Origin: Blautia parvula
GTDB taxonomy: Bacteria > Bacillota > Clostridia > Lachnospirales > Lachnospiraceae
Reading direction: 5' to 3'
NCBI RefSeq assembly: GCF_020215665.1
Contig: NZ_CP084061.1
Coordinates: 1,488,001 to 1,552,000 of the forward strand
Length of the DNA stretch: 64,000 nucleotides
The notes below the pieces were generated by a model that searched no databases, was not told where the DNA came from, and saw nothing but the letters and a program-made list of their open reading frames with translations. Of the stretch, positions 1 through 64,000 are shown one piece after another; position 1 is the first letter of the stretch; each line of letters starts with the position of its first letter. The position numbers and the translations under genes were made by a program.

Positions 1-311
1 GTATTCTGCCACCCCACAAAAAGACTGATCCCCACCAGTAAAAATACAAACACACCATATGTGGTCCATTCCCGGCTCATATGGCTGAAGATCATCCAGG
101 CCAGAAGCACGGTGGCAAAGAAAGAGACAAGCCGCACCCCAGACAGCCTGAGTGTGTCCCATCTCGTATTGATCAAAGTCAGCAGGGCAATGATCCCTGC
201 GGAACTGGCAAATTCCAGGTGAAACTGCTCTGCCGCAAGTATGGCAATACAGCTTCCTATGGCTGTTTTCAGAGCCACTGCCAAATATTTTCCGGCTTTC
301 ATTTTCAGCAT
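1..311 (-). CDS. aromatic acid exporter family membrane protein (5' part only)
   Basis: The gene runs off the left edge; the N-terminal 103 codons are present. The ATG at 311 has GGAGG 7 bases upstream on the minus strand. The protein starts MLKMKAGKYLAVAL and contains hydrophobic segments separated by short polar turns. A small-residue-rich helix is followed by the stretch IIALLTLINTRWDTL, then LVSFFATVLLAWMIF and a third segment near GVFVFLLVGISLF. This is the pattern of the FUSC/ArAE_1 (DUF939) inner-membrane family, thought to export aromatic acids or related compounds. The family call rests on the N-terminal helices only, since the cytoplasmic domain lies outside the window. Confidence 0.6.
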   Translation of the reverse strand, partial: MLKMKAGKYLAVALKTAIGSCIAILAAEQFHLEFASSAGIIALLTLINTRWDTLRLSGVRLVSFFATVLLAWMIFSHMSREWTTYGVFVFLLVGISLFVGWQN

Positions 312-437
312 ACAAAAACCTCCAAACTCCTGTTTTCATAAATATCACAGCTTTCAGCCAACTGAATCCCTACGGGTATTGGCCCGTTAAAAATCGCTTT
401 GCGATGAAGCGAATACCTGCTGCATGGAAATACGATA

Positions 438-478
438 CAAAAAAGGGCCCCTCACGGATTTCTCCGTCCGGCAGCCCC
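438..478 (-). terminator. possible terminator downstream of the 485-916 gene
   Basis: On the minus strand an ACGGA-GAAA-TCCGT hairpin with G-rich and C-rich flanks is followed by a run of six T. The outer stem is imperfect, so this is a moderate call. It lies just past the stop codon of the upstream minus-strand gene. Confidence 0.35.
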
Positions 479-484
479 AATCCT

Positions 485-916
485 TTAAAGAAAAGGTTTT
501 AAATCTCTCATAAAATTCTCTTCTGATTTGACAAGTCGCTTTGCCAGTGCCACGCTGTCTGTGGACGCATGGCTGTATTGGTTGACAGCCTTGCTGATGC
601 TCTGGATTCCCATGTTGCTGCCATCCATTAAAATCTTTGCTATTTGTCCGCTGTCATCCTTTATCATAAGCTTCATCTCCGTCGTAACCCAGGAAAATGC
701 GGCAGCCACAGGACCCGGCTCTTTTTCCTCCTCGCCTGATTGTTCCAGCAGCCTGGAGGTTTCTTTCTCCAAATCCTGATGTTTGCGGATATATTCATTT
801 ACCAGATTCTTCAGCTTCTCATCTTTGATATAATCGCTGATCTGCTTCATACTGTTGATTCCCATCTTGCATCCTGAGTTACATTCCTCTAAAAGCTTCT
901 TGGTATGTGTCTCCAC
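485..916 (-). CDS. predicted four-helix-bundle protein, DUF2383/ferritin-like
   Basis: This is a 143-residue protein made almost wholly of predicted amphipathic helices, starting METHTKKLLEECNSG and ending LKRD-type charged helices. There is no signal peptide or membrane segment. Two halves look alike (a helix with GINSMKQISDYI, then GIQSISKAVNQY), which suggests an internal duplication as in ferritin-like four-helix bundles of the DUF2383 kind. The start is a GTG at 916, because an in-frame stop lies just upstream and GAAGGG provides a modest ribosome binding site. Metal ligands are not obvious, so an enzymatic role cannot be claimed. Such proteins are often stress- or spore-associated in Clostridia, but that is only a guess here. 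Confidence 0.5.
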   Translation of the reverse strand: METHTKKLLEECNSGCKMGINSMKQISDYIKDEKLKNLVNEYIRKHQDLEKETSRLLEQSGEEEKEPGPVAAAFSWVTTEMKLMIKDDSGQIAKILMDGSNMGIQSISKAVNQYSHASTDSVALAKRLVKSEENFMRDLKPFL

Positions 917-1016
917 GTTTCATGCCCTTCTTTCTTTTTTCCTTTTAGTATGGGCATTTGCGGATTTTTTATGCGGGTCTGCCGGCGGTTATACCCACAG
1001 GGCACTGGATGACCGT

Positions 1017-1706
1017 TCACTTTAATTCAAGATACCAGTACCTATTTTGTTTAGAGATATCATCATCCTTCGGATAATCCCTGTAATACTTTCGGCCTAT
1101 TTCAAAGTCAACAGGTTTACTGAATATTGGTCCGTCAAATACAAAAGAATGATACTCCCCGTTTTCACCACAGATATCTGCATTGGGCGGCAGATCATGT
1201 ATAAAACTTTCATCAATGATCCTCCCGACAAAAGTTTCATCTAACACCGAGCCGTCAACACATGTGACAATGCTTTTAAATCCCTGCTTTATAAATTCAT
1301 AAAGCAGTTCTCTCGTGTCCATTCCCCATAGCGGAAACTCTGCCCGAATACCTTGTAATCTGCAGTTATCCTCTCTGCGCTTTCTCAATTCCTCCAAATA
1401 CAGGTCGCCAAACAGAGCTGCTGCAATATTTTGATCTTTGAATCGCTCCATCTGCCTGTTCATAGCAAATCGAAATTCTTCCTCCGGAGCTGCCAAATCA
1501 TACTCCAATACCGACAACGGGATCCCAATGGCATCCGCCTGCCTTCTCAGTAAATCAATGCTTATCTCATGCATTGCTATTTTGGATTCTTCCTTTTTGA
1601 TGATGGTAAACAATGACCGAATATCATATTTTCCATATTTCTCTGCATAATACAGAGCCATTGCTGAATCTTTTCCACTGCTCCAATTAAAATATGCGTT
1701 TATCAT
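1017..1706 (-). CDS. diphthine-ammonia-ligase-like ATP pyrophosphatase (PP-loop)
   Basis: The N-terminus contains the PP-loop SSGKDSAMAL (about residues 9-18), the signature of adenine-nucleotide alpha hydrolases. The rest matches the Dph6/MJ0570 (ATP_bind_4) layout: an FGDLYLEELR segment near the middle, and a C-terminal CGENGEYHSFVFDGPIF block that is diagnostic for the family. In archaea and eukaryotes relatives amidate diphthine on EF-2; bacteria lack diphthamide, so the substrate here is unknown. A GTG two codons upstream could also open the frame. The ATG at 1706 is preferred because GAGG sits five bases before it. The gene stands alone, between a GNAT gene and a four-helix protein. Confidence 0.75.
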   Translation of the reverse strand: MINAYFNWSSGKDSAMALYYAEKYGKYDIRSLFTIIKKEESKIAMHEISIDLLRRQADAIGIPLSVLEYDLAAPEEEFRFAMNRQMERFKDQNIAAALFGDLYLEELRKRREDNCRLQGIRAEFPLWGMDTRELLYEFIKQGFKSIVTCVDGSVLDETFVGRIIDESFIHDLPPNADICGENGEYHSFVFDGPIFSKPVDFEIGRKYYRDYPKDDDISKQNRYWYLELK

Positions 1707-1817
1707 ATGCACCTCTGCAGGCTGAAATTCAGATGAATATACAGCCTTTATCCTGTAAAATCTTTATAATCTAATCCAAGTATTTCACTCGACAGATTGA
1801 AATCTGCTGTCTACAAA

Positions 1818-2327
1818 TTATGTCCGGCGAATAAACTCTAACTCCAGACAATTCCAATCCTCGTCAAGAATATGATAAATCTCAGGTTTTAAAAGAAATA
1901 CATCCTGAAATCCAGCCGCTTTGTAACAATAATAAGCCGGTTCATTATTCTCAAATACTCCAAGTGTTACCTTTTCTGCTTTTAAAATATCAAAGGCGTA
2001 CTGCAAGGCTGCTTTCAGCATTTCTTTTCCGTATCCTTTTCCCCTTTTACTGTCATCTACAATTACAAATCCGAAGCGAAGTTCTTTTTTATCGCCATCC
2101 GTATACCGCATAATCAAATGTCCTGTTATACCTGTCTCATCAAAAGCAGTCATCTCAAAAAAGGAATCGGAAAATGCATATTGCTCATAATAATCATTCA
2201 AATCTTCTGCGGTAATAGGGTATGTTTTTAATCTGTCTGCACACCACTTCCTAAAAGCCACTTCATCTTTTATCCATTTAACAATATACTCTGCATCACA
2301 TTTTTTATATGGTCTTAATCCCAACAT
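1818..2327 (-). CDS. GNAT family N-acetyltransferase (RimJ/RimL-like)
   Basis: This 169-residue protein has the GNAT fold order. Beta strands occur around GITGHLIMRYTDG and ELRFGFVIVDD, followed by the acetyl-CoA pyrophosphate-binding loop SKRGKGYGKEML (motif A, about residues 93-104). A C-terminal segment ENNEPAYYCYKAAGF is typical of motif B. It would transfer an acetyl group from acetyl-CoA to an amine; the substrate cannot be read from the sequence. A GTGAGGTGAAGG stretch precedes the ATG. It is followed 66 bases upstream (gene order on the minus strand) by a second, divergent-sequence GNAT, so the two may form a small unit. Confidence 0.85.
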   Translation of the reverse strand: MLGLRPYKKCDAEYIVKWIKDEVAFRKWCADRLKTYPITAEDLNDYYEQYAFSDSFFEMTAFDETGITGHLIMRYTDGDKKELRFGFVIVDDSKRGKGYGKEMLKAALQYAFDILKAEKVTLGVFENNEPAYYCYKAAGFQDVFLLKPEIYHILDEDWNCLELEFIRRT

Positions 2328-2393
2328 ATTCCTTCACCTCACTTAATGGATCATTCAAATCATATTACTATCATTCAAACAGGCTCCAGTTTC

Positions 2394-2930
2394 CTATAGC
2401 TTTCTAAAATCATATTCCAATTGCATATCCCGCGTATCGCTTTGGAATAATTCCTCATTTATTTCCATAGCTTCTTTACACCCAATAGCATAATAAAAAG
2501 CTATTGTTTCTTCTGATGAACCGGCACATATATAAAACTTTTCTGCCCCATTTTCTTTAGACTTATCAGCCGCCATAAAAAATAACCTTTTCCCGATACC
2601 CTTATTTCGAAAATTCTTTGATATATAAAGTTGATCAAGCAGGACATATTTATATTTTTCACCGAAAACAAGACTGTTTGCACTACAATATCCCACAAGA
2701 CGCATATCATGGAATGCCCCCAGCACCACCCCTCCGGAATTGACCGTTTCTATTAATTTACTTAAGTGAGCATCAAACCCATTGGGAAGGTCCGGTTCGT
2801 AATAGTCTATTTTTACAAGCTGTCTTTTACCATCAACTTCGCGCCATGCCTGGCCAATATATTGAGAAGCATCTATTTCTCTTATTTTTAAACATTCCGA
2901 TATATCTAATCTGCGATATTTTATATTCAT
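2394..2930 (-). CDS. GNAT family N-acetyltransferase
   Basis: This 178-residue protein carries the GNAT motif A loop SKNFRNKGIGKRLFFMAADK (about residues 108-127). It is preceded by a strand containing YVLLDQLYI and followed by a motif B-like segment AFYYAIGCKEAMEINEE. The N-terminal half is longer than in the neighbouring GNAT and starts MNIKYRRLDISECLKIREID. The acceptor is unknown. GAGAGG lies upstream of the ATG. It is the upstream gene of the GNAT pair on the minus strand. Confidence 0.82.
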   Translation of the reverse strand: MNIKYRRLDISECLKIREIDASQYIGQAWREVDGKRQLVKIDYYEPDLPNGFDAHLSKLIETVNSGGVVLGAFHDMRLVGYCSANSLVFGEKYKYVLLDQLYISKNFRNKGIGKRLFFMAADKSKENGAEKFYICAGSSEETIAFYYAIGCKEAMEINEELFQSDTRDMQLEYDFRKL

Positions 2931-3297
2931 AGCTGCCTCTCACCCCCATTATTAAATACAGAAACCCTGATTCCTTTCGACAGACTGGAAATTAAGGGCC
3001 TGTTTACAGCATCCCGCCAAGATGGCCTTTGCTGAAGCCAAGTACATCTCTGTAAAACCCAAAAGACTCCTAAAGGTCCTCACGATCATTGTTGAATACT
3101 ATACTGATATCCTCATACTATAAATCCTGTTTTTTTGCCAAATTCTCATTTGTATCATCATACCATAATCCGGAAGAAAAAGCATTATAGTTTGTCAGTC
3201 ACTAAATATCCCGGCTATATGCCCAATTATATGTCTGCAACAGTTCAGACAGGTCTGCACATTTACCGTGATGACCATTCGGCCCATGACGAAGCCT
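2931..3297. other. intergenic region without a supported gene
   Basis: About 370 bases lie between a GNAT gene and the Rpn nuclease. A stop-interrupted minus-strand frame around 3000-3125 contains a short VOC-like peptide (GFYRDVLGF), which may be a decayed fragment. No intact frame with a ribosome binding site was found. Confidence 0.4.
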
Positions 3298-4275
3298 TTA
3301 TATTCCGAATTCATCAAAAAGCTTCTTCTGATATTCCCGGTCTGTTACAGCTCTCCTGATTTCTTCATAAATCTCCTTTTGACCCGGCTGCCGCAATAAT
3401 ACTTCAATTAACTGATTCACCCGCATTTCTCCCTGTTCAATACCCTGTTCTTCTCTTTCCACCAGCATTTCCTCAATTGCAGTACACATATTCACCTCTC
3501 CCTTCTCATTTTCTTTTAAATCTTTCAAAGCAGGAACATTCAGAAACTTTGATACCAGCCAGCCCCTTTTGGCATCCAGATGCATGAACTCCTCCCTTCT
3601 GGTCTTCAGAAATTCTTTCATCCCTTCTTTATCCTTCAGAAGCGGAAGCAGTTCAAAGACCTCCCGAAGTCCGGTCCTGAAATGACTGCTCTCCACCGTA
3701 CCGCTGCATACCAGGTTGACCCGGTAATCCTGGATACACGCTGCCCACGGTTCCAGCTCCGGCGGAATATCCAGCATATCATGAAGATACAGCGGCCCAT
3801 CCCAGCTCTGTTCCTCCCCATAATAAAATACAATCGTGATCACCGGCAGCAGCCTGTCTTCCCTCTTCATTCCGGATAGATACTCTGCTCCCTTTTCCAG
3901 CTTTCCCTCCTCTCTTCTCTTTTTTACCATACGCTCTACCTGCCTTGTATAATCCATTGCATCATAGAGCATACACCGGACCGGCATGGCATAATGTACA
4001 TTCCTCTGCCCTTCTGCGGCCAATACAACTGCCAGGCAGCTCTCCCGAAGCCCAGACAGTTTCTGCACATCCCGGATTCTTCTGAGTATTACCCGCCTTC
4101 CGCCTTCCTTTCCTACACGCATAACTTTCTTTTCGTTTTCCTGCTCCAGCATATCCGGCCTGATAATCTGATTTCCCCCAAACAAGGCACCATTAAATAA
4201 ATCTGCAAAGATTTCGTTATCTGACAGTACCTCATAGATCTCGTCATCCATGGCTGTCAGTACAATTCCTTTCAT
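3298..4275 (-). CDS. Rpn family recombination-promoting nuclease / PD-(D/E)XK transposase-like protein
   Basis: This 325-residue protein matches the Rpn/PDDEXK_2 family. It has an N-terminal DNEIFADLFNGALFGG motif, a central ITIVFYYGEEQSWDGP strand with the typical GxxxW region, and a charged C-terminus (EREEQGIEQGEMRVNQLIE) as is usual in the family. Members are DNA endonucleases linked to recombination and found in many dispersed copies in Lachnospiraceae. The ATG at 4275 is chosen because GGAGGAGG lies directly before it; an upstream in-frame ATG would add a hydrophobic stretch not seen in the family. The C-terminus (EYQKKLFDEFGI) looks complete, so the copy appears intact. Confidence 0.8.
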   Translation of the reverse strand: MKGIVLTAMDDEIYEVLSDNEIFADLFNGALFGGNQIIRPDMLEQENEKKVMRVGKEGGRRVILRRIRDVQKLSGLRESCLAVVLAAEGQRNVHYAMPVRCMLYDAMDYTRQVERMVKKRREEGKLEKGAEYLSGMKREDRLLPVITIVFYYGEEQSWDGPLYLHDMLDIPPELEPWAACIQDYRVNLVCSGTVESSHFRTGLREVFELLPLLKDKEGMKEFLKTRREEFMHLDAKRGWLVSKFLNVPALKDLKENEKGEVNMCTAIEEMLVEREEQGIEQGEMRVNQLIEVLLRQPGQKEIYEEIRRAVTDREYQKKLFDEFGI

Positions 4276-4814
4276 AGACCTCCTCCCCGGACAAAAAGTA
4301 AAAGGCAGACCACCAGACCACAGGATATCTGTATCCCATACCAACAATATAAACCAAAACACAGTTTATATCAACTTTTACTTTGCATCATACTGCAGTT
4401 TCTGCCGTTTTTCTCTTTCGTCCGACAATATACAATTTTATACTTTCTGGATTTTTCGGCAGACCTGCCGCAGATTAAATGAAATGCTCTCCAGATAAAC
4501 CGATTATACCTTCCTCCCTCCGCACTGTCAATCCCGTAAAATTTCACAAATAAAAACACCCGGGCTTCTCCCTGCCCAGCAACACGCTTTCTCGATGCGC
4601 AGACAGGGAGCATTTTTCCGTATCATGCTGGCTGCCCGGAGATTTTCTTGCTTTCGGTCTGAAAATATTACATGGGACAGCAGCGCATGAACCATAATGT
4701 ATCGTTGCATTCTGTCATTTTACGCGCTTTTTTCCTGTACCAAAATCCGATTTTGTATGGTATACTTTTTGATATGATGTGTGAAAAAACATCGGAATAA
4801 GAGGTTAGGGAAAT
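4276..4814. other. 540-base gene-free region
   Basis: It separates the Rpn gene from the divergent NYN gene. A hairpin with CTCCCTG/CAGGGAG arms lies around 4570-4612, and an extended -10-like TATACT is at about 4761, upstream of the NYN gene. Short frames here lack ribosome binding sites and family features. Confidence 0.4.
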
Positions 4815-5774
4815 ATGGAAGATAAATACGCACTGCTGATTGACGCAGATAACGTCTCAGCCAAATACATCAAGCCAATTCTGGATGAACTCTCCAAATA
4901 CGGAAATGTAACATACAAGAGAATCTACGGTGACTGGACAAGCACTTATAATTCAAGCTGGAAAGAAGTCCTGCTGGAAAATTCCATCACACCGATTCAG
5001 CAGTTCAGCTATACCCACGGAAAAAATGCCACAGACTCCGCCATGATCATTGATGCCATGGACATGCTGTACACCAGCGAATTGGAGGGCTTCTGCCTGG
5101 TTTCCAGCGACAGCGATTTTACAAAACTGGCAAGCCGCCTGAGGGAAAGCGGTAAAAATGTCATCGGTATGGGTGAGGACAAGACACCATCCTCTTTTAG
5201 AAAAGCCTGTGATATTTTTACGGTACTGGAACTTCTCCTTGAGGATAACGCCATAGAAAAAGAGGAAAAACCCACAATCCACGCAATGGAAAAAGGTGCA
5301 AAACAGATCAGTGCGGATGTAGTCTCCAAAACACAGATTGAGGAAGCTGTTGTCAAGATCATAACAGAGAATCAGAACAACGACAAGATAACAGGTCTTG
5401 GTGAGGTAGGCAGCCGCCTGGTGAAATTATATCCCGATTTTGATGTGAGACGCTACGGATACAGCCTTCTTTCCAAATTCCTGGAGTCCTTTCCCAAATT
5501 AAAGCTGCAGCAGGAAGGAACTCAAGTATCAGTCACCCTCTATGAAGACAAGAGCAAAAAAGAGATGCTGGAGGAATACGCGGTCCAGCTTGTTAAAAAT
5601 GCGGGCCGCCAGGGTGTCCCTCTTGGTACCCTCAGCAATAAGATCCGCAACCGATTCGGAGATTTCAAAGTGCGGGATTACGGTTTCTCCCAGTTCAAAC
5701 AGTATATACAGAGTTTTCCGGAAATCCATATCCGGGAGGATGGAGAACAGAACTGGGCGGTCTATGATGCTTGA
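4815..5774 (+). CDS. NYN domain protein with two OST-HTH (LOTUS) domains
   Basis: Residues 1-150 form a NYN (PIN-like) domain. The first strand and acidic residue are in ALLIDADNVSAKYI, there is a YGDW motif, TDSAMIIDAMD supplies the second acid, and VSSDSDFTKLA the third. These acids usually bind metal in RNases. Two OST-HTH/LOTUS repeats follow at about residues 172-243 and 250-318. They are recognisable by the paired patterns VKLYPDFDVRRYGYSLLSKF and IRNRFGDFKVRDYGFSQFKQ. This is the LabA/MARF1-like layout: a predicted endoribonuclease with RNA-binding (G-quadruplex or tRNA-like) modules. It is monocistronic, with a strong hairpin after the stop. Its RNA target is unknown. Confidence 0.88.
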   Translation: MEDKYALLIDADNVSAKYIKPILDELSKYGNVTYKRIYGDWTSTYNSSWKEVLLENSITPIQQFSYTHGKNATDSAMIIDAMDMLYTSELEGFCLVSSDSDFTKLASRLRESGKNVIGMGEDKTPSSFRKACDIFTVLELLLEDNAIEKEEKPTIHAMEKGAKQISADVVSKTQIEEAVVKIITENQNNDKITGLGEVGSRLVKLYPDFDVRRYGYSLLSKFLESFPKLKLQQEGTQVSVTLYEDKSKKEMLEEYAVQLVKNAGRQGVPLGTLSNKIRNRFGDFKVRDYGFSQFKQYIQSFPEIHIREDGEQNWAVYDA

Positions 5775-5798
5775 GTGCCATTCTTTTTATAAATATTT

Positions 5799-5837
5799 AT
5801 ACGGGTATATGGAGTGTAGTGCTCCACATACCCGTAT
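5799..5837. terminator. bidirectional hairpin between convergent genes
   Basis: A near-perfect stem of about 16 pairs (arms ATACGGGTATATGGAG and CTCCACATACCCGTAT) has a 7-base loop. It lies between the convergent NYN and ATC-hydrolase genes. The T tracts are weak on both sides, so it may act as a stabilising or bidirectional terminator hairpin. Confidence 0.6.
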
Positions 5838-5908
5838 CTTATGTAGCCCTATGTTATGCAAAAATCACTGCTGTTCTTGTTCTGTAGTTCGGACAGATGT
5901 TTTAAGCG

Positions 5909-6586
5909 TTACCGCTCGATGAGGTTAAAATCTGTTTCCAGATATCCATGCAGAACATCCAGATAGTTCTCTCCATATCTCTCCGCAAATTTTTCATCCA
6001 CATTTTTTATAATCTCTTCCCCATCTGTAAAAACTGTACGCACATATTCCCCAAATGTTTTGTAATAATGACCACAGTGGTAGTCCCAGTCCTTCTTCGC
6101 ATCTCCGGAGACCGGCACGCTGTTGTCAAGAGCGGCATTTTTAAACACAAGGCGGCAGCACGGTGCATTGTGGAGCACACTTTTCTGTTCAAACAACAGC
6201 TCAGGATTAAAGCCTCTGACAATCCCCCTGTCTATCTCTTTACAGTATACAAGGCCGCATTCCGCAAGATCCATCTCCCAAAAGGTATCATGCCATGCAC
6301 AGCTGTAAACCCGTGTCTCCGCGTCAGGATACTCCCCGACCATCTCCGTTTTGCCCGGAATGGTGGCATATATCTCCCCATATGCCATGTATGTATTATA
6401 ATCCAGAGGCATTTTATCCCGCATAGCCCTGAGAGCCATACGGTGTCCCCGCTGTTCCGCTGTTTTCTGGACAGCTTTTATAAAACATTCCACCCCTGCC
6501 GGGCCTTTGGCCGCTTTCATCTCCCTATAAAACGAACCGATCAAAAACGCATGTACTTTCTCATTAAAAACACAGCCTTCCGTCAT
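5909..6586 (-). CDS. L-2-amino-thiazoline-4-carboxylic acid hydrolase family protein
   Basis: This 225-residue protein matches the ATC hydrolase (PF14196) family. The central block CAWHDTFWEMDLAECGLVYC, followed by DRGIVRGFNPEL, is the family's conserved cysteine/histidine-rich core. A C-terminal DWDYHCGHYYKTF segment is also typical. In Pseudomonas this enzyme opens the thiazoline ring en route to L-cysteine; most Firmicutes members have no shown activity. It follows the nitroreductase by 21 bases on the same strand, so the two are probably co-transcribed and governed by the divergent HxlR gene. GGGGAGG precedes the ATG. Confidence 0.72.
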   Translation of the reverse strand: MTEGCVFNEKVHAFLIGSFYREMKAAKGPAGVECFIKAVQKTAEQRGHRMALRAMRDKMPLDYNTYMAYGEIYATIPGKTEMVGEYPDAETRVYSCAWHDTFWEMDLAECGLVYCKEIDRGIVRGFNPELLFEQKSVLHNAPCCRLVFKNAALDNSVPVSGDAKKDWDYHCGHYYKTFGEYVRTVFTDGEEIIKNVDEKFAERYGENYLDVLHGYLETDFNLIER

Positions 6587-6607
6587 ATGATAAATCCTCC
6601 CCTGTTC

Positions 6608-7126
6608 TTAAAAATGTTCCAATGAGGCCAGATTTTTAATCGGTATACGTGTTTTTCCATGCCTGTCAGAGGGCTGGGGCGTCTCGTCACTATAACCCAC
6701 TGCAAGTATATTAACAGGTTCCAGATTCTCAGGGATACCAAATTCTTTTCGCAGGACATCCGGCTTAAAATAACAGATCCAGACACTTCCAAGCCCTAAA
6801 TCCGCTGCCTGCAGCATCATGTGGTCTGTCAGGATGGAAGCGTCAATATCACAGGTCTGTTTCTGATCAAAAGGACGAACCCATGCTTTGTCGTGGTCTG
6901 CACAGACCACAATGACAAGCGGTGCATGGTAAACATTTGCAGCCTTTGACAATTTTTCAAGACCTTCTTCCTCCTGTATCACCAGCAGCCGGACAGGCTG
7001 CAGATTGGCTGCTGTGGGTGCCGCATGGGCAGCCTCCAATATCTTTTCTAATTTTTCCTGCTCCACCTTCTTTCCATTATAGGAGCGTACAGAGTATCTC
7101 TTTTTTGCCAGTTCTGAAAATTCCAT
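6608..7126 (-). CDS. nitroreductase family protein
   Basis: This 172-residue flavoprotein has the N-terminal FMN-phosphate motif RYSVRSYNGKKV, then AAHAAPTAANLQPVRLLVI, which is the classic nitroreductase FMN pocket. A short C-terminal GYSDETPQPSDR loop corresponds to the usual GYP(A/S)E region. Members reduce nitro groups, quinones or flavins with NAD(P)H. The protein is at the short end for the family. It is divergent from an HxlR-type regulator, an arrangement often seen for redox- or electrophile-induced reductases, and the ATC-hydrolase-like gene lies downstream. Confidence 0.87.
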   Translation of the reverse strand: MEFSELAKKRYSVRSYNGKKVEQEKLEKILEAAHAAPTAANLQPVRLLVIQEEEGLEKLSKAANVYHAPLVIVVCADHDKAWVRPFDQKQTCDIDASILTDHMMLQAADLGLGSVWICYFKPDVLRKEFGIPENLEPVNILAVGYSDETPQPSDRHGKTRIPIKNLASLEHF

Positions 7127-7294
7127 ATAATTTCTTCCTTTCTCTTTCGATTTTTTATTGTCTATGCTATAATCTTACCACTGATTTTATTTTTAGCAAG
7201 AACGCACTTTTCTGGTATATAGTACCCAAAAAGTAACCATCCCCCCACGCATGATCTCTGCTGTGGAAAATACGAAAAAGAAAGGAACATCAAA

Positions 7295-7615
7295 ATGAAA
7301 GTATGCAGCGACACTTACACCTGCCCTGTGGAGGCAACCATTCATCTGATCGGCGGAAAATATAAGGCAGTCATCCTCTGGCATCTGAGGGATCAGGTGC
7401 TCAGGTTCAGCGAACTGCACCGGCTTATCCCAAAAGCTACAACCAAGATGCTGACACAGCAGCTCAGGGAACTGGAAAGCGACGGCCTGATCAGCCGTAC
7501 GGTTTACCCGGTTGTGCCTCCAAAAACAGAGTACGCACTGACGGAATTCGGCAAAACGCTTCTTCCTGTGTTGGAGTCTATGTGCGACTGGGGGCGCAGA
7601 ATCTGCCCCTCCTAA
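7295..7615 (+). CDS. HxlR family winged-helix transcriptional regulator
   Basis: This 106-residue protein has the HxlR pattern CPVEATIHLIGGKYKAVILW near the start, FSELHRLIPKATTKMLTQQL as the recognition region, and the wing TVYPVVPPKTEYALTEFG. Cys4 and Cys10 lie before the HTH; in HypR/YodB-type HxlR proteins an N-terminal cysteine senses disulfide or quinone stress, so thiol sensing is plausible here. It is divergent from the nitroreductase across 168 bases, which is the expected position for its regulator. Its stop overlaps by 4 bases the end of the convergent alpha-CTD-like gene. Confidence 0.88.
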   Translation: MKVCSDTYTCPVEATIHLIGGKYKAVILWHLRDQVLRFSELHRLIPKATTKMLTQQLRELESDGLISRTVYPVVPPKTEYALTEFGKTLLPVLESMCDWGRRICPS

Positions 7616-7872
7616 AACAACTCATCCCAAAAATCAAGCTGGAATTCTCTCATCTTTTCCCGCAGCAGAGACATTTCTCTGTCATTCAGCACTGCAGTTT
7701 CCCGCAGTTCATTTTCGGTACATGACAGGATGTCCGTAACATACTCAATCCTGTGGTTTTTCAGTTTATCTGTCAGCTTTCTGCCAAGCCCCATCTCTTC
7801 TACATGGTTCGGCATTCTGCTTTTGGTTTCTTTACTCTTTTTGAGGAATTTACTCCGACCTGTTTCAATCAT
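7612..7872 (-). CDS. small RNA polymerase alpha-CTD-like (HhH) protein, probable output of the invertible promoter
   Basis: This 86-residue protein has a basic N-terminal tail (about 22 residues) followed by one helix-hairpin-helix domain. Its pattern is that of the RNA polymerase alpha-subunit C-terminal domain: MGLGRKLTDKLKNHRIEYV, then a DILSCTENELRE helix and a final helix NDREMSLLREKMREF. The domain binds UP-element DNA or regulators in RNA polymerase; as a free small protein its role is unknown. GGAGGG lies upstream of the ATG. The only upstream promoter I can see is in the neighbouring invertible segment, which currently points away from it. Transcription would then depend on inversion. 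Confidence 0.7.
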   Translation of the reverse strand: MIETGRSKFLKKSKETKSRMPNHVEEMGLGRKLTDKLKNHRIEYVTDILSCTENELRETAVLNDREMSLLREKMREFQLDFWDELF

Positions 7873-7920
7873 ACCCTGCTCCCTCCGGTTTTCTGTCCTT
7901 CCTGCGGCTGCTTACTTACT

Positions 7921-7938
7921 ACATAATAAGAATTATGT
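7921..7938 (+). repeat. left inverted repeat (recombination site)
   Basis: The core is ACATAAT-AAGA-ATTATGT, itself an imperfect palindrome. With flanks the arms extend to 12 bp (TTACTACATAAT against ATTATGTGGTAA, 11 of 12 matching), the layout of a tyrosine-recombinase core site. Confidence 0.75.
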
Positions 7939-8006
7939 GGTAAAAAAAGATTATCTTCTAAAGGAATCTTATGAGAGGTGCAGCAGAATATGCCGTCTTT
8001 TCTTTT

Positions 8007-8040
8007 AAGCCTGCTTTTATCTGCCTGCAGGCTTCTTTTT
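8007..8040 (+). terminator. terminator inside the invertible segment
   Basis: Arms AAGCCTGC and GCAGGCTT (8 perfect pairs) are followed by CTTTTT on the plus strand. As drawn it would stop rightward read-through. After inversion it would stop leftward read-through from the recombinase gene, insulating the switch. Confidence 0.7.
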
Positions 8041-8116
8041 GATATGTTTAAGACTTGGTAATTACAGATAATTTCTATACTCCGCTGTCCAAAAAAGACA
8101 AACCGAGTATATTTTG

Positions 8117-8145
8117 TTGACATTTTTTACCATATGTATTAAAAT
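8117..8145 (+). promoter_or_regulatory. consensus sigma-A promoter in the invertible segment
   Basis: A perfect -35 (TTGACA, 8117-8122), a 17-base spacer and a -10 of TAAAAT (8140-8145). It points right, away from the alpha-CTD-like gene, in this orientation. Confidence 0.8.
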
Positions 8146-8181
8146 TTCTATAAACCAGATGCATTAACATTTATCTCAACT

Positions 8182-8199
8182 ACATAATTCTTATTATGT
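8182..8199 (-). repeat. right inverted repeat (recombination site)
   Basis: This is the exact reverse complement of the 18-bp core at 7921-7938. Its outer edge is 17 bases from the recombinase stop codon. Confidence 0.75.
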
Positions 8200-8216
8200 T
8201 GTGTTAATGCTTTCCC

Positions 8217-9074
8217 TTATGGAACGATCAAATCCAACTGTTCTATCATTCCCTGAAATTTCTTCAGTGTATCCGCGGTATAAATCCTCGTCACTTCAAG
8301 ACTGCTGTGTCCCAGAACATCCGCTAATGCGGCAAGGTTATTTGTGACCTTATAAAAAGAGCGCGCAAAGAGATGGCGCAGATTGTGTGGGAATACTTTC
8401 TTTGGCTTGATCCCTGCCTGTTCCGCTAATACTTTCATCTCTGTCCATATGTTGCTCCTGTCCTTTGGCTTTCCGCTTCTGGTAATGAAGACAGGACCTG
8501 ACTTGATTCCCTGTTTTCCGGCGTAGCACAAAAGCTTCTTCCGCAGGCTCTCCGGAATTAGGACAATCCTTGTCTTTCCCTTGTTACAGACTTCCAGACG
8601 GCCGTCCTGAAGATTTTTCACTGTCAGATATTTCAGCTCGCTGACCCTGACCCCTGTGGCACAGATGGCCTCCAGTATCAGGGCAAGCTGGCTCTTCTCC
8701 TTCTTTCTTGCTGTCTCTACCAGTTTCCGGTATTCCGTCTTTGTCATTTCTTTTTCTGAATCCAGAAACATGCGCTTCTGCACTTTATAACTTTTTACTT
8801 TCAGCTCAGGAAAACACAGGTAATCCAAAAAGGAGTTGACTGCTGCCAGCATAGAATTGGCGCTGCTTACTGCGTACTGCTGTCTCAGCCACTCTTTATA
8901 TTCCAGAAGACGGATTCTGTGGACCTGTCTGTCCGTTCCCAGGTATTCCAAAAACGTCTTTAAATCCGTGGAATATTTTCTGATGGTTGCCGCTGTCTTT
9001 TCCTGGCTGTATAAGTGATAAGAAAATTCTTCGATCAATTCTGTCTTCATGGTAAAGGTGATTTCTTTCTGCAT
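8217..9074 (-). CDS. tyrosine recombinase, probable invertase of the adjacent switch
   Basis: This 285-residue protein has an N-terminal SAM-like core-binding domain (YHLYSQEKTAATIRKYSTDL) and a C-terminal catalytic domain. The catalytic set is visible: first Arg in ATGVRVSELKYL, HxxR in HNLRHLFARSF, then LGHSSLEVTRIYT with the second His and the nucleophilic Tyr near residue 267. Size and layout match XerC/D-like invertases and integrases. The ATG at 9074 has AGGAGG 7 bases upstream. It ends 17 bases from the right inverted repeat of the candidate switch and no other mobile genes are near, so DNA inversion of that switch is its most likely job. Confidence 0.88.
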   Translation of the reverse strand: MQKEITFTMKTELIEEFSYHLYSQEKTAATIRKYSTDLKTFLEYLGTDRQVHRIRLLEYKEWLRQQYAVSSANSMLAAVNSFLDYLCFPELKVKSYKVQKRMFLDSEKEMTKTEYRKLVETARKKEKSQLALILEAICATGVRVSELKYLTVKNLQDGRLEVCNKGKTRIVLIPESLRKKLLCYAGKQGIKSGPVFITRSGKPKDRSNIWTEMKVLAEQAGIKPKKVFPHNLRHLFARSFYKVTNNLAALADVLGHSSLEVTRIYTADTLKKFQGMIEQLDLIVP

Positions 9075-9151
9075 TGGCAGGCCTCCTGTGGGTATGGTTT
9101 TCTTCCACTATTATAGCTTTTGAGGAGAATAACGCAATCGCTGCGGAGGAA

Positions 9152-10069
9152 TTACCATAATTTACCAGACTTCTCTCTTTCCTCTCTCATTTTCCCCATC
9201 CACACACTCACTGATTTCCTGTACTGAAGAGGCGACATCTCCATAATAGACCGGAACTGTCTCAGGAACGTATTTTCGCTTTCATACCCGCATTTTACAG
9301 CAATCTCCGCCACGCTGTCTGTACCTGTTTCCAGCAGGGAGGCTGCCCGGCAGATGCGGACCGTGTTGATGTATTTATTCAGGTTATGCCCGCAGCAGCG
9401 TCTGAATTCTTTGCTGATCGTAGTCGGATGAAGATAAAAGCGGCTGCTCAGTGTCTTAAGCGTGAGCCGCTCCTGAAAATGAGTATCAATATACTCTTTT
9501 ATTTCCCGCATAGCCTTATCCGCGGCTGTCGATGCTTCCGGGTTCCTCTCCATCCGGAAGGTTCTGAATAGAAGAACGGCTGTCTGGGTCAGGATTCCCC
9601 TCTGCATCTGTGTGCGGAACTCCTTTGTCCCCCGTTCTTCCTCCGCCAAATCCTGGAGCAGGCACACAAGTTTTTCAAATGTCTTTGGATCGACACGTTT
9701 ATAATTCCGAACGAATGATTCCGGTGACGGTGTGGAAAATATTTTCTGCATATCTTTATCCGGAATCATACCTTTTAGATAAGCTGGTTTTACTGTCAGC
9801 CCATATCTCTGATAAGGAGGATTCGTAATCACGCTCCTGTGGTATTCCATGGCGCCTATGACCAGAATATCATAAGGCGCCACATGATATTTTTTCCCTG
9901 AAATATAATAATCCGCTTCTCCTGTCTCCACCAAAAGGATTTCACATGTATTATGTATATGGGACATTCTGAGCCTGTCATAGCCGCAGGTTCTTGAGAC
10001 ATTATAACAGTCCTCACAGATAGCCCGGAAATGTTCAAGCTCCTCATAATCATTTACCCGAATCTGCAT
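9152..10069 (-). CDS. AraC family regulator with cupin sensor domain
   Basis: In this 305-residue protein, residues 1-150 form an AraC-type cupin (HIHNTCEILLVETGEADYYI, then YDILVIGAMEYHRS). Two HTH motifs occupy the last 100 residues: LTLKTLSSRFYLHPTTISKEF, and VAEIAVKCGYESENTFLRQF followed by the family-typical MSPLQYRK. It would bind a small carbon compound and control transcription. It is divergent from the ManD-like dehydratase gene across 242 bases, the likely target. GAGGTGAAAAG precedes the ATG. Confidence 0.88.
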   Translation of the reverse strand: MQIRVNDYEELEHFRAICEDCYNVSRTCGYDRLRMSHIHNTCEILLVETGEADYYISGKKYHVAPYDILVIGAMEYHRSVITNPPYQRYGLTVKPAYLKGMIPDKDMQKIFSTPSPESFVRNYKRVDPKTFEKLVCLLQDLAEEERGTKEFRTQMQRGILTQTAVLLFRTFRMERNPEASTAADKAMREIKEYIDTHFQERLTLKTLSSRFYLHPTTISKEFRRCCGHNLNKYINTVRICRAASLLETGTDSVAEIAVKCGYESENTFLRQFRSIMEMSPLQYRKSVSVWMGKMREEREKSGKLW

Positions 10070-10311
10070 CTTTTCACCTCTATTTTGCTTTCGTTTTTCA
10101 CTTTACCGATAATACATTATACCCTTTATTCTAAATCTTGAAAACACCTGGCTAAAAAATGGTGATTTTATACCAAATAATATCAACAATCTCCTGCAGA
10201 AAAATGTTATGCTTTCAGCAATAAATAACAAAGCGCATCTGCCGGATTTTAGAAACTGCCATAGAGTCCTTTTTTTCATCCGGCAGAGTAAGCAAAAATA
10301 TGGAGGTAATT

Positions 10312-11526
10312 ATGAAAGACATCACAATCCGAAATATCAGAACCTTTATCACCGCACCGCAAAAGGTCAATCTCGTAGTCGTGAAGGTGGAAACTTCAGA
10401 GCCTGAATTATACGGTATCGGCTGCGCCACTTTTACCTGGCGATGCAAAGCAGTTGTCACTGCCGTGGAGGAATATTTAAAACCCATGCTGGTGGGAAAG
10501 TCTGTCCACAATATTGAAGATATCTGGCAGTCCATGATGGGCAGCTCCTACTGGCGCGGCGGCCCGGTGCTCAACAATGCGCTGTCCGGCGTGGATGAAG
10601 CACTCTGGGACATAAAGGGCAAGCTGGCGGGCATGCCCCTCTACAGCCTGTTCGGAGGCAAATGCCGGGAGGGAATCGCGGTATACCGCCACGCGGACGG
10701 AACCACCATGGATCAGGTTGAGGATAAAATAAACGAATACATGGAACAGGGCTACCGCTACATCCGCTGCCACCTGGGCCTGTACGGCGGAAACGCAGGG
10801 GGCAGTATGCAGACCATGATCCGTCCAGAAAACGCACCTGCAGGCGCTTACTATCATCCGAAAACCTATATGCAGAGTGTGGTAAAGATGTTTGAGCAGA
10901 TCCGAAGGGATTTCGGATGGGACCTGGAAATCATGCATGATGTGCACGAACGGCTTTCCCCGGCAGATACCCTGAACTTTGCCAAAGAATTGGAGCCTTA
11001 TAAACTGTTCTTCCTTGAAGATGCCCTTCCGCCGGAACAGGCCGGTTACTTTAAAATAATCAGGGAACAGACCTCTGTACCACTGGCAATGGGAGAACTT
11101 TTCACCAGCCCTGTCGAGTGGAAAACTATTGTACAGAACCAGTGGATTGATTTTATACGCGTTCATGTAAGCGATATCGGAGGGCTTACCCCTGCCAGAA
11201 AGCTGGCGCATTTCTGCGAGGCCTTTGGTGTGCGCACGGCCTTTCACGGCCCCAACGACCTGTCGCCTGTGGGAATGGCGGCACAGATGCACCTGGATCT
11301 GTCCTGCGCAAACTTTGGCATTCAGGAGTTCTGCGGATTCTGCGAAGCGGAAAAGGCAATTTTTCCGGGATGTCCGGAGATTAGAAACGGATATGCCTAT
11401 ATCAGTGACCGCCCGGGAATCGGAATTGATTTTGATGAAAAGGAAGCCGCAAAATACCCATATACGGATATGGATTTCGGCTGGCTTTTCTCACGCCTGC
11501 CGGACGGCACTGCTGTCCGCCCATAG
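10312..11526 (+). CDS. manD: ManD-type sugar acid dehydratase (enolase superfamily)
   Basis: This 404-residue protein has an enolase-superfamily capping domain followed by a TIM barrel. Metal ligands fall at D210 (MHDVHERL), E236 (FFLEDALPPE) and E262 (MGELF), the same numbers I recall for characterised D-mannonate dehydratase ManD. H212, next to D210, is the expected catalytic residue, and a FHGPNDLSP loop supplies a further His. The family (also called RspA) dehydrates D-mannonate or D-gluconate to 2-keto-3-deoxygluconate, though many members show weak or no activity. The ATG at 10312 has GGAGG 5 bases before it; an ATG at 10300 lacks one. The divergent AraC gene probably regulates it. Confidence 0.8.
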   Translation: MKDITIRNIRTFITAPQKVNLVVVKVETSEPELYGIGCATFTWRCKAVVTAVEEYLKPMLVGKSVHNIEDIWQSMMGSSYWRGGPVLNNALSGVDEALWDIKGKLAGMPLYSLFGGKCREGIAVYRHADGTTMDQVEDKINEYMEQGYRYIRCHLGLYGGNAGGSMQTMIRPENAPAGAYYHPKTYMQSVVKMFEQIRRDFGWDLEIMHDVHERLSPADTLNFAKELEPYKLFFLEDALPPEQAGYFKIIREQTSVPLAMGELFTSPVEWKTIVQNQWIDFIRVHVSDIGGLTPARKLAHFCEAFGVRTAFHGPNDLSPVGMAAQMHLDLSCANFGIQEFCGFCEAEKAIFPGCPEIRNGYAYISDRPGIGIDFDEKEAAKYPYTDMDFGWLFSRLPDGTAVRP

Positions 11527-11580
11527 TCTGCTGTAAGTTTTTCCGGTTACGCCTCCAGGTCTATTTTAGATAAAACTACT

Positions 11581-11619
11581 TATGGGTATCACAAAGCGCA
11601 GCACTTTGTGATACCCATA
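11581..11619. terminator. 16-bp perfect hairpin between convergent genes
   Basis: The arm TATGGGTATCACAAAG and its exact reverse complement are separated by 7 bases. It lies between the ManD-like gene and the convergent PNPOx-like gene, so a bidirectional terminator is likely although the T tract is short. Confidence 0.6.
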
Positions 11620-11658
11620 GAACTATTTCTGTAACGATTCCTTTAGCTGAATCGTTGC

Positions 11659-12144
11659 CTACTTCTTATCGTACGGTTTTACCTCCACAGACTTTTTATC
11701 AAAATCAATAAAAAGCTGGTACGCGTATCCATCCTCACTGGTATCCCAGATCTCCACATATCCCGGCGATACTTCTATTAGGATTTCTGTATCCTCATGG
11801 CTGTATTTATTATAGCTCTCCCACAGATATTTTTTGTATCCCTCCTCAAATCTCCTTCCCGGTTCCTCCACCACCAGGCCTTTATTTCTCGCAGTTCCCT
11901 CTACCTGAACGCCGCTCCAGCACATGGCCACCCTGGGGTTTTCCAGAAGCTGTTTTGTCTTTCTGAAATTTTTGTCCGTTTTAAAATAAATCTTGTCATC
12001 GTAAAAAAGGCAGCTTACATTCCTTACCATGACATAGTCGTTAAGGCTTGAGGCCAGTGCCATAATCTTGCTGTTCCCCAGCATCTCAAACATGCGCCCT
12101 ACAGCCTCCTCATAACTGATGGATTTGTCCAGTGTGAATTTCAT
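11659..12144 (-). CDS. pyridoxamine 5'-phosphate oxidase-like flavin-binding protein
   Basis: This 161-residue protein has the split-barrel PNPOx fold. KIMALASSLNDYVMVRNVSC and a strand with KIYFKTDKNFRKTKQLLENP are the typical FMN-contact region, and VAMCWSGVQVEGTA follows. The C-terminal half has a WESYNKY segment found in general-stress-protein-26-like members. It starts 14 bases after the ribU stop on the same strand with no terminator between, so it is probably expressed from the FMN riboswitch transcript. That supports FMN (rather than F420 or heme) as the cofactor. Its substrate is unknown. Confidence 0.78.
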   Translation of the reverse strand: MKFTLDKSISYEEAVGRMFEMLGNSKIMALASSLNDYVMVRNVSCLFYDDKIYFKTDKNFRKTKQLLENPRVAMCWSGVQVEGTARNKGLVVEEPGRRFEEGYKKYLWESYNKYSHEDTEILIEVSPGYVEIWDTSEDGYAYQLFIDFDKKSVEVKPYDKK

Positions 12145-12158
12145 TTTTTTATCCCCCT

Positions 12159-12821
12159 TTATTTTTCTACAACACTTTTGATCACTCTGCTTAACCTTTT
12201 ATATAACAGAAATGTCAGGACTGATGTCACTCCGTACTTTATCAGATTGAACGGCAGGATTCCTAAGACTGCCATGGAAAAAGCATTTTTCATGGCCGGA
12301 TTTACTGCACTGCACATGGAAATGATCTCCTCCATGGTCATGCCGAACAACCGCACATAAAACGGAATGATCAGATACAGGTTCGTAAAGATCGCCACAA
12401 CTCCAACCAGCACTGTGCTGACGCCCATACCTACCAATGCGGTCTTCTTCGTCTTATGTCTGTGATAGATCAGCAGCGCAGGCATGACATAGCAGCAGCT
12501 TAAAATAAAATTCTGTAACTCACCGGTTCCCAGAGAAAAGCTGCCCTGCATGACAAGCTGCAGCAGTATTTTGACCACAATGATCATAAGTGCTGCCCCG
12601 GGGCCGAACATAAATCCCCCCAGCATCTCCATCAGCCCCGACAGATCAAAGGACATAAATGGCGGCATAAAAGGAAGCGGAAACCTGAGAAGCATAAGAA
12701 CAGCGCTCACTGCCCCCATAAGGCCGATGAAAGCAATCTTTTTCACCCGCATTTTAGCGCCGGTCCCGGCCCTCATACCCTTGTCAAAAGCTGCATTGGT
12801 TGTTTCGTTTGTCTGGTTCAT
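12159..12821 (-). CDS. ribU: riboflavin ECF transporter substrate-binding component RibU
   Basis: This 220-residue membrane protein has about six hydrophobic helices. The segment RFPLPFMPPFMSFDLSGL, just after the first helix, is the hallmark of RibU, contributing to the riboflavin site. It then shows GFMFGPGAALMIIVVKILLQL and ends in a basic tail. RibU binds riboflavin and works with the shared ECF module (EcfT/EcfA), which is not in this window. The N-terminus has a 25-residue polar extension. GGAGG precedes the ATG. An FMN riboswitch and terminator lie in its leader, which confirms the substrate class. Confidence 0.92.
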   Translation of the reverse strand: MNQTNETTNAAFDKGMRAGTGAKMRVKKIAFIGLMGAVSAVLMLLRFPLPFMPPFMSFDLSGLMEMLGGFMFGPGAALMIIVVKILLQLVMQGSFSLGTGELQNFILSCCYVMPALLIYHRHKTKKTALVGMGVSTVLVGVVAIFTNLYLIIPFYVRLFGMTMEEIISMCSAVNPAMKNAFSMAVLGILPFNLIKYGVTSVLTFLLYKRLSRVIKSVVEK

Positions 12822-12837
12822 AGTTTGTATCCTCCTT

Positions 12838-12876
12838 CAAAAAAATGAGCCCGGAACAAAAAATATGCTCCGGGCG
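12838..12876 (-). terminator. FMN-riboswitch expression-platform terminator
   Basis: On the minus strand, GCCCGGAGC pairs with GTTCCGGGC (8 of 9) and a run of seven T follows (after TCA). It sits between the riboswitch aptamer and ribU, as expected for transcriptional attenuation by FMN. Confidence 0.8.
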
Positions 12877-12892
12877 TAGTTTCACAGAAAAT

Positions 12893-13022
12893 GTCTTTTC
12901 TCATCCGGACTATACCGTCGGTGCTGGAATTCCCCTCTTCTATTAAGGAGTCACCAGCTCAGCCGCCAAAAGCGGGTCATGGACTATACCATCGGTAGGG
13001 ACTTACACCCTGCCACAAAGAC
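12893..13022 (-). promoter_or_regulatory. FMN riboswitch (RFN element)
   Basis: The minus strand holds the conserved RFN blocks in order. GTCTTT is the 5' side of P1, followed by AGGGTGTAAGTCCCTACC, ATGGTATAGTCC, the GGTGACTCC hairpin, then GACGGTATAGTCCGGATGAG and AAAGAC closing P1. FMN binding would favour the downstream terminator and shut off ribU and the PNPOx-like gene. Confidence 0.93.
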
Positions 13023-13127
13023 TTCAATATTCATTTTTTGAAATCAGAAATGCAGTAAACATCATCTGTTGTATCTGATTATATACCATAGTCTTCCATA
13101 TGTAAACAAAAACAGGAAATAAAATGT

Positions 13128-14642
13128 TCATATCTCTTCCATACAGATTTTTCTTAACTCCTCCTCCTTTTTCCGATAAAGCAGAGCTTCACTATATTGA
13201 AAATACGCATCACTTCCATTGCTGTTTATAAATTCCATGGCTCTTTCGCTTTTGGATAGTCCGGTTACAAAGAGCACCATCTCCTGCTCCTCACCAAAAG
13301 CATCCGCCAGAAACTGAAATGCATGTTCCAGATTTTCTCCCGCCTGTTTTACGATTTTTTGCCTCTTTTTCACTTCCTGCCCGAAAAGCTCCCGTACACA
13401 GGCCATACCCTCTTCTTTATCCGCAATATGTCTCTCCTTCAGATATACAGCAAAGGACTCCAGCCGTCCCACTGCCCACGCCTGTACTGCTGCCTCTTTT
13501 CCGGTAATCTTCTCCTCCAGTATCCGCTGTTCCAGTTCTCTTCTTCTGTTCTCCGCAAAAGTCTGAAGCACCTGCATATCTGCACTGTCATGCAAAATCT
13601 TCTTAAAATCATCCAGCGCCTCGTAGAGAGCACAGACATTCCCGTCTGCCCTGATATATGTAGCAAAGGACTGATCCAAATAGGCAAGCAGAAGGCCGGC
13701 CACTGTAAATCTCTCCTCAAAAGCAGCCTGGCGGGCCATATCCCTCCGCTTATCATAGTCCTCCTTTGACAAAGTACCTGCCGCTATTTCCGGAATGGCA
13801 TAATCAGTCCCGTATTTTTGGTACAACCGGTAATACACGGCAAAGTCCCTGGCGATTTCCTCTTTCTGCAGATACTGGATCACCAGTTTCTCCGTGACAG
13901 GTATCTGAAATCTCTCATAGCTTTTCAATATTTCAGATAGATCCTCCCATCCTCTTGCAGTCACAAAAAATTTACCGTCCACCGTATTTTCCACAAGATA
14001 AAAATTTTCTTTCCTGATATTCAGATAGGAAAGCACAGCCCCGTGTATCTGCTGTGACCAGGCGTATTCCATCCAGACATCACAGTCCACTTCAATATCA
14101 ATTTTCCTGACCCGGTCAAGCGTGACAATGTCAAATTCTCGGACCGATTTATTGTATTCCGGAGGATTTCCCGCTGCCGCGATCAGCCAGCCTTCCGGCA
14201 CTTTATGACTTCCAAATGTCTTGTTCTGCAGGAACTGCAGCATGGTGGGTGCCAGGGTTTCGGATACGCAGTTGATTTCATCAATAAACAGAATCCCCTC
14301 TTTTTTTCCCGTGCGCTCCATGCACTCATAGACAGAAGCTATGATCTCACTGAGGGTATACTCTGTTACACTCACAGACCGGCCCTGGTATATTCTGTTT
14401 TTGATACTCGGCAGCCCCACAGCACTCTGCCTCGTATGATGTGTAATGGTATAAGAGACCAGACCCACACCGCACTCCTCTGCCACCTGCTCCATGACAG
14501 CGGTCTTGCCGATGCCCGGCGGTCCCATGAGCAGTATGGGCCTCTGCCTGACCATAGGAAATACATAATTGCCCTGTTCGTCCTTCTCATGATAGGCCTT
14601 CAGTGTACTGCTGATCTCCATCTTTGCCTCTTTGATGTTCAT
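13128..14642 (-). CDS. MoxR-type AAA+ ATPase
   Basis: This 504-residue protein has Walker A (GPPGIGKTAV, about residue 39) and Walker B (ILFIDEIN), plus sensor-1-like AAAGNPPEYN. The DRVRKIDIEV strand and the C-terminal half are long and helical, as in MoxR-like proteins that partner VWA proteins. The ATG at 14642 is preferred: GGAGGAAG lies just before it, it leaves no overlap with the upstream gene, and the 20 extra residues of a longer frame have no family support. Together with the next two genes it forms a likely chelatase-like module in which the ATPase remodels or loads a target with help from the VWA protein. The target is unknown. Confidence 0.85.
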   Translation of the reverse strand: MNIKEAKMEISSTLKAYHEKDEQGNYVFPMVRQRPILLMGPPGIGKTAVMEQVAEECGVGLVSYTITHHTRQSAVGLPSIKNRIYQGRSVSVTEYTLSEIIASVYECMERTGKKEGILFIDEINCVSETLAPTMLQFLQNKTFGSHKVPEGWLIAAAGNPPEYNKSVREFDIVTLDRVRKIDIEVDCDVWMEYAWSQQIHGAVLSYLNIRKENFYLVENTVDGKFFVTARGWEDLSEILKSYERFQIPVTEKLVIQYLQKEEIARDFAVYYRLYQKYGTDYAIPEIAAGTLSKEDYDKRRDMARQAAFEERFTVAGLLLAYLDQSFATYIRADGNVCALYEALDDFKKILHDSADMQVLQTFAENRRRELEQRILEEKITGKEAAVQAWAVGRLESFAVYLKERHIADKEEGMACVRELFGQEVKKRQKIVKQAGENLEHAFQFLADAFGEEQEMVLFVTGLSKSERAMEFINSNGSDAYFQYSEALLYRKKEEELRKICMEEI

Positions 14643-14667
14643 TTCTTCCTCCTTGTAGGGTATAAAT

Positions 14668-15966
14668 TCATATCCGGGAATCCCCGGCTCTCTTCTTTTC
14701 ATGAGATACCACCAGCTTCATGGCCCATGGCGGCACTCTGTCCATACCGGCACCTTCCTCCAAAAAGACGAATGCTGTCTCATACGCAGGCCTGCACTTC
14801 GGATAAATCCCATCGCCGTCTGTAAAATAAACCAGTGCTTTTAACTGCCTGATCACTCTCTTCTCCTTCTGCTCTGCCACATACTGAAATACAGGCCGAA
14901 AATCCGTCCCGCCCCGTCCCTGAATTTTTATCTCCCTGCTGTATGCTTTCCACTCCTCCTCCGAATGGATGACCACCGCTTCCTGTATCCTGCAGTCACA
15001 CTGAACAAGGTGCACTTTCATCTTTTTGAAAAAATTCTCCCGCTCACTGAGTATACTGTAGGTCTCTGCCAGAAACTGCTGCACCGTCTCCCTGGAACAT
15101 GACCCCGATGTATCCACAGCGATCACCAGCTCCTCCAGACGATTTACCTCTTTGTATTCCAAGGGTTCTATAAGCGGCATATCTCCGTAATGCTCCATCC
15201 CGAAATGATACATAATATAATCAAAACTCTCGGTATCAAGCTCCACTTCTTCCCTGGGGACAGCAAATTTTTTCAGGAATTTCCTGTAATCATAACGGCT
15301 TTTCCCGACGGTCACTGTCTCCTCCTCACCGTCACCTTCCCGGGTTCCTGTTTTCTGTTTCTTCTGATGCCTGTTTTGTCCTGTGTAGGCCAGAATCTTC
15401 TCCCACTTGCTTTTTGTCCTGGCTGTCCTCTCTGCATCCTGCTGCGCCGTCCAGAGACTGTGGTCATCAAAACAAAAGGCAGTCTGCATCTCCTCCAGAC
15501 TGTCCGAAAATACGCCCTGCACCAGCATCCGGCAGATTCTCTCCGCGGAAAGGCTGCGCCCTCCCAGTTTTTCCAAACATCTCTTTCTGACCGGATGGTC
15601 CGGCAGGCGAAGCCCCGGCAGCGCCTCCCTCTCAATCACTTGTTCCACGGAAATATCACAGGCCAGATTCCAGATATCCTGCCTCTGCTCCTTGTTGGAA
15701 AACAGATGCAGGTACAAACAGTGCAGCATCATGTGCAGATATCCCCTGCGGATTACCTCCGGATTATTCCCGTAGCCTACCAGCAGAAATACAGGGTCAA
15801 AATAAAATACATTTCCCTCCGTACCGATTCCCTTTACCCCTTTGCCTGCCTCATATGAGACGCTGGCAAAGGCGCCGTCCAGATATGGGAAATAACTGTA
15901 AAGCTCATTTCTGCAGTTTTTCAGGATCTCCACTCCCAGAGCTGCTTTTTCTTCGTTTGATCTCAT
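14668..15966 (-). CDS. VWA-like protein with DUF2201 metallopeptidase-like N-terminus
   Basis: In this 432-residue protein, residues 1-290 match DUF2201: GYLHMMLHCLYLHLF contains HxxxH-type histidines and the WNLACDISVEQVIE segment is characteristic. Residues about 290-425 form a VWA-like domain with a MIDAS motif (VIAVDTSGSCSRE) and a RGGTDFRPVF loop. This pairing with a MoxR ATPase is a recurrent genomic association and the two probably act together. The upstream small gene and downstream ATPase are on the same strand with gaps of 96 and 25 bases. The ribosome binding site is weak (AGGGTAAAG). Confidence 0.85.
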   Translation of the reverse strand: MRSNEEKAALGVEILKNCRNELYSYFPYLDGAFASVSYEAGKGVKGIGTEGNVFYFDPVFLLVGYGNNPEVIRRGYLHMMLHCLYLHLFSNKEQRQDIWNLACDISVEQVIEREALPGLRLPDHPVRKRCLEKLGGRSLSAERICRMLVQGVFSDSLEEMQTAFCFDDHSLWTAQQDAERTARTKSKWEKILAYTGQNRHQKKQKTGTREGDGEEETVTVGKSRYDYRKFLKKFAVPREEVELDTESFDYIMYHFGMEHYGDMPLIEPLEYKEVNRLEELVIAVDTSGSCSRETVQQFLAETYSILSERENFFKKMKVHLVQCDCRIQEAVVIHSEEEWKAYSREIKIQGRGGTDFRPVFQYVAEQKEKRVIRQLKALVYFTDGDGIYPKCRPAYETAFVFLEEGAGMDRVPPWAMKLVVSHEKKRAGDSRI

Positions 15967-16062
15967 TTTCTTTACCCTATGACATATTTGTATTTTTCCG
16001 GTAATGATATCTCCGGGGTTCCCGGAATATCTACGGCCGGATGTTTTCTATTGTCATTATAA

Positions 16063-16491
16063 TTATATAAGAAAGCTCTTTTCCGTATATCCGTACTTCT
16101 TATCTTTCAAATGCATCAGCCACACAAGAGAGGTGGTCTTCTGACGCTCTCGTGCTGTCCGGATGAAGATTTCCAACTGCTCCTCCCGAAACCAGCCCAG
16201 GCTTTCCAGATACGCCATTTTTTCCACCGCATCCTCCTCGATCAGCTCCTGCACTGCGGGCACGATCCAATCTTGTATACAGCGTCCAAAATCATCTCTC
16301 TGCTCCTTTGAAACGCCGCCTTTCAGAAAGAAGCCGCGAAGAGCCACGGCCAGACGTACGGCATTCTTTTTCGTCTCCCTGTATTTCCGGTACAGCTTTT
16401 CTCCTTCCTCCCAAGGGTCATCTCTCTTCTGTCTCTCCAGAGCCTGTACTACCACTTCCACATCTTTCCGGAAGTCACTTATCTCTCCCAT
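16063..16491 (-). CDS. hypothetical helical protein, third member of the MoxR/VWA module
   Basis: This 143-residue, mostly helical and highly charged protein was not recognised as a family. It has no signal peptide or membrane segment; the motif DDPWEEGEKLYRKYRETKK and a C-terminal KKYGYTEKSF are its most distinctive stretches. The ATG at 16491 has GGAGGAATACC in front of it; an upstream start would lack one. It is the first gene of the putative three-gene operon with the DUF2201/VWA protein and the MoxR ATPase, so an adaptor or substrate role in that module is the obvious hypothesis. Confidence 0.6.
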   Translation of the reverse strand: MGEISDFRKDVEVVVQALERQKRDDPWEEGEKLYRKYRETKKNAVRLAVALRGFFLKGGVSKEQRDDFGRCIQDWIVPAVQELIEEDAVEKMAYLESLGWFREEQLEIFIRTARERQKTTSLVWLMHLKDKKYGYTEKSFLI

Positions 16492-16559
16492 GGTATTCCT
16501 CCGCGTTACGATTGCCAAATATTGTTAAACATCTATTTTAAATATACCACACCCCCTCT

Positions 16560-16844
16560 GTGTCAGGCAATCCAAACGCCCAAAGAATTCCCGGCGGAAT
16601 CTATTTTTTCCTGAAATCCTTTTGGAAACATGACCGGACGGACTGGCGTATGTTTCTGCTCAGTGGATTTATCGGCCTGTGTATCAGCGGGATAAATAAC
16701 CTTTTTACCTACGAAACCGACTTTCTTCTGCAGTGTATTGTGGGAATGCTGATTGTCCTGCTCTGTGAACGCATTTTCATCTGCCGATGGAATATTGTGG
16801 AGGGACCGGGCCTGTCTGCCATGTGTATTCTGCCGGATGACTGA
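16560..16844 (+). pseudogene. remnant of a small membrane protein
   Basis: A 94-codon frame has two hydrophobic segments (WRMFLLSGFIGLCISGI and DFLLQCIVGMLIVLLCE) linked by NNLFTYET. The pattern resembles the first half of a four-helix putative permease found in Firmicutes and phages. The frame stops early and no good ribosome binding site or ATG is seen. A second short coding-like stretch (TTYEKGTEDRFVEK) follows in another frame. I read this region as decayed coding sequence. Confidence 0.35.
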
Positions 16845-17196
16845 ATTTGATATTTCATCCTCAAACACAGGGAGGAAAAGCCTTACTATCAGATATTCGG
16901 GAAAACGCTGACCACCTATGAAAAAGGGACTGAAGACCGCTTCGTCGAAAAAACCACACTTTATACCAAAAACATCTTCTCATCTTCCATTCTGATATAC
17001 TAAAAACACATGGTTTATAAGCTTTATGTCCCTTTTTACCACATGGAGTCATCTTACGATAAAAAGCACACATTTTACCAAAATAAAGACACCGGAAAGA
17101 AAAGAATCTCTGTTATAATATAACCACAATTTATCAGCGGACAGTATCATCCGCATGACCGTAACCGACAAAAAGAAAAAATTAGGAGGACACATT

Positions 17197-18153
17197 ATGA
17201 CAAAGTATACCCTGCACGACATCCACATTGATCCGGAAAAGACCTGGCTTATGGACTTTGATGAATACTACGGAGGGAAGAAAACCTACTCCAAATACCT
17301 GATTGAACCTTATGGGCCATACCAGCACAATGAACTGCTGGACACTGTTTACGTGGACCCCAACCATGAAATGTGCTACCACGAACATACCCGCGGTGTG
17401 GAAACCTTTCTGGTGGACGGCGGCTCTGTGCTGACGGAAATCTGCGGCAAAAAAGCAGTGTGCACCAAAGGTGATATCGTACATATCTCAGCCTATACCC
17501 CACATAAATTTACCTGGATCGATGCGGGAACCATATGGAGGGAGCTGTTCCAGGAAACCCAGATGGGGGAAGACTGTATTGCCAATCTGCGTTTTAAAGA
17601 ATATAATAAAACTGAATTCGACATGGCAAAGGACGGACAGAGCACAGACAGCCTCTACTATACCTATACCCCTGTCACAGAGGAGGTTCCAAAGGAACAG
17701 ATTTACCAGATCCGCCCGTACAACAGCGGCCTGTGTATCTACAGATTCGAGGGCTGCGAGCTGAGGCAGAAGGTAGCCCGCTGGGAGACAAAGGGACACA
17801 AGGAGATCTGGCAGCTCTGCATGGAGCCCGGTTTCCAGTTGAGCTGGAGTGCCCAGAATCCTTTCTACAGTCTGTTTATTGTGCAGGAGGGATCTGTGGA
17901 GGTCCGCATTGACGGCATGGAGAAGTTTACAGCAAAAGAACGTGACGTGCTGCACATTCCTACCCACCTCTCAGGCGAGATCACAGCACCCGACGGCGCC
18001 GTACTTTTTGACTATAACTGTGAAGGCTTCGGTCTTCGTGCCATCGAGGAACTGTATTCCCTGTATGCAGCCGACCCGGAAAAGGCAGAATCTGAAGCTG
18101 AGAATATTCTTTCCAAACATAAATGTTATGTACGCGGACGTCTCATAAAATAA
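17197..18153 (+). CDS. bicupin protein, sugar-metabolism type
   Basis: In this 318-residue protein the first cupin covers residues about 45-110 (CYHEHTRGVETFLVDGG, then AYTPHKF as motif 2). A second, weaker cupin covers about 205-280 (LFIVQEGSVEVRIDGMEKF, then RDVLHIPTH). The histidines of the first barrel look able to bind metal. No substrate is evident. The ATG at 17197 has TTAGGAGG before it; a TATAAT at 17114 may be the promoter. The next gene on the strand is an AraC regulator after a hairpin, so the pair may respond to a common compound. Confidence 0.75.
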   Translation: MTKYTLHDIHIDPEKTWLMDFDEYYGGKKTYSKYLIEPYGPYQHNELLDTVYVDPNHEMCYHEHTRGVETFLVDGGSVLTEICGKKAVCTKGDIVHISAYTPHKFTWIDAGTIWRELFQETQMGEDCIANLRFKEYNKTEFDMAKDGQSTDSLYYTYTPVTEEVPKEQIYQIRPYNSGLCIYRFEGCELRQKVARWETKGHKEIWQLCMEPGFQLSWSAQNPFYSLFIVQEGSVEVRIDGMEKFTAKERDVLHIPTHLSGEITAPDGAVLFDYNCEGFGLRAIEELYSLYAADPEKAESEAENILSKHKCYVRGRLIK

Positions 18154-18168
18154 CAGGCAGCATAAACA

Positions 18169-18203
18169 GGCCGGAACCGGGAAGATTTCCCGGAGTTCCG
18201 GCC
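18169..18203 (+). terminator. hairpin after the bicupin gene
   Basis: GGCCGGAA plus CCGGGAA pairs with TTCCCGG plus TTCCGGCC with a 2-base bulge. A short GTTTAGTT follows. It probably limits read-through into the AraC gene. Confidence 0.5.
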
Positions 18204-18254
18204 GTTTAGTTATGCTGAAAACCAAATGAAAAAAGGAGATGGAAAAACAGGCAT

Positions 18255-19802
18255 ATGAAAATATTAGTTTACGGCAGTAGAGAATTTAAAGCAGGCTTTA
18301 TGAAGGCACAAAGCCAGTGCGGTCACCAGGTTCTGTTCACCGACCGTCTTCCGTCTGCGGAAGATGCCATATCTTTCTCCCCGGATGCAGTGATCCTGAT
18401 GGTCCAGAGGCCGGCATCCCGCATACAGGACTGCCTGGCTGTGCTCTATGAATCCTGCTCTGCGCGCCGTTTTCTGCTGTTTGAACCGCATCCGAACGGA
18501 AATTGCTTTTTTGCAGAAACCACGCAGCAGGATGATTCCCTGCACGATTTCTTCCGCGAAGCAGCCGGATGGAAACACACCATACCGCTGCAGTATCCGG
18601 CACAGAGCTGGCAGCTCCGCTTTCCGGATGCCTTTGAAAACCTGCAGCGCAGAGAAGCCATGAAGACGATGCTGTACGGTGTCACCCAGGAAGAATTTGA
18701 AAAATACAGGAGGCAGTACCGTCTCCACATAAACACTTCGGATTTTTATCTTTTTATGTGGGAGCTTGACAAAACCGTGTTGGTTGACTATCCGGTAAAC
18801 AAATCCATCCATTATTTTCTGCACGCTCTGCGCCTGGAGGATTTCAGTATGATACTGGAAGAAAACCAGGGAGGGGAAATCGTATTTTCTGATATTTCCT
18901 TTGCCTATATCCTTGTAAATGCTTCCCATCCTTCCTGCATCCGTACAAGAAGGCAGCAGGCAGACCATTTTGCCCTGGAATTTTCCAAAGCTGCCGGACA
19001 GATTTCCTCCCACTGTTTTATCAGTGACCTTTTACTGGGACCGGAAGATATCAGCCGCGGACATCAGGATTTTAAACGGACCTGCGCATACCGCTTTTTC
19101 TGCCGGGAAGCAGTGGCAATTTCCAATGATTATATCAAATCCCATCAGCGTTGGTTTAGCAGAGATGAGATTCAGAACACCATTGATGCCATTGAACATT
19201 ATCTCAGCTTTGATATCAGCAGCAAGGAGCTTCCGGAGTTGATCCGGCGTCTGTATCTCAAGATTGTAAAGCCCAGTATGAGCTATAAGCTGTATTACCT
19301 GGTAAGTGAATCCATTCTGAAATCTCTGAAAAGTGAACTGTCCGTCAAACTGCTGATGGAGACTATAGACAGCCCCTGGCTTGTTCTGACCACGCAGTTA
19401 GGCACCATAGAGGAAAGCTGTACCCGTGTCCTGGACTGCATCCATACTCTGGCAAAACAGCAGGTAAAGACACACAATATCAGCAACCGTGTCGTCCGCC
19501 AGGTGCTCCGTTATATGGAAGAGCACTATGCAGATCCCCTGTCTGTAAGCGATATTGCCAGAGACTTTAATGTAAGCCCTTCTTATCTGAGCCAGTGTTT
19601 TAAAAAAGAAACAGGCGCAAGTATGAAACATTATCTGACCATGCTGCGCATGCAGCAGGCAAAAAAGCTTCTTCTCACAACAGACGATTCCGTAAGTTCC
19701 ATCGCCATAGCGGTTGGCTATGACGATTACCGCCAGTTTTCCAAAATGTTCAAAGTCTATACAGGCGTAACGCCGGTGCAGTGCAGGAAAGGGGTCATGT
19801 GA
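18255..19802 (+). CDS. AraC family regulator with degenerate receiver-like N-terminus
   Basis: In this 515-residue protein, residues 1-80 (MKILVYGSREFKAGF, DAVILMVQRP) resemble a CheY-like fold without the acidic pocket or phospho-Asp. A long helical middle follows, typical of YesN-like regulators. The C-terminal 100 residues carry two HTHs: LSVSDIARDFNVSPSYLSQC, and VSSIAIAVGYDDYRQFSKMF followed by TGVTPVQCRK. AAAGGAGATGG precedes the ATG. It follows the bicupin gene and may regulate it. Absence of an obvious phosphorylation site suggests it is not a classical response regulator. Confidence 0.82.
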   Translation: MKILVYGSREFKAGFMKAQSQCGHQVLFTDRLPSAEDAISFSPDAVILMVQRPASRIQDCLAVLYESCSARRFLLFEPHPNGNCFFAETTQQDDSLHDFFREAAGWKHTIPLQYPAQSWQLRFPDAFENLQRREAMKTMLYGVTQEEFEKYRRQYRLHINTSDFYLFMWELDKTVLVDYPVNKSIHYFLHALRLEDFSMILEENQGGEIVFSDISFAYILVNASHPSCIRTRRQQADHFALEFSKAAGQISSHCFISDLLLGPEDISRGHQDFKRTCAYRFFCREAVAISNDYIKSHQRWFSRDEIQNTIDAIEHYLSFDISSKELPELIRRLYLKIVKPSMSYKLYYLVSESILKSLKSELSVKLLMETIDSPWLVLTTQLGTIEESCTRVLDCIHTLAKQQVKTHNISNRVVRQVLRYMEEHYADPLSVSDIARDFNVSPSYLSQCFKKETGASMKHYLTMLRMQQAKKLLLTTDDSVSSIAIAVGYDDYRQFSKMFKVYTGVTPVQCRKGVM

Positions 19803-19827
19803 TGGCATCCCCCTTACCTGCCATCTC

Positions 19828-20215
19828 TCATAAGAAGCCATACAGGTTCTCTGTAAACACCTCTTTATCAGCCAGGCTGACCGGCTTTATCTTCCCCTCC
19901 CCGGGCGGACCGAACTGGAGACAAATGTCCAGGTTTTCTGTCCCGCGGTCGTCCCCAAAACGGCCGTCCGATATCAAAGAGGCATGCATCTATTGTCAAT
20001 TCTTTTACAACATTTTCTCCCCCTGCATAGTCCGAAACATAAATTTTCTTCCCTCCGTTGAACAAAATGGTTACGGTTTCCATTAGAAACTCCAATTTTT
20101 CTCTTCTATCCTCCTCCTCGCTTTTTTCAGTACCAAGATTTGTGTCAGACCTGAAAAAACCGTCTTTATATCCCCAAGTATCCCGGAGCCAGATTGTATT
20201 CTGGCACCTGTTCAA
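19828..20215 (-). pseudogene. frameshifted small hypothetical gene
   Basis: The minus strand encodes LMETVTILFNGGKKIYVSDY, then ELTIDACLFDI in one frame. After about 19970 the reading continues in another frame as SDGRFGDDRGTENLDICLQF and ends with NLYGFL and a stop at 19828. The two halves join naturally if one base is missing, so I call a single-base frameshift. I do not recognise the family. It lies next to the degenerate end of the CRISPR array. Confidence 0.4.
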
Positions 20216-20315
20216 GAAATCCGAATTTTCTCACTTCCACAGGGATATCTACATCCAGATATACTTTGAAAATATGGGATATGCTCTCACTGTTATATGG
20301 AAAGACGTTTGTCTG

Positions 20316-22726
20316 ATATCAATTGACACTTCCGCGAAGGAAGTGACAAAACGGTTATGTAACTGGGAAGATGTAAGAAAAATTTCAATCCACACTTCTG
20401 CGAAGGAAGTGACGGGAATGCTCCATCAAATAGTAATGGGTGAGCATGATTTCAATCCACACTTTCGCGAAGGAAATGACCGGGCGGATAATCACGGACC
20501 GGCATGTCATTGGGATTTCAATCCACACTTCCGCGAAGGAAGTGACGCAAGGAAAGGAGGAGCGGCAGCAGGAAGCAAAAATTCCAATCCACACTTCCGC
20601 GAAGGAAGTGACTTGAACAAGCATCAGCTTGAATTGAATGTAGGAATTTCAATCCACACTTCCGCGAAGGAAGTGACCCTTTGTTGTAGCTTTTCCCTGC
20701 TTCCATTGATAATTTCAATCCACACTTCCGCGAAGGAAGTGACTTGAACAAGCATCAGCTTGAATTGAATGTAGGAATTTCAATCCACACTTCCGCGAAG
20801 GAAGTGACCCTTTGTTGTAGCTTTTCCCTGCTTCCATTGATAATTTCAATCCACACTTCCGCGAAGGAAGTGACCACCGACATCGGCAAGAAGGCACTGT
20901 AATATGATATTTCAATCCACACTTCCGCGAAGGAAGTGACCTCCAGCTCATTTGCACAATAAACCGGGTTGGAAAATTTCAATCCACACTTCCGCGAAGG
21001 AAGTGACGACTGTTCGCCAGAGCGAGAGCGCCTCCGGAATATTTCAATCCACACTTCCGCGAAGGAAGTGACGCCGGTGCCCAGAATGGACTTGATTTTT
21101 CAGGAATTTCAATCCACACTTCCGCGAAGGAAGTGACACCAACCGCCTTACATATCTCTCTTACTGACGGTATTTCAATCCACACTTCCGCGAAGGAAGT
21201 GACTATTTGATTTTGCCGATAGAGAATACGGCATGAAATTTCAATCCACACTTCCGCGAAGGAAGTGACGCAGGAGCACAAAACGGATTAGATTATTCGG
21301 GAATTTCAATCCACACTTCCGCGAAGGAAGTGACTGTATGGCAAGCGCATTCTCACTTCCTGACCTGATTTCAATCCACACTTCCGCGAAGGAAGTGACA
21401 CAGTAGCTGTTCCGGCGGTTTTTCCTGCGCATATTTCAATCCACACTTCCGCGAAGGAAGTGACTCTTTCCTTTGCTCAAATCTTCGAGATATACAAATT
21501 TCAATCCACACTTCCGCGAAGGAAGTGACTTAAAACCATCCAACCCATACGCAAATGTACCAAATTTCAATCCACACTTCCGCGAAGGAAGTGACCGAAG
21601 TATATGCCTATAGATCAGAAGATGTATACGGAATTTCAATCCACACTTCCGCGAAGGAAGTGACTTTGGAATAGTTGCATAAAGGAGGGAATAATTGAAG
21701 ATTTCAATCCACACTTCCGCGAAGGAAGTGACTGTTCTGCCGATGGCGCTTATGCTCCTGTTACAGAATTTCAATCCACACTTCCGCGAAGGAAGTGACG
21801 AACAAATGTTTGCATTTATGTATTAATTATACATTTCAATCCACACTTCCGCGAAGGAAGTGACATACGGGGTACACCTTAATAGAGGTCGAAAGGATAT
21901 TTCAATCCACACTTCCGCGAAGGAAGTGACACAGCCTTGGTAAGGCCTTGTTACTCCTTGTAATATTTCAATCCACACTTCCGCGAAGGAAGTGACGCCG
22001 ATCCGAGATCCAGGATATAAACAATGCAGTGTATTTCAATCCACACTTCCGCGAAGGAAGTGACGATTTCCAGGTTGCTGGCAGAAACCACATCATAGAA
22101 TTTCAATCCACACTTCCGCGAAGGAAGTGACCCGGTTGACCCGGTAGAGTAATCGTATATGAGCAATTTCAATCCACACTTCCGCGAAGGAAGTGACACA
22201 GGTAACGGAAAGGGCGGAGACAGCACTTGAATTTCAATCCACACTTCCGCGAAGGAAGTGACCCTAGGTGGTAACGGGACAATCACCCACATGAGGATTT
22301 CAATCCACACTTCCGCGAAGGAAGTGACTCTTACGGTAACATCCCGTTTGTTGATTTGGGAGCATTTCAATCCACACTTCCGCGAAGGAAGTGACGCCCT
22401 GGTGGGAAGCACCACAGAGTACAATACCGATTTCAATCCACACTTCCGCGAAGGAAGTGACACAACACAAAAGCCTCTGCCTCCTCCAGCAAAAGATTTC
22501 AATCCACACTTCCGCGAAGGAAGTGACATGTCAGTAAGCAATACTGTTAAGACAGATAACGATTTCAATCCACACTTCCGCGAAGGAAGTGACCCTCTTC
22601 CTCTGTTTGGCAGCAGAAATCATCATATTTCAATCCACACTTCCGCGAAGGAAGTGACTTGTTGCTGTTTTGCTCACTGAGCTCATTAACCTTGATTTCA
22701 ATCCACACTTCCGCGAAGGAAGTGAC
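20316..22726 (-). CRISPR. CRISPR array, type I-C style repeat, 37 repeats
   Basis: There are 37 copies of a 32-base repeat (on the plus strand beginning ATTTCAATCCACAC and ending GGAAGTGAC; on the minus strand beginning GTCACTTCC and ending GGATTGAAAT) separated by 33-36-base spacers. The GTC...GGATTGAAAT pattern is that of type I-C. The first repeats at the left (20316, 20382, 20449, 20581) carry mismatches while those to the right are identical, so the left is the old trailer end and the leader is at the right. The array is then transcribed on the minus strand. Two spacers (20613-20645 and 20678-20711) occur twice, from a 131-base tandem duplication. No spacer matched anything else in the window by eye. 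Confidence 0.97.
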
Positions 22727-22915
22727 AGCAAACATGCACAATATTCCCAATAAATATTGTTTCTTTCTACCAAATTTTAACCCTTTTTGATTAATAATGC
22801 AACCTTTCCTACAAATATATCTTAAAAAAATCACTCCATCATCAATTTTTAACCATTTTTTCAAGTGCGAATCTCCCCGGCAAACTATGTTCACTCCACA
22901 TTCGCACTTTATAAA
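22727..22915 (-). promoter_or_regulatory. CRISPR leader
   Basis: An AT-rich stretch flanks the perfect-repeat end of the array. It includes an inverted repeat AAGTGCGAAT...ATTCGCACTT (22863-22872 and 22900-22909) around a GTGAACATAG...CCGGGG sequence. I recall comparable GCGAAC...GTTCGC hairpins in type I-C leaders, which supports both type and orientation. Confidence 0.65.
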
Positions 22916-23037
22916 ATAAGCTTAGTAATCATCTTCTGAACAAATATTATATCATCTGCATTTTCTACAAAAAATTCAAGGCCGATTTTTATCACAATCC
23001 CTCTCAATCCCACTGTTTCCAGCCTTTTATTTCCCCA

Positions 23038-23946
23038 TTATTTATCATAAGAAATATCATAATGTCCAAATCCAATGGTAGCACCTTTTCCTACCCGCAG
23101 ATACTTACCCGCTTCCAAAATTGGCACAAAACCAGATAGATCCCCTTCATATAAAATCCAGCCAGTCCTGGATGAAAGTTTTAACTTTCCATCTTTCTGA
23201 TTCATAGAATACCTGATGAACGGAACTTCTCTCCAATACTCATCTAAAGTCTTGATTTTCCTGGCCTGGTTCAGAAGTTCCTCCTCTTTCCATTCTAATT
23301 GAAAATCGGTGTAAGCCTTTGTCAACAGCGATATTCTGCGGATAAGAAACTGTATAAACGTATCAAAGGGAAGTTTATCAAATAGTTTATCCCCTGATAC
23401 GATTCTAAGCGGTGTATCAAAAAAAAGGCTTGCATAAGAGGCATTTCGTCCTGTCGTCTGAAGCGGCTTTGGAGAAAGATTGCGAAACCAGCATTTTCCC
23501 CCTGCATAGATCACATTGCCCGAATCTGAGTCGATAACCTGCATCAAACGAAAGGACAGCCTTGCCGCCCCCCATCCCCTTTTCTCTGCTGCCTGCAGTG
23601 CATCCAAATATATGCCTGCTCTTTCTGTTCCACTGCCAAGCAGAGTAAGGTCAAATACACATAAATCTCCTTTCTTCCATCTTTCTCTGCCTTCTCCATG
23701 TACATATAACACATATGGATTCACTGCACCTGCTTCTCCACCCGTATTGCTAAAACATTGCACATAGAGACAATTATCCTTTTTCTCACACTGAAAACAT
23801 CTTTTATCAGGAAAATCACAGCAAAAATCCCGGATGCAATGGCCTAAAATTCCTCTTATTGTAGATCCCAAATATGAAGGCAGCCTTCCTTCTTCCTGAC
23901 ATTCATATGTTGCACGCAATGTTAATATTTTTATGAACTCGAACAT
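23038..23946 (-). CDS. cas6: CRISPR-associated endoribonuclease Cas6
   Basis: This 302-residue RAMP-type protein has an N-terminal ferredoxin-like half (FEFIKILTLRATYECQ). A Cys cluster (CCDFPDKRCFQCEKKDNCLY, about residues 42-61) resembles that in the PF10040 Cas6 group. The C-terminal glycine-rich loop LRVGKGATIGFGHYDI is the family signature. It would cleave precursor crRNA at repeat hairpins. It ends about 310 bases from the array, on the same strand. Type I-C systems normally process with Cas5d and lack Cas6, so this Cas6 is unexpected beside a I-C repeat. No cas1, cas2, cas3, cas5, cas7 or cas8 is in the window. Confidence 0.82.
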   Translation of the reverse strand: MFEFIKILTLRATYECQEEGRLPSYLGSTIRGILGHCIRDFCCDFPDKRCFQCEKKDNCLYVQCFSNTGGEAGAVNPYVLYVHGEGRERWKKGDLCVFDLTLLGSGTERAGIYLDALQAAEKRGWGAARLSFRLMQVIDSDSGNVIYAGGKCWFRNLSPKPLQTTGRNASYASLFFDTPLRIVSGDKLFDKLPFDTFIQFLIRRISLLTKAYTDFQLEWKEEELLNQARKIKTLDEYWREVPFIRYSMNQKDGKLKLSSRTGWILYEGDLSGFVPILEAGKYLRVGKGATIGFGHYDISYDK

Positions 23947-24265
23947 ATATCCTCCCTGACCTGACTATGATTTATTTTATTACATTATATCCTATATTTT
24001 TCCAAATAAAAACCTCTTTTCATTTCATCAAGTCATAATATATTAGCCACTTCAATCATAAAAATAAAATAAATCACCATAATCTGTAGCGCTGCCCTCC
24101 ATTGGCTTAGATATACCAAAAGCCCTCCCTTAATCGTCCCTATACCCGGCTGCAAAAACAATCTCTTTATAATACTAAGTATCTTTCCCAAAACATAAAA
24201 TAAAAAGTACCTCTCAAACCATTATTATGCTATAATTTACCTGAAAACAGGAAAGGAAACAGAAA
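23947..24265. other. AT-rich intergenic region with a promoter for the 24266 gene
   Basis: No gene is supported. A TATAAT at 24231-24236 lies 30 bases before the oxidoreductase start; no good -35 is visible. Confidence 0.45.
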
Positions 24266-24958
24266 ATGAAAATAGCTGTTATACATGGTCAAAGCCATAA
24301 AGGTTCAACCTATCATATCGCTAAAATGCTAACAGAAAAATTAAATGGCGAAGTCACAGAATTTTTTCTGCCAAAGGATTTTCATTCTTTTTGTATCGGA
24401 TGTACAAATTGTTTTGAAAAATCAGAAACACTATGTCCTCACTTTAAGGACTTAAAGCCTATCACAGAAGCTATCGACCGTGCCGACGTAATCATTCTGG
24501 CAAGTCCTGTATACGTTTATCATACAACAGGAGCAATGAAAGCTTTTTTAGACCATTATGGATACCGGTGGATGGTGCATCGACCGGAAGAAAAAATGTT
24601 CCGCAAACAGGCTGTCTGCATATCCACAGCCGCTGGCGGAGGCATGAAAAGTACAAATAAAGATATGGCTGACAGCACATTCTTCTGGGGTGTTGCCAGA
24701 ACTTATAAATATGGCGTAGGCGTTGCCGCAGTTTCATGGGATGCCGTGAATCCTGATCTAAAAAAACGTATAGATAAAAAAATCACTGTAATAGCTGATA
24801 AAATTAATGAGAATATAGGGCACGTATCTCCTTCCATAAAAACCAGAGCATTTTTTAATATTATGCGATTGTTACAGCGGAGAGGATGGAATGAAGCGGA
24901 TGTAAAATACTGGAAGGAAAAAGGATGGGCAGAAAAAGCCCGCCCATGGAAGCCTTGA
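24266..24958 (+). CDS. flavodoxin-fold NAD(P)H-dependent oxidoreductase
   Basis: This 230-residue protein starts MKIAVIHGQSHKGSTYHIAK, the FMN phosphate-binding loop of the NAD(P)H-dependent FMN reductase family. CIGCTNCFEKSETLCPHF (Cys-rich) and DVIILASPVYVYHTTGAMKAFLDH, the second flavin contact, follow. The C-terminal 40 residues are basic and helical. It likely transfers hydride to quinones or other electron acceptors. AAAGGAAAC precedes the ATG. It stands alone and converges on the DinB-like gene. Confidence 0.85.
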   Translation: MKIAVIHGQSHKGSTYHIAKMLTEKLNGEVTEFFLPKDFHSFCIGCTNCFEKSETLCPHFKDLKPITEAIDRADVIILASPVYVYHTTGAMKAFLDHYGYRWMVHRPEEKMFRKQAVCISTAAGGGMKSTNKDMADSTFFWGVARTYKYGVGVAAVSWDAVNPDLKKRIDKKITVIADKINENIGHVSPSIKTRAFFNIMRLLQRRGWNEADVKYWKEKGWAEKARPWKP

Positions 24959-24995
24959 CTATCTCCCATAGGCAGCTCCGTTCATCTAACCTATT

Positions 24996-25679
24996 TTACC
25001 GATTATTTAACAAAAACTCTTTAATGACCACACTATCGGACAGATGCATCATATGATGACGAGTTATCGGCAGCAAAATAAGCCCTGCAAAAGTGTGCCG
25101 GCCCCAAAAATTTTTAAGCCAAATGGACCCTTTTACTTCCAGCAAACCACCTTCGCTGACCAGCCGCGCTAAATATTCTTCTCCGGGTTTCCGTTTCAAA
25201 TCAAGTGGTGACAAGGATTTTAATATTTTGCGGGTCTGACAGCCTACCGCGTTTCTGTAATTTATCAGCTCCTGTTTATTTACCTGCTCACTAAAATCAA
25301 TAATCTGCATGTCCGTCATTACGTTACCGGTATCTCTTACGGACACACTCATTTTTTCCATCCATTCTTCATTGAAAATTTGGGGCTGTTCTGCTATAAG
25401 AAGATTTCCCACCAAATCTTCTATTCTCGCTATATGCCATAAATGCCAGGCTATTGTTTCGTCTTTCTCAGTCGGCATTATGCTGTAATCCTCATTCTCC
25501 AATCCCTCCAATAAATCATCACAAAATGTAGGACTGTCACTTAATGAAACCTTACCTGTGTGCGTCACTGCATGAATTTCCAATGCTAATTCAATTGCCT
25601 GGTCAAAACGCCTGGACGATTTCAGCAGCTTTCGTAATTCATCAATCTTTAAATTGTAATCCTTTTCGATATCAAACAT
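24996..25679 (-). CDS. DinB family (four-helix) protein
   Basis: This 227-residue helical protein has the DinB_2/YfiT-like pattern of histidines: WHLWHIARIEDLV (about residues 80-92) and a C-terminal ITRHHMMHLSDSV. Together these form a metal site in the DinB superfamily. Related proteins act as thiol or sugar S-transferases, or have unknown roles. A preceding AAGGAGAGG is well placed before the ATG. No operon partner is seen. Confidence 0.8.
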   Translation of the reverse strand: MFDIEKDYNLKIDELRKLLKSSRRFDQAIELALEIHAVTHTGKVSLSDSPTFCDDLLEGLENEDYSIMPTEKDETIAWHLWHIARIEDLVGNLLIAEQPQIFNEEWMEKMSVSVRDTGNVMTDMQIIDFSEQVNKQELINYRNAVGCQTRKILKSLSPLDLKRKPGEEYLARLVSEGGLLEVKGSIWLKNFWGRHTFAGLILLPITRHHMMHLSDSVVIKEFLLNNR

Positions 25680-26151
25680 AAATAGCCTCTCCTTACGTTA
25701 ATTTTCTTACCGCTCCAAAGTCTATATTGGAATAGAACCACCTCGAACTTTTCATGATTTTGAAACAAGAAATAATTACTAAAATACTTTAGTATATCAG
25801 ATATAATTCCACCCAAACTTATGACTATAGATGCGAACGGTTATTCTTTTGAAACTTTGAATCTATATTAAGATTTAGATTATAAATATTATAACATTTT
25901 AAATGTGACATATGTCTGTCATAATAAAAATTCCGTTATTACTATTTCAATCATTTCATACTGGAGTAATTATAATAACCAGTATTCCAGGTTTCACGAG
26001 GCTCTAAAAAATGGAGCTCTGTTCAAAATCATACTCTCCCTGGCTGTTCAGGCTGCAATATTCTCATATAATTTCATTTCCGTTTGACACGCTCCTCTCT
26101 GCCCCTTACAATAAAAGTAGTTACAAATTTTATCACAATGGAGGTGTTTTT
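25680..26151. other. 470-base AT-rich region without a supported gene
   Basis: The base composition is strikingly A/T-rich between the DinB-like gene and the divergent alpha/beta hydrolase. No intact frame with a ribosome binding site was found; frames that run into the hydrolase from upstream lack signals. Confidence 0.4.
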
Positions 26152-27081
26152 ATGCTGCATGAAGTAAATTTTCTGTCTTACAACAAACGTGACCAGGTGC
26201 AGGGATGGATATACGTTCCGGCTGCCAGGCCGAAAGGAATCGTACAGATTATCCACGGATTCGGTGAGCATTCCAGAAGGTATCTGCATATGATCGTAAA
26301 ATTCATGGACGCCGGTTATATTGTAGCGGCTGATGACCATGTGGGGCACGGAAAAACAGCCATGGTCAGCGGTGTATGGGGTGATTGGGGCGATGCGGGA
26401 TTCCACACCATGATGGAGGATGAACACAGCCTGAAAAAACTGGTCTGTGAAAAATATCCGAATCTGCCGTATTTTATTTTCGGTCACAGCATGGGATCCT
26501 TTATAGCCAGAGATTATGCGGCAAAATATGGAGAAGACCTGGCAGGTGTCACGATCTGCGGTACAACGGGAGTCTTCCGGGGAGCGGATAAAGCCGCAGA
26601 GCTTCTCAAAAAAGCCATTGACGACGGACTGGGAATGGATTCCAATCCGGAATTTACAGGTGCCTTGATGGGATGGATGTGCGAACGGTGTGATGATGTT
26701 ACCATCGGAAATGAATGGATCTGTTCAGACCCTTATGTACAGCGTGACCACGCGGAAGATCCTTTTGATGCCTTTACCAAACCAACCAGCAACCGGTCAC
26801 TCTATGACTTTACCCAGATGATGCTGGCAATTGAAGGAACACAGTGGGCCGAGAGAGTTCCAAAGGACCTGCCGTTTTATAATATCGGCGGTGACCAGGA
26901 CCCTGTTGGCGAATACGGAAAAGGTATCTATGAGGTCTCGAACTGGCTTTGTGATACCGGACATGACGTGAAAACCCGCGTATATTCCGGATATCGTCAT
27001 GAAATACATAACTACAGTGAGATCAAGAATGATGTCGAGGAGGGAATTATCGCATTTATGGACGGAATTCTTGGAATTTAA
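26152..27081 (+). CDS. alpha/beta hydrolase, lysophospholipase / monoacylglycerol lipase type
   Basis: This 309-residue protein of the Hydrolase_4 group shows IIHGFGEHSRRYLHM (oxyanion region) and the nucleophile elbow FGHSMGSFIARDYA (Ser near residue 113). GGDQDPVGEYG supplies the catalytic Asp region and YSGYRHEIHN the His near residue 285. It has no signal peptide, so it is cytoplasmic. The ATG at 26152 has GGAGG eight bases before it. A hairpin follows the stop. It lies about 120 bases upstream of the retron RNA; that spacing makes it only a remote candidate for a retron partner. Confidence 0.88.
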   Translation: MLHEVNFLSYNKRDQVQGWIYVPAARPKGIVQIIHGFGEHSRRYLHMIVKFMDAGYIVAADDHVGHGKTAMVSGVWGDWGDAGFHTMMEDEHSLKKLVCEKYPNLPYFIFGHSMGSFIARDYAAKYGEDLAGVTICGTTGVFRGADKAAELLKKAIDDGLGMDSNPEFTGALMGWMCERCDDVTIGNEWICSDPYVQRDHAEDPFDAFTKPTSNRSLYDFTQMMLAIEGTQWAERVPKDLPFYNIGGDQDPVGEYGKGIYEVSNWLCDTGHDVKTRVYSGYRHEIHNYSEIKNDVEEGIIAFMDGILGI

Positions 27082-27089
27082 CTGCAATA

Positions 27090-27118
27090 GAGAACCCGCT
27101 TAAACATTGCGGGTTCTC
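27090..27118 (+). terminator. hairpin after the alpha/beta hydrolase
   Basis: Ten perfect pairs (GAGAACCCGC with GCGGGTTCTC) enclose a 9-base loop. No T tract follows, but the position right after the stop suggests it ends this transcript before the retron. Confidence 0.55.
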
Positions 27119-27200
27119 CGTAACAGAATCACACTTCCATGAAAGTTCCCTTTCAGTAAAAATAAATTGTAAGTTTACTACACAGATGATATGATAGTGG

Positions 27201-27402
27201 TACAGGGACAATAGCATATCTGGATCTGTCTGAAATAGGACAGCATATCCAGCCGGATGGCGAGTCGCCGTCCGGTATAGAAAAAGAGACCAAAAGACTT
27301 CCAGATGCTCCGAGGTACTTCAGCACACTGCCGTGTGCAGGCGGCTTACGCCTGTGTACGTCTGCGCATCTTACAGAATCACCTTCTTGTATTGTCCCTG
27401 TA
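27201..27402 (+). ncRNA. retron msr-msd RNA
   Basis: About 200 bases lie directly upstream of the reverse transcriptase. The ends are 13-bp perfect inverted repeats, a1 TACAGGGACAATA (27201-27213) and a2 TATTGTCCCTGTA (27390-27402). The candidate branching G follows a1 at 27214. Inside are an msr hairpin with CTGTC/GACAG arms, a second with CCGGATGGCG/CGCCGTCCGG arms, then an msd-like region with AGATGC...GCATCT closing further stems (GCACAC/GTGTGC and AGGCG/CGCCT). The msr/msd boundary is not resolvable by eye. Confidence 0.85.
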
Positions 27403-27423
27403 TACGAGGTGAAAAAGAATCAT

Positions 27424-28437
27424 ATGACAACTACTTTATCAAACTATGACAATGATTTATGGAAATATTGTACAAAAGAACAGATCAAAGACATGCTGCT
27501 GTCCTTCCGGCTTCTACAGGGAGCACCTGTACGAGAGGAAAAAGAACTTGCATGTCTCTATGCTGTCAGTAATCATATAAAGAAACACTACCATACTGCC
27601 CAGATTCCAAAGCGAAACGGCAGTGTGCGCCGTCTGCTGGTACCGGACGCGTTACTGAATACCATACAGAAAAATCTGCTTCATCATGTTCTGGACGGAC
27701 TTTCCGTTTCCGTCTATGCCACTGCCTACAAAAAGAAAACCACAGTGCTGGACAATGCACTTTCCCATGTAGGACAGGAACAGGTCATGAAATTGGATAT
27801 AGAAAACTTCTTTGAAAACATAACATTTCCTCTGGTTTACCAATCAGCCTTTCCGGCCATCTACTTTCCGCCTGCAGTAAGACGGATACTGGCAGAACTT
27901 TGCTGTTATGAAGATTATCTTCCGCAGGGCGCACCTACTTCTCCGACAGTTTCCAATCTGGTCATGAAGTCGTTTGACAACTATATGGGAGCATGGTGCG
28001 AGGAAAGGGGGATTCATTATACACGTTACAGTGACGATATGACATTTTCCGGTGTATTCGATGAAGTCGAACTGAAAAATAAGGTCAAAAACTACCTTTT
28101 AACCATGGGATTTGTGCTGAATGAAAAGAAAACTAAGCTGCTTGGAAAACATACCAGACAAACCGTGACGGGAATCGTTGTGAACGAGAAGGCAGATGTT
28201 GGGCGTGCGTATAAAAGAGAGGTACGGGCAGAGGTATATTACTGTAAAAAATACGGGGTAATGGAGCATTTACGGCGTTGTAACAAGAAAGAATGGATGA
28301 CCGAGGGGGAGTCGGATACGGTCCGTTATCTGCGGCATCTGCTGGGGAAAATTCAGTTTATTCTGCAGATTTCGCCGGAAGATGTACAGTTTCGAGAAGC
28401 AAGGGAAGATATCCGCAGACTGCTAAGGGACATATAA
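27424..28437 (+). CDS. retron reverse transcriptase
   Basis: This 337-residue RT has the retron hallmarks. A NAxxH motif occurs in LDNALSHVG (about residue 111), then VMKLDIENFFENI (catalytic Asp) and LPQGAPTSPTVSNLV. The catalytic YSDD is at about 201-204, and VTG in TVTGIVVN at about 248. It would prime on a 2'-OH of its own RNA to make msDNA. The ATG at 27424 has GAGGTG 11 bases before it; a GTG at 27409 lacks a site. Length is typical, and no extra domain is fused. The downstream 480 bases hold no convincing effector gene, which is unusual for a defence retron. Confidence 0.93.
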   Translation: MTTTLSNYDNDLWKYCTKEQIKDMLLSFRLLQGAPVREEKELACLYAVSNHIKKHYHTAQIPKRNGSVRRLLVPDALLNTIQKNLLHHVLDGLSVSVYATAYKKKTTVLDNALSHVGQEQVMKLDIENFFENITFPLVYQSAFPAIYFPPAVRRILAELCCYEDYLPQGAPTSPTVSNLVMKSFDNYMGAWCEERGIHYTRYSDDMTFSGVFDEVELKNKVKNYLLTMGFVLNEKKTKLLGKHTRQTVTGIVVNEKADVGRAYKREVRAEVYYCKKYGVMEHLRRCNKKEWMTEGESDTVRYLRHLLGKIQFILQISPEDVQFREAREDIRRLLRDI

Positions 28438-28851
28438 TACAAGCCCTTTTGCGCCTGGACCCGGTTCTGGATTGTTGTAATCCTTTTTCCCGGTCCCTAA
28501 GATTGCTAAATATAACACTTTCAGCCGTGTTTATCGCTTAGGAGGAATATGGTTCTCCGGGGTTTAGCTTTTGATAAGGCGTAATTTTCAGCACTGCATA
28601 GAATTCGGATCTTTTGCTGTCCTTTTTCTATTACCTATTCAAGTGCATCTTGAATGCCTTTATCCGTCTGAATATCATATTTTTCCCAAAATTAAAGAAT
28701 TATGTTCCGGTTTCTTTCCATCATTTGCAATTCATGTACCGGTTTCTTTTGTCCGACTATAATTAAGGAGCTTTTCTATAATTTTATTGTATTATAGAAG
28801 ATCTTATAAACTCTATTTTACCGAAAATGTATTATACGCTCACTAAAACCG
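28438..28851. other. region downstream of the retron RT, no supported gene
   Basis: It contains only short frames without ribosome binding sites or family features; a 63-codon plus-strand frame at 28571 is the best, and unconvincing. This is where a retron effector might be expected. Confidence 0.45.
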
Positions 28852-28894
28852 CAAAAAACCCTTGAAACGCTGTAAATTCAACATTTTCAAGGGA
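28852..28894 (-). terminator. terminator of the TetR-KTR cassette
   Basis: On the minus strand CCCTTGAAA pairs with TTTCAAGGG and TTTTTT follows immediately. It lies 27 bases past the KTR gene stop. Confidence 0.85.
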
Positions 28895-28920
28895 TTTAAC
28901 CATTCTAATTTGTCGCTTTG

Positions 28921-29115
28921 CTAATCAACTTCACGCTTAATCACTGTTACCTGTAAATCCTTTACGTCAATCAAACTTTCTTGTCTGCACTTCGGGCAAT
29001 AAAGAGGAAAGTTTTTTAGTTCTGTATCTTCCCGTATCTGTAACCTTGTTTTATTGCCACAAACAGGACAACGTACCCATTTTATTTCCTGCTTTAGAAT
29101 ATTACCTTTCTGCAA
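28921..29115 (-). CDS. cysteine-rich KTR domain protein
   Basis: This protein of about 64 residues has two CxxC knuckles (RCPVCGNKTR and LYCPKCRQE), a zinc-ribbon-like pattern. The NKTR tetrapeptide gives the cysteine-rich KTR family (PF14205) its name. Members are common cargo of Tn916/Tn1549-like conjugative elements. The frame opens with TTG at 29115; a start at an ATT a few codons later, with AAAGG just before it, fits homologues I remember equally well. It overlaps the end of the condensation-domain gene by 14 bases, so it is translationally coupled. The C-terminus VIKREVD may be shorter than usual. Confidence 0.75.
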   Translation of the reverse strand: MQKGNILKQEIKWVRCPVCGNKTRLQIREDTELKNFPLYCPKCRQESLIDVKDLQVTVIKREVD

Positions 29116-30322
29116 TTAAATTTGACACGCATATTTTCATATGGCTATTCACCGTTAGAACACCCCAAGTTTTTTTGTTGGCAGGTGAAGCGGGTGGTAT
29201 AAAAACAGCTTCTGCAATTATATTACTTTCGATTTTCCCTAAGTTGGTAATGCTATAACCATTTTGAGAACCATATCCAAACATATTTCTTCCTATAAAT
29301 GTTCCTGCTTTACTTCCGAAATCTCCCAATGTAGATATTGTAACAGCGTCAATCAGCTCCGGCTGCATATGTATATAACAGGCAAGCACAAGCATTTCTT
29401 TCCGTGGGTGTTGACATATGTTTATGACTTGTGACGCTACGCGCTTTGCAAGGATAATAACATTTTCCCCGTTCTTTTTCACGGAAACACCAAAAGCAGT
29501 CGAATAATTCCCCATTGCTCCCTGTCTGTAACATTTTGCCTGATTACGAATATCGGCTGCGATAACCACCTTATTTGTATTCTCTTCCAACATCATCTTT
29601 GCAATCAGCCAGTCGTTTACAGTAACACTATGTTGTTTGCATAAAGTCAATATTTCTTCTAACTCCTGATTACAAATGGTGAAAATTTCCCGTTTCATTT
29701 TGTGTTTTTGAATATAGGCTCTTTCAAATGTGCTATATTCCTCATACATAACTTGCTGCCCCTCTTTTTTCCATCTTCTGTTTGCGTCGCCTATTATCAA
29801 TTTACTGATAAGAGGTAAATCGCTGTTTGAGGGAAGATCGTTTAGGCATTGAATTAAACGTTCCGGGGCAAATTGCGGTATTACTCCGTTAGCATAATGC
29901 TCTGCAAATTCTTCTGCCAGTTGTAGAAGCCCTCTACCATCACACAAAAGATGGTGGGCGATAAAAAGTATTTGAAATTCATTTTCCTTTGGATAAACTA
30001 CTACTTTTAGCAGACATTCATTCATGACATTCCACCCACGGACAGATATTTCCTCATAATCTTGTTGCCACAAAGCGGCTTCTTCTTTTACCATTACAGG
30101 AATATTCAAATAATCTTGTATTTGATAATAAAATCTGCCAGTGTCCGTTTCCTCTGCAATTAAACTTTGCAGAAACGGGTGCGCTTTTTGAAGAGTGTCT
30201 ATGCTTTGTTTTAGCTGCCCTTCATCATAATTGCTTTCTATTTTTGCCATAATCCCAAAGTGCATATTAGGACACATAAAATGCGCACGTTCTGTATACA
30301 CATAATTTTTAATCGATTTCAT
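29102..30322 (-). CDS. condensation-domain / acyltransferase-like protein
   Basis: This 406-residue single-domain protein has the condensation/alcohol-acetyltransferase signature HHxxxDG in FIAHHLLCDGRGLLQL (about residue 134). An N-terminal KIESNYDEGQLKQSIDTLQ region and a C-terminal GNMFG-like segment (GRNMFGYGSQNGYSI) are typical of the chloramphenicol-acetyltransferase superfamily fold. It may acylate a small hydrophobic molecule or act on lipids. It is soluble. The ATG at 30322 follows GGAGAAAAAAT. It sits in a tight four-gene cassette with TetR, a small membrane protein and a KTR protein, suggesting an inducible modification or resistance trait. Confidence 0.75.
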   Translation of the reverse strand: MKSIKNYVYTERAHFMCPNMHFGIMAKIESNYDEGQLKQSIDTLQKAHPFLQSLIAEETDTGRFYYQIQDYLNIPVMVKEEAALWQQDYEEISVRGWNVMNECLLKVVVYPKENEFQILFIAHHLLCDGRGLLQLAEEFAEHYANGVIPQFAPERLIQCLNDLPSNSDLPLISKLIIGDANRRWKKEGQQVMYEEYSTFERAYIQKHKMKREIFTICNQELEEILTLCKQHSVTVNDWLIAKMMLEENTNKVVIAADIRNQAKCYRQGAMGNYSTAFGVSVKKNGENVIILAKRVASQVINICQHPRKEMLVLACYIHMQPELIDAVTISTLGDFGSKAGTFIGRNMFGYGSQNGYSITNLGKIESNIIAEAVFIPPASPANKKTWGVLTVNSHMKICVSNLIAER

Positions 30323-30593
30323 ATTTTTTCTCCAATTTATTATTTTCCCGCATAGCAATATCATTCAACACCTTGTCCTGATGTGCTTCAATGGCTAACA
30401 AGATTAACAAAACAGCAATTACGGCTCCTGCCAAAAACAAAGTTATTGAAGAAAGCCAATGCCACCCTGCCGCCCAAAATAAAATACTGGTTACAAATAA
30501 TACGCCGATGAGTTTCATCATAGTAAGCCCCAGTTCAAGCATATTCAGTTTATATTTATAGCGGTTATTATAGTTCATATTCTTATGTTTCAT
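30309..30593 (-). CDS. small two-helix membrane protein
   Basis: This 94-residue protein has a basic, Asn/Tyr-rich N-terminus and two adjacent transmembrane segments (MMKLIGVLFVTSILFWAAGW and SITLFLAGAVIAVLLILLA). A charged tail ends in ENNKLEKKYEID. The ATG at 30593 has GGGAGG in front and overlaps the TetR stop, so it is translationally coupled. Its stop overlaps the condensation-domain gene start by 14 bases. Family unrecognised. A role in anchoring the acyltransferase-like partner is possible. Confidence 0.65.
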   Translation of the reverse strand: MKHKNMNYNNRYKYKLNMLELGLTMMKLIGVLFVTSILFWAAGWHWLSSITLFLAGAVIAVLLILLAIEAHQDKVLNDIAMRENNKLEKKYEID

Positions 30594-31134
30594 TTGCCGA
30601 ACCTCCCTTGTTTTCATTGTGATATAATTTGAAACTGGTACATGCTTCAATAAGTAACTGCCTTATTTCTTCGGGCGCAATGTTCGTTGTGTTCGTAGAA
30701 ACAATCGTTGCTATACCATGCGTAAATATCCATGTTTTCACAAACACTTCCGGTTCAATCGGAATAGGAACGTGCTTAGCCAAATCATAAAGGCTTTCAA
30801 GTCTTGTTCCGCTATCTGACATACATAGAAGATGGAACAGATTTTTTTCATTTTGAGCCAGCTCCACATACTTTAATCCCATGCTTAAAAAATAGGGAGT
30901 TTCTGTATCAAAAGGCTGTTGTAGCATAGTTTCTTCAAATAGTTTTTGCGTTTTTTTGTAAACTTCTTCCTTTAGTTCTTCCATATTATGAAAAGCATAA
31001 AACACTGGTTGAGTAGAGCATTTTAATTCACTGGCAAGCAAACGTGCGGTTACTTTTTCAAAACCATATACTTTTGTCAACTCAAATGCTTTTTCAATAA
31101 TAGCTTCTCTGGGTATCTTAACTTTTGGTGGCAT
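30583..31134 (-). CDS. TetR/AcrR family regulator
   Basis: This 183-residue protein has an N-terminal HTH of TetR type (IPREAIIEKAFELTKVYGFE, then VTARLLASELKCSTQPVFYA) and a helical ligand-binding C-terminal domain (GTRLESLYDLA, VFVKTWIFTHGIATIV). It is the first gene of the cassette, expressed from a consensus promoter with a TetR-type palindrome over the transcript start, so autoregulation is likely. AAAGGAGG precedes the ATG. The AT-rich codon choice differs from most of the window and suggests horizontal transfer. Confidence 0.9.
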   Translation of the reverse strand: MPPKVKIPREAIIEKAFELTKVYGFEKVTARLLASELKCSTQPVFYAFHNMEELKEEVYKKTQKLFEETMLQQPFDTETPYFLSMGLKYVELAQNEKNLFHLLCMSDSGTRLESLYDLAKHVPIPIEPEVFVKTWIFTHGIATIVSTNTTNIAPEEIRQLLIEACTSFKLYHNENKGGSANET

Positions 31135-31149
31135 AACGTCCTCCTTTTG

Positions 31150-31202
31150 ATAACTAAGTTATATATCATTGTTATTATACGTTGTAAAAAGATTTTTGTC
31201 AA
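31150..31202 (-). promoter_or_regulatory. consensus promoter and TetR-like operator
   Basis: On the minus strand a perfect TTGACA (31197-31202), a 17-base spacer and a perfect TATAAT (31174-31179). A 13-bp palindrome, ATAACT-A-AGTTAT (31150-31162), covers the region just downstream of the predicted start, ideal for repression by the TetR encoded next. Confidence 0.82.
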
Positions 31203-31324
31203 TTCCTCCGGTTGGTAGTTCATAAAAACCATACATATCATGCTCTATTACTATTAAAGCTATGCTATGTGTAATCATATCCAAAGCAGAAAGGTGAACG
31301 GCAAAATGTAGTAGGGTGAAAAAT

Positions 31325-31540
31325 ATGAAGCAGGACAAAGTGAAGTATAATTTTAAGGCTTTCGGGCAAGCCATAAAAGAAGCAAGAAAGGCAAAGGGTA
31401 TCTCGCGCAACCAGTTAGCAGACAGGCTGAATATTACGCCGCGCTATATCGCGTCCATTGAGAACAGCCGGGACTTAACAATTATGACGACAACTGCAAA
31501 GGGAATACAGGAAGCCAACAGCAAGGAAACGGTGGAATAA
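31325..31540 (+). pseudogene. Xre-type HTH regulator with internal deletion
   Basis: The N-terminus (KYNFKAFGQAIKEARKAKGI, then SRNQLADRLNITPRYIASIE) is the standard HTH of the Xre regulator carried by Tn1549/CTn-type conjugative elements. After IENS the protein jumps directly to DLTIMTTTAKGIQEANSKE, which I recognise as the C-terminus of the same regulator. About 50 residues between are missing, in frame. The remaining 71 residues could still fold as an HTH, but the dimerisation part is lost. Confidence 0.6.
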
Positions 31541-31810
31541 AATCCTCCGTTTTTTGTCTGTGCAACTATTGGAAACGTCGCAAACTGCGGCATTTTTCTT
31601 TTGCAAAAGTCCGTCAAATCAGAGGTTCCCGGTGTTGTAGGTAGTGAGAAGAAAGTTTCGTAGCAAGCTTTCCTGATTATGAGGTTGTTGCCATAGCAGA
31701 CTTTCACAAGAAAAAGACCCCGAAAACCTTATAACCACTGGAAAATGCTTGTGTTTATAAGGCTTTCGAAGCCTCTATAATTTTAACCTTAATTTAATTG
31801 AAAAATTCGC
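31541..31810. other. mobile-element remnant between the Xre gene and tsf
   Basis: No gene is supported. Short stop-riddled coding-like pieces occur, and an inverted pair CCTTATAA...TTATAAGG (about 31724-31762) lies next to a tsf-proximal hairpin AGGCTT/AAGCCT. This may be the scar edge of an integrative element; it is also where the tsf terminator should be. Confidence 0.35.
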
Positions 31811-32743
31811 TTAGTTGCCCATCTGCTTAGCAACTTCCTCAGCAAAATTCTCTTCTTTCTTCTCAATACCTTCTCCGGTCTCGAAACGAACGAAGCCTTT
31901 TACTGTAATCTTAGCATTGTTAGCTTTCGCAACTTCCTCAACGTATTTGGCAACGGTCTGTTTTCCGTCTTCTGCTTTTACATAAACCTGGTCTAACAGA
32001 CAGATTTCTTTCAGCTCTTTGTTGATACGGCCCATAACCATACCGCTGATGATCTTGTCGTTAGCGTCCGGTTTCTCGTTCTTAGCTGCTGCTGTCAGGA
32101 TTTCTTTCTCATGCTCAATGTATTCCTGAGACACTTCACTTCTGTTTGTGTATACAGGTTTCAGAGCTGCTGCCTGCATGGCAATGTTTTTAGCCATTTC
32201 TTTTACAGCATCGTTGATGACATCTGTCTCAACATCAACCAGAACACCGATTTTGCCACCCATGTGTGTGTAGGATGCAACAAATCCGTTTTCTTCGGAT
32301 ACCTTTGTAAATCTTCTGATGTTCATGTTCTCACCGATAACAGCAATCTGGCCTGCCAGAGCTTCCTGAACGGTTTTTGTTGTATCGAATTTCCATGCTT
32401 CAGCTAAGAAAGCTTCCACATCGGCTGCTTCTGTATCCATAGCCTGCTCTGCAACCTGTGCAACATAGCCCTGGAATTTTTCGTTTTTAGCAACGAAGTC
32501 TGTCTCTGCGTTAACCTCTACAACAACTGCTTTCTTCTCGTCAGCAGATACCAGAGTTTTGCACAGACCTTCTGCTGCAACACGGCTTGCTTTTTTCTGT
32601 GCAGTAGCAAGTCCTTTTTCTCTCAGGAATTCAACTGCTTTATCCATATCGCCTTCTGTTGCTGCAAGAGCTTTCTTACAGTCCATCATGCCGGCGCCGG
32701 TCATCTCTCTTAATTCTTTTACCATTCCTGCTGTAATAGCCAT
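31811..32743 (-). CDS. tsf: translation elongation factor Ts
   Basis: In this 310-residue protein the N-terminal UBA-like domain (ITAGMVKELREMTGAGMMDC) and the nearly invariant TDFVAKNEKF motif (about residues 80-89), which inserts next to the EF-Tu nucleotide pocket, are both present. It exchanges GDP for GTP on EF-Tu. It follows rpsB by 73 bases on the same strand, the near-universal order. GGAGG precedes the ATG. Length matches the Firmicutes form with an extended core. Confidence 0.98.
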   Translation of the reverse strand: MAITAGMVKELREMTGAGMMDCKKALAATEGDMDKAVEFLREKGLATAQKKASRVAAEGLCKTLVSADEKKAVVVEVNAETDFVAKNEKFQGYVAQVAEQAMDTEAADVEAFLAEAWKFDTTKTVQEALAGQIAVIGENMNIRRFTKVSEENGFVASYTHMGGKIGVLVDVETDVINDAVKEMAKNIAMQAAALKPVYTNRSEVSQEYIEHEKEILTAAAKNEKPDANDKIISGMVMGRINKELKEICLLDQVYVKAEDGKQTVAKYVEEVAKANNAKITVKGFVRFETGEGIEKKEENFAEEVAKQMGN

Positions 32744-32816
32744 CGTGATATTCCTCCTGAATTCTATTGGTTTTTTCTAAAGAACCGCCTTGGCAGTACA
32801 GCCAAGGCGCTTTGAA

Positions 32817-33557
32817 TTATTCCTCTGTTGCTTCCTCTTCTGCTGCTTCCTCGAAGATTTCGCTGTCTTCAGCAACACCCTGGTTAGCTTCAATGACAGC
32901 ATCTGCCATTTTGGAAACGATTAATTTTACGGCTCTGATGGCATCATCATTGCCCGGGATAACATAATCCAGTTCTTCCGGATCACAGTTTGTATCACAG
33001 ATACCGATTAACGGAATACCTAATGTATGTGCTTCCTGAACGCAGATTCTTTCTTTTTTCGGGTCTACAATGAAGATGGCATCCGGGAGTTTCTTCATTT
33101 CTTTGATACCGCCCAGGTTCTTCTCTAATTTGGCCTGCTCTTTTTTCAGCTCGATAACTTCTTTTTTCGGCAGTACGTCGAAAGTTCCGTCAGCTTCCAT
33201 AGCTTCGATTTCTTTCAGTCTTGCGATTCTGCTCTGGATGGTCTTGAAGTTTGTCAGCATTCCGCCTAACCATCTTTCGTTTACATAGAACATTCCGCAG
33301 CGCTCTGCTTCCACTTTGATAGCATCCTGAGCCTGTTTTTTAGTTCCTACGAACAGGATTGTGCCGCCGTCAGCTGCGATGTCTGCAACTGCTTTGTAAG
33401 CATCGTCAACCATTCCTACAGATTTCTGCAGGTCGATGATGTAGATGCCGTTTCTCTCTGTGTAGATGTAGGGAGCCATTTTAGGGTTCCATCTTCTGGT
33501 CTGATGTCCGAAATGAACACCTGCTTCCAGTAACTGTTTCATTGAAATAACGCTCAT
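32817..33557 (-). CDS. rpsB: 30S ribosomal protein S2
   Basis: This 246-residue protein starts [20 protein letters not shown] and includes [20 protein letters not shown], the classic S2 signatures, then [12 protein letters not shown] and [12 protein letters not shown]. The acidic Glu-rich tail is typical. The ATG at 33557 has AAAGGAG before it; the longer frame upstream is leader RNA. It forms an operon with tsf. The 5' leader of about 115 bases contains a CGGAC-loop-GTCCG hairpin that may serve autoregulation by S2. Confidence 0.98.
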
Positions 33558-33679
33558 GTTTTTTCTCCTTTTTGGTTGTTTTCTTCCGTCTATTTCCTCT
33601 CCGCAGGGACACTGTCGGACGCTTGTCCGCAGGCACCGTCCTTTGGTATTCATAGACGTGGTTATTTTGCAACGTTGGT

Positions 33680-33709
33680 ATTATAGCATAGCTGAGGTGT
33701 ATGTTGCAA
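33680..33709 (-). promoter_or_regulatory. rpsB-tsf promoter
   Basis: On the minus strand TTGCAA (33704-33709), an 18-base spacer, and a perfect TATAAT (33680-33685). It sits about 120 bases before the rpsB start codon. Confidence 0.75.
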
Positions 33710-33753
33710 GCTGTTTTTAAGATTTTTTCCTGTTTTTACAAGGTTTATACTAC

Positions 33754-34581
33754 TTATTTTCTTTTGCAGGCATTCTTAAGCCAAATGTTAAGCAGCGGCA
33801 TCCAGCTCTGGCACTCTTTCTGTACACCGGTGCCGTCTGCACGCATCAGTGTCTCATTTGCCAGGGAGAGGCCATGACTGCCCTTGGGATAGAGATGGTA
33901 TTCAGCCGGAACGCCCGCTTTTCCCATTGCCTCCACAAATAACAGGGAGTTCTGAAACGGCACGCTCTGGTCCTCAAAGGTATGCCAGAGAAAAGCCTGG
34001 GGCACATGGACATCTACCTGGGTTTCCAGTGCCATCTCCGCTTTTTTCTCTTCATAATCACTGCCCAGCAGATTATGGATGCTTTCCAGATGCCCGTAAT
34101 CCTCCCTGGATGTGATCACCGGATAGCAGAGAATCAGACCTTTTACTTTTAAAATCTCCCTGCTGCATCCCACAGCCTCAGAAAGAAAATCCCTGTTCCA
34201 GAAAACACCGTAGCTGGCTGCCAGATGGCCTCCCGCTGAAAATCCCATAACAAAGATATTTTCCGTATCCACATGCCACGCCTCCGCCTTCTCATGTATC
34301 ATCTGCACAGAGCGGGCCACCTCGGTCAGGGCTGCGGGAAATACACTGGGAGCACAGGAATAGCGCAGAACTGCCGCGTGATATCCCATGCTGTTAAACT
34401 GCAGAGCCACCATCTCCGCCTCTCTGTCAGCCGTAAATCGGTATGCGCCTCCGGGACAGATCAGTATCAGAGGCCGCATTAAATCTTCCGGCAGCTCCTC
34501 ATACGCAGCCAAAATATAAGTTGTCAAATGTGTCTCTTTGGAAGACCCTGACATTTGAATCGGAATATTTTCATGTATCAT
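33754..34581 (-). CDS. alpha/beta hydrolase, acetyl-esterase/xylan-esterase-like
   Basis: In this 275-residue protein the oxyanion loop CPGGAYRFTADREAE replaces the usual HGGG, then the nucleophile elbow is MGFSAGGHLAASYG (Ser near residue 120). FLWHTFEDQSVPFQNS carries the Asp and PKGSHGLSLAN the His. This is the BD-FAE/acetylxylan-esterase-related arrangement seen in gut bacteria; it has no signal peptide. It lies 15 bases after fbp on the same strand and may be co-transcribed with it. GGAGAG precedes the ATG. Confidence 0.85.
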   Translation of the reverse strand: MIHENIPIQMSGSSKETHLTTYILAAYEELPEDLMRPLILICPGGAYRFTADREAEMVALQFNSMGYHAAVLRYSCAPSVFPAALTEVARSVQMIHEKAEAWHVDTENIFVMGFSAGGHLAASYGVFWNRDFLSEAVGCSREILKVKGLILCYPVITSREDYGHLESIHNLLGSDYEEKKAEMALETQVDVHVPQAFLWHTFEDQSVPFQNSLLFVEAMGKAGVPAEYHLYPKGSHGLSLANETLMRADGTGVQKECQSWMPLLNIWLKNACKRK

Positions 34582-34596
34582 GTTTCTGCTCTCCTT

Positions 34597-36549
34597 TTAT
34601 TCCTTCTCAATAATCTGGCCGTTTCTGTAGGCCTTCAGAAGTTGTCTCAGCTCATCAATGCTCTCCTGCAGGTGATGTCCGTTATCCGTATCCCCCACTG
34701 TTTTCCTAAGAGAGGTGCGTTTTACTAAAATACTGTCAGAGAGAATATCGCTCTCCCTTGTGATGGCATCCTCTGCAGAGGTAAATGGTTCATGGGCTGC
34801 CAGGATCATTCCCCAGGAATTATAAATCAACGTATATCCCGCAATCCCGGTCTCCTTCTGATATGCTTTTGAAAATCCACCGTCAATGACCAGCACTTTG
34901 CCGCCGCATTTGATGGGACTTTCCCCTGAGGTATGGTGTACCGGGACATGACCGTTTATAATATGGCAGCAGTCCCCTTCGATTCCGAACTCCCGGAAAA
35001 TATTATCCACTACGCTTTCATCCTCTAAAAGTCTGTAGTAAGGATTCTTATTCTCCACATGGGTTTCCTTCTCGGCAAGGAAATACCGCTCAAAGGTAGC
35101 CATCTTATCCTTGCCGAACAGCGGAGACGAGGGACTGCTCCAGATAAACCACAGAATATCCCTGCCGCGCTGTTTTTCTTCCTTGTCCAGAGCAAAGAAA
35201 GCTTTCCGCACATAGGCTTCCAGCACGTCATAGAGCTCTCTTCCTTTATAAGTCCTGCCGTACACTTCAACCTCTTTAAAGCTGCCGTCCTCATTCAGAG
35301 GGACACAGCCGTGATAAAGCAGGTTGTTGTTATATACCTTGTACAAACTTCCCTTCTTCAAAAGAAGCTGCATATGGCGCTGGAGCTTCTCACAGTTGGC
35401 AAAGGCGGAGACGAGGCGTTCCATAACCTCCTCCTCCTCTTTTGAAAGCTCATAGGGATTTTCCGGGTCCACGGTCGGGAAGACATGATCCAGAAGGTTG
35501 TATTCTTTTCCGTATAAACGGATGGTCCCCTCCTCATAGTTAATATCATCCAGAAGCGCCCGGTCTGCCATATGAAATTCTTTTCTCCTGATCAAAAGCT
35601 GCCCTTCCAGTTTGAACTGGATAACGGAAATGGCCTTGTGCATCTTCATGTTCAGCACAGTCTCTGCCGGATTGAGGGTATTTCCCCCTTTTATTTTAAA
35701 GCACTCACAGGGGTCATCCTGATAATACGTCAGGGCAAAGGTAGCCAATGGCAGCAGATTAATGCCATATCCGTCTTCCAGAAGGTCCAGATTCGCATAG
35801 CGGGCACAGATGCGGATCACATTGGCAATACAGGAACGCTGGCCTGCTGCCGCACCCATCCAGACAATGTCATGGTTGCCCCACTGGATATCCAGAGAGT
35901 GATATTCCTCCAGCTTCTCCATGATATGGTGCGGCCCCGGCCCCCTGTCATAAATATCTCCCAGAATATGCAGATGGTCCACAACCAGACGCTGGATCAG
36001 CTCCGAAAGAGCGATGATAAACACTTCCGCCCTGCCTATGGCTATAATGGTCTCAATAATCTGCTCATAGTAAGCCTCTTTGTCATTGAGCTCCGGTTTC
36101 TCGGTGATAAGCTCCTCGATAACATATGCAAAATCAGGCGGCAGGGCTTTACGGACTTTGGATCGGGTGTATTTGGATGCAACACGTTTACACACCTCGA
36201 TCAGACGGTATAAGGTGATCTTGTACCAGTCCTCCATGTTTTCCTCCGTCTTTTTGATCAGCTCCATCTTTTCCTTCGGATAATAGATCAGTGTTGCCAG
36301 AAAACGCTTGTCCTGTTCATTGAGTGTATGGCCGAATACTTCGTTGATCTTTCGTCTCACAGAACCGGAACCATTTTTCAGCACATGGGAAAATGCCTCA
36401 TATTCCCCGTGGATATCTGTCAGGAAATGTTCTGTTCCCTTGGGAAGGTTGAGAATTGACTGCAGGTTGATGATCTCCGTGGATGCCTTGGCGATCGTCG
36501 GATATAGTTCGGAAAGGCGTTCCAGATACTTTTGTTCCAGTTTTTCCAT
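34597..36549 (-). CDS. fbp: class III fructose-1,6-bisphosphatase
   Basis: This 650-residue protein is the length expected for the Firmicutes-specific class III FBPase. It has the calcineurin-like metal motifs GDIYDRGPGPHHIM (about residue 197) and WGNHDIVWMGAA, and a C-terminal HIINGHVPVH histidine region. It removes the 1-phosphate of fructose 1,6-bisphosphate in gluconeogenesis. The N-terminal KYLERLSELYPTIAKASTEI is typical. GGGGGAG precedes the ATG. It is followed by the esterase gene and preceded by the surface protein and kinase, all on the minus strand. Confidence 0.97.
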   Translation of the reverse strand: MEKLEQKYLERLSELYPTIAKASTEIINLQSILNLPKGTEHFLTDIHGEYEAFSHVLKNGSGSVRRKINEVFGHTLNEQDKRFLATLIYYPKEKMELIKKTEENMEDWYKITLYRLIEVCKRVASKYTRSKVRKALPPDFAYVIEELITEKPELNDKEAYYEQIIETIIAIGRAEVFIIALSELIQRLVVDHLHILGDIYDRGPGPHHIMEKLEEYHSLDIQWGNHDIVWMGAAAGQRSCIANVIRICARYANLDLLEDGYGINLLPLATFALTYYQDDPCECFKIKGGNTLNPAETVLNMKMHKAISVIQFKLEGQLLIRRKEFHMADRALLDDINYEEGTIRLYGKEYNLLDHVFPTVDPENPYELSKEEEEVMERLVSAFANCEKLQRHMQLLLKKGSLYKVYNNNLLYHGCVPLNEDGSFKEVEVYGRTYKGRELYDVLEAYVRKAFFALDKEEKQRGRDILWFIWSSPSSPLFGKDKMATFERYFLAEKETHVENKNPYYRLLEDESVVDNIFREFGIEGDCCHIINGHVPVHHTSGESPIKCGGKVLVIDGGFSKAYQKETGIAGYTLIYNSWGMILAAHEPFTSAEDAITRESDILSDSILVKRTSLRKTVGDTDNGHHLQESIDELRQLLKAYRNGQIIEKE

Positions 36550-36573
36550 TTGGTCTCCCCCAATATTTATAGA

Positions 36574-37902
36574 TTAATTTATGTTGCCATTGTAACACAT
36601 TTTCCTCTCCCAGAAAACAAGAACACTGCCAATCAGTAAAAAAATAATTCCGGCCGGATTTTCTTTCTGCATTTTTACAGCCTCCGGTACGGGCTCTGTG
36701 TCCGTTTCGGCATTTTCATTGGCAGGCATGGTAAAATCCCAGGGTTCCATATCACTTATGTTTCCTGCTGTATCCTTAACAGACAGGGTTATTCTGTTTT
36801 TACCGTTTTTCAGGTATTTACTTGGGATTCTTAGTTTTCCTTCCTTCCACTCATAGAGAACCGGTTCCCCGTTCACCGAACAGGAAACAATCCGGACGGC
36901 GTCCACATTGTCCAGGGTTATTTCCGGTGTAAAGCCGCCGCTGTGGGCAATTTCCTCCCTGTCGTATACAAAGCTTGTGCCAGATTGATTGACGGAAAAG
37001 AGAAAGTGCTGTTTTGTCCGGTTGCCGTACAGGTCACATGCCTCGCAGATAAGCACATACTCATCATCCTCTGTCACCGGGTCCAGAGTCAGGGTCAGAC
37101 AATTCCGGTTCTCCTCTTTCCGGAAGGAAATCGTTCTCTCACCTGTACGTTTCCCAGTAAGACGGATTTTTACACTGTCCTTGTCCAGATTCTCATCCTG
37201 TACTGTGATACATGGCGATACCTGCGTGTTGCTGGATGAAAGATTTTTCAGATTCACAAGGGCGATAACAGGATACACGCGGTCGGGGATTTCGATTTCT
37301 GTCATAGCCGTAGGAGTATCGTCCTCTTTCTCTTTTGAAGGCTGTCGGGCAGATTCGTTTTTTTCTGCCTCCTCTGAAGGCTGCCGGGCGGTTTCGGTTC
37401 TCCCTGCCTCCTCATGTCCGTTACCATTTTCGGTTTCCTCCATATCTTTTATACCGTCTTCTGTGTTCTGATTCTCATCTGCTGTACCTCCTTGAATTTC
37501 TTCTGCATCTTTATCTGTGTATGTATCACCTGTCTGTGTTTTCTCTAAATCTGCAGTATCCTTTCCGTTTTTATCAGATTTCATTTCGTCCGTATTTTCT
37601 TTTGAATCAGTCTTTTTCACCCTGATCTTATACCGAACCACCACTTCTGTTTCCCCTTCTTCAAGGGCCTCTATATTTCCGTTTCTTCCCGCGCAGGCAA
37701 TGCGCTCATCTGCTATCTGTACCATGCCATTGCCGGGCAAAAAAAGCGCTTCTCCCTTCTGCAGTTCTACAATCTGTGTCATTTCCGGCAGAGTATTGTC
37801 CGTATTTCCAAAATCTTCCTCGGCTGAAGCAAATACCGGAACCGCACTGCCTAAACATAAAAATATCACTGTCACTATAAAGAACATCCTTTTACGATTC
37901 AT
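36574..37902 (-). CDS. secreted, membrane-anchored surface protein
   Basis: This 442-residue protein has an N-terminal signal peptide (MNRKRMFFIVTVIFLCLGSA, cleavage near VFASAEE). A short beta domain follows, then a long acidic, Lys/Glu/Asp/Thr-rich low-complexity linker (about residues 100-195). One or two Ig-like beta domains (ITLSVKDTAGNISDMEPWDF near the end) and a C-terminal transmembrane helix (AGIIFLLIGSVLVFW) complete it. This is a plausible wall-spanning sensor or adhesin. It overlaps the kinase stop by 4 bases (ATGA), so the two are translationally coupled and the kinase may regulate, or be regulated by, this ectodomain. Confidence 0.6.
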   Translation of the reverse strand: MNRKRMFFIVTVIFLCLGSAVPVFASAEEDFGNTDNTLPEMTQIVELQKGEALFLPGNGMVQIADERIACAGRNGNIEALEEGETEVVVRYKIRVKKTDSKENTDEMKSDKNGKDTADLEKTQTGDTYTDKDAEEIQGGTADENQNTEDGIKDMEETENGNGHEEAGRTETARQPSEEAEKNESARQPSKEKEDDTPTAMTEIEIPDRVYPVIALVNLKNLSSSNTQVSPCITVQDENLDKDSVKIRLTGKRTGERTISFRKEENRNCLTLTLDPVTEDDEYVLICEACDLYGNRTKQHFLFSVNQSGTSFVYDREEIAHSGGFTPEITLDNVDAVRIVSCSVNGEPVLYEWKEGKLRIPSKYLKNGKNRITLSVKDTAGNISDMEPWDFTMPANENAETDTEPVPEAVKMQKENPAGIIFLLIGSVLVFWERKMCYNGNIN

Positions 37903-39485
37903 TCTGTTTCCTCCGTTTCCAAAGCCTTGATTTTATTTTTGATTTTTTTGCTGTTAAACCCATCCTTTTTTGCTCCTCTTTTTTCCATGAGAGAAAGCAG
38001 ACTCTCTGCCTTTTTCTGGTTTTCCCGTTCTGCTGCTTCCATAAGTGCATAGGCGCAGTAGGCTTCTGCATCCTGGGGAAAATCGCTCAGATAACGTTCA
38101 TAGCATTTTTCCGCTTCCATATACTCCTGCATCTGTCGGTACATGGCTGCAATTGACAGACGTGCTTCCTGTTCCAGGTTTACAGGGATTTTTTCTTCCA
38201 GAAGCAATTCATAATACCGGATGCTTTTTACCGGATTATCCAGTTTTCCGTAAATCACGGCGAGCTGATAGTAAATTTCTACACGGTATACCGGTGCATA
38301 TGTCTCCCGGCTGTTTTCCTTTACATTCTTTTCCGCCTGCAAAAGAAGACCCTGTGCTTTTTCCGCGCTTTCCTGATTGGAGAATCCCAGCTCGCTTTCA
38401 TATGCCTGTACAATATTTGCCAGAAATATTTGTTCGCCCGCCTTCTCCCAGGAGGTGCCTGCGCTTTTTTCCAATGTTTCTATGGCAGCTCCGGCTTCTA
38501 CCCAGTTTCTTTTTGACGGCGCCTCTTCTATGGCATCCAGGATTTTTCGGTACAGCTCTCCTTTTTCTGTCCCTTCTTGTTCTTTCAGGAAATACCGGCG
38601 TGCCTCCCTGTAATCCGCTGTATCCGCAAGACCGATGTCTTTGCGAAAGCCCAGCAGCCTTCCCGCATCAAGCAGCAGCTCCTGCCGCCTGACCTGCGCG
38701 CCTAAAAGGAGCAGAAAACCCACTGCCAGAAAAACGGAACCTGCGTAAACACGCTGCCTGGTGTGCATCCACTCTTCCAGATTCTGCAGTTCTCTCTTGA
38801 CCGCACGGATGTTCCTGTAGCGTTTTCCCGGAGAGGTTTCCATACATTTGTCTGCAATGTGTCTCCACTTTTTATATATCTTGGATCTGTGTTCATCCGT
38901 CTGTTCCATGTAACGCAGGACAGCTCCCAATCCATAGATGTCCGTTCGTTCCTCTGCACTACCGGAAAACTGTTCCGGTGCGGCAAAACCGGGTGTTCCG
39001 TACCCGCTGCCGCTCTTATTGGCCAGGGACGCAATGCCGAAATCAAGAATCCGTATATCCCCTGAAATGTGTACCAGCAGATTGGAAGGTTTCATATCCT
39101 GGTAGATAATCCCTTTTGCCGGACCATGGAGGTATTCCAGCAGACTGCAGAGCTGTATGGCCCATCGGATCCGTTTGCTCCAGGGTATCTTTTTTCCGCT
39201 TTTCTTTATCTCCTCCAAAGTGAATCCTTCCAGATAGTCCATGACAAGATAACAGTATCCATCTGTCCTTAGTGTATCAACGATTCTGGGCAGCGCCGGA
39301 TGTTCCAGGTACCGCATGATCTCAGCTTCTCTGCTGCTGCCAGCGGGAATCCTTTTGACAGCCCAGTATTTTTCCAGCTTTATGTCAAAGGCCAGATACA
39401 CCTTCCCCTGTCCGCCTTTTCCCAGGATTTTATCCAGACGGTAGCGTTCTCCAAGAAGACGCTTTTCTCCATACACGAACAGCAT
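37899..39485 (-). CDS. transmembrane Ser/Thr protein kinase with C-terminal TPR-like domain
   Basis: The protein is about 528 residues. The kinase core lies at about 15-220: GKGGQGKVYLAFD (P-loop), WAVKRI (ATP Lys), a catalytic loop IIYQDMKPSNLL, DFGIASLAN, and an APEQFSGSAEERTDIYGLG activation/APE region. The usual Arg before the catalytic Asp is Gln, so this is a non-RD kinase that may not need activation-loop phosphorylation. A transmembrane segment (YAGSVFLAVGFLLLLGAQV) follows at about 240-260, then TPR-like helices to the end. GAGGTG precedes the ATG; a GTG one codon earlier is also possible. It is the first gene of the pair with the surface protein. Confidence 0.83.
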   Translation of the reverse strand: MLFVYGEKRLLGERYRLDKILGKGGQGKVYLAFDIKLEKYWAVKRIPAGSSREAEIMRYLEHPALPRIVDTLRTDGYCYLVMDYLEGFTLEEIKKSGKKIPWSKRIRWAIQLCSLLEYLHGPAKGIIYQDMKPSNLLVHISGDIRILDFGIASLANKSGSGYGTPGFAAPEQFSGSAEERTDIYGLGAVLRYMEQTDEHRSKIYKKWRHIADKCMETSPGKRYRNIRAVKRELQNLEEWMHTRQRVYAGSVFLAVGFLLLLGAQVRRQELLLDAGRLLGFRKDIGLADTADYREARRYFLKEQEGTEKGELYRKILDAIEEAPSKRNWVEAGAAIETLEKSAGTSWEKAGEQIFLANIVQAYESELGFSNQESAEKAQGLLLQAEKNVKENSRETYAPVYRVEIYYQLAVIYGKLDNPVKSIRYYELLLEEKIPVNLEQEARLSIAAMYRQMQEYMEAEKCYERYLSDFPQDAEAYCAYALMEAAERENQKKAESLLSLMEKRGAKKDGFNSKKIKNKIKALETEETE

Positions 39486-39564
39486 CACCTCTTTATGTAG
39501 TTCTTATATATTGTAGAATGAAAATGGAATGTCAGGCAGAAATGCCGAAATTTCAGATATTTTC

Positions 39565-39594
39565 AGACGGACTGCCGCATACGGCAGCCCGTCT
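39565..39594. terminator. terminator hairpin between argS and the kinase gene
   Basis: GACGG(A)CTGCCG pairs with CGGCAG(CC)CGTC around a CATA loop, flanked by TTTTT on the plus strand and a weaker TGAAAA on the minus strand. By position it should end the argS transcript. Confidence 0.65.
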
Positions 39595-39606
39595 TTTTAT
39601 ATTAGA

Positions 39607-41373
39607 TCACATTCTCTCAGGTGCTTCAAATCCCAGCAGATCGATGCATGTCTCCAGTACATCTCTTGCCAGAACCAGCAGACGAATCCAGGAAGTCTTC
39701 TGTGCTTCGTTCTCCTCACTGAGAATCTTAGTTTCATGATAAAAACTGTTGAACGCATTTGCCAGATCATAGATATAAGAACAGATCTTATGCGGAGCTT
39801 TTTCCTCAAAGGCAGGGGCGATCACGGAATTGAATCTGGAGAGTTCCAGCATCAATGCCTTCTCGCTGGCATTTGCCGCCTGCAGTATTGTGCCCTTTTC
39901 CGGATTACCGCCCTCTTCGCGATAGCGCTCCAGAATGGATTTGATACGCACAATTGTATACAGGATATAAGGCCCTGTATTGCCCTCAAAGGATGTGAAA
40001 CGCTCTACGTCAAACACGTAATCTTTGGAAGCCTGATTGGACAGATCCCCGTATTTGATTGCGGAAAGTCCCACCATCTCAGCGGTCTTTTTCGCATCAT
40101 CGCCTTTTACACTGCGGTTCTCAACGATTTTCTTGTACATTTCCTCATTGATCTCATTGATGAGGCGTTCCAGACGCATAACGCCGCCTTCTCTTGTCTT
40201 AAAGGGCTTACCGTCCTTACCGTTCATGGTTCCGAAGCCGACAAATGCAAGTCCGGTGTTCTCCTCCGTGAGTTTTGCCTTCTTGGCACAGCGGAACACC
40301 TGGATAAAATGCAGTTCCTGGCGCTTGTCCACCACATAGATCATCTCATCCGGATGGTAATCCTCCATACGCTGTACAATGGTAGCCAGGTCTGTGGTAT
40401 TGTAAAGGGAAGCTCCGTCGGATTTGAGGATCATACAGGGAGGAATCTCCTTGGCATCACTTTCCTCTTTTACATCCACAACAAGAGCGCCCTGGTCCAG
40501 ATATGCATACCCATTGTCCTTTAAATATGCCACCATATCCGGAATATAGGGATCTGCATCCGCTTCACCCTTCCAGAGGTCAAAATCCACATGCAGCTTC
40601 TCATAGTTCTTTTTCAGGTCCGCTACAGACACTTCCATGATGTGTCTCCAGAGTGCGCGGTATCCTCTTCTGCCCTGCTGAAGTTCCAGAGTAGCCTCCA
40701 GAGCTTCATTTCTGTAGTCCTCATCTTCCTTTGATTTTCCGCTGGCTGTGGGGTATATCTCCTCCAGCTCGCTGACGGTAAACGGCGCTTCCGCCGGATA
40801 CTCCCCTTCATAGGATGCATCAAAATATACCAGTTCCGGAGAACGTTTTTTAAGCTCTGTGATGATCAGACCCATCTGCAGGCCCCAGTCGCCCAGATGC
40901 ACATCGCCTATTACTTTGTGCCCAAGGAAACGTCCCATTCGTTTTAAGCTCTCACCGATAATGGCGGAACGGAGATGTCCCACATGAAGCGGTTTTGCCA
41001 CATTTGGTCCGCCGTAGTCGATGATGATTGTCTTTGGTGACTCTGCTTTCTCAACGGAGAGATCAGCATCTGCCTGCATATCGTTCAGATAGGATGCCAG
41101 AAATTCAGGATTCAGCTTCAGATTGATAAACCCCGGATTCACAGCGTCTGCCTGGCTGAACATATCACTCTCTTTTATTTTTTCAACCACATCGTTTGCA
41201 ATCATGATAGGTGCTTTTTTGTATGTCTTGGCTGCCGCCATCGCTCCGTTGCACTGATACTCGCACAGATCCGGGCGGTTGGATACATTTACCCGGGCAA
41301 ATTTTTCGTCATATCCAGAAGCTGTGAATGCGTCTTTGATGACTGCTTCCATGCATTCGATGATTTTCTTCAT
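39607..41373 (-). CDS. argS: arginyl-tRNA synthetase
   Basis: In this 588-residue class I synthetase, the N-terminal Add-1 domain is followed by the HIGH-type motif KPLHVGHLRSAIIGESLKRM (about residues 127-146) with the GGPNVAK lead-in. The KMSKS-equivalent loop lies at FGTMNGKDGKPFKTREGG, and a DALR anticodon-binding domain ends the protein. It charges tRNA-Arg. It lies 9 bases after the DegV gene on the same strand, so both are likely co-transcribed. No T-box leader is seen. Confidence 0.97.
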   Translation of the reverse strand: MKKIIECMEAVIKDAFTASGYDEKFARVNVSNRPDLCEYQCNGAMAAAKTYKKAPIMIANDVVEKIKESDMFSQADAVNPGFINLKLNPEFLASYLNDMQADADLSVEKAESPKTIIIDYGGPNVAKPLHVGHLRSAIIGESLKRMGRFLGHKVIGDVHLGDWGLQMGLIITELKKRSPELVYFDASYEGEYPAEAPFTVSELEEIYPTASGKSKEDEDYRNEALEATLELQQGRRGYRALWRHIMEVSVADLKKNYEKLHVDFDLWKGEADADPYIPDMVAYLKDNGYAYLDQGALVVDVKEESDAKEIPPCMILKSDGASLYNTTDLATIVQRMEDYHPDEMIYVVDKRQELHFIQVFRCAKKAKLTEENTGLAFVGFGTMNGKDGKPFKTREGGVMRLERLINEINEEMYKKIVENRSVKGDDAKKTAEMVGLSAIKYGDLSNQASKDYVFDVERFTSFEGNTGPYILYTIVRIKSILERYREEGGNPEKGTILQAANASEKALMLELSRFNSVIAPAFEEKAPHKICSYIYDLANAFNSFYHETKILSEENEAQKTSWIRLLVLARDVLETCIDLLGFEAPERM

Positions 41374-41382
41374 AACTGTTCA

Positions 41383-42258
41383 CTACTCCACTTCTACTTT
41401 TTTAGAAACTGCCACCGCAAGGGCACCCTGTCCAATGTGACAGGCAACACTCAGGGACAGAGGGTCCATATGCACTTCCATATCGAAATGCTTCTCAAGC
41501 TCTGCCTTCCACTCCAGTGCCTCCTCCTCATTGCCGGTGTAAGCCGCCTCCAGGCACATGAGGCCCTTTTTCCTGTTATCTTTAAAACGGTTCTTCAGGT
41601 CCTCCTCCATGGCTTTGACCATCACACGCTTTGCCTGTTTCTTTCCTCTGGCTTTTGAAAAGGCATCCAGCTTCTCTCCCTGAATCTGCAGGACCGGTTT
41701 CAGATTCAGCACAGTGCCGAGTGCAGCCGCCGCAGGTGTGATCCTGCCGCCTTTTTTCAGGTATTTCAGTGTCTCCAGAGTGATATAGATACTGGATTCC
41801 CCTTTTTCGGCTTCCAGGATTTCTTTGATCTCCACCGCGTTTTTACCGGCTTTTGCCAGCTCAACTGCATCCAGTACCGATTGTCTCTGCGTGACGGAAA
41901 TCCTCTGGTTGTCCACCACCTGTACACGCCCCTTATATTCTCTGGCCAGTACAAATGCTGTCTGACAGGAGTTGCTGAGACCGCTTGACATGGGAATATG
42001 CACAATCTCATCGTGGTCTGCAAGCAGCCGCTCCCAGGTCTCCAGCACATCGGCAGGGGATGGCTGAGATGTGGAAATATCCGCATCCTGGGCCAGGCGT
42101 TCATAAAAATCCTCCTGGGTGAGTGTGATTCCCTCCAGGAAAAGCTGTTCATTAATATAAAAAGGCATTGGAAGAACCGTAATCCCCAGCTCCCCGGCAC
42201 ACTGCTGGGTAATGCCGCTGTTACTGTCCGTCACAACTGCAATCTTCTTTTTTTCCAT
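41383..42258 (-). CDS. DegV family fatty-acid-binding protein
   Basis: This 291-residue protein starts with the family motif VVTDSNSGITQQ (phosphate/acid site). ISTSQPSPADVLETWERLL and IPMSSGLSNSCQTA follow in the first domain, and TLKYLKKGGRITPAAAALG in the second. DegV/FakB proteins bind a fatty acid and present it to the kinase FakA, feeding phospholipid synthesis. The ATG at 42258 has AAGGAG 10 bases ahead; a longer frame from 42330 has no site. It is upstream of argS in the same operon. Confidence 0.92.
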   Translation of the reverse strand: MEKKKIAVVTDSNSGITQQCAGELGITVLPMPFYINEQLFLEGITLTQEDFYERLAQDADISTSQPSPADVLETWERLLADHDEIVHIPMSSGLSNSCQTAFVLAREYKGRVQVVDNQRISVTQRQSVLDAVELAKAGKNAVEIKEILEAEKGESSIYITLETLKYLKKGGRITPAAAALGTVLNLKPVLQIQGEKLDAFSKARGKKQAKRVMVKAMEEDLKNRFKDNRKKGLMCLEAAYTGNEEEALEWKAELEKHFDMEVHMDPLSLSVACHIGQGALAVAVSKKVEVE

Positions 42259-42349
42259 TGCTTCTTTGACTCCTTTTCCCCATTTTGGGTTACTATTTTT
42301 AATAATATCATAGACCGGAGTTAAATACAATGTCTCCCCCGGGAAAATT

Positions 42350-42378
42350 TTGACGAAAAAATCACTGCATGCTATAAT
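42350..42378 (+). promoter_or_regulatory. promoter of the LUD-domain gene
   Basis: TTGACG (42350-42355), a 17-base spacer, and a perfect TATAAT (42373-42378), about 36 bases before the start codon. Confidence 0.82.
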
Positions 42379-42413
42379 AGATTTCAGAAAAAATACTGAT
42401 AAGGAGGAAAATC

Positions 42414-43049
42414 ATGTCATTTCAAACAGAATCTTATGCAAACACAGCCAAAACTATCCTGTCAAATCTGGAAAAAAGGAACATGAAGGGATATTACTGT
42501 GAAAATGCCGAAGAAGCAAGAAAGCTCATTCAAAGCCTGATCCCTGCCCATGCCACAGTGACCTGGGGTGGCTCGGAAACACTGGTGGAGACAGGAATTA
42601 TGGACACCTTAAAGCAGGGTGACTACATACTGCTTGACCGAAAGGAAGCCAAAACACCTGAGGAATCCAGGACTCTCTATGGCAGGATCGTCACTGCAGA
42701 TTATTTTCTCACCGGCACCAATGCCATTACCCTGGACGGGGAACTGATCAATGTGGACGGCATGGGAAACCGTGTTGCCTGTCTGATCACAGGTCCGCAG
42801 CATGTACTGGTGGTGGCCGGCATGAACAAAGTGTCTGTCACAGAGGAGGACGGTATCCGCAGGGTCCGCAACATAGCAGCTCCCCCCAACAGTATCCGCG
42901 TCGGGGCCAATACCCCCTGCTCCAAAACAGGCGTCTGCAAAGACTGCCAGAGTCCTGACTGCATCTGCTGTCAGACGGTGATCACAAGACGCTCACGTGT
43001 AAAAGACAGGATCACAGTGATCCTAATCGGTGAATCTTACGGTTTCTGA
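42414..43049 (+). CDS. LUD-domain (LutC/YkgG-like) lactate-utilisation-type protein
   Basis: In this 211-residue protein, WGGSETLVETGIMDTL and a TGTNAITLDGELINVDGMGN core are LUD-domain signatures, followed by GPQHVLVVAGMNKVS. The Cys-rich stretch CSKTGVCKDCQSPDCICC (about residues 164-181) is typical of the Firmicutes orphan subgroup. LutC works with LutA/LutB to oxidise lactate, but neither partner is here. AAGGAGG precedes the ATG. An IS3-family element now separates its 3' terminator arms. Confidence 0.85.
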   Translation: MSFQTESYANTAKTILSNLEKRNMKGYYCENAEEARKLIQSLIPAHATVTWGGSETLVETGIMDTLKQGDYILLDRKEAKTPEESRTLYGRIVTADYFLTGTNAITLDGELINVDGMGNRVACLITGPQHVLVVAGMNKVSVTEEDGIRRVRNIAAPPNSIRVGANTPCSKTGVCKDCQSPDCICCQTVITRRSRVKDRITVILIGESYGF

Positions 43050-43129
43050 GAAAAAAACGGCAGCTCCCTGATATGATACCTCTTAAGTAGACAATGGAAA
43101 TAACCAAAAGCTACTTAGGAGGTATTTTT

Positions 43130-43804
43130 ATGTCCAAATCACCACATACAGTAGAATTCCGTGCAAAGGTTTCACAGGAGTACCTTGATGGGAGTTCCTA
43201 TCCTTTTCTGTCAGAAAAATATAACATTGGGAAAACAACGCTGCAGCAATGGGTAGCCAAATACAGGCTTTATGGAATCTCCGCATTTTTCAAGGTTTCC
43301 GGAAACTCCTCTTATTCGTCAGATTTTAAAAAGATGTGCGCAGAGGCTGTCCTGTCAGGACAAGGGAGCGTAGACGATATTGTTGCCAGATATAATATCT
43401 CTTCAAGGGCGGTACTCAGAGGCTGGATTATGCGTTATAATGCCAATAGAGAACTTAAGGATCATAATCCTAAAAGGGAGGTCTATATGGCAGAAGCAAG
43501 AAGAAAAACAACTATTGAGGAACGCAGAGAAATTGTTGAATACTGTATAAATCACGAACGTAATTACAAAGATACTGCATCCTTGTATGATGTATCTTAC
43601 AACCAGGTTTATTCTTGGGTAAAGAAATATGATGCTAATGGAAATGATGCATTAATAGATAAACGAGGTCATCATAAAACGGATGATGAGGTTGATGAAT
43701 TAGAACGCTTGCGGCGTGAAAATCTTAGATTAAAGAGTCAACTGAAAGAAAAGGATATGCTGACAGAACTGTTAAAAAAAGTGAAAGAATTCGAAAGGAT
43801 GTGA
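43130..43804 (+). CDS. IS3-family transposase OrfA
   Basis: This 224-residue protein has two HTH modules (FRAKVSQEYLDGSSYPFLSE then TTLQQWVAKYRLYGI; and TIEERREIVEYCINHERNYK then QVYSWVKKYDANG). A leucine-zipper-like helix ELERLRRENLRLKSQLKEKD follows, as in IS150/IS3 OrfA. It binds the terminal repeats. The ATG has TTAGGAGG before it. An A7G heptamer near its 3' end should allow -1 slippage into OrfB. Confidence 0.9.
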   Translation: MSKSPHTVEFRAKVSQEYLDGSSYPFLSEKYNIGKTTLQQWVAKYRLYGISAFFKVSGNSSYSSDFKKMCAEAVLSGQGSVDDIVARYNISSRAVLRGWIMRYNANRELKDHNPKREVYMAEARRKTTIEERREIVEYCINHERNYKDTASLYDVSYNQVYSWVKKYDANGNDALIDKRGHHKTDDEVDELERLRRENLRLKSQLKEKDMLTELLKKVKEFERM

Positions 43805-44765
43805 GGCTGGGAAAACTAAGATATGATTCCAGATTTATGGCAATAAAGTTCTTTTATGAAAACAAGCATTGGAGCCTTAACTGGATGTGTAAACAACTGG
43901 AAATATCACGAGCTGCGTATTACAAATGGCTTCATCGTGAAATTCCTGAGCACGAACTCAAAAACATAGAACTTGCGGAGCTATTAAAGAGTATGATGAA
44001 CGATTTAATCACATCTTGGGATATCGTAGAATGACTTCGTGGATTAATCACTTTAATCATACGAACTACAGCAAAAAACGTGTGCATAGAATCATGCAAA
44101 AACTTGATATCCATGCAGTAATCCGAAAGAAAAAGAAAACATATAGATCTTCTACACCTGATGAAACGGCTGAAAATAAACTTGGAAGAGATTTTTATGC
44201 AAATGCACCTAATAAGAAATGGACAACAGATGTAACAGAATTCAAAGTACCAGGTACACAGAAGAAACTCTATTTAAGTGCCATTCTGGATTTGTACGAC
44301 AGATATCCAGTTTCACATGTCATAAGTTGCAGAAATGATAATCATCTGGTATTTAAAACATTTGAAAAAGCAATCGAAGCCAATCCAGATGCTAAGCCAC
44401 TTTTTCACTCAGACAGAGGGTTTCAATATACCAGTAAAGTGTTTAAAAGAAAACTTATAGAACAGGAAATGGAACAATCTATGTCAAGAGTTGGACATTG
44501 TATTGATAACGGACCTACAGAGGGGTTTTGGGGCATTATAAAAGCTGAAATGTATCAAATGTATGAGATCACAGAGGAAGCTTCTTTAAGGCATGCAATA
44601 AATGATTACATACGATTTTATTCAACAAAACGACCACAAGATAGATATCATTGTAAAACACCTTTGGAAGTAAGAAATGAAGCGCTACAGTCTGAGATAA
44701 TTCAGGAATATCCAATTCCTACGAATAAGAGAATTGAGAAATATAAAGAGAAATGGTGTGCATAG
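43801..44765 (+). pseudogene. IS3-family transposase OrfB, frameshifted
   Basis: The 5' part (SRFMAIKFFYENKHWSLNWM, then ISRAAYYKWL) and 3' part (an rve/DDE integrase domain with TTDVTEFKV, LDLYDRYPVS, FHSDRGFQYTS and DNGPTEGFWG) are in different frames. Around 43995-44000 the sequence AAGAGTATGAT would restore the family reading ELLK-x-YDERFNHILGYRRM if one base were inserted. A single-base deletion is the simplest explanation. All three catalytic acids (D, D, E) remain in the 3' frame. Confidence 0.85.
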
Positions 44766-44883
44766 AAAAACGACCACACAAATCTGTGTGATCGTTCATC
44801 TGCATTTCATTTTAGATATTTAACCTGTCTACTTGACAGGGGGCATATCAAAAGCTGCCGTTTTTTTATTTTATACATTCTTT

Positions 44884-46137
44884 TTACATTCTCCGCAGAG
44901 CTTCGATCGGACTCAGATTCGCTGCCTTTATAGATGGCAGCAGTCCGAATACCAGACCGATGATCATAGAAAATACTACTGCCGCCGCTGCAGCGGGAAT
45001 GCTGATGACCATAGGCGTCTGGGAAATCTTCGAGATAACCTTTGACAGTATAAAGCCTGCCGCCACACCCAGGACACCGCCTACACTGGTAAGCACTGCC
45101 GCTTCGGTCAAAAACTGGCCCAGGATTCTGCGCTTGTTGGCGCCTATGGCTTTTTTCAGGCCGATCTCACCGGTTCGTTCCGTGACAGACACCAGCATAA
45201 TATTCATAACGCCGATACCGCCTACCAGAAGTGAGATGCTGGCGATCCAGATAAGCTGCCGGTTCGTGTTCTCACTGATCTGCTGAAGGCCCTTTGCCTT
45301 CTCCATAATATCCTCTGCCTTGTATTTGATGGAATCGGAGGTGGATGTTATGGACGCGTTGAGTATTTCCGCTGTCTTCTTGCCTGCTTTGCTCATGGCC
45401 TCCGGACTGGCAGCCCGAATGACCGCCTGCTGCGGCTCGTCATACTGATAGACAATGGGCCAGGTGGAATCCGGCATAAGGATCATGCCGCTGTCATCGC
45501 TGTAATATGTATAGTAATCCTCCATACTGTTAATGACCGGTTCGTACTCATCTGATTTTTTAATGATTCCCACAACCGTAAAAGGCTCTCCTTTTATCTC
45601 GACGGTTTTGCCAATCTCCTTTCCCTTTTCAAAGAAGTTGTTGGAGGCAGTTTCATCCAGCAGGATCACTTTACGGAAATTGTCAAAATCCTTTTTGGAA
45701 AATCCGCGCCCCCGGACGATCTGATATCCGCAGGTGTCCAGATAATCTTTATCCACTCCCAGCACTTTGCCGCCTTCCATGCTTTGATTCTGATAGTAAA
45801 CGCTGTCTGCATACTGGCGCAGCCTGTAGAGTGACGCATTCTCCACATTGTCCAGATCCAGGATCTGCTGTTTCTGCTCCTCTGTGGCAACCGGCACTCC
45901 CTGGGGAATCCCCTGATACTCCATTTGATATATGTTGCTGCCCTCGTTTAAGGTGATGTCAACAACATTGTCGCCCTCACCGATCAGGTTCTTTTTTATC
46001 TGCTCACTGGTTCCCTTGATCGTAGAGACAATGGAAATCAGGGATGCGATTCCGATGATTATGCCCAGCATTGTGAGAAAAGAACGCATCTTGTGTGCCC
46101 AGAGTCCCTGGAAGGACAATCTAATATTTTCTACCAT
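44884..46137 (-). CDS. MacB-like ABC transporter permease (FtsX family)
   Basis: This 417-residue protein has an N-terminal transmembrane helix (MRSFLTMLGIIIGIASLISI) and a large periplasmic/extracellular MacB_PCD domain (about 45-285). Three C-terminal helices end with the FtsX pattern ERTGEIGLKKAIGANKRRIL, and GLLPSIKAANLSPIEALR closes the protein. It would use a cytoplasmic ATPase to drive mechanotransmission-type export. Two HlyD-like adaptors lie upstream on the same strand, but the ATPase gene usually found between them is missing from the window. GGAGG precedes the ATG. Confidence 0.9.
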   Translation of the reverse strand: MVENIRLSFQGLWAHKMRSFLTMLGIIIGIASLISIVSTIKGTSEQIKKNLIGEGDNVVDITLNEGSNIYQMEYQGIPQGVPVATEEQKQQILDLDNVENASLYRLRQYADSVYYQNQSMEGGKVLGVDKDYLDTCGYQIVRGRGFSKKDFDNFRKVILLDETASNNFFEKGKEIGKTVEIKGEPFTVVGIIKKSDEYEPVINSMEDYYTYYSDDSGMILMPDSTWPIVYQYDEPQQAVIRAASPEAMSKAGKKTAEILNASITSTSDSIKYKAEDIMEKAKGLQQISENTNRQLIWIASISLLVGGIGVMNIMLVSVTERTGEIGLKKAIGANKRRILGQFLTEAAVLTSVGGVLGVAAGFILSKVISKISQTPMVISIPAAAAAVVFSMIIGLVFGLLPSIKAANLSPIEALRRM

Positions 46138-46154
46138 GTTTTATCCTCCCTCCT

Positions 46155-48242
46155 CTAGTACATGCCATATAGTTCTTCTATGGTTGCATGTCTTACTTTG
46201 ACGCCTTCTTTTACCTTCTTGCCATATGGGAAAGCAATGTTGTCCTCCTCTGTGAGACCGCTTTTAATTTCCAGCATACTGCCGTAGAAATTTTTTCCCA
46301 CCTGCACCGTCCGCTTTTCAAGCTGATGATCCTTGTTCTCCACGTAGACAAAATCCTTGCCGTCTTTATTCCGCACAAATTGCTTGCTGATGTAAAGACC
46401 TGCGGGATTCTCCGACTCTGCGGGAAGTTCCAGGCTGACACCCTCCATATTTTTAAGGCCGTCGCTGTTTTTGATATAGGCAGTAAAGGGGTAATAAGAT
46501 ACCTCTCTGCCGTAACCGTACATATTGTTGGAGGACGGAAAATTGGATATCTCTTTTACTTCCGCCTCCACGGGAAGTCCTGATTCGTATGTGAATCCTG
46601 TCAGGACAGAACCCGGCTGAAGCTGCTGAAGCTGATACTCATCTGCCAGACCTTTCACATAGCTGCCCTCTGCGCTTTCCACAACAAGAAATGCCTCGCC
46701 GTCCACTTCCCCTTTGCTTGGATCTCCAACCTTCTTCACAACGCCGTTCAGAATGGATTCTACGGTCTGGTTCTCCAGCTTTTTCTCAACATTCTGAATT
46801 TTCAGGTTGCTGCCGCGAATGTCCAGTTCTGCGGTTTTTATCTCTTTTTTCTTCTCTGTGATCGCTTTGTCCAGTTCATCTTTTGTATAGCCGTTTATGA
46901 TATCATCCTGGGGAACCTCTTCCATAAAATCCCAGTCATCCGGGAACTCTTCCCCATCCGGATCACCGTCCGGCATCTCTTCATCCGGTGTTTTCGGTTC
47001 CTCCTCCGTATACGTTCCAAGGTGGGTGAGGTACCATTTCTGCGGTTCCACTTTCTCTGTTATTTTACTTCCGTCAAGGTACAGGGCCGCGATGAGAAAT
47101 CCGTCTTGTTCGCCCTTGTCTCTGACTTCCAGGACACAGTATACCGGTTCTTTTTCTTTGGTGTCTGCATTTCCGTATCCTGCGATTTGGTTTAGAAAGG
47201 CACCCTGGATCTTCACATCTTTTTTGCAGAGATAGTAGTATGGGTCTTCCTTTGTGCCCGTTCCCTTGTAAGGAATGGCGTTTTCTATTTTCTGGCCCGG
47301 TATAGTCTCAAGGGTAATGTCTCCGTAAAGTTTATCATAAACCATGGACGGTACCGGTTTCTCCGGTTTATCCGGGTTGTCCGGGTTGTCCGGGTTGTCC
47401 GGATTATCTGGATCATCCGGTTTATCCGGGTTATCTGGATTCTCCGGGTTATCTGGATTCTCCGGGTTGTCCGGGTTATCTGGGTTGTCCGGGTTGTCTG
47501 GATTATCCGGGTTGTCCGGGTTATCTGGGTTATCCGGGTTATCTGGGTTGTCCGGGTTGTCTGGATTATCTGGGTTGTCCGGGTTGTCTGGGTTGTCCGG
47601 GTTATCTGGGTTATCCGGGTTGTCCGGATTACCTGCGTTATCCGGGTCACCGGATTCGGCGGCAGCTCTTGTATTTTGGGAAACTGCCATTTTACTGAAT
47701 GCTGCATCCCATCGTCCGCCCATACCTGAGCCTGCATCTCTCATTCCCAGAGGCAGGATGCCTGCTTTGCTGCCTGCTCCCATGATGTTTCCGGTGGAAC
47801 CTTCTTCATCGTCATCCTCTGATTTCTGGCTGTCAGGAATGATATCGGCATTTTTCAGTTTTTCCAGTTCTTTTTCCAGGCCCTTTTTCTTGACCAGAAG
47901 CTGCTCTTTATTGATTTTTTCCATCTCCAGGTCAATGTTGACCAGTGTCATGTCATACGAGAGAAGCGGCGTTCCTTCAACCACTTCCTGTCCTTCCTGT
48001 ACATAAATCTGGTCCACCATCTGCTTTTCCATCAGATGAACCTCCTGTGTCACACTGGAGGTTATGGTTCCGTCTATACTGGTGCTCATACCCCAGATCT
48101 GCTGCTTCAGATCAGCTACGGGATAGACATCTACTTTCGTCTGGTCCATCTTCTTCACACCATACCAGATTCCTGTGCCGGCCAACGCTGCAGCTCCGAC
48201 ACAGATGACGGCAATGATGATTTTTTTATTTCTCGCCTTCAT
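46155..48242 (-). CDS. HlyD/MacA-type adaptor with a long Asp-Asn-Pro repeat insertion
   Basis: This protein of about 695 residues has an N-terminal transmembrane anchor (IIIAVICVGAAALAGTGIWY), a biotinyl-lipoyl-like half-motif (IYVQEGQEVVEGTPLLSYDM) and a coiled coil (LEMEKINKEQLLVKKKGLEK). A Gly/Ala-rich stretch is followed by about 30 DNP-type tripeptide repeats (about residues 198-293). A beta domain and the second half of the adaptor (VESILNGVVKKVGDPSKG, GLPVEAEVKEISNFPS) complete it. The insertion makes it roughly 280 residues longer than usual. The start at 48242 is chosen because GGGGAGG is properly spaced there. The repeats may form an extended rod spanning the wall. Confidence 0.82.
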   Translation of the reverse strand: MKARNKKIIIAVICVGAAALAGTGIWYGVKKMDQTKVDVYPVADLKQQIWGMSTSIDGTITSSVTQEVHLMEKQMVDQIYVQEGQEVVEGTPLLSYDMTLVNIDLEMEKINKEQLLVKKKGLEKELEKLKNADIIPDSQKSEDDDEEGSTGNIMGAGSKAGILPLGMRDAGSGMGGRWDAAFSKMAVSQNTRAAAESGDPDNAGNPDNPDNPDNPDNPDNPDNPDNPDNPDNPDNPDNPDNPDNPDNPDNPDNPDNPDNPENPDNPENPDNPDKPDDPDNPDNPDNPDNPDKPEKPVPSMVYDKLYGDITLETIPGQKIENAIPYKGTGTKEDPYYYLCKKDVKIQGAFLNQIAGYGNADTKEKEPVYCVLEVRDKGEQDGFLIAALYLDGSKITEKVEPQKWYLTHLGTYTEEEPKTPDEEMPDGDPDGEEFPDDWDFMEEVPQDDIINGYTKDELDKAITEKKKEIKTAELDIRGSNLKIQNVEKKLENQTVESILNGVVKKVGDPSKGEVDGEAFLVVESAEGSYVKGLADEYQLQQLQPGSVLTGFTYESGLPVEAEVKEISNFPSSNNMYGYGREVSYYPFTAYIKNSDGLKNMEGVSLELPAESENPAGLYISKQFVRNKDGKDFVYVENKDHQLEKRTVQVGKNFYGSMLEIKSGLTEEDNIAFPYGKKVKEGVKVRHATIEELYGMY
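47362..47650 (-). repeat. 9-bp tandem repeat encoding Asp-Asn-Pro
   Basis: About 30 tandem units (coding strand GAYAAYCCG with synonymous variation, plus Glu and Lys substitutions). Nine-base units keep the frame, so copy-number change would vary protein length without breaking it. Confidence 0.9.
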
Positions 48243-48256
48243 TTGCATCCTCCCCT

Positions 48257-49669
48257 CTACTGCGCCTCACCTTCCGGACTTGGGACTGCTGCCCCGTCTG
48301 CGCCTTCCGCACCGGCTTCACCTTCCGGGGCATTTCCTTCCATTTCCGCACTGCCGGCTTCACCTTCCGAAGCATTGCCTTCCATTTCGGCAGCACCTTC
48401 TTCCCCTTCAACAGGAAGTGTATCTGCTCCGTCTGCAGGCAGGCCATCCATACCTTCCGGCATTTCACCGTCCGCAGGCATTGATTCCGGATCACTCATG
48501 GGAATCTCTTCATGTGTTGTCTTCATTCCCTCTTTTAAGAACTCCTGCGGAAAAGCAATGTAATCACTTACCTTCAGGCCGCTTTTTATCTGATACTGGA
48601 AGAGATTTTCATCGTGTTCACCGAGGGTCACATCACGTTTTTCAAGCTTTCCATCCTTGTTTTCCACCCATACACAGGGCTGCTTGTCCGCGTCCATGAT
48701 AAAGCCTTCGTCCAGCCATATACCCTCTTTTTCTTCCATTCCCGTGTCATTTTCAATATACACATGCTGACCCAGCATCAGGCCGTCAGAGGTGTCCAGG
48801 TTAATATAAAAAGGATAGGAGGAGGACATCATTTCACCGCTGTCGCTGCCGCCTCCGTACATCATATTATTGTTGTTTCCCTCTCTGTTTTCCGTATCCA
48901 CCGCTGTGAACGTACCTGTCCATGTCTTGCTTTCATCAACTCTGGAGCGGATGATTGCCTTTTGACCTTCCTGAACAGCGCCGATATTCTGTTCATTTAC
49001 TTTTCCTTTTACCCTGTAAACACCGGTTGCAAGAATAGTCATAAATGCCTGTGAACTGCCGCTGTAAGGATCTGTCTCATTGCCCTCATTAATGCTTTTT
49101 ACAACTCCCTGCATCTCACTGGTGACAGAAGAATTGGCAATCTTTTCATGTATCTGTGATATTTCCACTTCTTTGCTTTTCCGTTCATATTCGCTTTTCT
49201 TCAGGTCCATCTGTGCTGTCTGGATCTGGGTCGTGTAGGAAAACTGGTCATCCTCTGAGGCGGATTTCTTTTCTTTTTCCAACTGTGCGATCTGACTGCG
49301 CAGGTTCTCCATATCGGTGTCTGCCCGCTCCAGATCCAGCTGGGCCTGCTGCAGATCTGCTTCCAGTGTCTCCGTGTCATAGACAAAAAGGGCGGTTCCC
49401 ACCTCCACTTCGCTTCCCACTTCCACCAGGATCTCTTTTACTTCCCGCTCTGCATTTTTCTGAATCTCCCATGTCTTCTGTGGTTCCACAACACCGGCCA
49501 GTCTCTGAACCTGGGAAGATGGATCCATGGAGGAGACACTGGTCACATAAGCCAGCTCTGTGCTCTTGTCCTCACCTTTTCCCCGCTGCTGCATATAAAT
49601 TCCCGTACCGATCACGCCTGCCAGCAGCACAATGCCTGCTCCGATTAAAATCTTATTTCTTTTATTCAT
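48257..49669 (-). CDS. HlyD/MacA-type periplasmic adaptor subunit
   Basis: This 470-residue protein has an N-terminal anchor (ILIGAGIVLLAGVIGTGIYM), then a lipoyl half-motif (ILVEVGSEVEVGTALFVYDT). A coiled coil (LEADLQQAQLDLERADTDME onward) and the return lipoyl half (MQGVVKSINEGNETDPYSG) follow, then beta-barrel segments. The last about 75 residues are an acidic Glu/Gly/Ala/Pro tail with repeated EMEGNA(S/P)EGEAG units. The ATG at 49669 has GGGGGAAATAT upstream. It is the first gene of the exporter operon; the second adaptor starts 15 bases after its stop. Confidence 0.85.
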   Translation of the reverse strand: MNKRNKILIGAGIVLLAGVIGTGIYMQQRGKGEDKSTELAYVTSVSSMDPSSQVQRLAGVVEPQKTWEIQKNAEREVKEILVEVGSEVEVGTALFVYDTETLEADLQQAQLDLERADTDMENLRSQIAQLEKEKKSASEDDQFSYTTQIQTAQMDLKKSEYERKSKEVEISQIHEKIANSSVTSEMQGVVKSINEGNETDPYSGSSQAFMTILATGVYRVKGKVNEQNIGAVQEGQKAIIRSRVDESKTWTGTFTAVDTENREGNNNNMMYGGGSDSGEMMSSSYPFYINLDTSDGLMLGQHVYIENDTGMEEKEGIWLDEGFIMDADKQPCVWVENKDGKLEKRDVTLGEHDENLFQYQIKSGLKVSDYIAFPQEFLKEGMKTTHEEIPMSDPESMPADGEMPEGMDGLPADGADTLPVEGEEGAAEMEGNASEGEAGSAEMEGNAPEGEAGAEGADGAAVPSPEGEAQ

Positions 49670-49749
49670 ATATTTCCCCCTGTTTTTAAATTTAAAATTC
49701 ACATACTATTTGTTTAAGAAGGCACTTTGAAGAAAACAACTTTACACAA

Positions 49750-49778
49750 AGTATAACAGATTTTAAAGATTCTGTCTT
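49750..49778 (-). promoter_or_regulatory. promoter of the exporter operon
   Basis: On the minus strand AAGACA (49773-49778), a 17-base spacer and TATACT (49750-49755), about 80 bases before the adaptor start. Confidence 0.55.
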
Positions 49779-49855
49779 TTAACTTTTTATAACCTTTTGA
49801 AATCTTTATGTAATCTTTTGTGTTCTGATTTCGTATATAATATAACAGTCGTCTT

Positions 49856-49874
49856 TTTGTCGTAATTCGTCGAA
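49856..49874 (+). promoter_or_regulatory. tandem 0A-box-like sites
   Basis: TTTGTCGTA (49856-49864) and TTCGTCGAA (49866-49874) match the Spo0A box TTTGTCGAA at 8 of 9 positions each and are spaced exactly 10 bases apart, as tandem Spo0A sites are. They lie upstream of the Spo0A-DBD-like gene and 100 bases from the divergent exporter promoter. Confidence 0.6.
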
Positions 49875-49985
49875 TTATTGCTTTATTTAACGGATTATGT
49901 CTATTTTTATCTAATCAGATATTTTTATGACTTTTTAAGTTATTCTTATTATTAATAAAATAATATATAACGAAGGGGGTATTTT

Positions 49986-50318
49986 ATGAACGTGGAAAGT
50001 CTTGTTCACCGTCTTGGTATCTGCTCCATATATCGGGGCTATTCTTTCCTTATCTACGCAGTTGAACTGTCAGTCAGAAATGAAGAATATCTGCTCTACA
50101 TAACAAAAGAATTGTATCCGGATGTGGCGAAACATTTCCATTCCACCAGCACAAGAATCGAACGGTCACTTCGTACGGTCATCACCACATGCTGGAACGA
50201 AGGAAACCGAGCGCTGCTGAATCATATCGCAGGGTATGAGCTGCAGCGAAAGCCTACCACGGGAGAATTTATTTCTATGCTTGCTTATTATGTGAGAAAC
50301 CATAAAGACGAGGAGTAA
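49986..50318 (+). CDS. stand-alone Spo0A C-terminal DNA-binding domain protein
   Basis: This 110-residue protein corresponds only to the DNA-binding effector domain of Spo0A, with no receiver. Matching blocks include the start helix LVHRLGICSIYRGYSFLIYA, EYLLYITKELYPDVAKHFHS (recognition-helix region), then SRIERS-like TRIERSLRTVITTCWNEGN and a C-terminal KPTTGEFISMLAYYV. A gapless start with AAGGGGG before the ATG shows it is not a truncated pseudogene end. Without a phosphorylation domain it could bind 0A boxes constitutively, competing with Spo0A. It is divergent from the exporter operon and ends in a strong hairpin. Confidence 0.85.
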   Translation: MNVESLVHRLGICSIYRGYSFLIYAVELSVRNEEYLLYITKELYPDVAKHFHSTSTRIERSLRTVITTCWNEGNRALLNHIAGYELQRKPTTGEFISMLAYYVRNHKDEE

Positions 50319-50336
50319 TCATTTCTCTTTACGCTG

Positions 50337-50371
50337 AAAGGGCATCTACAACGTATATGTAGGTGCCCTTT
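50337..50371. terminator. hairpin between convergent genes
   Basis: AAAGGGCA plus CTACA pairs with TGTAG plus TGCCCTTT with one bulge, around a 7-base loop. It serves both the Spo0A-like gene and the convergent glycohydrolase gene. Confidence 0.7.
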
Positions 50372-50381
50372 CCGTATCCTG

Positions 50382-51389
50382 TCAGCAGGGGGTATTTCCC
50401 AGCAGTTTTTCAGTCAGTTCTGTAAACGAAATTGCATTCGTTCTTTCTAAAAGTTCAATATCCTCCGTTTTAAAGCTTTCTGCTCCCTTATAGGCACCGC
50501 AGATACCACACGCCATAGCAGCAATGGTATCTGTATCACCGCCTATATTGGCCGCGTATTCGGCACACACTGCAGGGTCACCTTCAGACAAGTAAAATAA
50601 AGCTGCTGCTGCCGGTATACTCTCGGCAGATGAAATTCCCGTCCCCACATAGTCATAAATATCTTTAAGTGCCTTTTGGGGTTCCTGCTCTGTAAAATGT
50701 CTTGCCATTTTCATGCGGCAGGCTACAGACGGTGAACCAATGGAATTTCCATATGCACTGCCCTTTTCTGCCATTTCCGTCATATATTCATAAATTTTTG
50801 ATAAATCTTTTTCTCCGTGGACAGCCGCCGCTGCTCCTGCTGCGATGGCACATGCTGCGCTTATGGCGCAGGAAGTAAAATGTGTGGGTCTGCACAATTC
50901 AATGACCTGGTGGAGCAAGTGGCAGGAATCCACCTCTTCTTTGCAGTTATACCCGGCAAGAAGACCTATTGGTACGATTTTCATGGCTGCGCCGTTGGTG
51001 GTCCCTGTACTTCCCGCTTCCTCCATCGGCGTTCCGGCCTCAATCAGTTCCAGAGCCTTAGCGGTACTGGGGCCTACAACTGCCGAACTTTTATCCGAGT
51101 GTTTCATCCAATACCTCAATTTTTTAATAAAAACCTGCGCGTCGACCCTGCCCCCGTTCTCACTGAGCATCTCTGTGACCAAAATACTGTTGATCGTGTC
51201 ATCCGTCACCTCACCTTTTGCAAATCCGGCGGATATCCTGTTATCCGGATGTCCGGGAAGAAAGGTTTTGATATACCCGAGCTTTTTCTGTATCAATTCC
51301 CGGCTCCACATTTCTGCCGGCATTCCGAAAGCATCTCCGTAAGCAATCCCGATGAAGCCTCCCTTTACCTGGTCAAATTTTTCCCTCAT
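50382..51389 (-). CDS. ADP-ribosylglycohydrolase family protein
   Basis: This 335-residue protein matches the DraG/ARH fold. The first metal site is in GIAYGDAFGMPAEM and VTDDTINSILV, the second in NIGGDTDTIAAMACGICGAY near residue 285, with both Asp pairs intact. Members hydrolyse the N- or O-glycosidic bond of ADP-ribosylated or other ribosylated compounds using two Mg ions. The ATG at 51389 is chosen for its GAGGTG. It follows the PfkB kinase gene closely (10 bases), which suggests release of a ribose-like sugar for that kinase. Confidence 0.88.
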   Translation of the reverse strand: MREKFDQVKGGFIGIAYGDAFGMPAEMWSRELIQKKLGYIKTFLPGHPDNRISAGFAKGEVTDDTINSILVTEMLSENGGRVDAQVFIKKLRYWMKHSDKSSAVVGPSTAKALELIEAGTPMEEAGSTGTTNGAAMKIVPIGLLAGYNCKEEVDSCHLLHQVIELCRPTHFTSCAISAACAIAAGAAAAVHGEKDLSKIYEYMTEMAEKGSAYGNSIGSPSVACRMKMARHFTEQEPQKALKDIYDYVGTGISSAESIPAAAALFYLSEGDPAVCAEYAANIGGDTDTIAAMACGICGAYKGAESFKTEDIELLERTNAISFTELTEKLLGNTPC

Positions 51390-51399
51390 CCACAGCACC

Positions 51400-52323
51400 T
51401 CATTTCCAGACAAACGTTTCAGCGGTTTTAAGATCCGGTGAAAAACGGGCCCCTATTCCGGTACACGTATGCCCTGCGCACATGGTCGCAAATTTCATGG
51501 ATTCCTCTATGGACATGCCATTCAGACAATACTGATAGATAAACGAACCCATATACGAATCCCCGGCCCCGGTGGAATCCACAACTTCCAGATCACAGCT
51601 CTTGACCGTATACTTCCTGTCCTGCTCATCATATGCAACAGATCCTTCTTTTCCGAGGGTGAACAGTAAAGTACCCTTACAGTAATCACGGAGGTATCTC
51701 ACGCACGCATCTAAATCCGTCGTTCCTGTCAGCTCGTACAGGCCGCCGCGGCACGGTGCAAAAATATTAGTGAACTTAAGTGCTGATAATATCTCCTCTT
51801 TCGATACATGCAGTCCCTGCATGGTGCCAAGGCCTACCTGCATGTTAAAGACGGTCTTCACCCCGGCTTTCCTTGCTTTTTTAAGTCCTGTAATGGCAGG
51901 CTCTTTGGGCAGTAAATCTGTGTAGAAAACCTTAGCTGATGAGACGGCCGAATAATCCAGTTCATCACTTGTCAGGCTTTCAAAGGCATCCCCCATATTG
52001 AGCATAATAAATTTTCTGCCCTCATCATCAATGACAATATCTGTATGCAGGGTTATCTTTCCCGGTTTTACGATCATACTCTTGGTATCTACGTTCTCAT
52101 CCCGGAGACTTTTCAGAACATCTTTTCCCAGAGCATCATCTCCCACAGCCCCCATATAGCCACATTTTGCTGAGAGCCTCGCAAGCTGTACGATCACGTT
52201 TGTGCCGCTTCCTCCGGGCTGTCTGTCATTACTTTTCACAATACAGAATCCATCCTCTGAAGGAAGATTATCAACCTTCATCAAAACATCCATAGCCAAT
52301 GTACCTAAACCATATACATCCAT
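51400..52323 (-). CDS. PfkB family carbohydrate kinase
   Basis: In this 307-residue protein, signature 1 (QPGGSGTNVIVQLARLSAKC) and signature 2 (DSTGAGDSYMGSFIYQ, with the catalytic Asp) are both intact. There is an ATP-site-like LFTLGKEGSVAY between. It is of the ribokinase superfamily but differs in detail from the neighbouring RbsK, so it may phosphorylate another sugar or a nucleoside. GGAGAAGG precedes the ATG. It precedes the smaller glycohydrolase and follows the large one after a terminator hairpin. Confidence 0.88.
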   Translation of the reverse strand: MDVYGLGTLAMDVLMKVDNLPSEDGFCIVKSNDRQPGGSGTNVIVQLARLSAKCGYMGAVGDDALGKDVLKSLRDENVDTKSMIVKPGKITLHTDIVIDDEGRKFIMLNMGDAFESLTSDELDYSAVSSAKVFYTDLLPKEPAITGLKKARKAGVKTVFNMQVGLGTMQGLHVSKEEILSALKFTNIFAPCRGGLYELTGTTDLDACVRYLRDYCKGTLLFTLGKEGSVAYDEQDRKYTVKSCDLEVVDSTGAGDSYMGSFIYQYCLNGMSIEESMKFATMCAGHTCTGIGARFSPDLKTAETFVWK

Positions 52324-52378
52324 ACGCCTTCTCCTTTTGTAACTATTTCGCCAACAGAACCGTTATCTTCTTTAAAAA

Positions 52379-52406
52379 TCAGGCAGAACAAAATGTTCTG
52401 CCTGAT
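52379..52406 (-). terminator. terminator within the riboside operon
   Basis: A 13-bp perfect stem, ATCAGGCAGAACA with its complement on a short loop, is followed by TTTTT on the minus strand. It separates the large glycohydrolase gene from the PfkB/glycohydrolase pair, so the latter depends on read-through or its own start. Confidence 0.85.
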
Positions 52407-52416
52407 CTGCCCCCTG

Positions 52417-54555
52417 TTAACAATCTGATATTACAATTTTTCTATATTTATCATGTGTTCCGTTCTGCATGGATACACCTACTGCTCCAAAAAGATAAGG
52501 TTTCTCTTCGTCTACAGCCTCCAGACAGCAGCCCTCTATTTCTGCGCTTATCTTGTTGCCGATGACCTGAACATCGATGCAGTATTCTTTCCCGCAGCCC
52601 CAGTCAAATGGAGTTTCTGCCAGAATACGGTATCCGTTATCATTTTTCAGGATTGCCGCTTTGCCGTCAGGAAGAAGTCCCACCGCATAAGAACGAATGG
52701 CTCCCTGCACTCTCACATTTACCATATGATGCTTTCCTGTCAGCGGTGTAAAGAAGAATTTTGCCCTGTAATCTCCCCAGTCATGTCTGCCGGTATATGC
52801 TTCTGCAAAATCTGAACAGGACAAATGCATTTCCCCGTCATTCAGATACATCAGGCCTTTTAATTTTGTAAACTGGCTGATCTCTTTATGCAGAACGGTC
52901 CACTGCTCTTCCGTTTCATTGGCAAAATCAATGGAATAGTCAGCTTTTCCATCCGCGTACAGGTCATCTATAAGCCCCACAAAATCAAACACCTGTGTAT
53001 GGGTACCCTGCACATGGAAACATAAGCCAATCTCATCGATCAGGGCGCCTTCCAGGCTTGGAATGGTAAACTCCAGTTCTTTCCACTGGCCTCTGCAGAG
53101 ATTTTCTCTGTTTCCCTCATAGATTTTATCTGCCCTGCTGTCTCTTGCGTAGAGACTCACCAGTGCATCCTCACCATATTCGGGGATCATTGCACTTCCA
53201 TGGATGATCTGTCCCGGATATACAAGCGGAGAGAAACACGGATCGTATCTGCTGTCATGAAAATCTGCAGGTCTGTAGTGTGTCTTTTTATAAACAAATA
53301 CGTTTTCTCCCGGCTCAACGTGTTTTGCCACAAATTTCAGGGAACGTGATCCTGTATATGCAGATTCATCCGTATTGATCACCGTACATTCCCTGTCTTT
53401 TCTTGCCCGTTTATCCAGTCCATCCACCCGGACACGCATTGCGTGGGTAGATCCCGGATATTCAAAGTGGCAGCTGTCAATTCTCTTCTGCGTAATCGTA
53501 TTCCAGGGTTCCGGCATCTTTTCTCCCGCCACAGCATATGCCAGTTTCGCTATATAAGAGGCACCATATGGGATATCCATAATATTCATGGAACCCATAA
53601 CACTTGAGCAGGCCAGGAAATCATTGATCGGTTTTCTCCATTTTTCGTAGTTAATACCGTCCAGTCCGTTTCTCACGCCCATGATCGTCGCTACGTTGCC
53701 AACGTTGCAGTCTGTATCCCAGCCGCACATATTGCAGATATTCAGTGTATCTGTAAAATCACCTTCCCCGTATAACAGTGCCAGAATCATCACTGCGATA
53801 TTGGGGATGATATGGCAGTTTCCGGGATATTTATCATAGCCGTAATTGTCAAATATGTACCGGAAGCAGGCCCTCCAGTCGCCGGGGTTTTCATCATAGT
53901 ATACCATGACTGCCCGCACTACTTTTGCATACTCGCATTCTCTCGGAATATAAGAGAGACCTTTTTCAATGATTTTCCTGATGTCCTTCTCCACAAAAGC
54001 ATAGCTTATACATACAGCAACAAAAATACCGCCGTAAATACCATTTCCGTCATGTGTCACACTGGCGGCCTCTTTCGCATATTTTGCTGCCAGATCCGGA
54101 TTTCCCGGTGTCACAAGTCCCCAGGTATCAATGAAAATCTGTCCGCCTATCTGTTCTGCCGTTGTACTTCCGTTTTGTTCGATACTTCCGCTTCGCGGAG
54201 CCGGAATCCCGTTTCTCAGATTCAGATACGCTGTATGCTCAGTAGATATCCCATAACCGCCCCACCAGAAAAATCCGTGTTCAAACGGCGCATAATTCAG
54301 AAGGGCCTCTGCCACATCCTGTGCCTGCAGTTCGTAATCATGATGTCCGTCTTCCAGTGCCCTCAGGAAAAACAGCGGGCCGTTGCTGTCATCATCCGCA
54401 GCAAATTCGTGGTAGTCTACAGGATAATGGTCTAATTCACCGTAGATGTTTTTAATCTTTTCATAGGTCCATCCCTCTACCGGGGCACCCAGGCGGATAC
54501 CGATGATCTTGGCAAGCCATCCTGCATAAATACCTTCAATAAACTCTGTTTTCAT
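52417..54555 (-). CDS. large ADP-ribosylglycohydrolase-like protein with C-terminal beta domain
   Basis: In this 712-residue protein, residues about 1-345 form an ARH-like domain: GIYAGWLAKIIGIRLGAPVE at the start, FAADDDSNGPLFFLRALEDG as the first metal site, and CNMCGWDTDCNVGNVATIMG as the second. The remaining about 365 residues look like beta-sandwich (laminin-G/CBM-like) domains (RSLKFVAKHVEPGENVFVYK, FDFVGLIDDLYADG). There is no signal peptide. The double-domain layout suits a glycoside or nucleoside substrate rather than a protein. GGGAGG precedes the ATG at 54555; an upstream TTG is less likely. The permease genes lie directly upstream. Confidence 0.82.
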   Translation of the reverse strand: MKTEFIEGIYAGWLAKIIGIRLGAPVEGWTYEKIKNIYGELDHYPVDYHEFAADDDSNGPLFFLRALEDGHHDYELQAQDVAEALLNYAPFEHGFFWWGGYGISTEHTAYLNLRNGIPAPRSGSIEQNGSTTAEQIGGQIFIDTWGLVTPGNPDLAAKYAKEAASVTHDGNGIYGGIFVAVCISYAFVEKDIRKIIEKGLSYIPRECEYAKVVRAVMVYYDENPGDWRACFRYIFDNYGYDKYPGNCHIIPNIAVMILALLYGEGDFTDTLNICNMCGWDTDCNVGNVATIMGVRNGLDGINYEKWRKPINDFLACSSVMGSMNIMDIPYGASYIAKLAYAVAGEKMPEPWNTITQKRIDSCHFEYPGSTHAMRVRVDGLDKRARKDRECTVINTDESAYTGSRSLKFVAKHVEPGENVFVYKKTHYRPADFHDSRYDPCFSPLVYPGQIIHGSAMIPEYGEDALVSLYARDSRADKIYEGNRENLCRGQWKELEFTIPSLEGALIDEIGLCFHVQGTHTQVFDFVGLIDDLYADGKADYSIDFANETEEQWTVLHKEISQFTKLKGLMYLNDGEMHLSCSDFAEAYTGRHDWGDYRAKFFFTPLTGKHHMVNVRVQGAIRSYAVGLLPDGKAAILKNDNGYRILAETPFDWGCGKEYCIDVQVIGNKISAEIEGCCLEAVDEEKPYLFGAVGVSMQNGTHDKYRKIVISDC

Positions 54556-54586
54556 ACTCAACCTCCCATCGAGCAGTCTGTTAATA

Positions 54587-55435
54587 TTAACCTTTTACAC
54601 TTCCGCTGGTCATACCTTCTATAAATTTACGGCTGAAGAACAGATACAGAATAATAACCGGTGCAATGGTTATAACGCTGGCTGTATAAATTCGTGCCAT
54701 ATTGGAACCATATTCTCCCGTAAATTTAACAAAACGTGTTGCTACAAGTTTCAGCTCTTCTGATGTGATAAATGTGTTAGACCACAAAAATTCATTCCAC
54801 ACATTAACAAAAACTAAAATCGCAATTGTGAGAAACATGGGCTTAGCAATGGGCAGTGTCACTCTCAAAAAGCTGTTCAACTCATTACATCCGTCAATCT
54901 TGGCTGCCTCCTCCAGTTCACGGGGAATACCGGCAAGAAAGGTCCTCAGCAGCAGCATATTAAACGGAATCTGCATTGCAGTATACACGATCATCAAACT
55001 CCATCTGGTATCTACCAGGCCCAGTTTATTCATAACAAAGTAATCCGGGACAATATACAAAAATCCAGGAAGAGAGATTGCCACGAAAAAGTATGCTGTA
55101 AAAAAGCCTCTCATCTTAAACTCCAGTTTACTGATCGAATACGCTCCCAGACCAACCACAACAAGCACCACAACAATTACTACAAAGGCTGTGAGCAGAC
55201 TGTTGAAATAAGCAGTGGCATATCCGCCTATCTGCCACGTCTCCTGAAAGTTGTTAAAAACCCATTCTTTCGGCAGACCCAGCGGCATTGATTTACATTC
55301 CCGGTCTGTACGGAATGCATTTATGAAAACCTGAAATAGCGGAACTGCTGCAAACAATGCCATGATAATTAAAAATACATATTTGATAAAAGATGAAATC
55401 TTATATTTTGCCCCGATTTTCACTCCACTATTCAT
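54587..55435 (-). CDS. carbohydrate ABC transporter permease (MalG type)
   Basis: This 282-residue protein has six predicted helices. The EAA loop EEAAKIDGCNELNSFLRVTLP (about residues 172-192, split here) identifies it as a binding-protein-dependent permease of the CUT1 class, and VWNEFLWSNTF and the tail FIEGMTSGSVKG are MalG-typical. It overlaps the upstream permease by 8 bases. It forms the channel with the MalF-type partner; the ATPase (often a shared MsmX) is absent from the locus. GGAGGG precedes the ATG. Confidence 0.95.
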   Translation of the reverse strand: MNSGVKIGAKYKISSFIKYVFLIIMALFAAVPLFQVFINAFRTDRECKSMPLGLPKEWVFNNFQETWQIGGYATAYFNSLLTAFVVIVVVLVVVGLGAYSISKLEFKMRGFFTAYFFVAISLPGFLYIVPDYFVMNKLGLVDTRWSLMIVYTAMQIPFNMLLLRTFLAGIPRELEEAAKIDGCNELNSFLRVTLPIAKPMFLTIAILVFVNVWNEFLWSNTFITSEELKLVATRFVKFTGEYGSNMARIYTASVITIAPVIILYLFFSRKFIEGMTSGSVKG

Positions 55436-56312
55436 CTTCCATCCCTCCTTTTTTACTGATGTATTTCTGAAGGAAGTACAAAATCACACATATACCACTC
55501 TGTATTACACAAAGAGCATTGGCATAACCTGCCCTGTATTTCACAAAGGCGTTTTTGTAAATATAGGTGGACATGATTTCTGTGGCATTAGCAGGTCCGC
55601 CGTTTGTCATAATATATACGTAATCAAAGGTCAAGAATGACCACATTATTGTCATAATCAATACAAATGCTATTGTCTGTTTGATTCCCGGAATCGAAAC
55701 ATGAATCAATTCCTGGAAACGGTTTGCTCCGTCAACTCTGGCTGCCTCATATAAAGTAGGGTCTACCTGCTGTAATGCGCCTAAGAAGAGAACCATTATG
55801 AATCCCCACCAATGCCAGTTGTCCACAAATGCCACAGCAAACAATGCAATTTTAGGATTTCCAAGCCAAAGTACCTTTGACAGCTCTGTCCAGCCGGCTT
55901 TGGCAAACACCTGATTAAATCCATAATATGGATTCATATAAGCAGTCCAGATTTTACCTGCCACTGCAGCGGATATAACATAAGGAATAAAGTAAATCGT
56001 TCTGAAAAACATCTGGGATCTGCGGAGCTGACTCACTATGATTGCAACGATAAATCCCAGGATCAAGGGAACTGTAATGAAAATAAGCAGCCACTGAATG
56101 TTATGTACTACGGATAGTTTTACTAACGGATCTTTAAAAATTTCCGAAAAGTTTTTAAATCCTATGAATTTTGCGTTTCCCATTCCATTCCAGTCAAACA
56201 AAGACATCACCAGTGTACTTAAAGCTGGTCCTGTAACAATGCATGCATGGATAATAAATGCGGGAAGTATAAATAGGTATGGTACCATATGTCTTTTTTT
56301 AACTGTATTCAT
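55428..56312 (-). CDS. carbohydrate ABC transporter permease (MalF type)
   Basis: This 294-residue permease has a first helix YLFILPAFIIHACIVTGPAL. The EAA loop (TLYEAARVDGANRFQELIHV) is of CUT1 type, and LTFDYVYIMTNGGPANAT is the MalF/UgpA signature. The ATG at 56312 has GGTGGAGAG upstream; a longer frame has no site. Pairs with the MalG-type gene and with the solute-binding protein, from which it is separated by a strong hairpin. Confidence 0.94.
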   Translation of the reverse strand: MNTVKKRHMVPYLFILPAFIIHACIVTGPALSTLVMSLFDWNGMGNAKFIGFKNFSEIFKDPLVKLSVVHNIQWLLIFITVPLILGFIVAIIVSQLRRSQMFFRTIYFIPYVISAAVAGKIWTAYMNPYYGFNQVFAKAGWTELSKVLWLGNPKIALFAVAFVDNWHWWGFIMVLFLGALQQVDPTLYEAARVDGANRFQELIHVSIPGIKQTIAFVLIMTIMWSFLTFDYVYIMTNGGPANATEIMSTYIYKNAFVKYRAGYANALCVIQSGICVILYFLQKYISKKGGMEDE

Positions 56313-56342
56313 CTCTCCACCACCTGTAAAGTCTTCTTTCAT

Positions 56343-56414
56343 AAAAAATACCGTACAGCCAACACCTCCATGCAGTGCGTACCTCCTTACATGAAGATTG
56401 GCTGCACGGTATTT
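56343..56414 (-). terminator. attenuating hairpin between binding-protein and permease genes
   Basis: A 17-bp stem with one mismatch (AAATACCGT-x-CAGCCAA with its complement) encloses about 35 bases and is followed by T6 on the minus strand. Such hairpins are common after solute-binding-protein genes, raising binding-protein mRNA over permease mRNA. Confidence 0.75.
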
Positions 56415-56456
56415 CCAAGTTACTTAATCACTTTTATGGTTACTGTTCCACTGCTA

Positions 56457-57845
56457 TTACGGTAATACCGGAATCGTATTGTCAGCAATTGCGGTATCTA
56501 TATACGTCTGCGCCTGGGCCAGATAATCATCCACGGTAAGTGAACCAAGGAATAATGCATCCGTATTCTCATTCATATAAACCCTCATCTCAGATGGGTA
56601 GAACGTCCAGGAACAATAACCGATCTGGTTGTTTTTCTGTGCATCCATAAGTAGTTTATACTGATCTAACAGTTTCTCATCCATTCCTTCCAGTTTGGCA
56701 ATATCAAACTCTTTCAGCGGGTATGGCTGATATCCTGCCTCATTGATGGACTGATAATGTCTGTCAAGGGAGGTAAACAGATAATTCAACACTTCTGCAG
56801 CCAGATCCGGGTTTTTGGAGTTTGCATTGATGGAATAACCACCGCCTGTAGCAAATGGAAGAATCTCGCCAATGTCTTCTTTCTGAGGCATCATTTCGGA
56901 ATCCCAGTTACAATCCGGATATGTAGCTATAAGCTGGTTAGAAGCCCATGTTCCGTCAATCATCATAGCTGCGCGTCCTTCTGCAAAGAAAGCGACCATA
57001 TCTTCATTTGTGATAGACTGAGATGCTTTATCACCGAGCCATCCTTCCTGCCACCAGTCAACCATAGTCTGGATAGATTCTTTGATCGGTTCGTCTGTAT
57101 ATTTTCCGGTTCCTTCCATAGCAGCTTTCACAGCTTTCGGACCACCGTAACAGCTTGTGAATGTTGAATACAGCCAGTCTACAGCACCCTGATAGTTGGA
57201 GTTGCCAAAGGCGATGGGAATAATACCTTTTTCCTGTATTTTCTTCATCAGCTCTACCAGTTCGTCCTGTGTCTTCGGTACTTCCCAGCCATTCTCTTTC
57301 ATAACATCCATGTTATAGTACATTACCATACCTTCAAAAAAAGTAGGAAGTGAATACAGCTTTTCATTATAGAAACAGCTGTTGTAAGCCCAGTCATAAA
57401 ACATATCCTTCCAGCCGTATTGATCTGCATATTTGCCTAAATCAAGCACTCTGTCAGCCTTTGCAAATTCCGCAACATCGGTAGGACCGTCCAAATCCAG
57501 GATATCCGGTCCGCCGCCGCCGGCAACCTCTACCTGAAGGCTCTGCCTGTCGCTGTACATTTTTATCTCGATATCCACGTCAGGAAATGCTTCTTTTAAA
57601 GGTTCATCAATGTATTTCTCACGTACTGCAACCTGGTTGTCATCTGCCAGATAACAGGATATCACCAGCTTTTCTTTGTCTTTGCTGTCCTTGGCGTCCT
57701 TGTCATCATCGGTCTTTGCTGTGCTCTCTGTCTGTTTATCATCCTCTCCGGCTGCTTTGTCATCCCCCGACGAACCGCACGCTGCCATGGATACTGCCAT
57801 TGCCCCCGTCAAACATAACGCTAAAAATTTCTTCATGTTTTTCAT
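56457..57845 (-). CDS. extracellular solute-binding lipoprotein of a sugar ABC importer
   Basis: This 462-residue protein has a lipoprotein signal peptide (FLALCLTGAMAVSMAACGSS, lipobox AAC, Cys near 23) and an acidic linker rich in Asp/Lys. A SBP_bac_1-type body follows (GPDILDLDGPTDVAEFAKAD, YNMDVMKENGWEVPKTQDEL, AMMIDGTWASNQ). It captures the ligand for the MalF/MalG-type permeases downstream. GGAGG precedes the ATG. Placement between RbsK and the ADP-ribosylglycohydrolase points to a ribose-containing ligand. Confidence 0.94.
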   Translation of the reverse strand: MKNMKKFLALCLTGAMAVSMAACGSSGDDKAAGEDDKQTESTAKTDDDKDAKDSKDKEKLVISCYLADDNQVAVREKYIDEPLKEAFPDVDIEIKMYSDRQSLQVEVAGGGGPDILDLDGPTDVAEFAKADRVLDLGKYADQYGWKDMFYDWAYNSCFYNEKLYSLPTFFEGMVMYYNMDVMKENGWEVPKTQDELVELMKKIQEKGIIPIAFGNSNYQGAVDWLYSTFTSCYGGPKAVKAAMEGTGKYTDEPIKESIQTMVDWWQEGWLGDKASQSITNEDMVAFFAEGRAAMMIDGTWASNQLIATYPDCNWDSEMMPQKEDIGEILPFATGGGYSINANSKNPDLAAEVLNYLFTSLDRHYQSINEAGYQPYPLKEFDIAKLEGMDEKLLDQYKLLMDAQKNNQIGYCSWTFYPSEMRVYMNENTDALFLGSLTVDDYLAQAQTYIDTAIADNTIPVLP

Positions 57846-57903
57846 AACTTTCCTCCTTAGAATACATTATATTTTCTCTATTTTAATTTTGCTTCCCGCA
57901 AAA

Positions 57904-58842
57904 TCAGAGACCCGCGTTACTCTTCCTTTTACTGAGTTCCTCCAGTTCTTCCCTGCCCGGAATGGAACTCTGTGCCCCCTTTCTGGTAACTGCCAGAGAG
58001 GACGCCATATTTGCGAATACGATCGCCTCATCAAAGCTCATTTCCTCTGCCAGACCGGTGACAAATGCGCCATTAAAGCAGTCCCCCGCCGCTGTTGTAT
58101 CCACAGCGGTCACTTTTCTGGCCGGAAATAATTTTTCTTTCCTGTCATTGACAAATAATACGCCTTTGTCTCCCAGGGTAACCAGGATATTTTTCACACC
58201 TTTTTCAAGCAGAGCATGTGCACCGTTTCTGATGTTGTCCATGGTCATTTCCTGCTGTCCTGTCAGTTTTAACAATTCTGTCTCATTGGGGGTCAGGTAA
58301 TCAATTTTCCCCCAAATATCTTCGGGCAGGCCATCCGGTGCCGGTGCCGGATTTAAGACCACGGTCTTTCCCAGCTCTTTTGCCCTTCTGATACCATAAA
58401 AAATGGTTTCATAGGGAATTTCCATCTGAAACATGACATAGTCACATTCTGCAAATAAAGCTTCATTTTGTTTTAAATACTCAACATCACAGGCTTCATT
58501 TGCACCGGAGATAACCACTATGCTGTTATCACCATCGTCATTTACATAGATAATTGCCGTACCCGTTGGCTTGCCTTCTATATTTCTGATATATGATGCA
58601 TCCGTTCCGCTATTCGCAAGATTGTCTTTTAGTTTCTGTCCCAGGCTGTCATCTCCGACGCATCCGAGCATGGTTACTTTTCCGCCAAGTTTACCTGCTG
58701 CATATGCTTGATTCGCTCCTTTTCCTCCGGGTACATATGTAAGGTTTTTTCCAAGAACGGTCTCCCCTATCAACGGCATACGTTTCATTTCTATAACGAT
58801 GTCCATATTCAAACTTCCGATAATCAGAATCCGTTTATCCAA
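57904..58842 (-). CDS. rbsK: ribokinase
   Basis: In this 312-residue protein, GSLNMDIVIEMKRMP, then GGKGANQAYAAGKLGGKVTM (signature 1), VLNPAPAPDGLPEDIW and DTTAAGDCFNGAFVTGLAEE (signature 2, catalytic Asp) match RbsK closely. It phosphorylates ribose at O5 for the pentose phosphate pathway. The start codon is TTG, with GGAGGTAATAGC before it. It is first in the leftward operon, expressed from a consensus promoter overlapped downstream by an operator palindrome. Confidence 0.9.
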   Translation of the reverse strand: MDKRILIIGSLNMDIVIEMKRMPLIGETVLGKNLTYVPGGKGANQAYAAGKLGGKVTMLGCVGDDSLGQKLKDNLANSGTDASYIRNIEGKPTGTAIIYVNDDGDNSIVVISGANEACDVEYLKQNEALFAECDYVMFQMEIPYETIFYGIRRAKELGKTVVLNPAPAPDGLPEDIWGKIDYLTPNETELLKLTGQQEMTMDNIRNGAHALLEKGVKNILVTLGDKGVLFVNDRKEKLFPARKVTAVDTTAAGDCFNGAFVTGLAEEMSFDEAIVFANMASSLAVTRKGAQSSIPGREELEELSKRKSNAGL

Positions 58843-58864
58843 GCTATTACCTCCATCAAATTTA

Positions 58865-58884
58865 TTAAGAAAACCATTTCTTAA
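58865..58884. promoter_or_regulatory. operator palindrome 1
   Basis: TTAAGAAA-ACCA-TTTCTTAA is a perfect palindrome with a 4-base spacer. It lies about 15-30 bases downstream of the predicted leftward transcription start, in a classic repression position. Confidence 0.65.
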
Positions 58885-58903
58885 ATTGTTTTCCTATGCA
58901 TGT

Positions 58904-58932
58904 ATTGTACAGCCCTCTCTGTGCACTGTCAA
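58904..58932 (-). promoter_or_regulatory. promoter of the leftward riboside operon
   Basis: TTGACA (58927-58932), a 17-base spacer and TACAAT (58904-58909) on the minus strand. Confidence 0.85.
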
Positions 58933-58965
58933 TAGTTTTTCTATTTTTTGTGAAATAAAACTATT

Positions 58966-58983
58966 TAAGAAAAAGTTTTCTTA
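58966..58983. promoter_or_regulatory. operator palindrome 2
   Basis: TAAGAAAA-AG-TTTTCTTA closely resembles operator 1. Its centre is 100 bp from that of operator 1, which would suit DNA looping by a LacI-type protein. Confidence 0.6.
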
Positions 58984-58992
58984 TGCATATTG

Positions 58993-59004
58993 CACATATA
59001 TGTG
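58993..59004. promoter_or_regulatory. 12-bp palindrome before the regulator promoter
   Basis: CACATATATGTG is a perfect palindrome 13 bases before the -35 of the rightward promoter, possibly a further binding site. Confidence 0.35.
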
Positions 59005-59016
59005 ATGCATTTTCCA

Positions 59017-59045
59017 TTGACAAATCCCTCTCTATCCTTCATAAT
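59017..59045 (+). promoter_or_regulatory. promoter of the LacI-ribokinase fusion gene
   Basis: TTGACA (59017-59022), a 17-base spacer and CATAAT (59040-59045) on the plus strand. Confidence 0.8.
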
Positions 59046-59077
59046 TAGAGAAAATAATGGTAAAAGAGGGATCTCAT

Positions 59078-60979
59078 ATGACAATCAAAGAAATCGCCAG
59101 CCTGGCCGGTGTCTCTATTTCAACGGTTTCCAAAATCGTTAACAACAAAGACCAGAATATCAATCCTGAGACCCGCAGCCGGGTACTGAAAATCGTAAAA
59201 GAATACAACTACACACCTTACGGCATGGTAAAAAATATATCCAATGCGAAGCGCTTTCTGCTGGGCGTCCTGCTGCGCACTGCCTCACAGACCAACCTGA
59301 TGCTGAACGGCATCCTGCAGGCCGCCCAGGAACAGGGATATAATGTACTGCTTCTGGACAGTCTGAACAGCGCAGATACGGAGTTAAAGCACATCACATC
59401 TCTGTGCAAAAACAATGTGGACGGTGTGATCTGGGAGCCGGTGGATGAGAACAGTCCCCAGCATGAGCATTACTTTGCGGAACAGAATATCTCTGTCAGC
59501 TATATCAATGCTCCTTATACCCTGCCTGCCTACAATATAGATTTTGAAAAAATGGGATACGTCCTGACGCAGAAACTGCTGGAGTATAAACACAGCAAGA
59601 TTGCATGTCTTGTGAAGGAAAAAAGCAGGCGTTCCGGCATGGTGTTTGAGGGATTCAAGAAATGTCTCTTTGACAATCAGATCCCCTATCATAAAAAGAT
59701 GAAGCTTTACATCTCTGACCCTGCCTGCTGCTCCAGGATACTGAGCCATGGTTTTTCAGGCATAGTCAGCTCGCATTTTGCCTCCTCCCTGATCCTGTAC
59801 GAGCAGATGGATAAACTGCACTATTACGTGCCCTCGGACCTGTCCCTGGTGAGCTTAAAGGATGATGTGCGGGAAGCAATCTCTTTCCCTCATATATCCA
59901 GTATCAAAATCCCTTACCGGGAGTTCGGTTACTATGTGTGCAGGAATCTGATCCAGAAATGTGAGAAAAAAGAGGCGGCAGAACCGGAATATACTTTTGT
60001 CTCACAGTGCGATTTCGACAACGAGGACAGCCTTGACATTCCTTCCTTCTTCCGCGGGAAGAAGATCGTAGTGGTTGGCAGTATCAACACGGATATCACC
60101 TTCAATGTTGACTGGCTTCCCCAGGCGGGAAAGACCACCACGATCTTGAGTTCCACCACCACACTGGGAGGCAAAGGAGCCAACCAGTCTGTTGGCGCTG
60201 CCAAGCTTGGACGGGAAGTTTCTCTCATAGGGGAAATCGGCAATGACACGGATTCCACCTTTATTTTCGATATCCTGGAGAAAGAACAGGTGGCAACTCA
60301 GGGCGTACACAGGGATATGAAGGCGCAGACCGGGAAGGCATATATCTATATTGAACGGGACGGCGAGGGAACCATCACGATCATGTCCGGAGCAAACGGC
60401 AATCTGAGCCCGGCAGACATACAGAAACGGCAGCATCTCTTTGAAAATGCCGGCTTCTGCCTGCTCTCCACTGAGATTCCCATTCAGACCGTTCTGGAGG
60501 CAGCGAAAACTGCCAGGAAATACGGGGCAAAAAATATTGTAAAGCCCGCTGCCCTGAAATCCATACCGGAACAGCTTCTGCAGAATACAGATATCTTTAT
60601 CCCCAACCGTAAGGAAGCGGCCGCCCTGTGTCCCAAGTACAATACAGTGGAGGAACAGGCCGAATACTTTTACCAGAAAGGGATCAAGACAGTGATCATT
60701 ACGCTTGGACATGAAGGCTGTTATCTGAAAACCGAGGATAACGCAAAGTATTTTCCGGCTGCGGATTTCATTTCCATTGATACCACCGGCGGTGCGGATG
60801 CTTTTATCTCAGCTCTGGCCTCTTTCCTGATCGAGGGGTATTCTCTGGAAAAGTCCATCCGGATCGCCACGTATGCTGCAGGGTGTTGTGTATCCAGGCA
60901 GGGCGTTGTTCCCGCCCTTGTGGACCACAACACCCTGGAAACCCATATCAAAAAACTGGAACCGGAACTTCTCAAATAG
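59078..60979 (+). CDS. LacI-family regulator fused to a ribokinase-like domain
   Basis: In this 633-residue protein, residues 1-55 are a LacI HTH (TIKEIASLAGVSISTVSKIV with hinge). Residues about 60-320 form a periplasmic-binding-protein-like sensor (FLLGVLLRTASQTNLMLNGI start). From about 330 a PfkB domain (IVVVGSINTDITFNVDWLPQ, GGKGANQSVGAAKLGREVSL) runs to the end. The kinase motifs are altered: the usual NPAPA is KPAALKS, and GAGD is GGAD, though the catalytic Asp is kept. It may sense rather than turn over ribose. The ATG at 59078 follows AGAGGGATCTC. It is divergent from the operon it presumably controls. Confidence 0.88.
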   Translation: MTIKEIASLAGVSISTVSKIVNNKDQNINPETRSRVLKIVKEYNYTPYGMVKNISNAKRFLLGVLLRTASQTNLMLNGILQAAQEQGYNVLLLDSLNSADTELKHITSLCKNNVDGVIWEPVDENSPQHEHYFAEQNISVSYINAPYTLPAYNIDFEKMGYVLTQKLLEYKHSKIACLVKEKSRRSGMVFEGFKKCLFDNQIPYHKKMKLYISDPACCSRILSHGFSGIVSSHFASSLILYEQMDKLHYYVPSDLSLVSLKDDVREAISFPHISSIKIPYREFGYYVCRNLIQKCEKKEAAEPEYTFVSQCDFDNEDSLDIPSFFRGKKIVVVGSINTDITFNVDWLPQAGKTTTILSSTTTLGGKGANQSVGAAKLGREVSLIGEIGNDTDSTFIFDILEKEQVATQGVHRDMKAQTGKAYIYIERDGEGTITIMSGANGNLSPADIQKRQHLFENAGFCLLSTEIPIQTVLEAAKTARKYGAKNIVKPAALKSIPEQLLQNTDIFIPNRKEAAALCPKYNTVEEQAEYFYQKGIKTVIITLGHEGCYLKTEDNAKYFPAADFISIDTTGGADAFISALASFLIEGYSLEKSIRIATYAAGCCVSRQGVVPALVDHNTLETHIKKLEPELLK

Positions 60980-61005
60980 AAAATACAGGCACTTTTCTTA
61001 AAAAG

Positions 61006-61033
61006 TTGACTTTTTCGTCATTTCTGGTAAACT
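61006..61033 (+). promoter_or_regulatory. promoter of the lipoprotein gene
   Basis: TTGACT (61006-61011), a 16-base spacer and TAAACT (61028-61033), about 40 bases before the start. Confidence 0.65.
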
Positions 61034-61071
61034 AAACGAATACGGTAACTTCCGCAAACAGGAGATGACAC

Positions 61072-62178
61072 ATGAAGATTCGACATAAGAAATGGCTGTA
61101 TGCCGCGGTTTTCCTGACTTCTGCCCTGCTGCTTGCAGGATGCGAGGGCAAGGAGGAGCGCGCGGTCAAGGAGGCAGTTTCCGCGGAACTTGACCAGCTG
61201 AAAAGCCCGGATAAAAAGACCATTGAAAAATATCTCTCCGTCCATGAGCTTTTCCCTGACACAGACAACGGGGAGGAAAATATGGACCCTGACATTGTCA
61301 AAATCTTTTCACGGTATTTTAAAGATTTCTCTTACACCATAGACAATGTCAAGCTCAAAAATAAAAAGGCGGGCGCCACTGTCACCATCACCAACCTGGA
61401 TGCCCATGCACTGGCAGAGGATTACACTGCCGCTGCGTTGAAAAAACGGATTACCTGCGACGCCAATCCCAGTCAGGTGGAATTTTCACTGAAGGATTCT
61501 TACCTGCTGCTCGGAGAGACGCTGAAAAAGAACGATTATAAACTGGTGGATACCACCTTTGACCTGACCCTCAGGCAAAAAGAAGAGACGTGGCATGTTG
61601 TTTATGACGAGAACCTGGACAATCAGATCACCGGCGGTTTTCTCTCCTACATGGCTGATTCCAATCTTCTGCCCCCTGAGGAAGTAGTCAAAATACACTT
61701 TGGCACCATCAAAGATTTTGACACGGAACAGCTTAACATCTATCTGTCCCTGGACAGCCTTCTGGATACGGATGACACATACAGCAGCTCCATTGCGCAT
61801 GCCATGGCGGAACAGATCCGTGCCTGTTTTGATTTTAAGATCCTGGACGCAAAAAAGGATGAGCGCAACGCCCAGGTGAAAGTTCAGATCACCAGCAGTG
61901 ATTTCAAAAGTATTGTGGCTTCTTACCAGGAACAGCTTTCCGGATGGCTGCAGACTTCCCAGGCCATGGCAGGAGGAGCCGAGGGGCGCCGTGAGAAGGA
62001 AAGACAGCTTCTTCTGGAAAGTATAGAGAAGAACAATGCCTCCACCACACGGGACGTGGACATTACTCTGGTCAATGACGGAACAAGCTGGAAGATGCAG
62101 ATGGATGAAAATGTGGCACAGGCCATTCTCGGAGGCGTGGACAGCGCCCTGGCAGATGTGTCGGAGGATGTGGAATAG
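61072..62178 (+). CDS. lipoprotein with two repeated DUF5105-like domains
   Basis: This 368-residue protein has a lipoprotein signal (FLTSALLLAGCEGKEE, Cys 24). Two halves repeat a pattern: long helix, VKLKNKKAGATVTITNLDAH-type strands, then RQKEETWHVVYDENLDNQI; the second half gives AKKDERNAQVKVQITSSDF, then NDGTSWKMQMDENVAQAILG. This is an NTF2-like/DUF5105-like duplication found in Firmicutes surface lipoproteins of unknown role. AGGAGA precedes the ATG. It stands alone between the fusion regulator and a convergent permease. Confidence 0.65.
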   Translation: MKIRHKKWLYAAVFLTSALLLAGCEGKEERAVKEAVSAELDQLKSPDKKTIEKYLSVHELFPDTDNGEENMDPDIVKIFSRYFKDFSYTIDNVKLKNKKAGATVTITNLDAHALAEDYTAAALKKRITCDANPSQVEFSLKDSYLLLGETLKKNDYKLVDTTFDLTLRQKEETWHVVYDENLDNQITGGFLSYMADSNLLPPEEVVKIHFGTIKDFDTEQLNIYLSLDSLLDTDDTYSSSIAHAMAEQIRACFDFKILDAKKDERNAQVKVQITSSDFKSIVASYQEQLSGWLQTSQAMAGGAEGRREKERQLLLESIEKNNASTTRDVDITLVNDGTSWKMQMDENVAQAILGGVDSALADVSEDVE

Positions 62179-62212
62179 ACGCACTTGTACAGACGAAAAA
62201 CAGAACACGATA

Positions 62213-62253
62213 AATGCCCGGGCTTTAGCATATCCAAAGCCGGGCATTTTTTT
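62213..62253. terminator. bidirectional terminator
   Basis: AATGCCCGG-GCTTT pairs with AAAGC-CGGGCATT around an AGCATATCC loop, followed by T7 on the plus strand. It lies between the lipoprotein and TauE/SafE genes and touches the stop of the latter. Confidence 0.85.
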
Positions 62254-63016
62254 ATACAAAAAATCCAGATATAATTTTTATAAGCAGCAAAATAAGAACC
62301 GTGACCACAATGGGGCGAACAATCTTCGTCCCGTTTTTTATCACCATACCGGAACCGATGTAGTGCCCTGCGATGCTGAACACGGCTGCCGCAAGTCCCA
62401 GAGAGATCACGATCTTGCCGCTGGAGAAAAAGGCAGCAAGGGCTGCCAGATTGGAAGCCAGATTGACAAGCTTCGTATTGCCTGAGGCTGTGCGGATATC
62501 CATGCCCGCAAGACCCGTGTAGACAAGCAGCAGAAAAGTACCTGTCCCCGGCCCGTAGAAGCCGTCATATGTCCCTATGACCAAAGAGGCAGTGATAACA
62601 ATGGCATATTTCTGTCCTTTTGCAAGCTGCCTCTTCTGTTTTGGCTCCATGCTTTTATTTTTCAGCACATAAAATGCCACTACAGGGAGCACCACGATCA
62701 GCATGAGCTTCAGCACCCTGTCACTGGCAGTCAGCGCCAGATTTGCTCCCGTAAAGGAGCCCAAAAGCGCTGCCAGAACAGACGGTACCGCCAGCGGTAT
62801 GTCCGCATATCCGTTTTTACAGTAGCGGGCCGTGGAGATGACCGTACCGGAGGCTGAGGACAGCTTATTGGTGGCAATGGCATTATGAATGGGAACTCCT
62901 GCCAAAAGATAAGCAGGCAGGGAGATCAATCCTCCCCCGCCTGCTATGGCATCTACAAAACTGGCTAAAAACACCAGCGGACATACAATCAGAAAGGAGA
63001 CAGCACCTGGCTCCAT
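62252..63016 (-). CDS. sulfite exporter TauE/SafE family protein
   Basis: In this 254-residue protein, about eight hydrophobic helices are arranged as two repeats. The first begins VFLASFVDAIAGGGGLISLP (family glycine-rich motif) and the second GTYDGFYGPGTGTFLLLVYT, the matching half. Members move small anions such as sulfite or organosulfonates. Its start codon overlaps the aspS stop (TAATG), so it is translationally coupled to aspS although functionally unrelated. Confidence 0.9.
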   Translation of the reverse strand: MEPGAVSFLIVCPLVFLASFVDAIAGGGGLISLPAYLLAGVPIHNAIATNKLSSASGTVISTARYCKNGYADIPLAVPSVLAALLGSFTGANLALTASDRVLKLMLIVVLPVVAFYVLKNKSMEPKQKRQLAKGQKYAIVITASLVIGTYDGFYGPGTGTFLLLVYTGLAGMDIRTASGNTKLVNLASNLAALAAFFSSGKIVISLGLAAAVFSIAGHYIGSGMVIKNGTKIVRPIVVTVLILLLIKIISGFFV

Positions 63017-64000
63017 TACTGCTCATCCTCCTGAACTTTCAGCGCGATCCCCAGTTCATCAAGCTGTTTTTCATCTACCGTGTTCGGTGCCTCGGACATC
63101 AGGCAGGAGGCATCCTTCACCTTCGGGAATGCGATAACTTCACGGATGGATTCCTCCTTAGCCATGAGCATGACCATACGGTCAAGGCCGTAAGCCAGTC
63201 CTGCGTGCGGCGGAACTCCGTATTTGAAGGCATCTAAAAGGAAACCGAACTGTTTATAAGCCTGCTCTTTTTCAAATCCCAGCGCTTCAAACATTTTTTC
63301 CTGCACATCGTTCTGATGGATACGCACGCTGCCTCCGCCAATCTCATTGCCGTTGAGTACAATATCATAGGCTTTTGCACGCACTGCACCCGGATCCGTA
63401 TCCAGAAGCGGAATATCCTCCTCAAAAGGCATGGTGAACGGATGATGCATGGCTGTAAAACGGTTCTCTTCCTCTGACCACTCCAGAAGAGGGAACTCTG
63501 TGATCCACACAAAACGGTATTCCTCTTTATCAAACAACTCCATCTGACGCGCCAGTTCAAGACGCAGGGCACCCAATACATCCCATACAAGCTTCGTCTT
63601 GTCAGCGGCAAAGAGAAGCAGGTCGCCTGCCTCACCCAGCATGGCTTCTATGAGGGCCTTCATCTCCTCCTCTTTCATGAATTTGGCGAAGGAGGATTTT
63701 ACACTGCCGTCCTCCTGGATGGCAATATAAGCCAAACCTTTGGCGCCGTATCCTTTGGCAAATTCCACCAGCTTGTCGATCTTCTTTCTCGGCATGCTGC
63801 CCTGTCCCTTGGCATTGATGCCGCGGACACTGCCGCCTGCCTCAAGGGCATTCTTGAACACAGCAAATTCACAGCCTTTTACCACCTCAGACACATCCGT
63901 AAGCTCCATGCCGAAACGCAGGTCCGGTTTGTCGGAGCCAAAGCGGTTCATAGCCTCTGTCCAGGTCATTCTCTGAATGGGAAGCTGCACTTCCACGCCC
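63016..64000 (-). CDS. aspS: aspartyl-tRNA synthetase, 3' part
   Basis: The gene enters from the right edge; about 328 C-terminal codons are present. The class II core is seen in PIQRMTWTEAMNRFGSDKPD. The bacterial-type GAD insertion (IAIQEDGSVKSSFAKFMKEE) and WITEFPLLEWSEEENRFTAM follow, with motif 3 in GLAYGLDRMVMLMA and a short tail. This is the bacterial AspRS (AspS1) layout. The upstream part is outside the window. Confidence 0.96.
   Translation of the reverse strand, partial: GVEVQLPIQRMTWTEAMNRFGSDKPDLRFGMELTDVSEVVKGCEFAVFKNALEAGGSVRGINAKGQGSMPRKKIDKLVEFAKGYGAKGLAYIAIQEDGSVKSSFAKFMKEEEMKALIEAMLGEAGDLLLFAADKTKLVWDVLGALRLELARQMELFDKEEYRFVWITEFPLLEWSEEENRFTAMHHPFTMPFEEDIPLLDTDPGAVRAKAYDIVLNGNEIGGGSVRIHQNDVQEKMFEALGFEKEQAYKQFGFLLDAFKYGVPPHAGLAYGLDRMVMLMAKEESIREVIAFPKVKDASCLMSEAPNTVDEKQLDELGIALKVQEDEQ

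Follow-up and report, generated by a model that had tools for sequence, protein, structure and literature searches.

The locus described here lies in a stretch of 64,000 nucleotides of Blautia parvula DNA, referred to as the window. A gene for a tyrosine recombinase (positions 8217-9074, minus strand, 285 aa; PF00589, E = 7e-25) is followed, 17 nt behind its end, by a pair of inverted repeats. Beyond these repeats a small αCTD-like gene is found on the minus strand (7612-7872, 86 aa), which we presume to be the target of a switch. The segment bounded by the repeats (7921-8199, 279 bp) is flanked by the recombinase gene on one side and by the small gene on the other, as stated in the original prediction. 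The small gene is convergent with an hxlR-type regulator gene (7295-7615) and overlaps it by 4 nt; a nitroreductase gene beyond hxlR is on the strand of the small gene. From the small gene to the recombinase gene the unit measures 1,463 bp (7612-9074), and the expectation that the whole switch including its enzyme would occupy less than 1.5 kb is borne out.

The left core of the repeats (7921-7938) reads ACATAATAAGAATTATGT and the right core (8182-8199) is the reverse complement of ACATAATAAGAATTATGT. The 18-base repeats claimed for the ends of the 279 bases are indeed perfect; they enclose 243 nt. Together with their flanks (7918-7941 and 8179-8202) the arms comprise 24 nt and are 92% complementary. 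Each core is in itself palindromic about a spacer of 4 nt, the left one being ACATAAT-AAGA-ATTATGT and the right one ACATAAT-TCTT-ATTATGT. Palindromic half-sites around a 4-nt spacer are the shape of a crossover site of tyrosine recombinases, and judged from its sequence ACATAAT-4-ATTATGT at the element ends is the recombination core.

We then asked how unusual such a pair is. Among 263 sliding stretches of 960 nt across the window a score of at least 18 was reached solely by the pair at 7921-8199 and by one A/T-rich pair near 58.9 kb. Six places in the 6.25-Mb genome match the core pattern exactly; they form three inverted pairs, and the reversed control pattern occurs nowhere. When the ends of the pattern were relaxed to R/Y and one mismatch was permitted, 18 places were found against 2 for the control; ten of the 18 combine into five pairs and eight are single. 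The A/T-rich repeat (58866-58983) is imperfect, with arms of 27 nt that are 64 nt apart; it precedes a possible ATG near 59079 and resembles an operator more than an inverton. We also considered an open reading frame of 84 aa which crosses the element at 7869-8123 on the minus strand and rejected it as a gene, as this frame is open for only six codons in genome G009.

A promoter sequence, TTGACA-17-TAAAAT, is located within the element at 8117-8145 on the plus strand. It matches the consensus at 11 of 12 positions and is the best of nine promoter matches between 6500 and 10400, a number that is not above the one obtained with shuffled sequence (7.0, sd 2.9); the promoter is near-identical across three species. 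In the deposited orientation it points toward the 3' end of the recombinase gene and away from the small gene, for which this would be the OFF state. From 7872 to 8216 the scan lists no promoter match on the minus strand. The plus-strand promoter has an intrinsic terminator (8007-8040) behind it on its own strand, consisting of a hairpin with an 8-bp stem and a 12-nt loop (8007-8034) and a T tail. The hairpin folds with -12.7 kcal/mol (z = -2.9), and stem and T tail are kept in three species. The standard terminator scan we used allows loops of 3-8 nt and consequently does not list this hairpin. Read on the minus strand the hairpin lacks a T run behind it, and the search gave no terminator for this direction. 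When inversion of the element is simulated, 102 nt separate the end of the -10 box from the start codon of the αCTD-like gene, and the terminator comes to stand between recombinase and promoter. The consensus promoter, its direction away from the small gene, the terminator and a small gene with no listed promoter match of its own all agree with the original prediction. We tried the terminator as a defining part of a wider module family and discarded it, since it is found upstream on the same strand in only 7 of 29 confident loci, three of these seven being the present locus and its orthologues.

The recombinase carries residues which we take to be catalytic (R143, K167, H230, R233, H256 and Y265), and each of them is present in 70-72 of 72 aligned sequences. 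The gene evolves with a dN/dS of 0.03-0.06. The protein resembles phage and Xer-type integrases; against the XerC and XerD models it scores 107 and 111 bits, below the NCBIfam equivalog cut-offs of 335 and 330. Scans of genome_contigs, in which near records may be omitted, and of viral_contigs each gave a single distant integrase, with 24% and 25% identity, respectively; these two were set aside. With PADLOC we searched for a defence role of the recombinase and the αCTD-like protein and obtained no family for either.

The small protein had been described as αCTD-like. This likeness is real, yet it is weak: the protein matches PF03118 with E = 2.5e-4 and 21.2 bits, below the curated cut-off of 23.8, and it again falls under the cut-off when the whole genome is searched with this model. 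It also aligns with the C-terminal part of the rpoA model TIGR02027 (E = 8e-6) and with a solved alpha subunit (E = 0.0058). A structure model from the single sequence is of middling confidence and has an αCTD entry as its top structural match, which is not significant. The αCTD of Escherichia coli contacts DNA through R265, N268, G296, K298 and S299. Compared with the RpoA of its own genome, the 86-aa protein is changed at the DNA-contact positions, R being replaced by K, N by D and LGRKSL by LNDREM. A second small αCTD-bearing protein is encoded in a sister species (G008:C1:745463-745633, L156, within a frame of 145 aa), and this one scores above the Pfam cut-off.

Of 20 genomes from the genus three hold the αCTD-like gene, and of 397 genomes drawn from the bacterial family one does, namely the window's own. 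A class-wide profile search gave weak matches within frames of 326 and 993 aa in two of 390 other genomes, and a comparison with PHROG at E = 0.01 gave no match. The protein is 88-91% identical across the three species, and from a dN/dS of 0.08-0.13 we judge the gene to be under purifying selection. A likely ribosome-binding site, GGAGGGA, is read from the sequence 7 nt before the ATG (7880-7886, minus strand), and its letters are identical in the three species. The flanks of the locus likewise match in these species apart from local gains and losses. The sister genome G008 lacks the adjacent hxlR gene and keeps the αCTD-like gene; G009 lacks the AraC and dehydratase genes located beyond the recombinase. 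Thus, recombinase, element and αCTD-like gene form the constant unit.

For relatives of the recombinase we searched the proteins of 397 genomes of the bacterial family (E <= 1e-40) and scored at most six candidates per genome; within this limit relatives were found in 82 genomes, the own genome included. We examined the 146 listed matches, among them the present locus. As 22 of them are followed by less than 300 nt of sequence, 124 were assessable. Behind the gene an inverted pair with a score of at least 13 is present in 108 of these 124 loci, and with a score of at least 16 in 100; 16 relatives have no clear pair. In a control with 355 shuffled stretches derived from 71 pair-bearing loci, seven reached a score of 13 and the best reached 15. 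In 101 of the 108 cases the pair starts between -20 and +80 nt from the recombinase stop codon. In 80 pairs each of the two sites agrees with ACATAAT-4-ATTATGT in 12 or more of the 14 letters. The other 28, which mostly belong to more distant relatives, fit this core poorly and often have other palindromic half-sites, for example ACAGAAT or ACGGAAT. The comparison of these sequences suggests that site and enzyme change together. Among 60 assessable relatives drawn almost entirely from the best-ranking matches, the pair is present in 59; the share over all 124 is lower because distant relatives fit less well. We also looked at further loci from earlier searches, which had partly been chosen for carrying sites. 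The pair is present in all twelve assessable ones, and at a thirteenth (L106) no recombinase was seen.

The window's genome contains at least five such recombinases, each with its own pair, among the six candidates scored per genome. Outside the window the modules are L093 (G000:C1 1224781), beside a protein with a helicase-associated domain; L096 (G000:C1 3689592), beside an 82-aa orphan; L094 (G000:C1 3887560), beside a 96-aa open reading frame followed by a secreted-looking protein; and L095 (G000:C1 5749339), beside a 130-aa open reading frame. We inspected the next open reading frame of at least 80 aa at the first 71 loci, taking raw open reading frames. It runs in the direction of the recombinase in 62 of 70 loci and in the opposite direction in eight, and one locus has none within 900 nt. 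Ten of these frames were compared with Pfam. They comprise a sugar transferase, a Cna_B/VWA surface protein, a repeat-rich protein, a signal peptidase, CpsB, a BTAD activator, an Rrf2 regulator, a Cro-type regulator, a protein with a helicase-associated domain and one protein without a match. With the Rrf2, Cro-type and BTAD proteins among them, regulator targets are not unique to the present locus.

The spacers were analyzed with a test that locates sites from the half-sites only, tolerating one mismatch and assuming no pairing. This test finds exactly two sites in 57 of the 108 loci, and in 56 of these 57 the spacers are inverted. The exception is L134, which has two direct copies of the site 73 nt apart; in L099 the spacer is palindromic and counts as both direct and inverted. 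The first 71 loci contain 42 distinct spacers, and mates taken from different loci match in 86 of 4,970 comparisons. That the spacers are equal within all 71 pairs is in part a consequence of how the repeat search works. Strand exchange inside the spacer requires spacers of the kind seen here, which differ from pair to pair while the two mates stay complementary. A strict address code, in which the spacer would specify the module, was considered and rejected, as one and the same spacer may occur in two modules of a genome. This is so for L095/L096 in the window's genome (GGTG) and for L110/L135, L092/L113 and L083/L085.

To see whether the modules occur in both orientations we compared 15 pairs of loci. 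Between L101 and L096 the inner sequence is identical at 154 of 203 positions when one element is inverted and at 114 of 165, with gaps, when it is not; for L101 and L097 the values are 153 of 202 inverted and 114 of 160 uninverted. The inner sequences of L105 and L107 agree at 110 of 133 positions inverted, and merely 16 positions, 13 of them identical, are alignable uninverted. In all three comparisons the genomes are related and the recombinase and the downstream flank are collinear. Two sister modules are therefore found in both orientations, and such modules flip in nature. The same orientation is seen for L096/L097, L095/L100, L102/L104, L103/L104, L090/L092 and L087/L092, and the pairs L094/L095, L083/L085 and L075/L076 are uninformative. 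Together with the pair behind most of the relatives and the common direction of the next open reading frame, the sister modules uphold the claim of an invertible-promoter architecture. At the present locus, by contrast, the inverted orientation that had been looked for in related genomes was not found in the three of 20 genus genomes, or in the single one of 397 family genomes (the window's own), that hold the small gene. All three species share the OFF state, and the element is identical to its two orthologues at 221 and 210 of 243 positions, uninverted. By analogy with the sister modules, this locus would flip as well. Across 120 elements the promoter points confidently away from the target in 39 and toward it in eight, with 73 being ambiguous; the inverted module L101 is not among the 47 confident calls. 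Thus, presumed ON states are a minority in the assemblies.

In our view the region 7612-9074 is very probably a self-contained phase-variation switch with an invertible promoter. We observe the sites, the gene order, the recurrence across the family and both orientations in sister modules, and we suggest that the switch operates as follows. The recombinase would bind both ACATAAT-4-ATTATGT sites. Strand exchange within the inversely oriented 4-bp spacers would then invert the 279 bp. In the OFF state, which is the deposited orientation, the promoter would fire toward the 3' end of the recombinase gene, and in the ON state toward the αCTD-like gene. As the terminator would then stand between recombinase and promoter, the αCTD-like target would have its own transcript. 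Orientation would thereby set expression ON or OFF, and the 86-aa protein could subsequently act as a regulator, probably by contact with DNA or with partners of RNA polymerase. It is a rather doubtful extension that the stand-alone and diverged αCTD-like protein competes with RNA polymerase or redirects it, whereby inversion of the 279 bp would split a clone into two global transcription states, and that the family consists of modules with one enzyme for one switch whose half-sites and 4-bp spacers diverged along with their enzymes.

The switch could also be real and have its main output elsewhere, namely an antisense transcript over hxlR and into the nitroreductase gene in the ON state or an antisense transcript on the recombinase in the OFF state. 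The arrangement of the genes would allow this, with the small gene overlapping the convergent hxlR and the nitroreductase gene lying beyond; moreover, the only terminator-like match listed on the minus strand in 7127-7611 is weak and lies inside hxlR. We nevertheless regard it as unlikely, as the αCTD-like gene persists in the sister genome that lacks hxlR and as this gene is under purifying selection and preceded by the conserved GGAGGGA. Still less probable, in our opinion, is a relic which once flipped and is now locked in the OFF state. The uniform orientation in the three species would agree with it, and because the search gave no minus-strand terminator between recombinase and small gene, the αCTD-like gene could be expressed solely by read-through from the recombinase. 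However, a relic would hardly have two perfect cores and a recombinase with its presumed catalytic residues and such a low dN/dS, nor would it retain its spacers and a promoter that lacks an obvious sense target in the OFF orientation. Finally, we consider it extremely improbable, despite the resemblance of the recombinase to phage and Xer-type integrases, that the pair serves a mobile element for integration or resolution and is not a promoter switch, because in most relatives the sites are paired, inverted and directly behind the recombinase, the three species share the flanks of the present locus except for local changes in gene content, and orthologous sister modules differ in orientation.

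How does a phase-variation switch of this kind compare with known systems? In the fim system of E. coli the order is recombinase genes, element and target, with the two recombinases FimB and FimE. The fimS element is described as a 314-bp invertible promoter which is inverted by a tyrosine integrase (PMC9993118, PMC8844915). Whereas fimS has two recombinases and a fimbrial operon as its target, the present module has one recombinase and a single regulator-like gene of 86 aa. For the cmr switch (Cdi6) of Clostridioides difficile, PMC8844915 describes an invertible element controlling the transcription regulator genes CmrRST. According to the same source the RecV recombinase of this organism inverts several sequences, whereas each module here has its own recombinase gene, a pairing known from gene position. 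Large-scale work has defined an inverton group 139 with 33 invertons, 32 of which are from the class Clostridia (Jin et al. 2025; PMC11892184). According to that paper, a tyrosine recombinase of invertase group 35 is near nearly every inverton and is counted among the non-regulatable genes, two examples given with coordinates span 255 and 257 bp, and orientation shifts were seen in metagenomic reads and in culture. The present module is like this group in the adjacent tyrosine recombinase, the Clostridia host and an element size near those of the two examples. By this description it is probably close to group 139; the main text of PMC11892184 contains no ACATAA or TTATGT, and the word Blautia is absent from it too. 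Our literature search found no paper on recombinase-linked phase-variable invertible elements in Blautia and, among the papers listed, no title on an αCTD-like inversion target or on these modules. Invertible promoters as a kind are already known; what this locus adds is the anatomy of the module and the αCTD-like target.

A self-contained switch of 1.46 kb whose likely output is a transcription regulator and not a surface protein could affect a large number of genes. With the help of the related modules, invertible promoters, enzymes and targets can be predicted from sequence in this bacterial family, as an inverted pair is expected right behind each such recombinase. The five modules in one genome offer a basis for telling whether half-sites or spacers set the pairing of enzyme and element. 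The half-sites of the distant relatives are varied (ACAGAAT, ACGGAAT, ACCGAAT and others, in L173, L172, L185, L186, L203, L207, L220, L226, L228, L230 and further loci) and constitute a natural set for reading the DNA-recognition code of the recombinase. At some loci, namely L074, L085, L088, L126, L131 and L143, the site is present three or six times. Judged from the sequence, such extra copies could permit elements of several lengths; in L074 three tandem copies, 34 nt apart, are found on each side.
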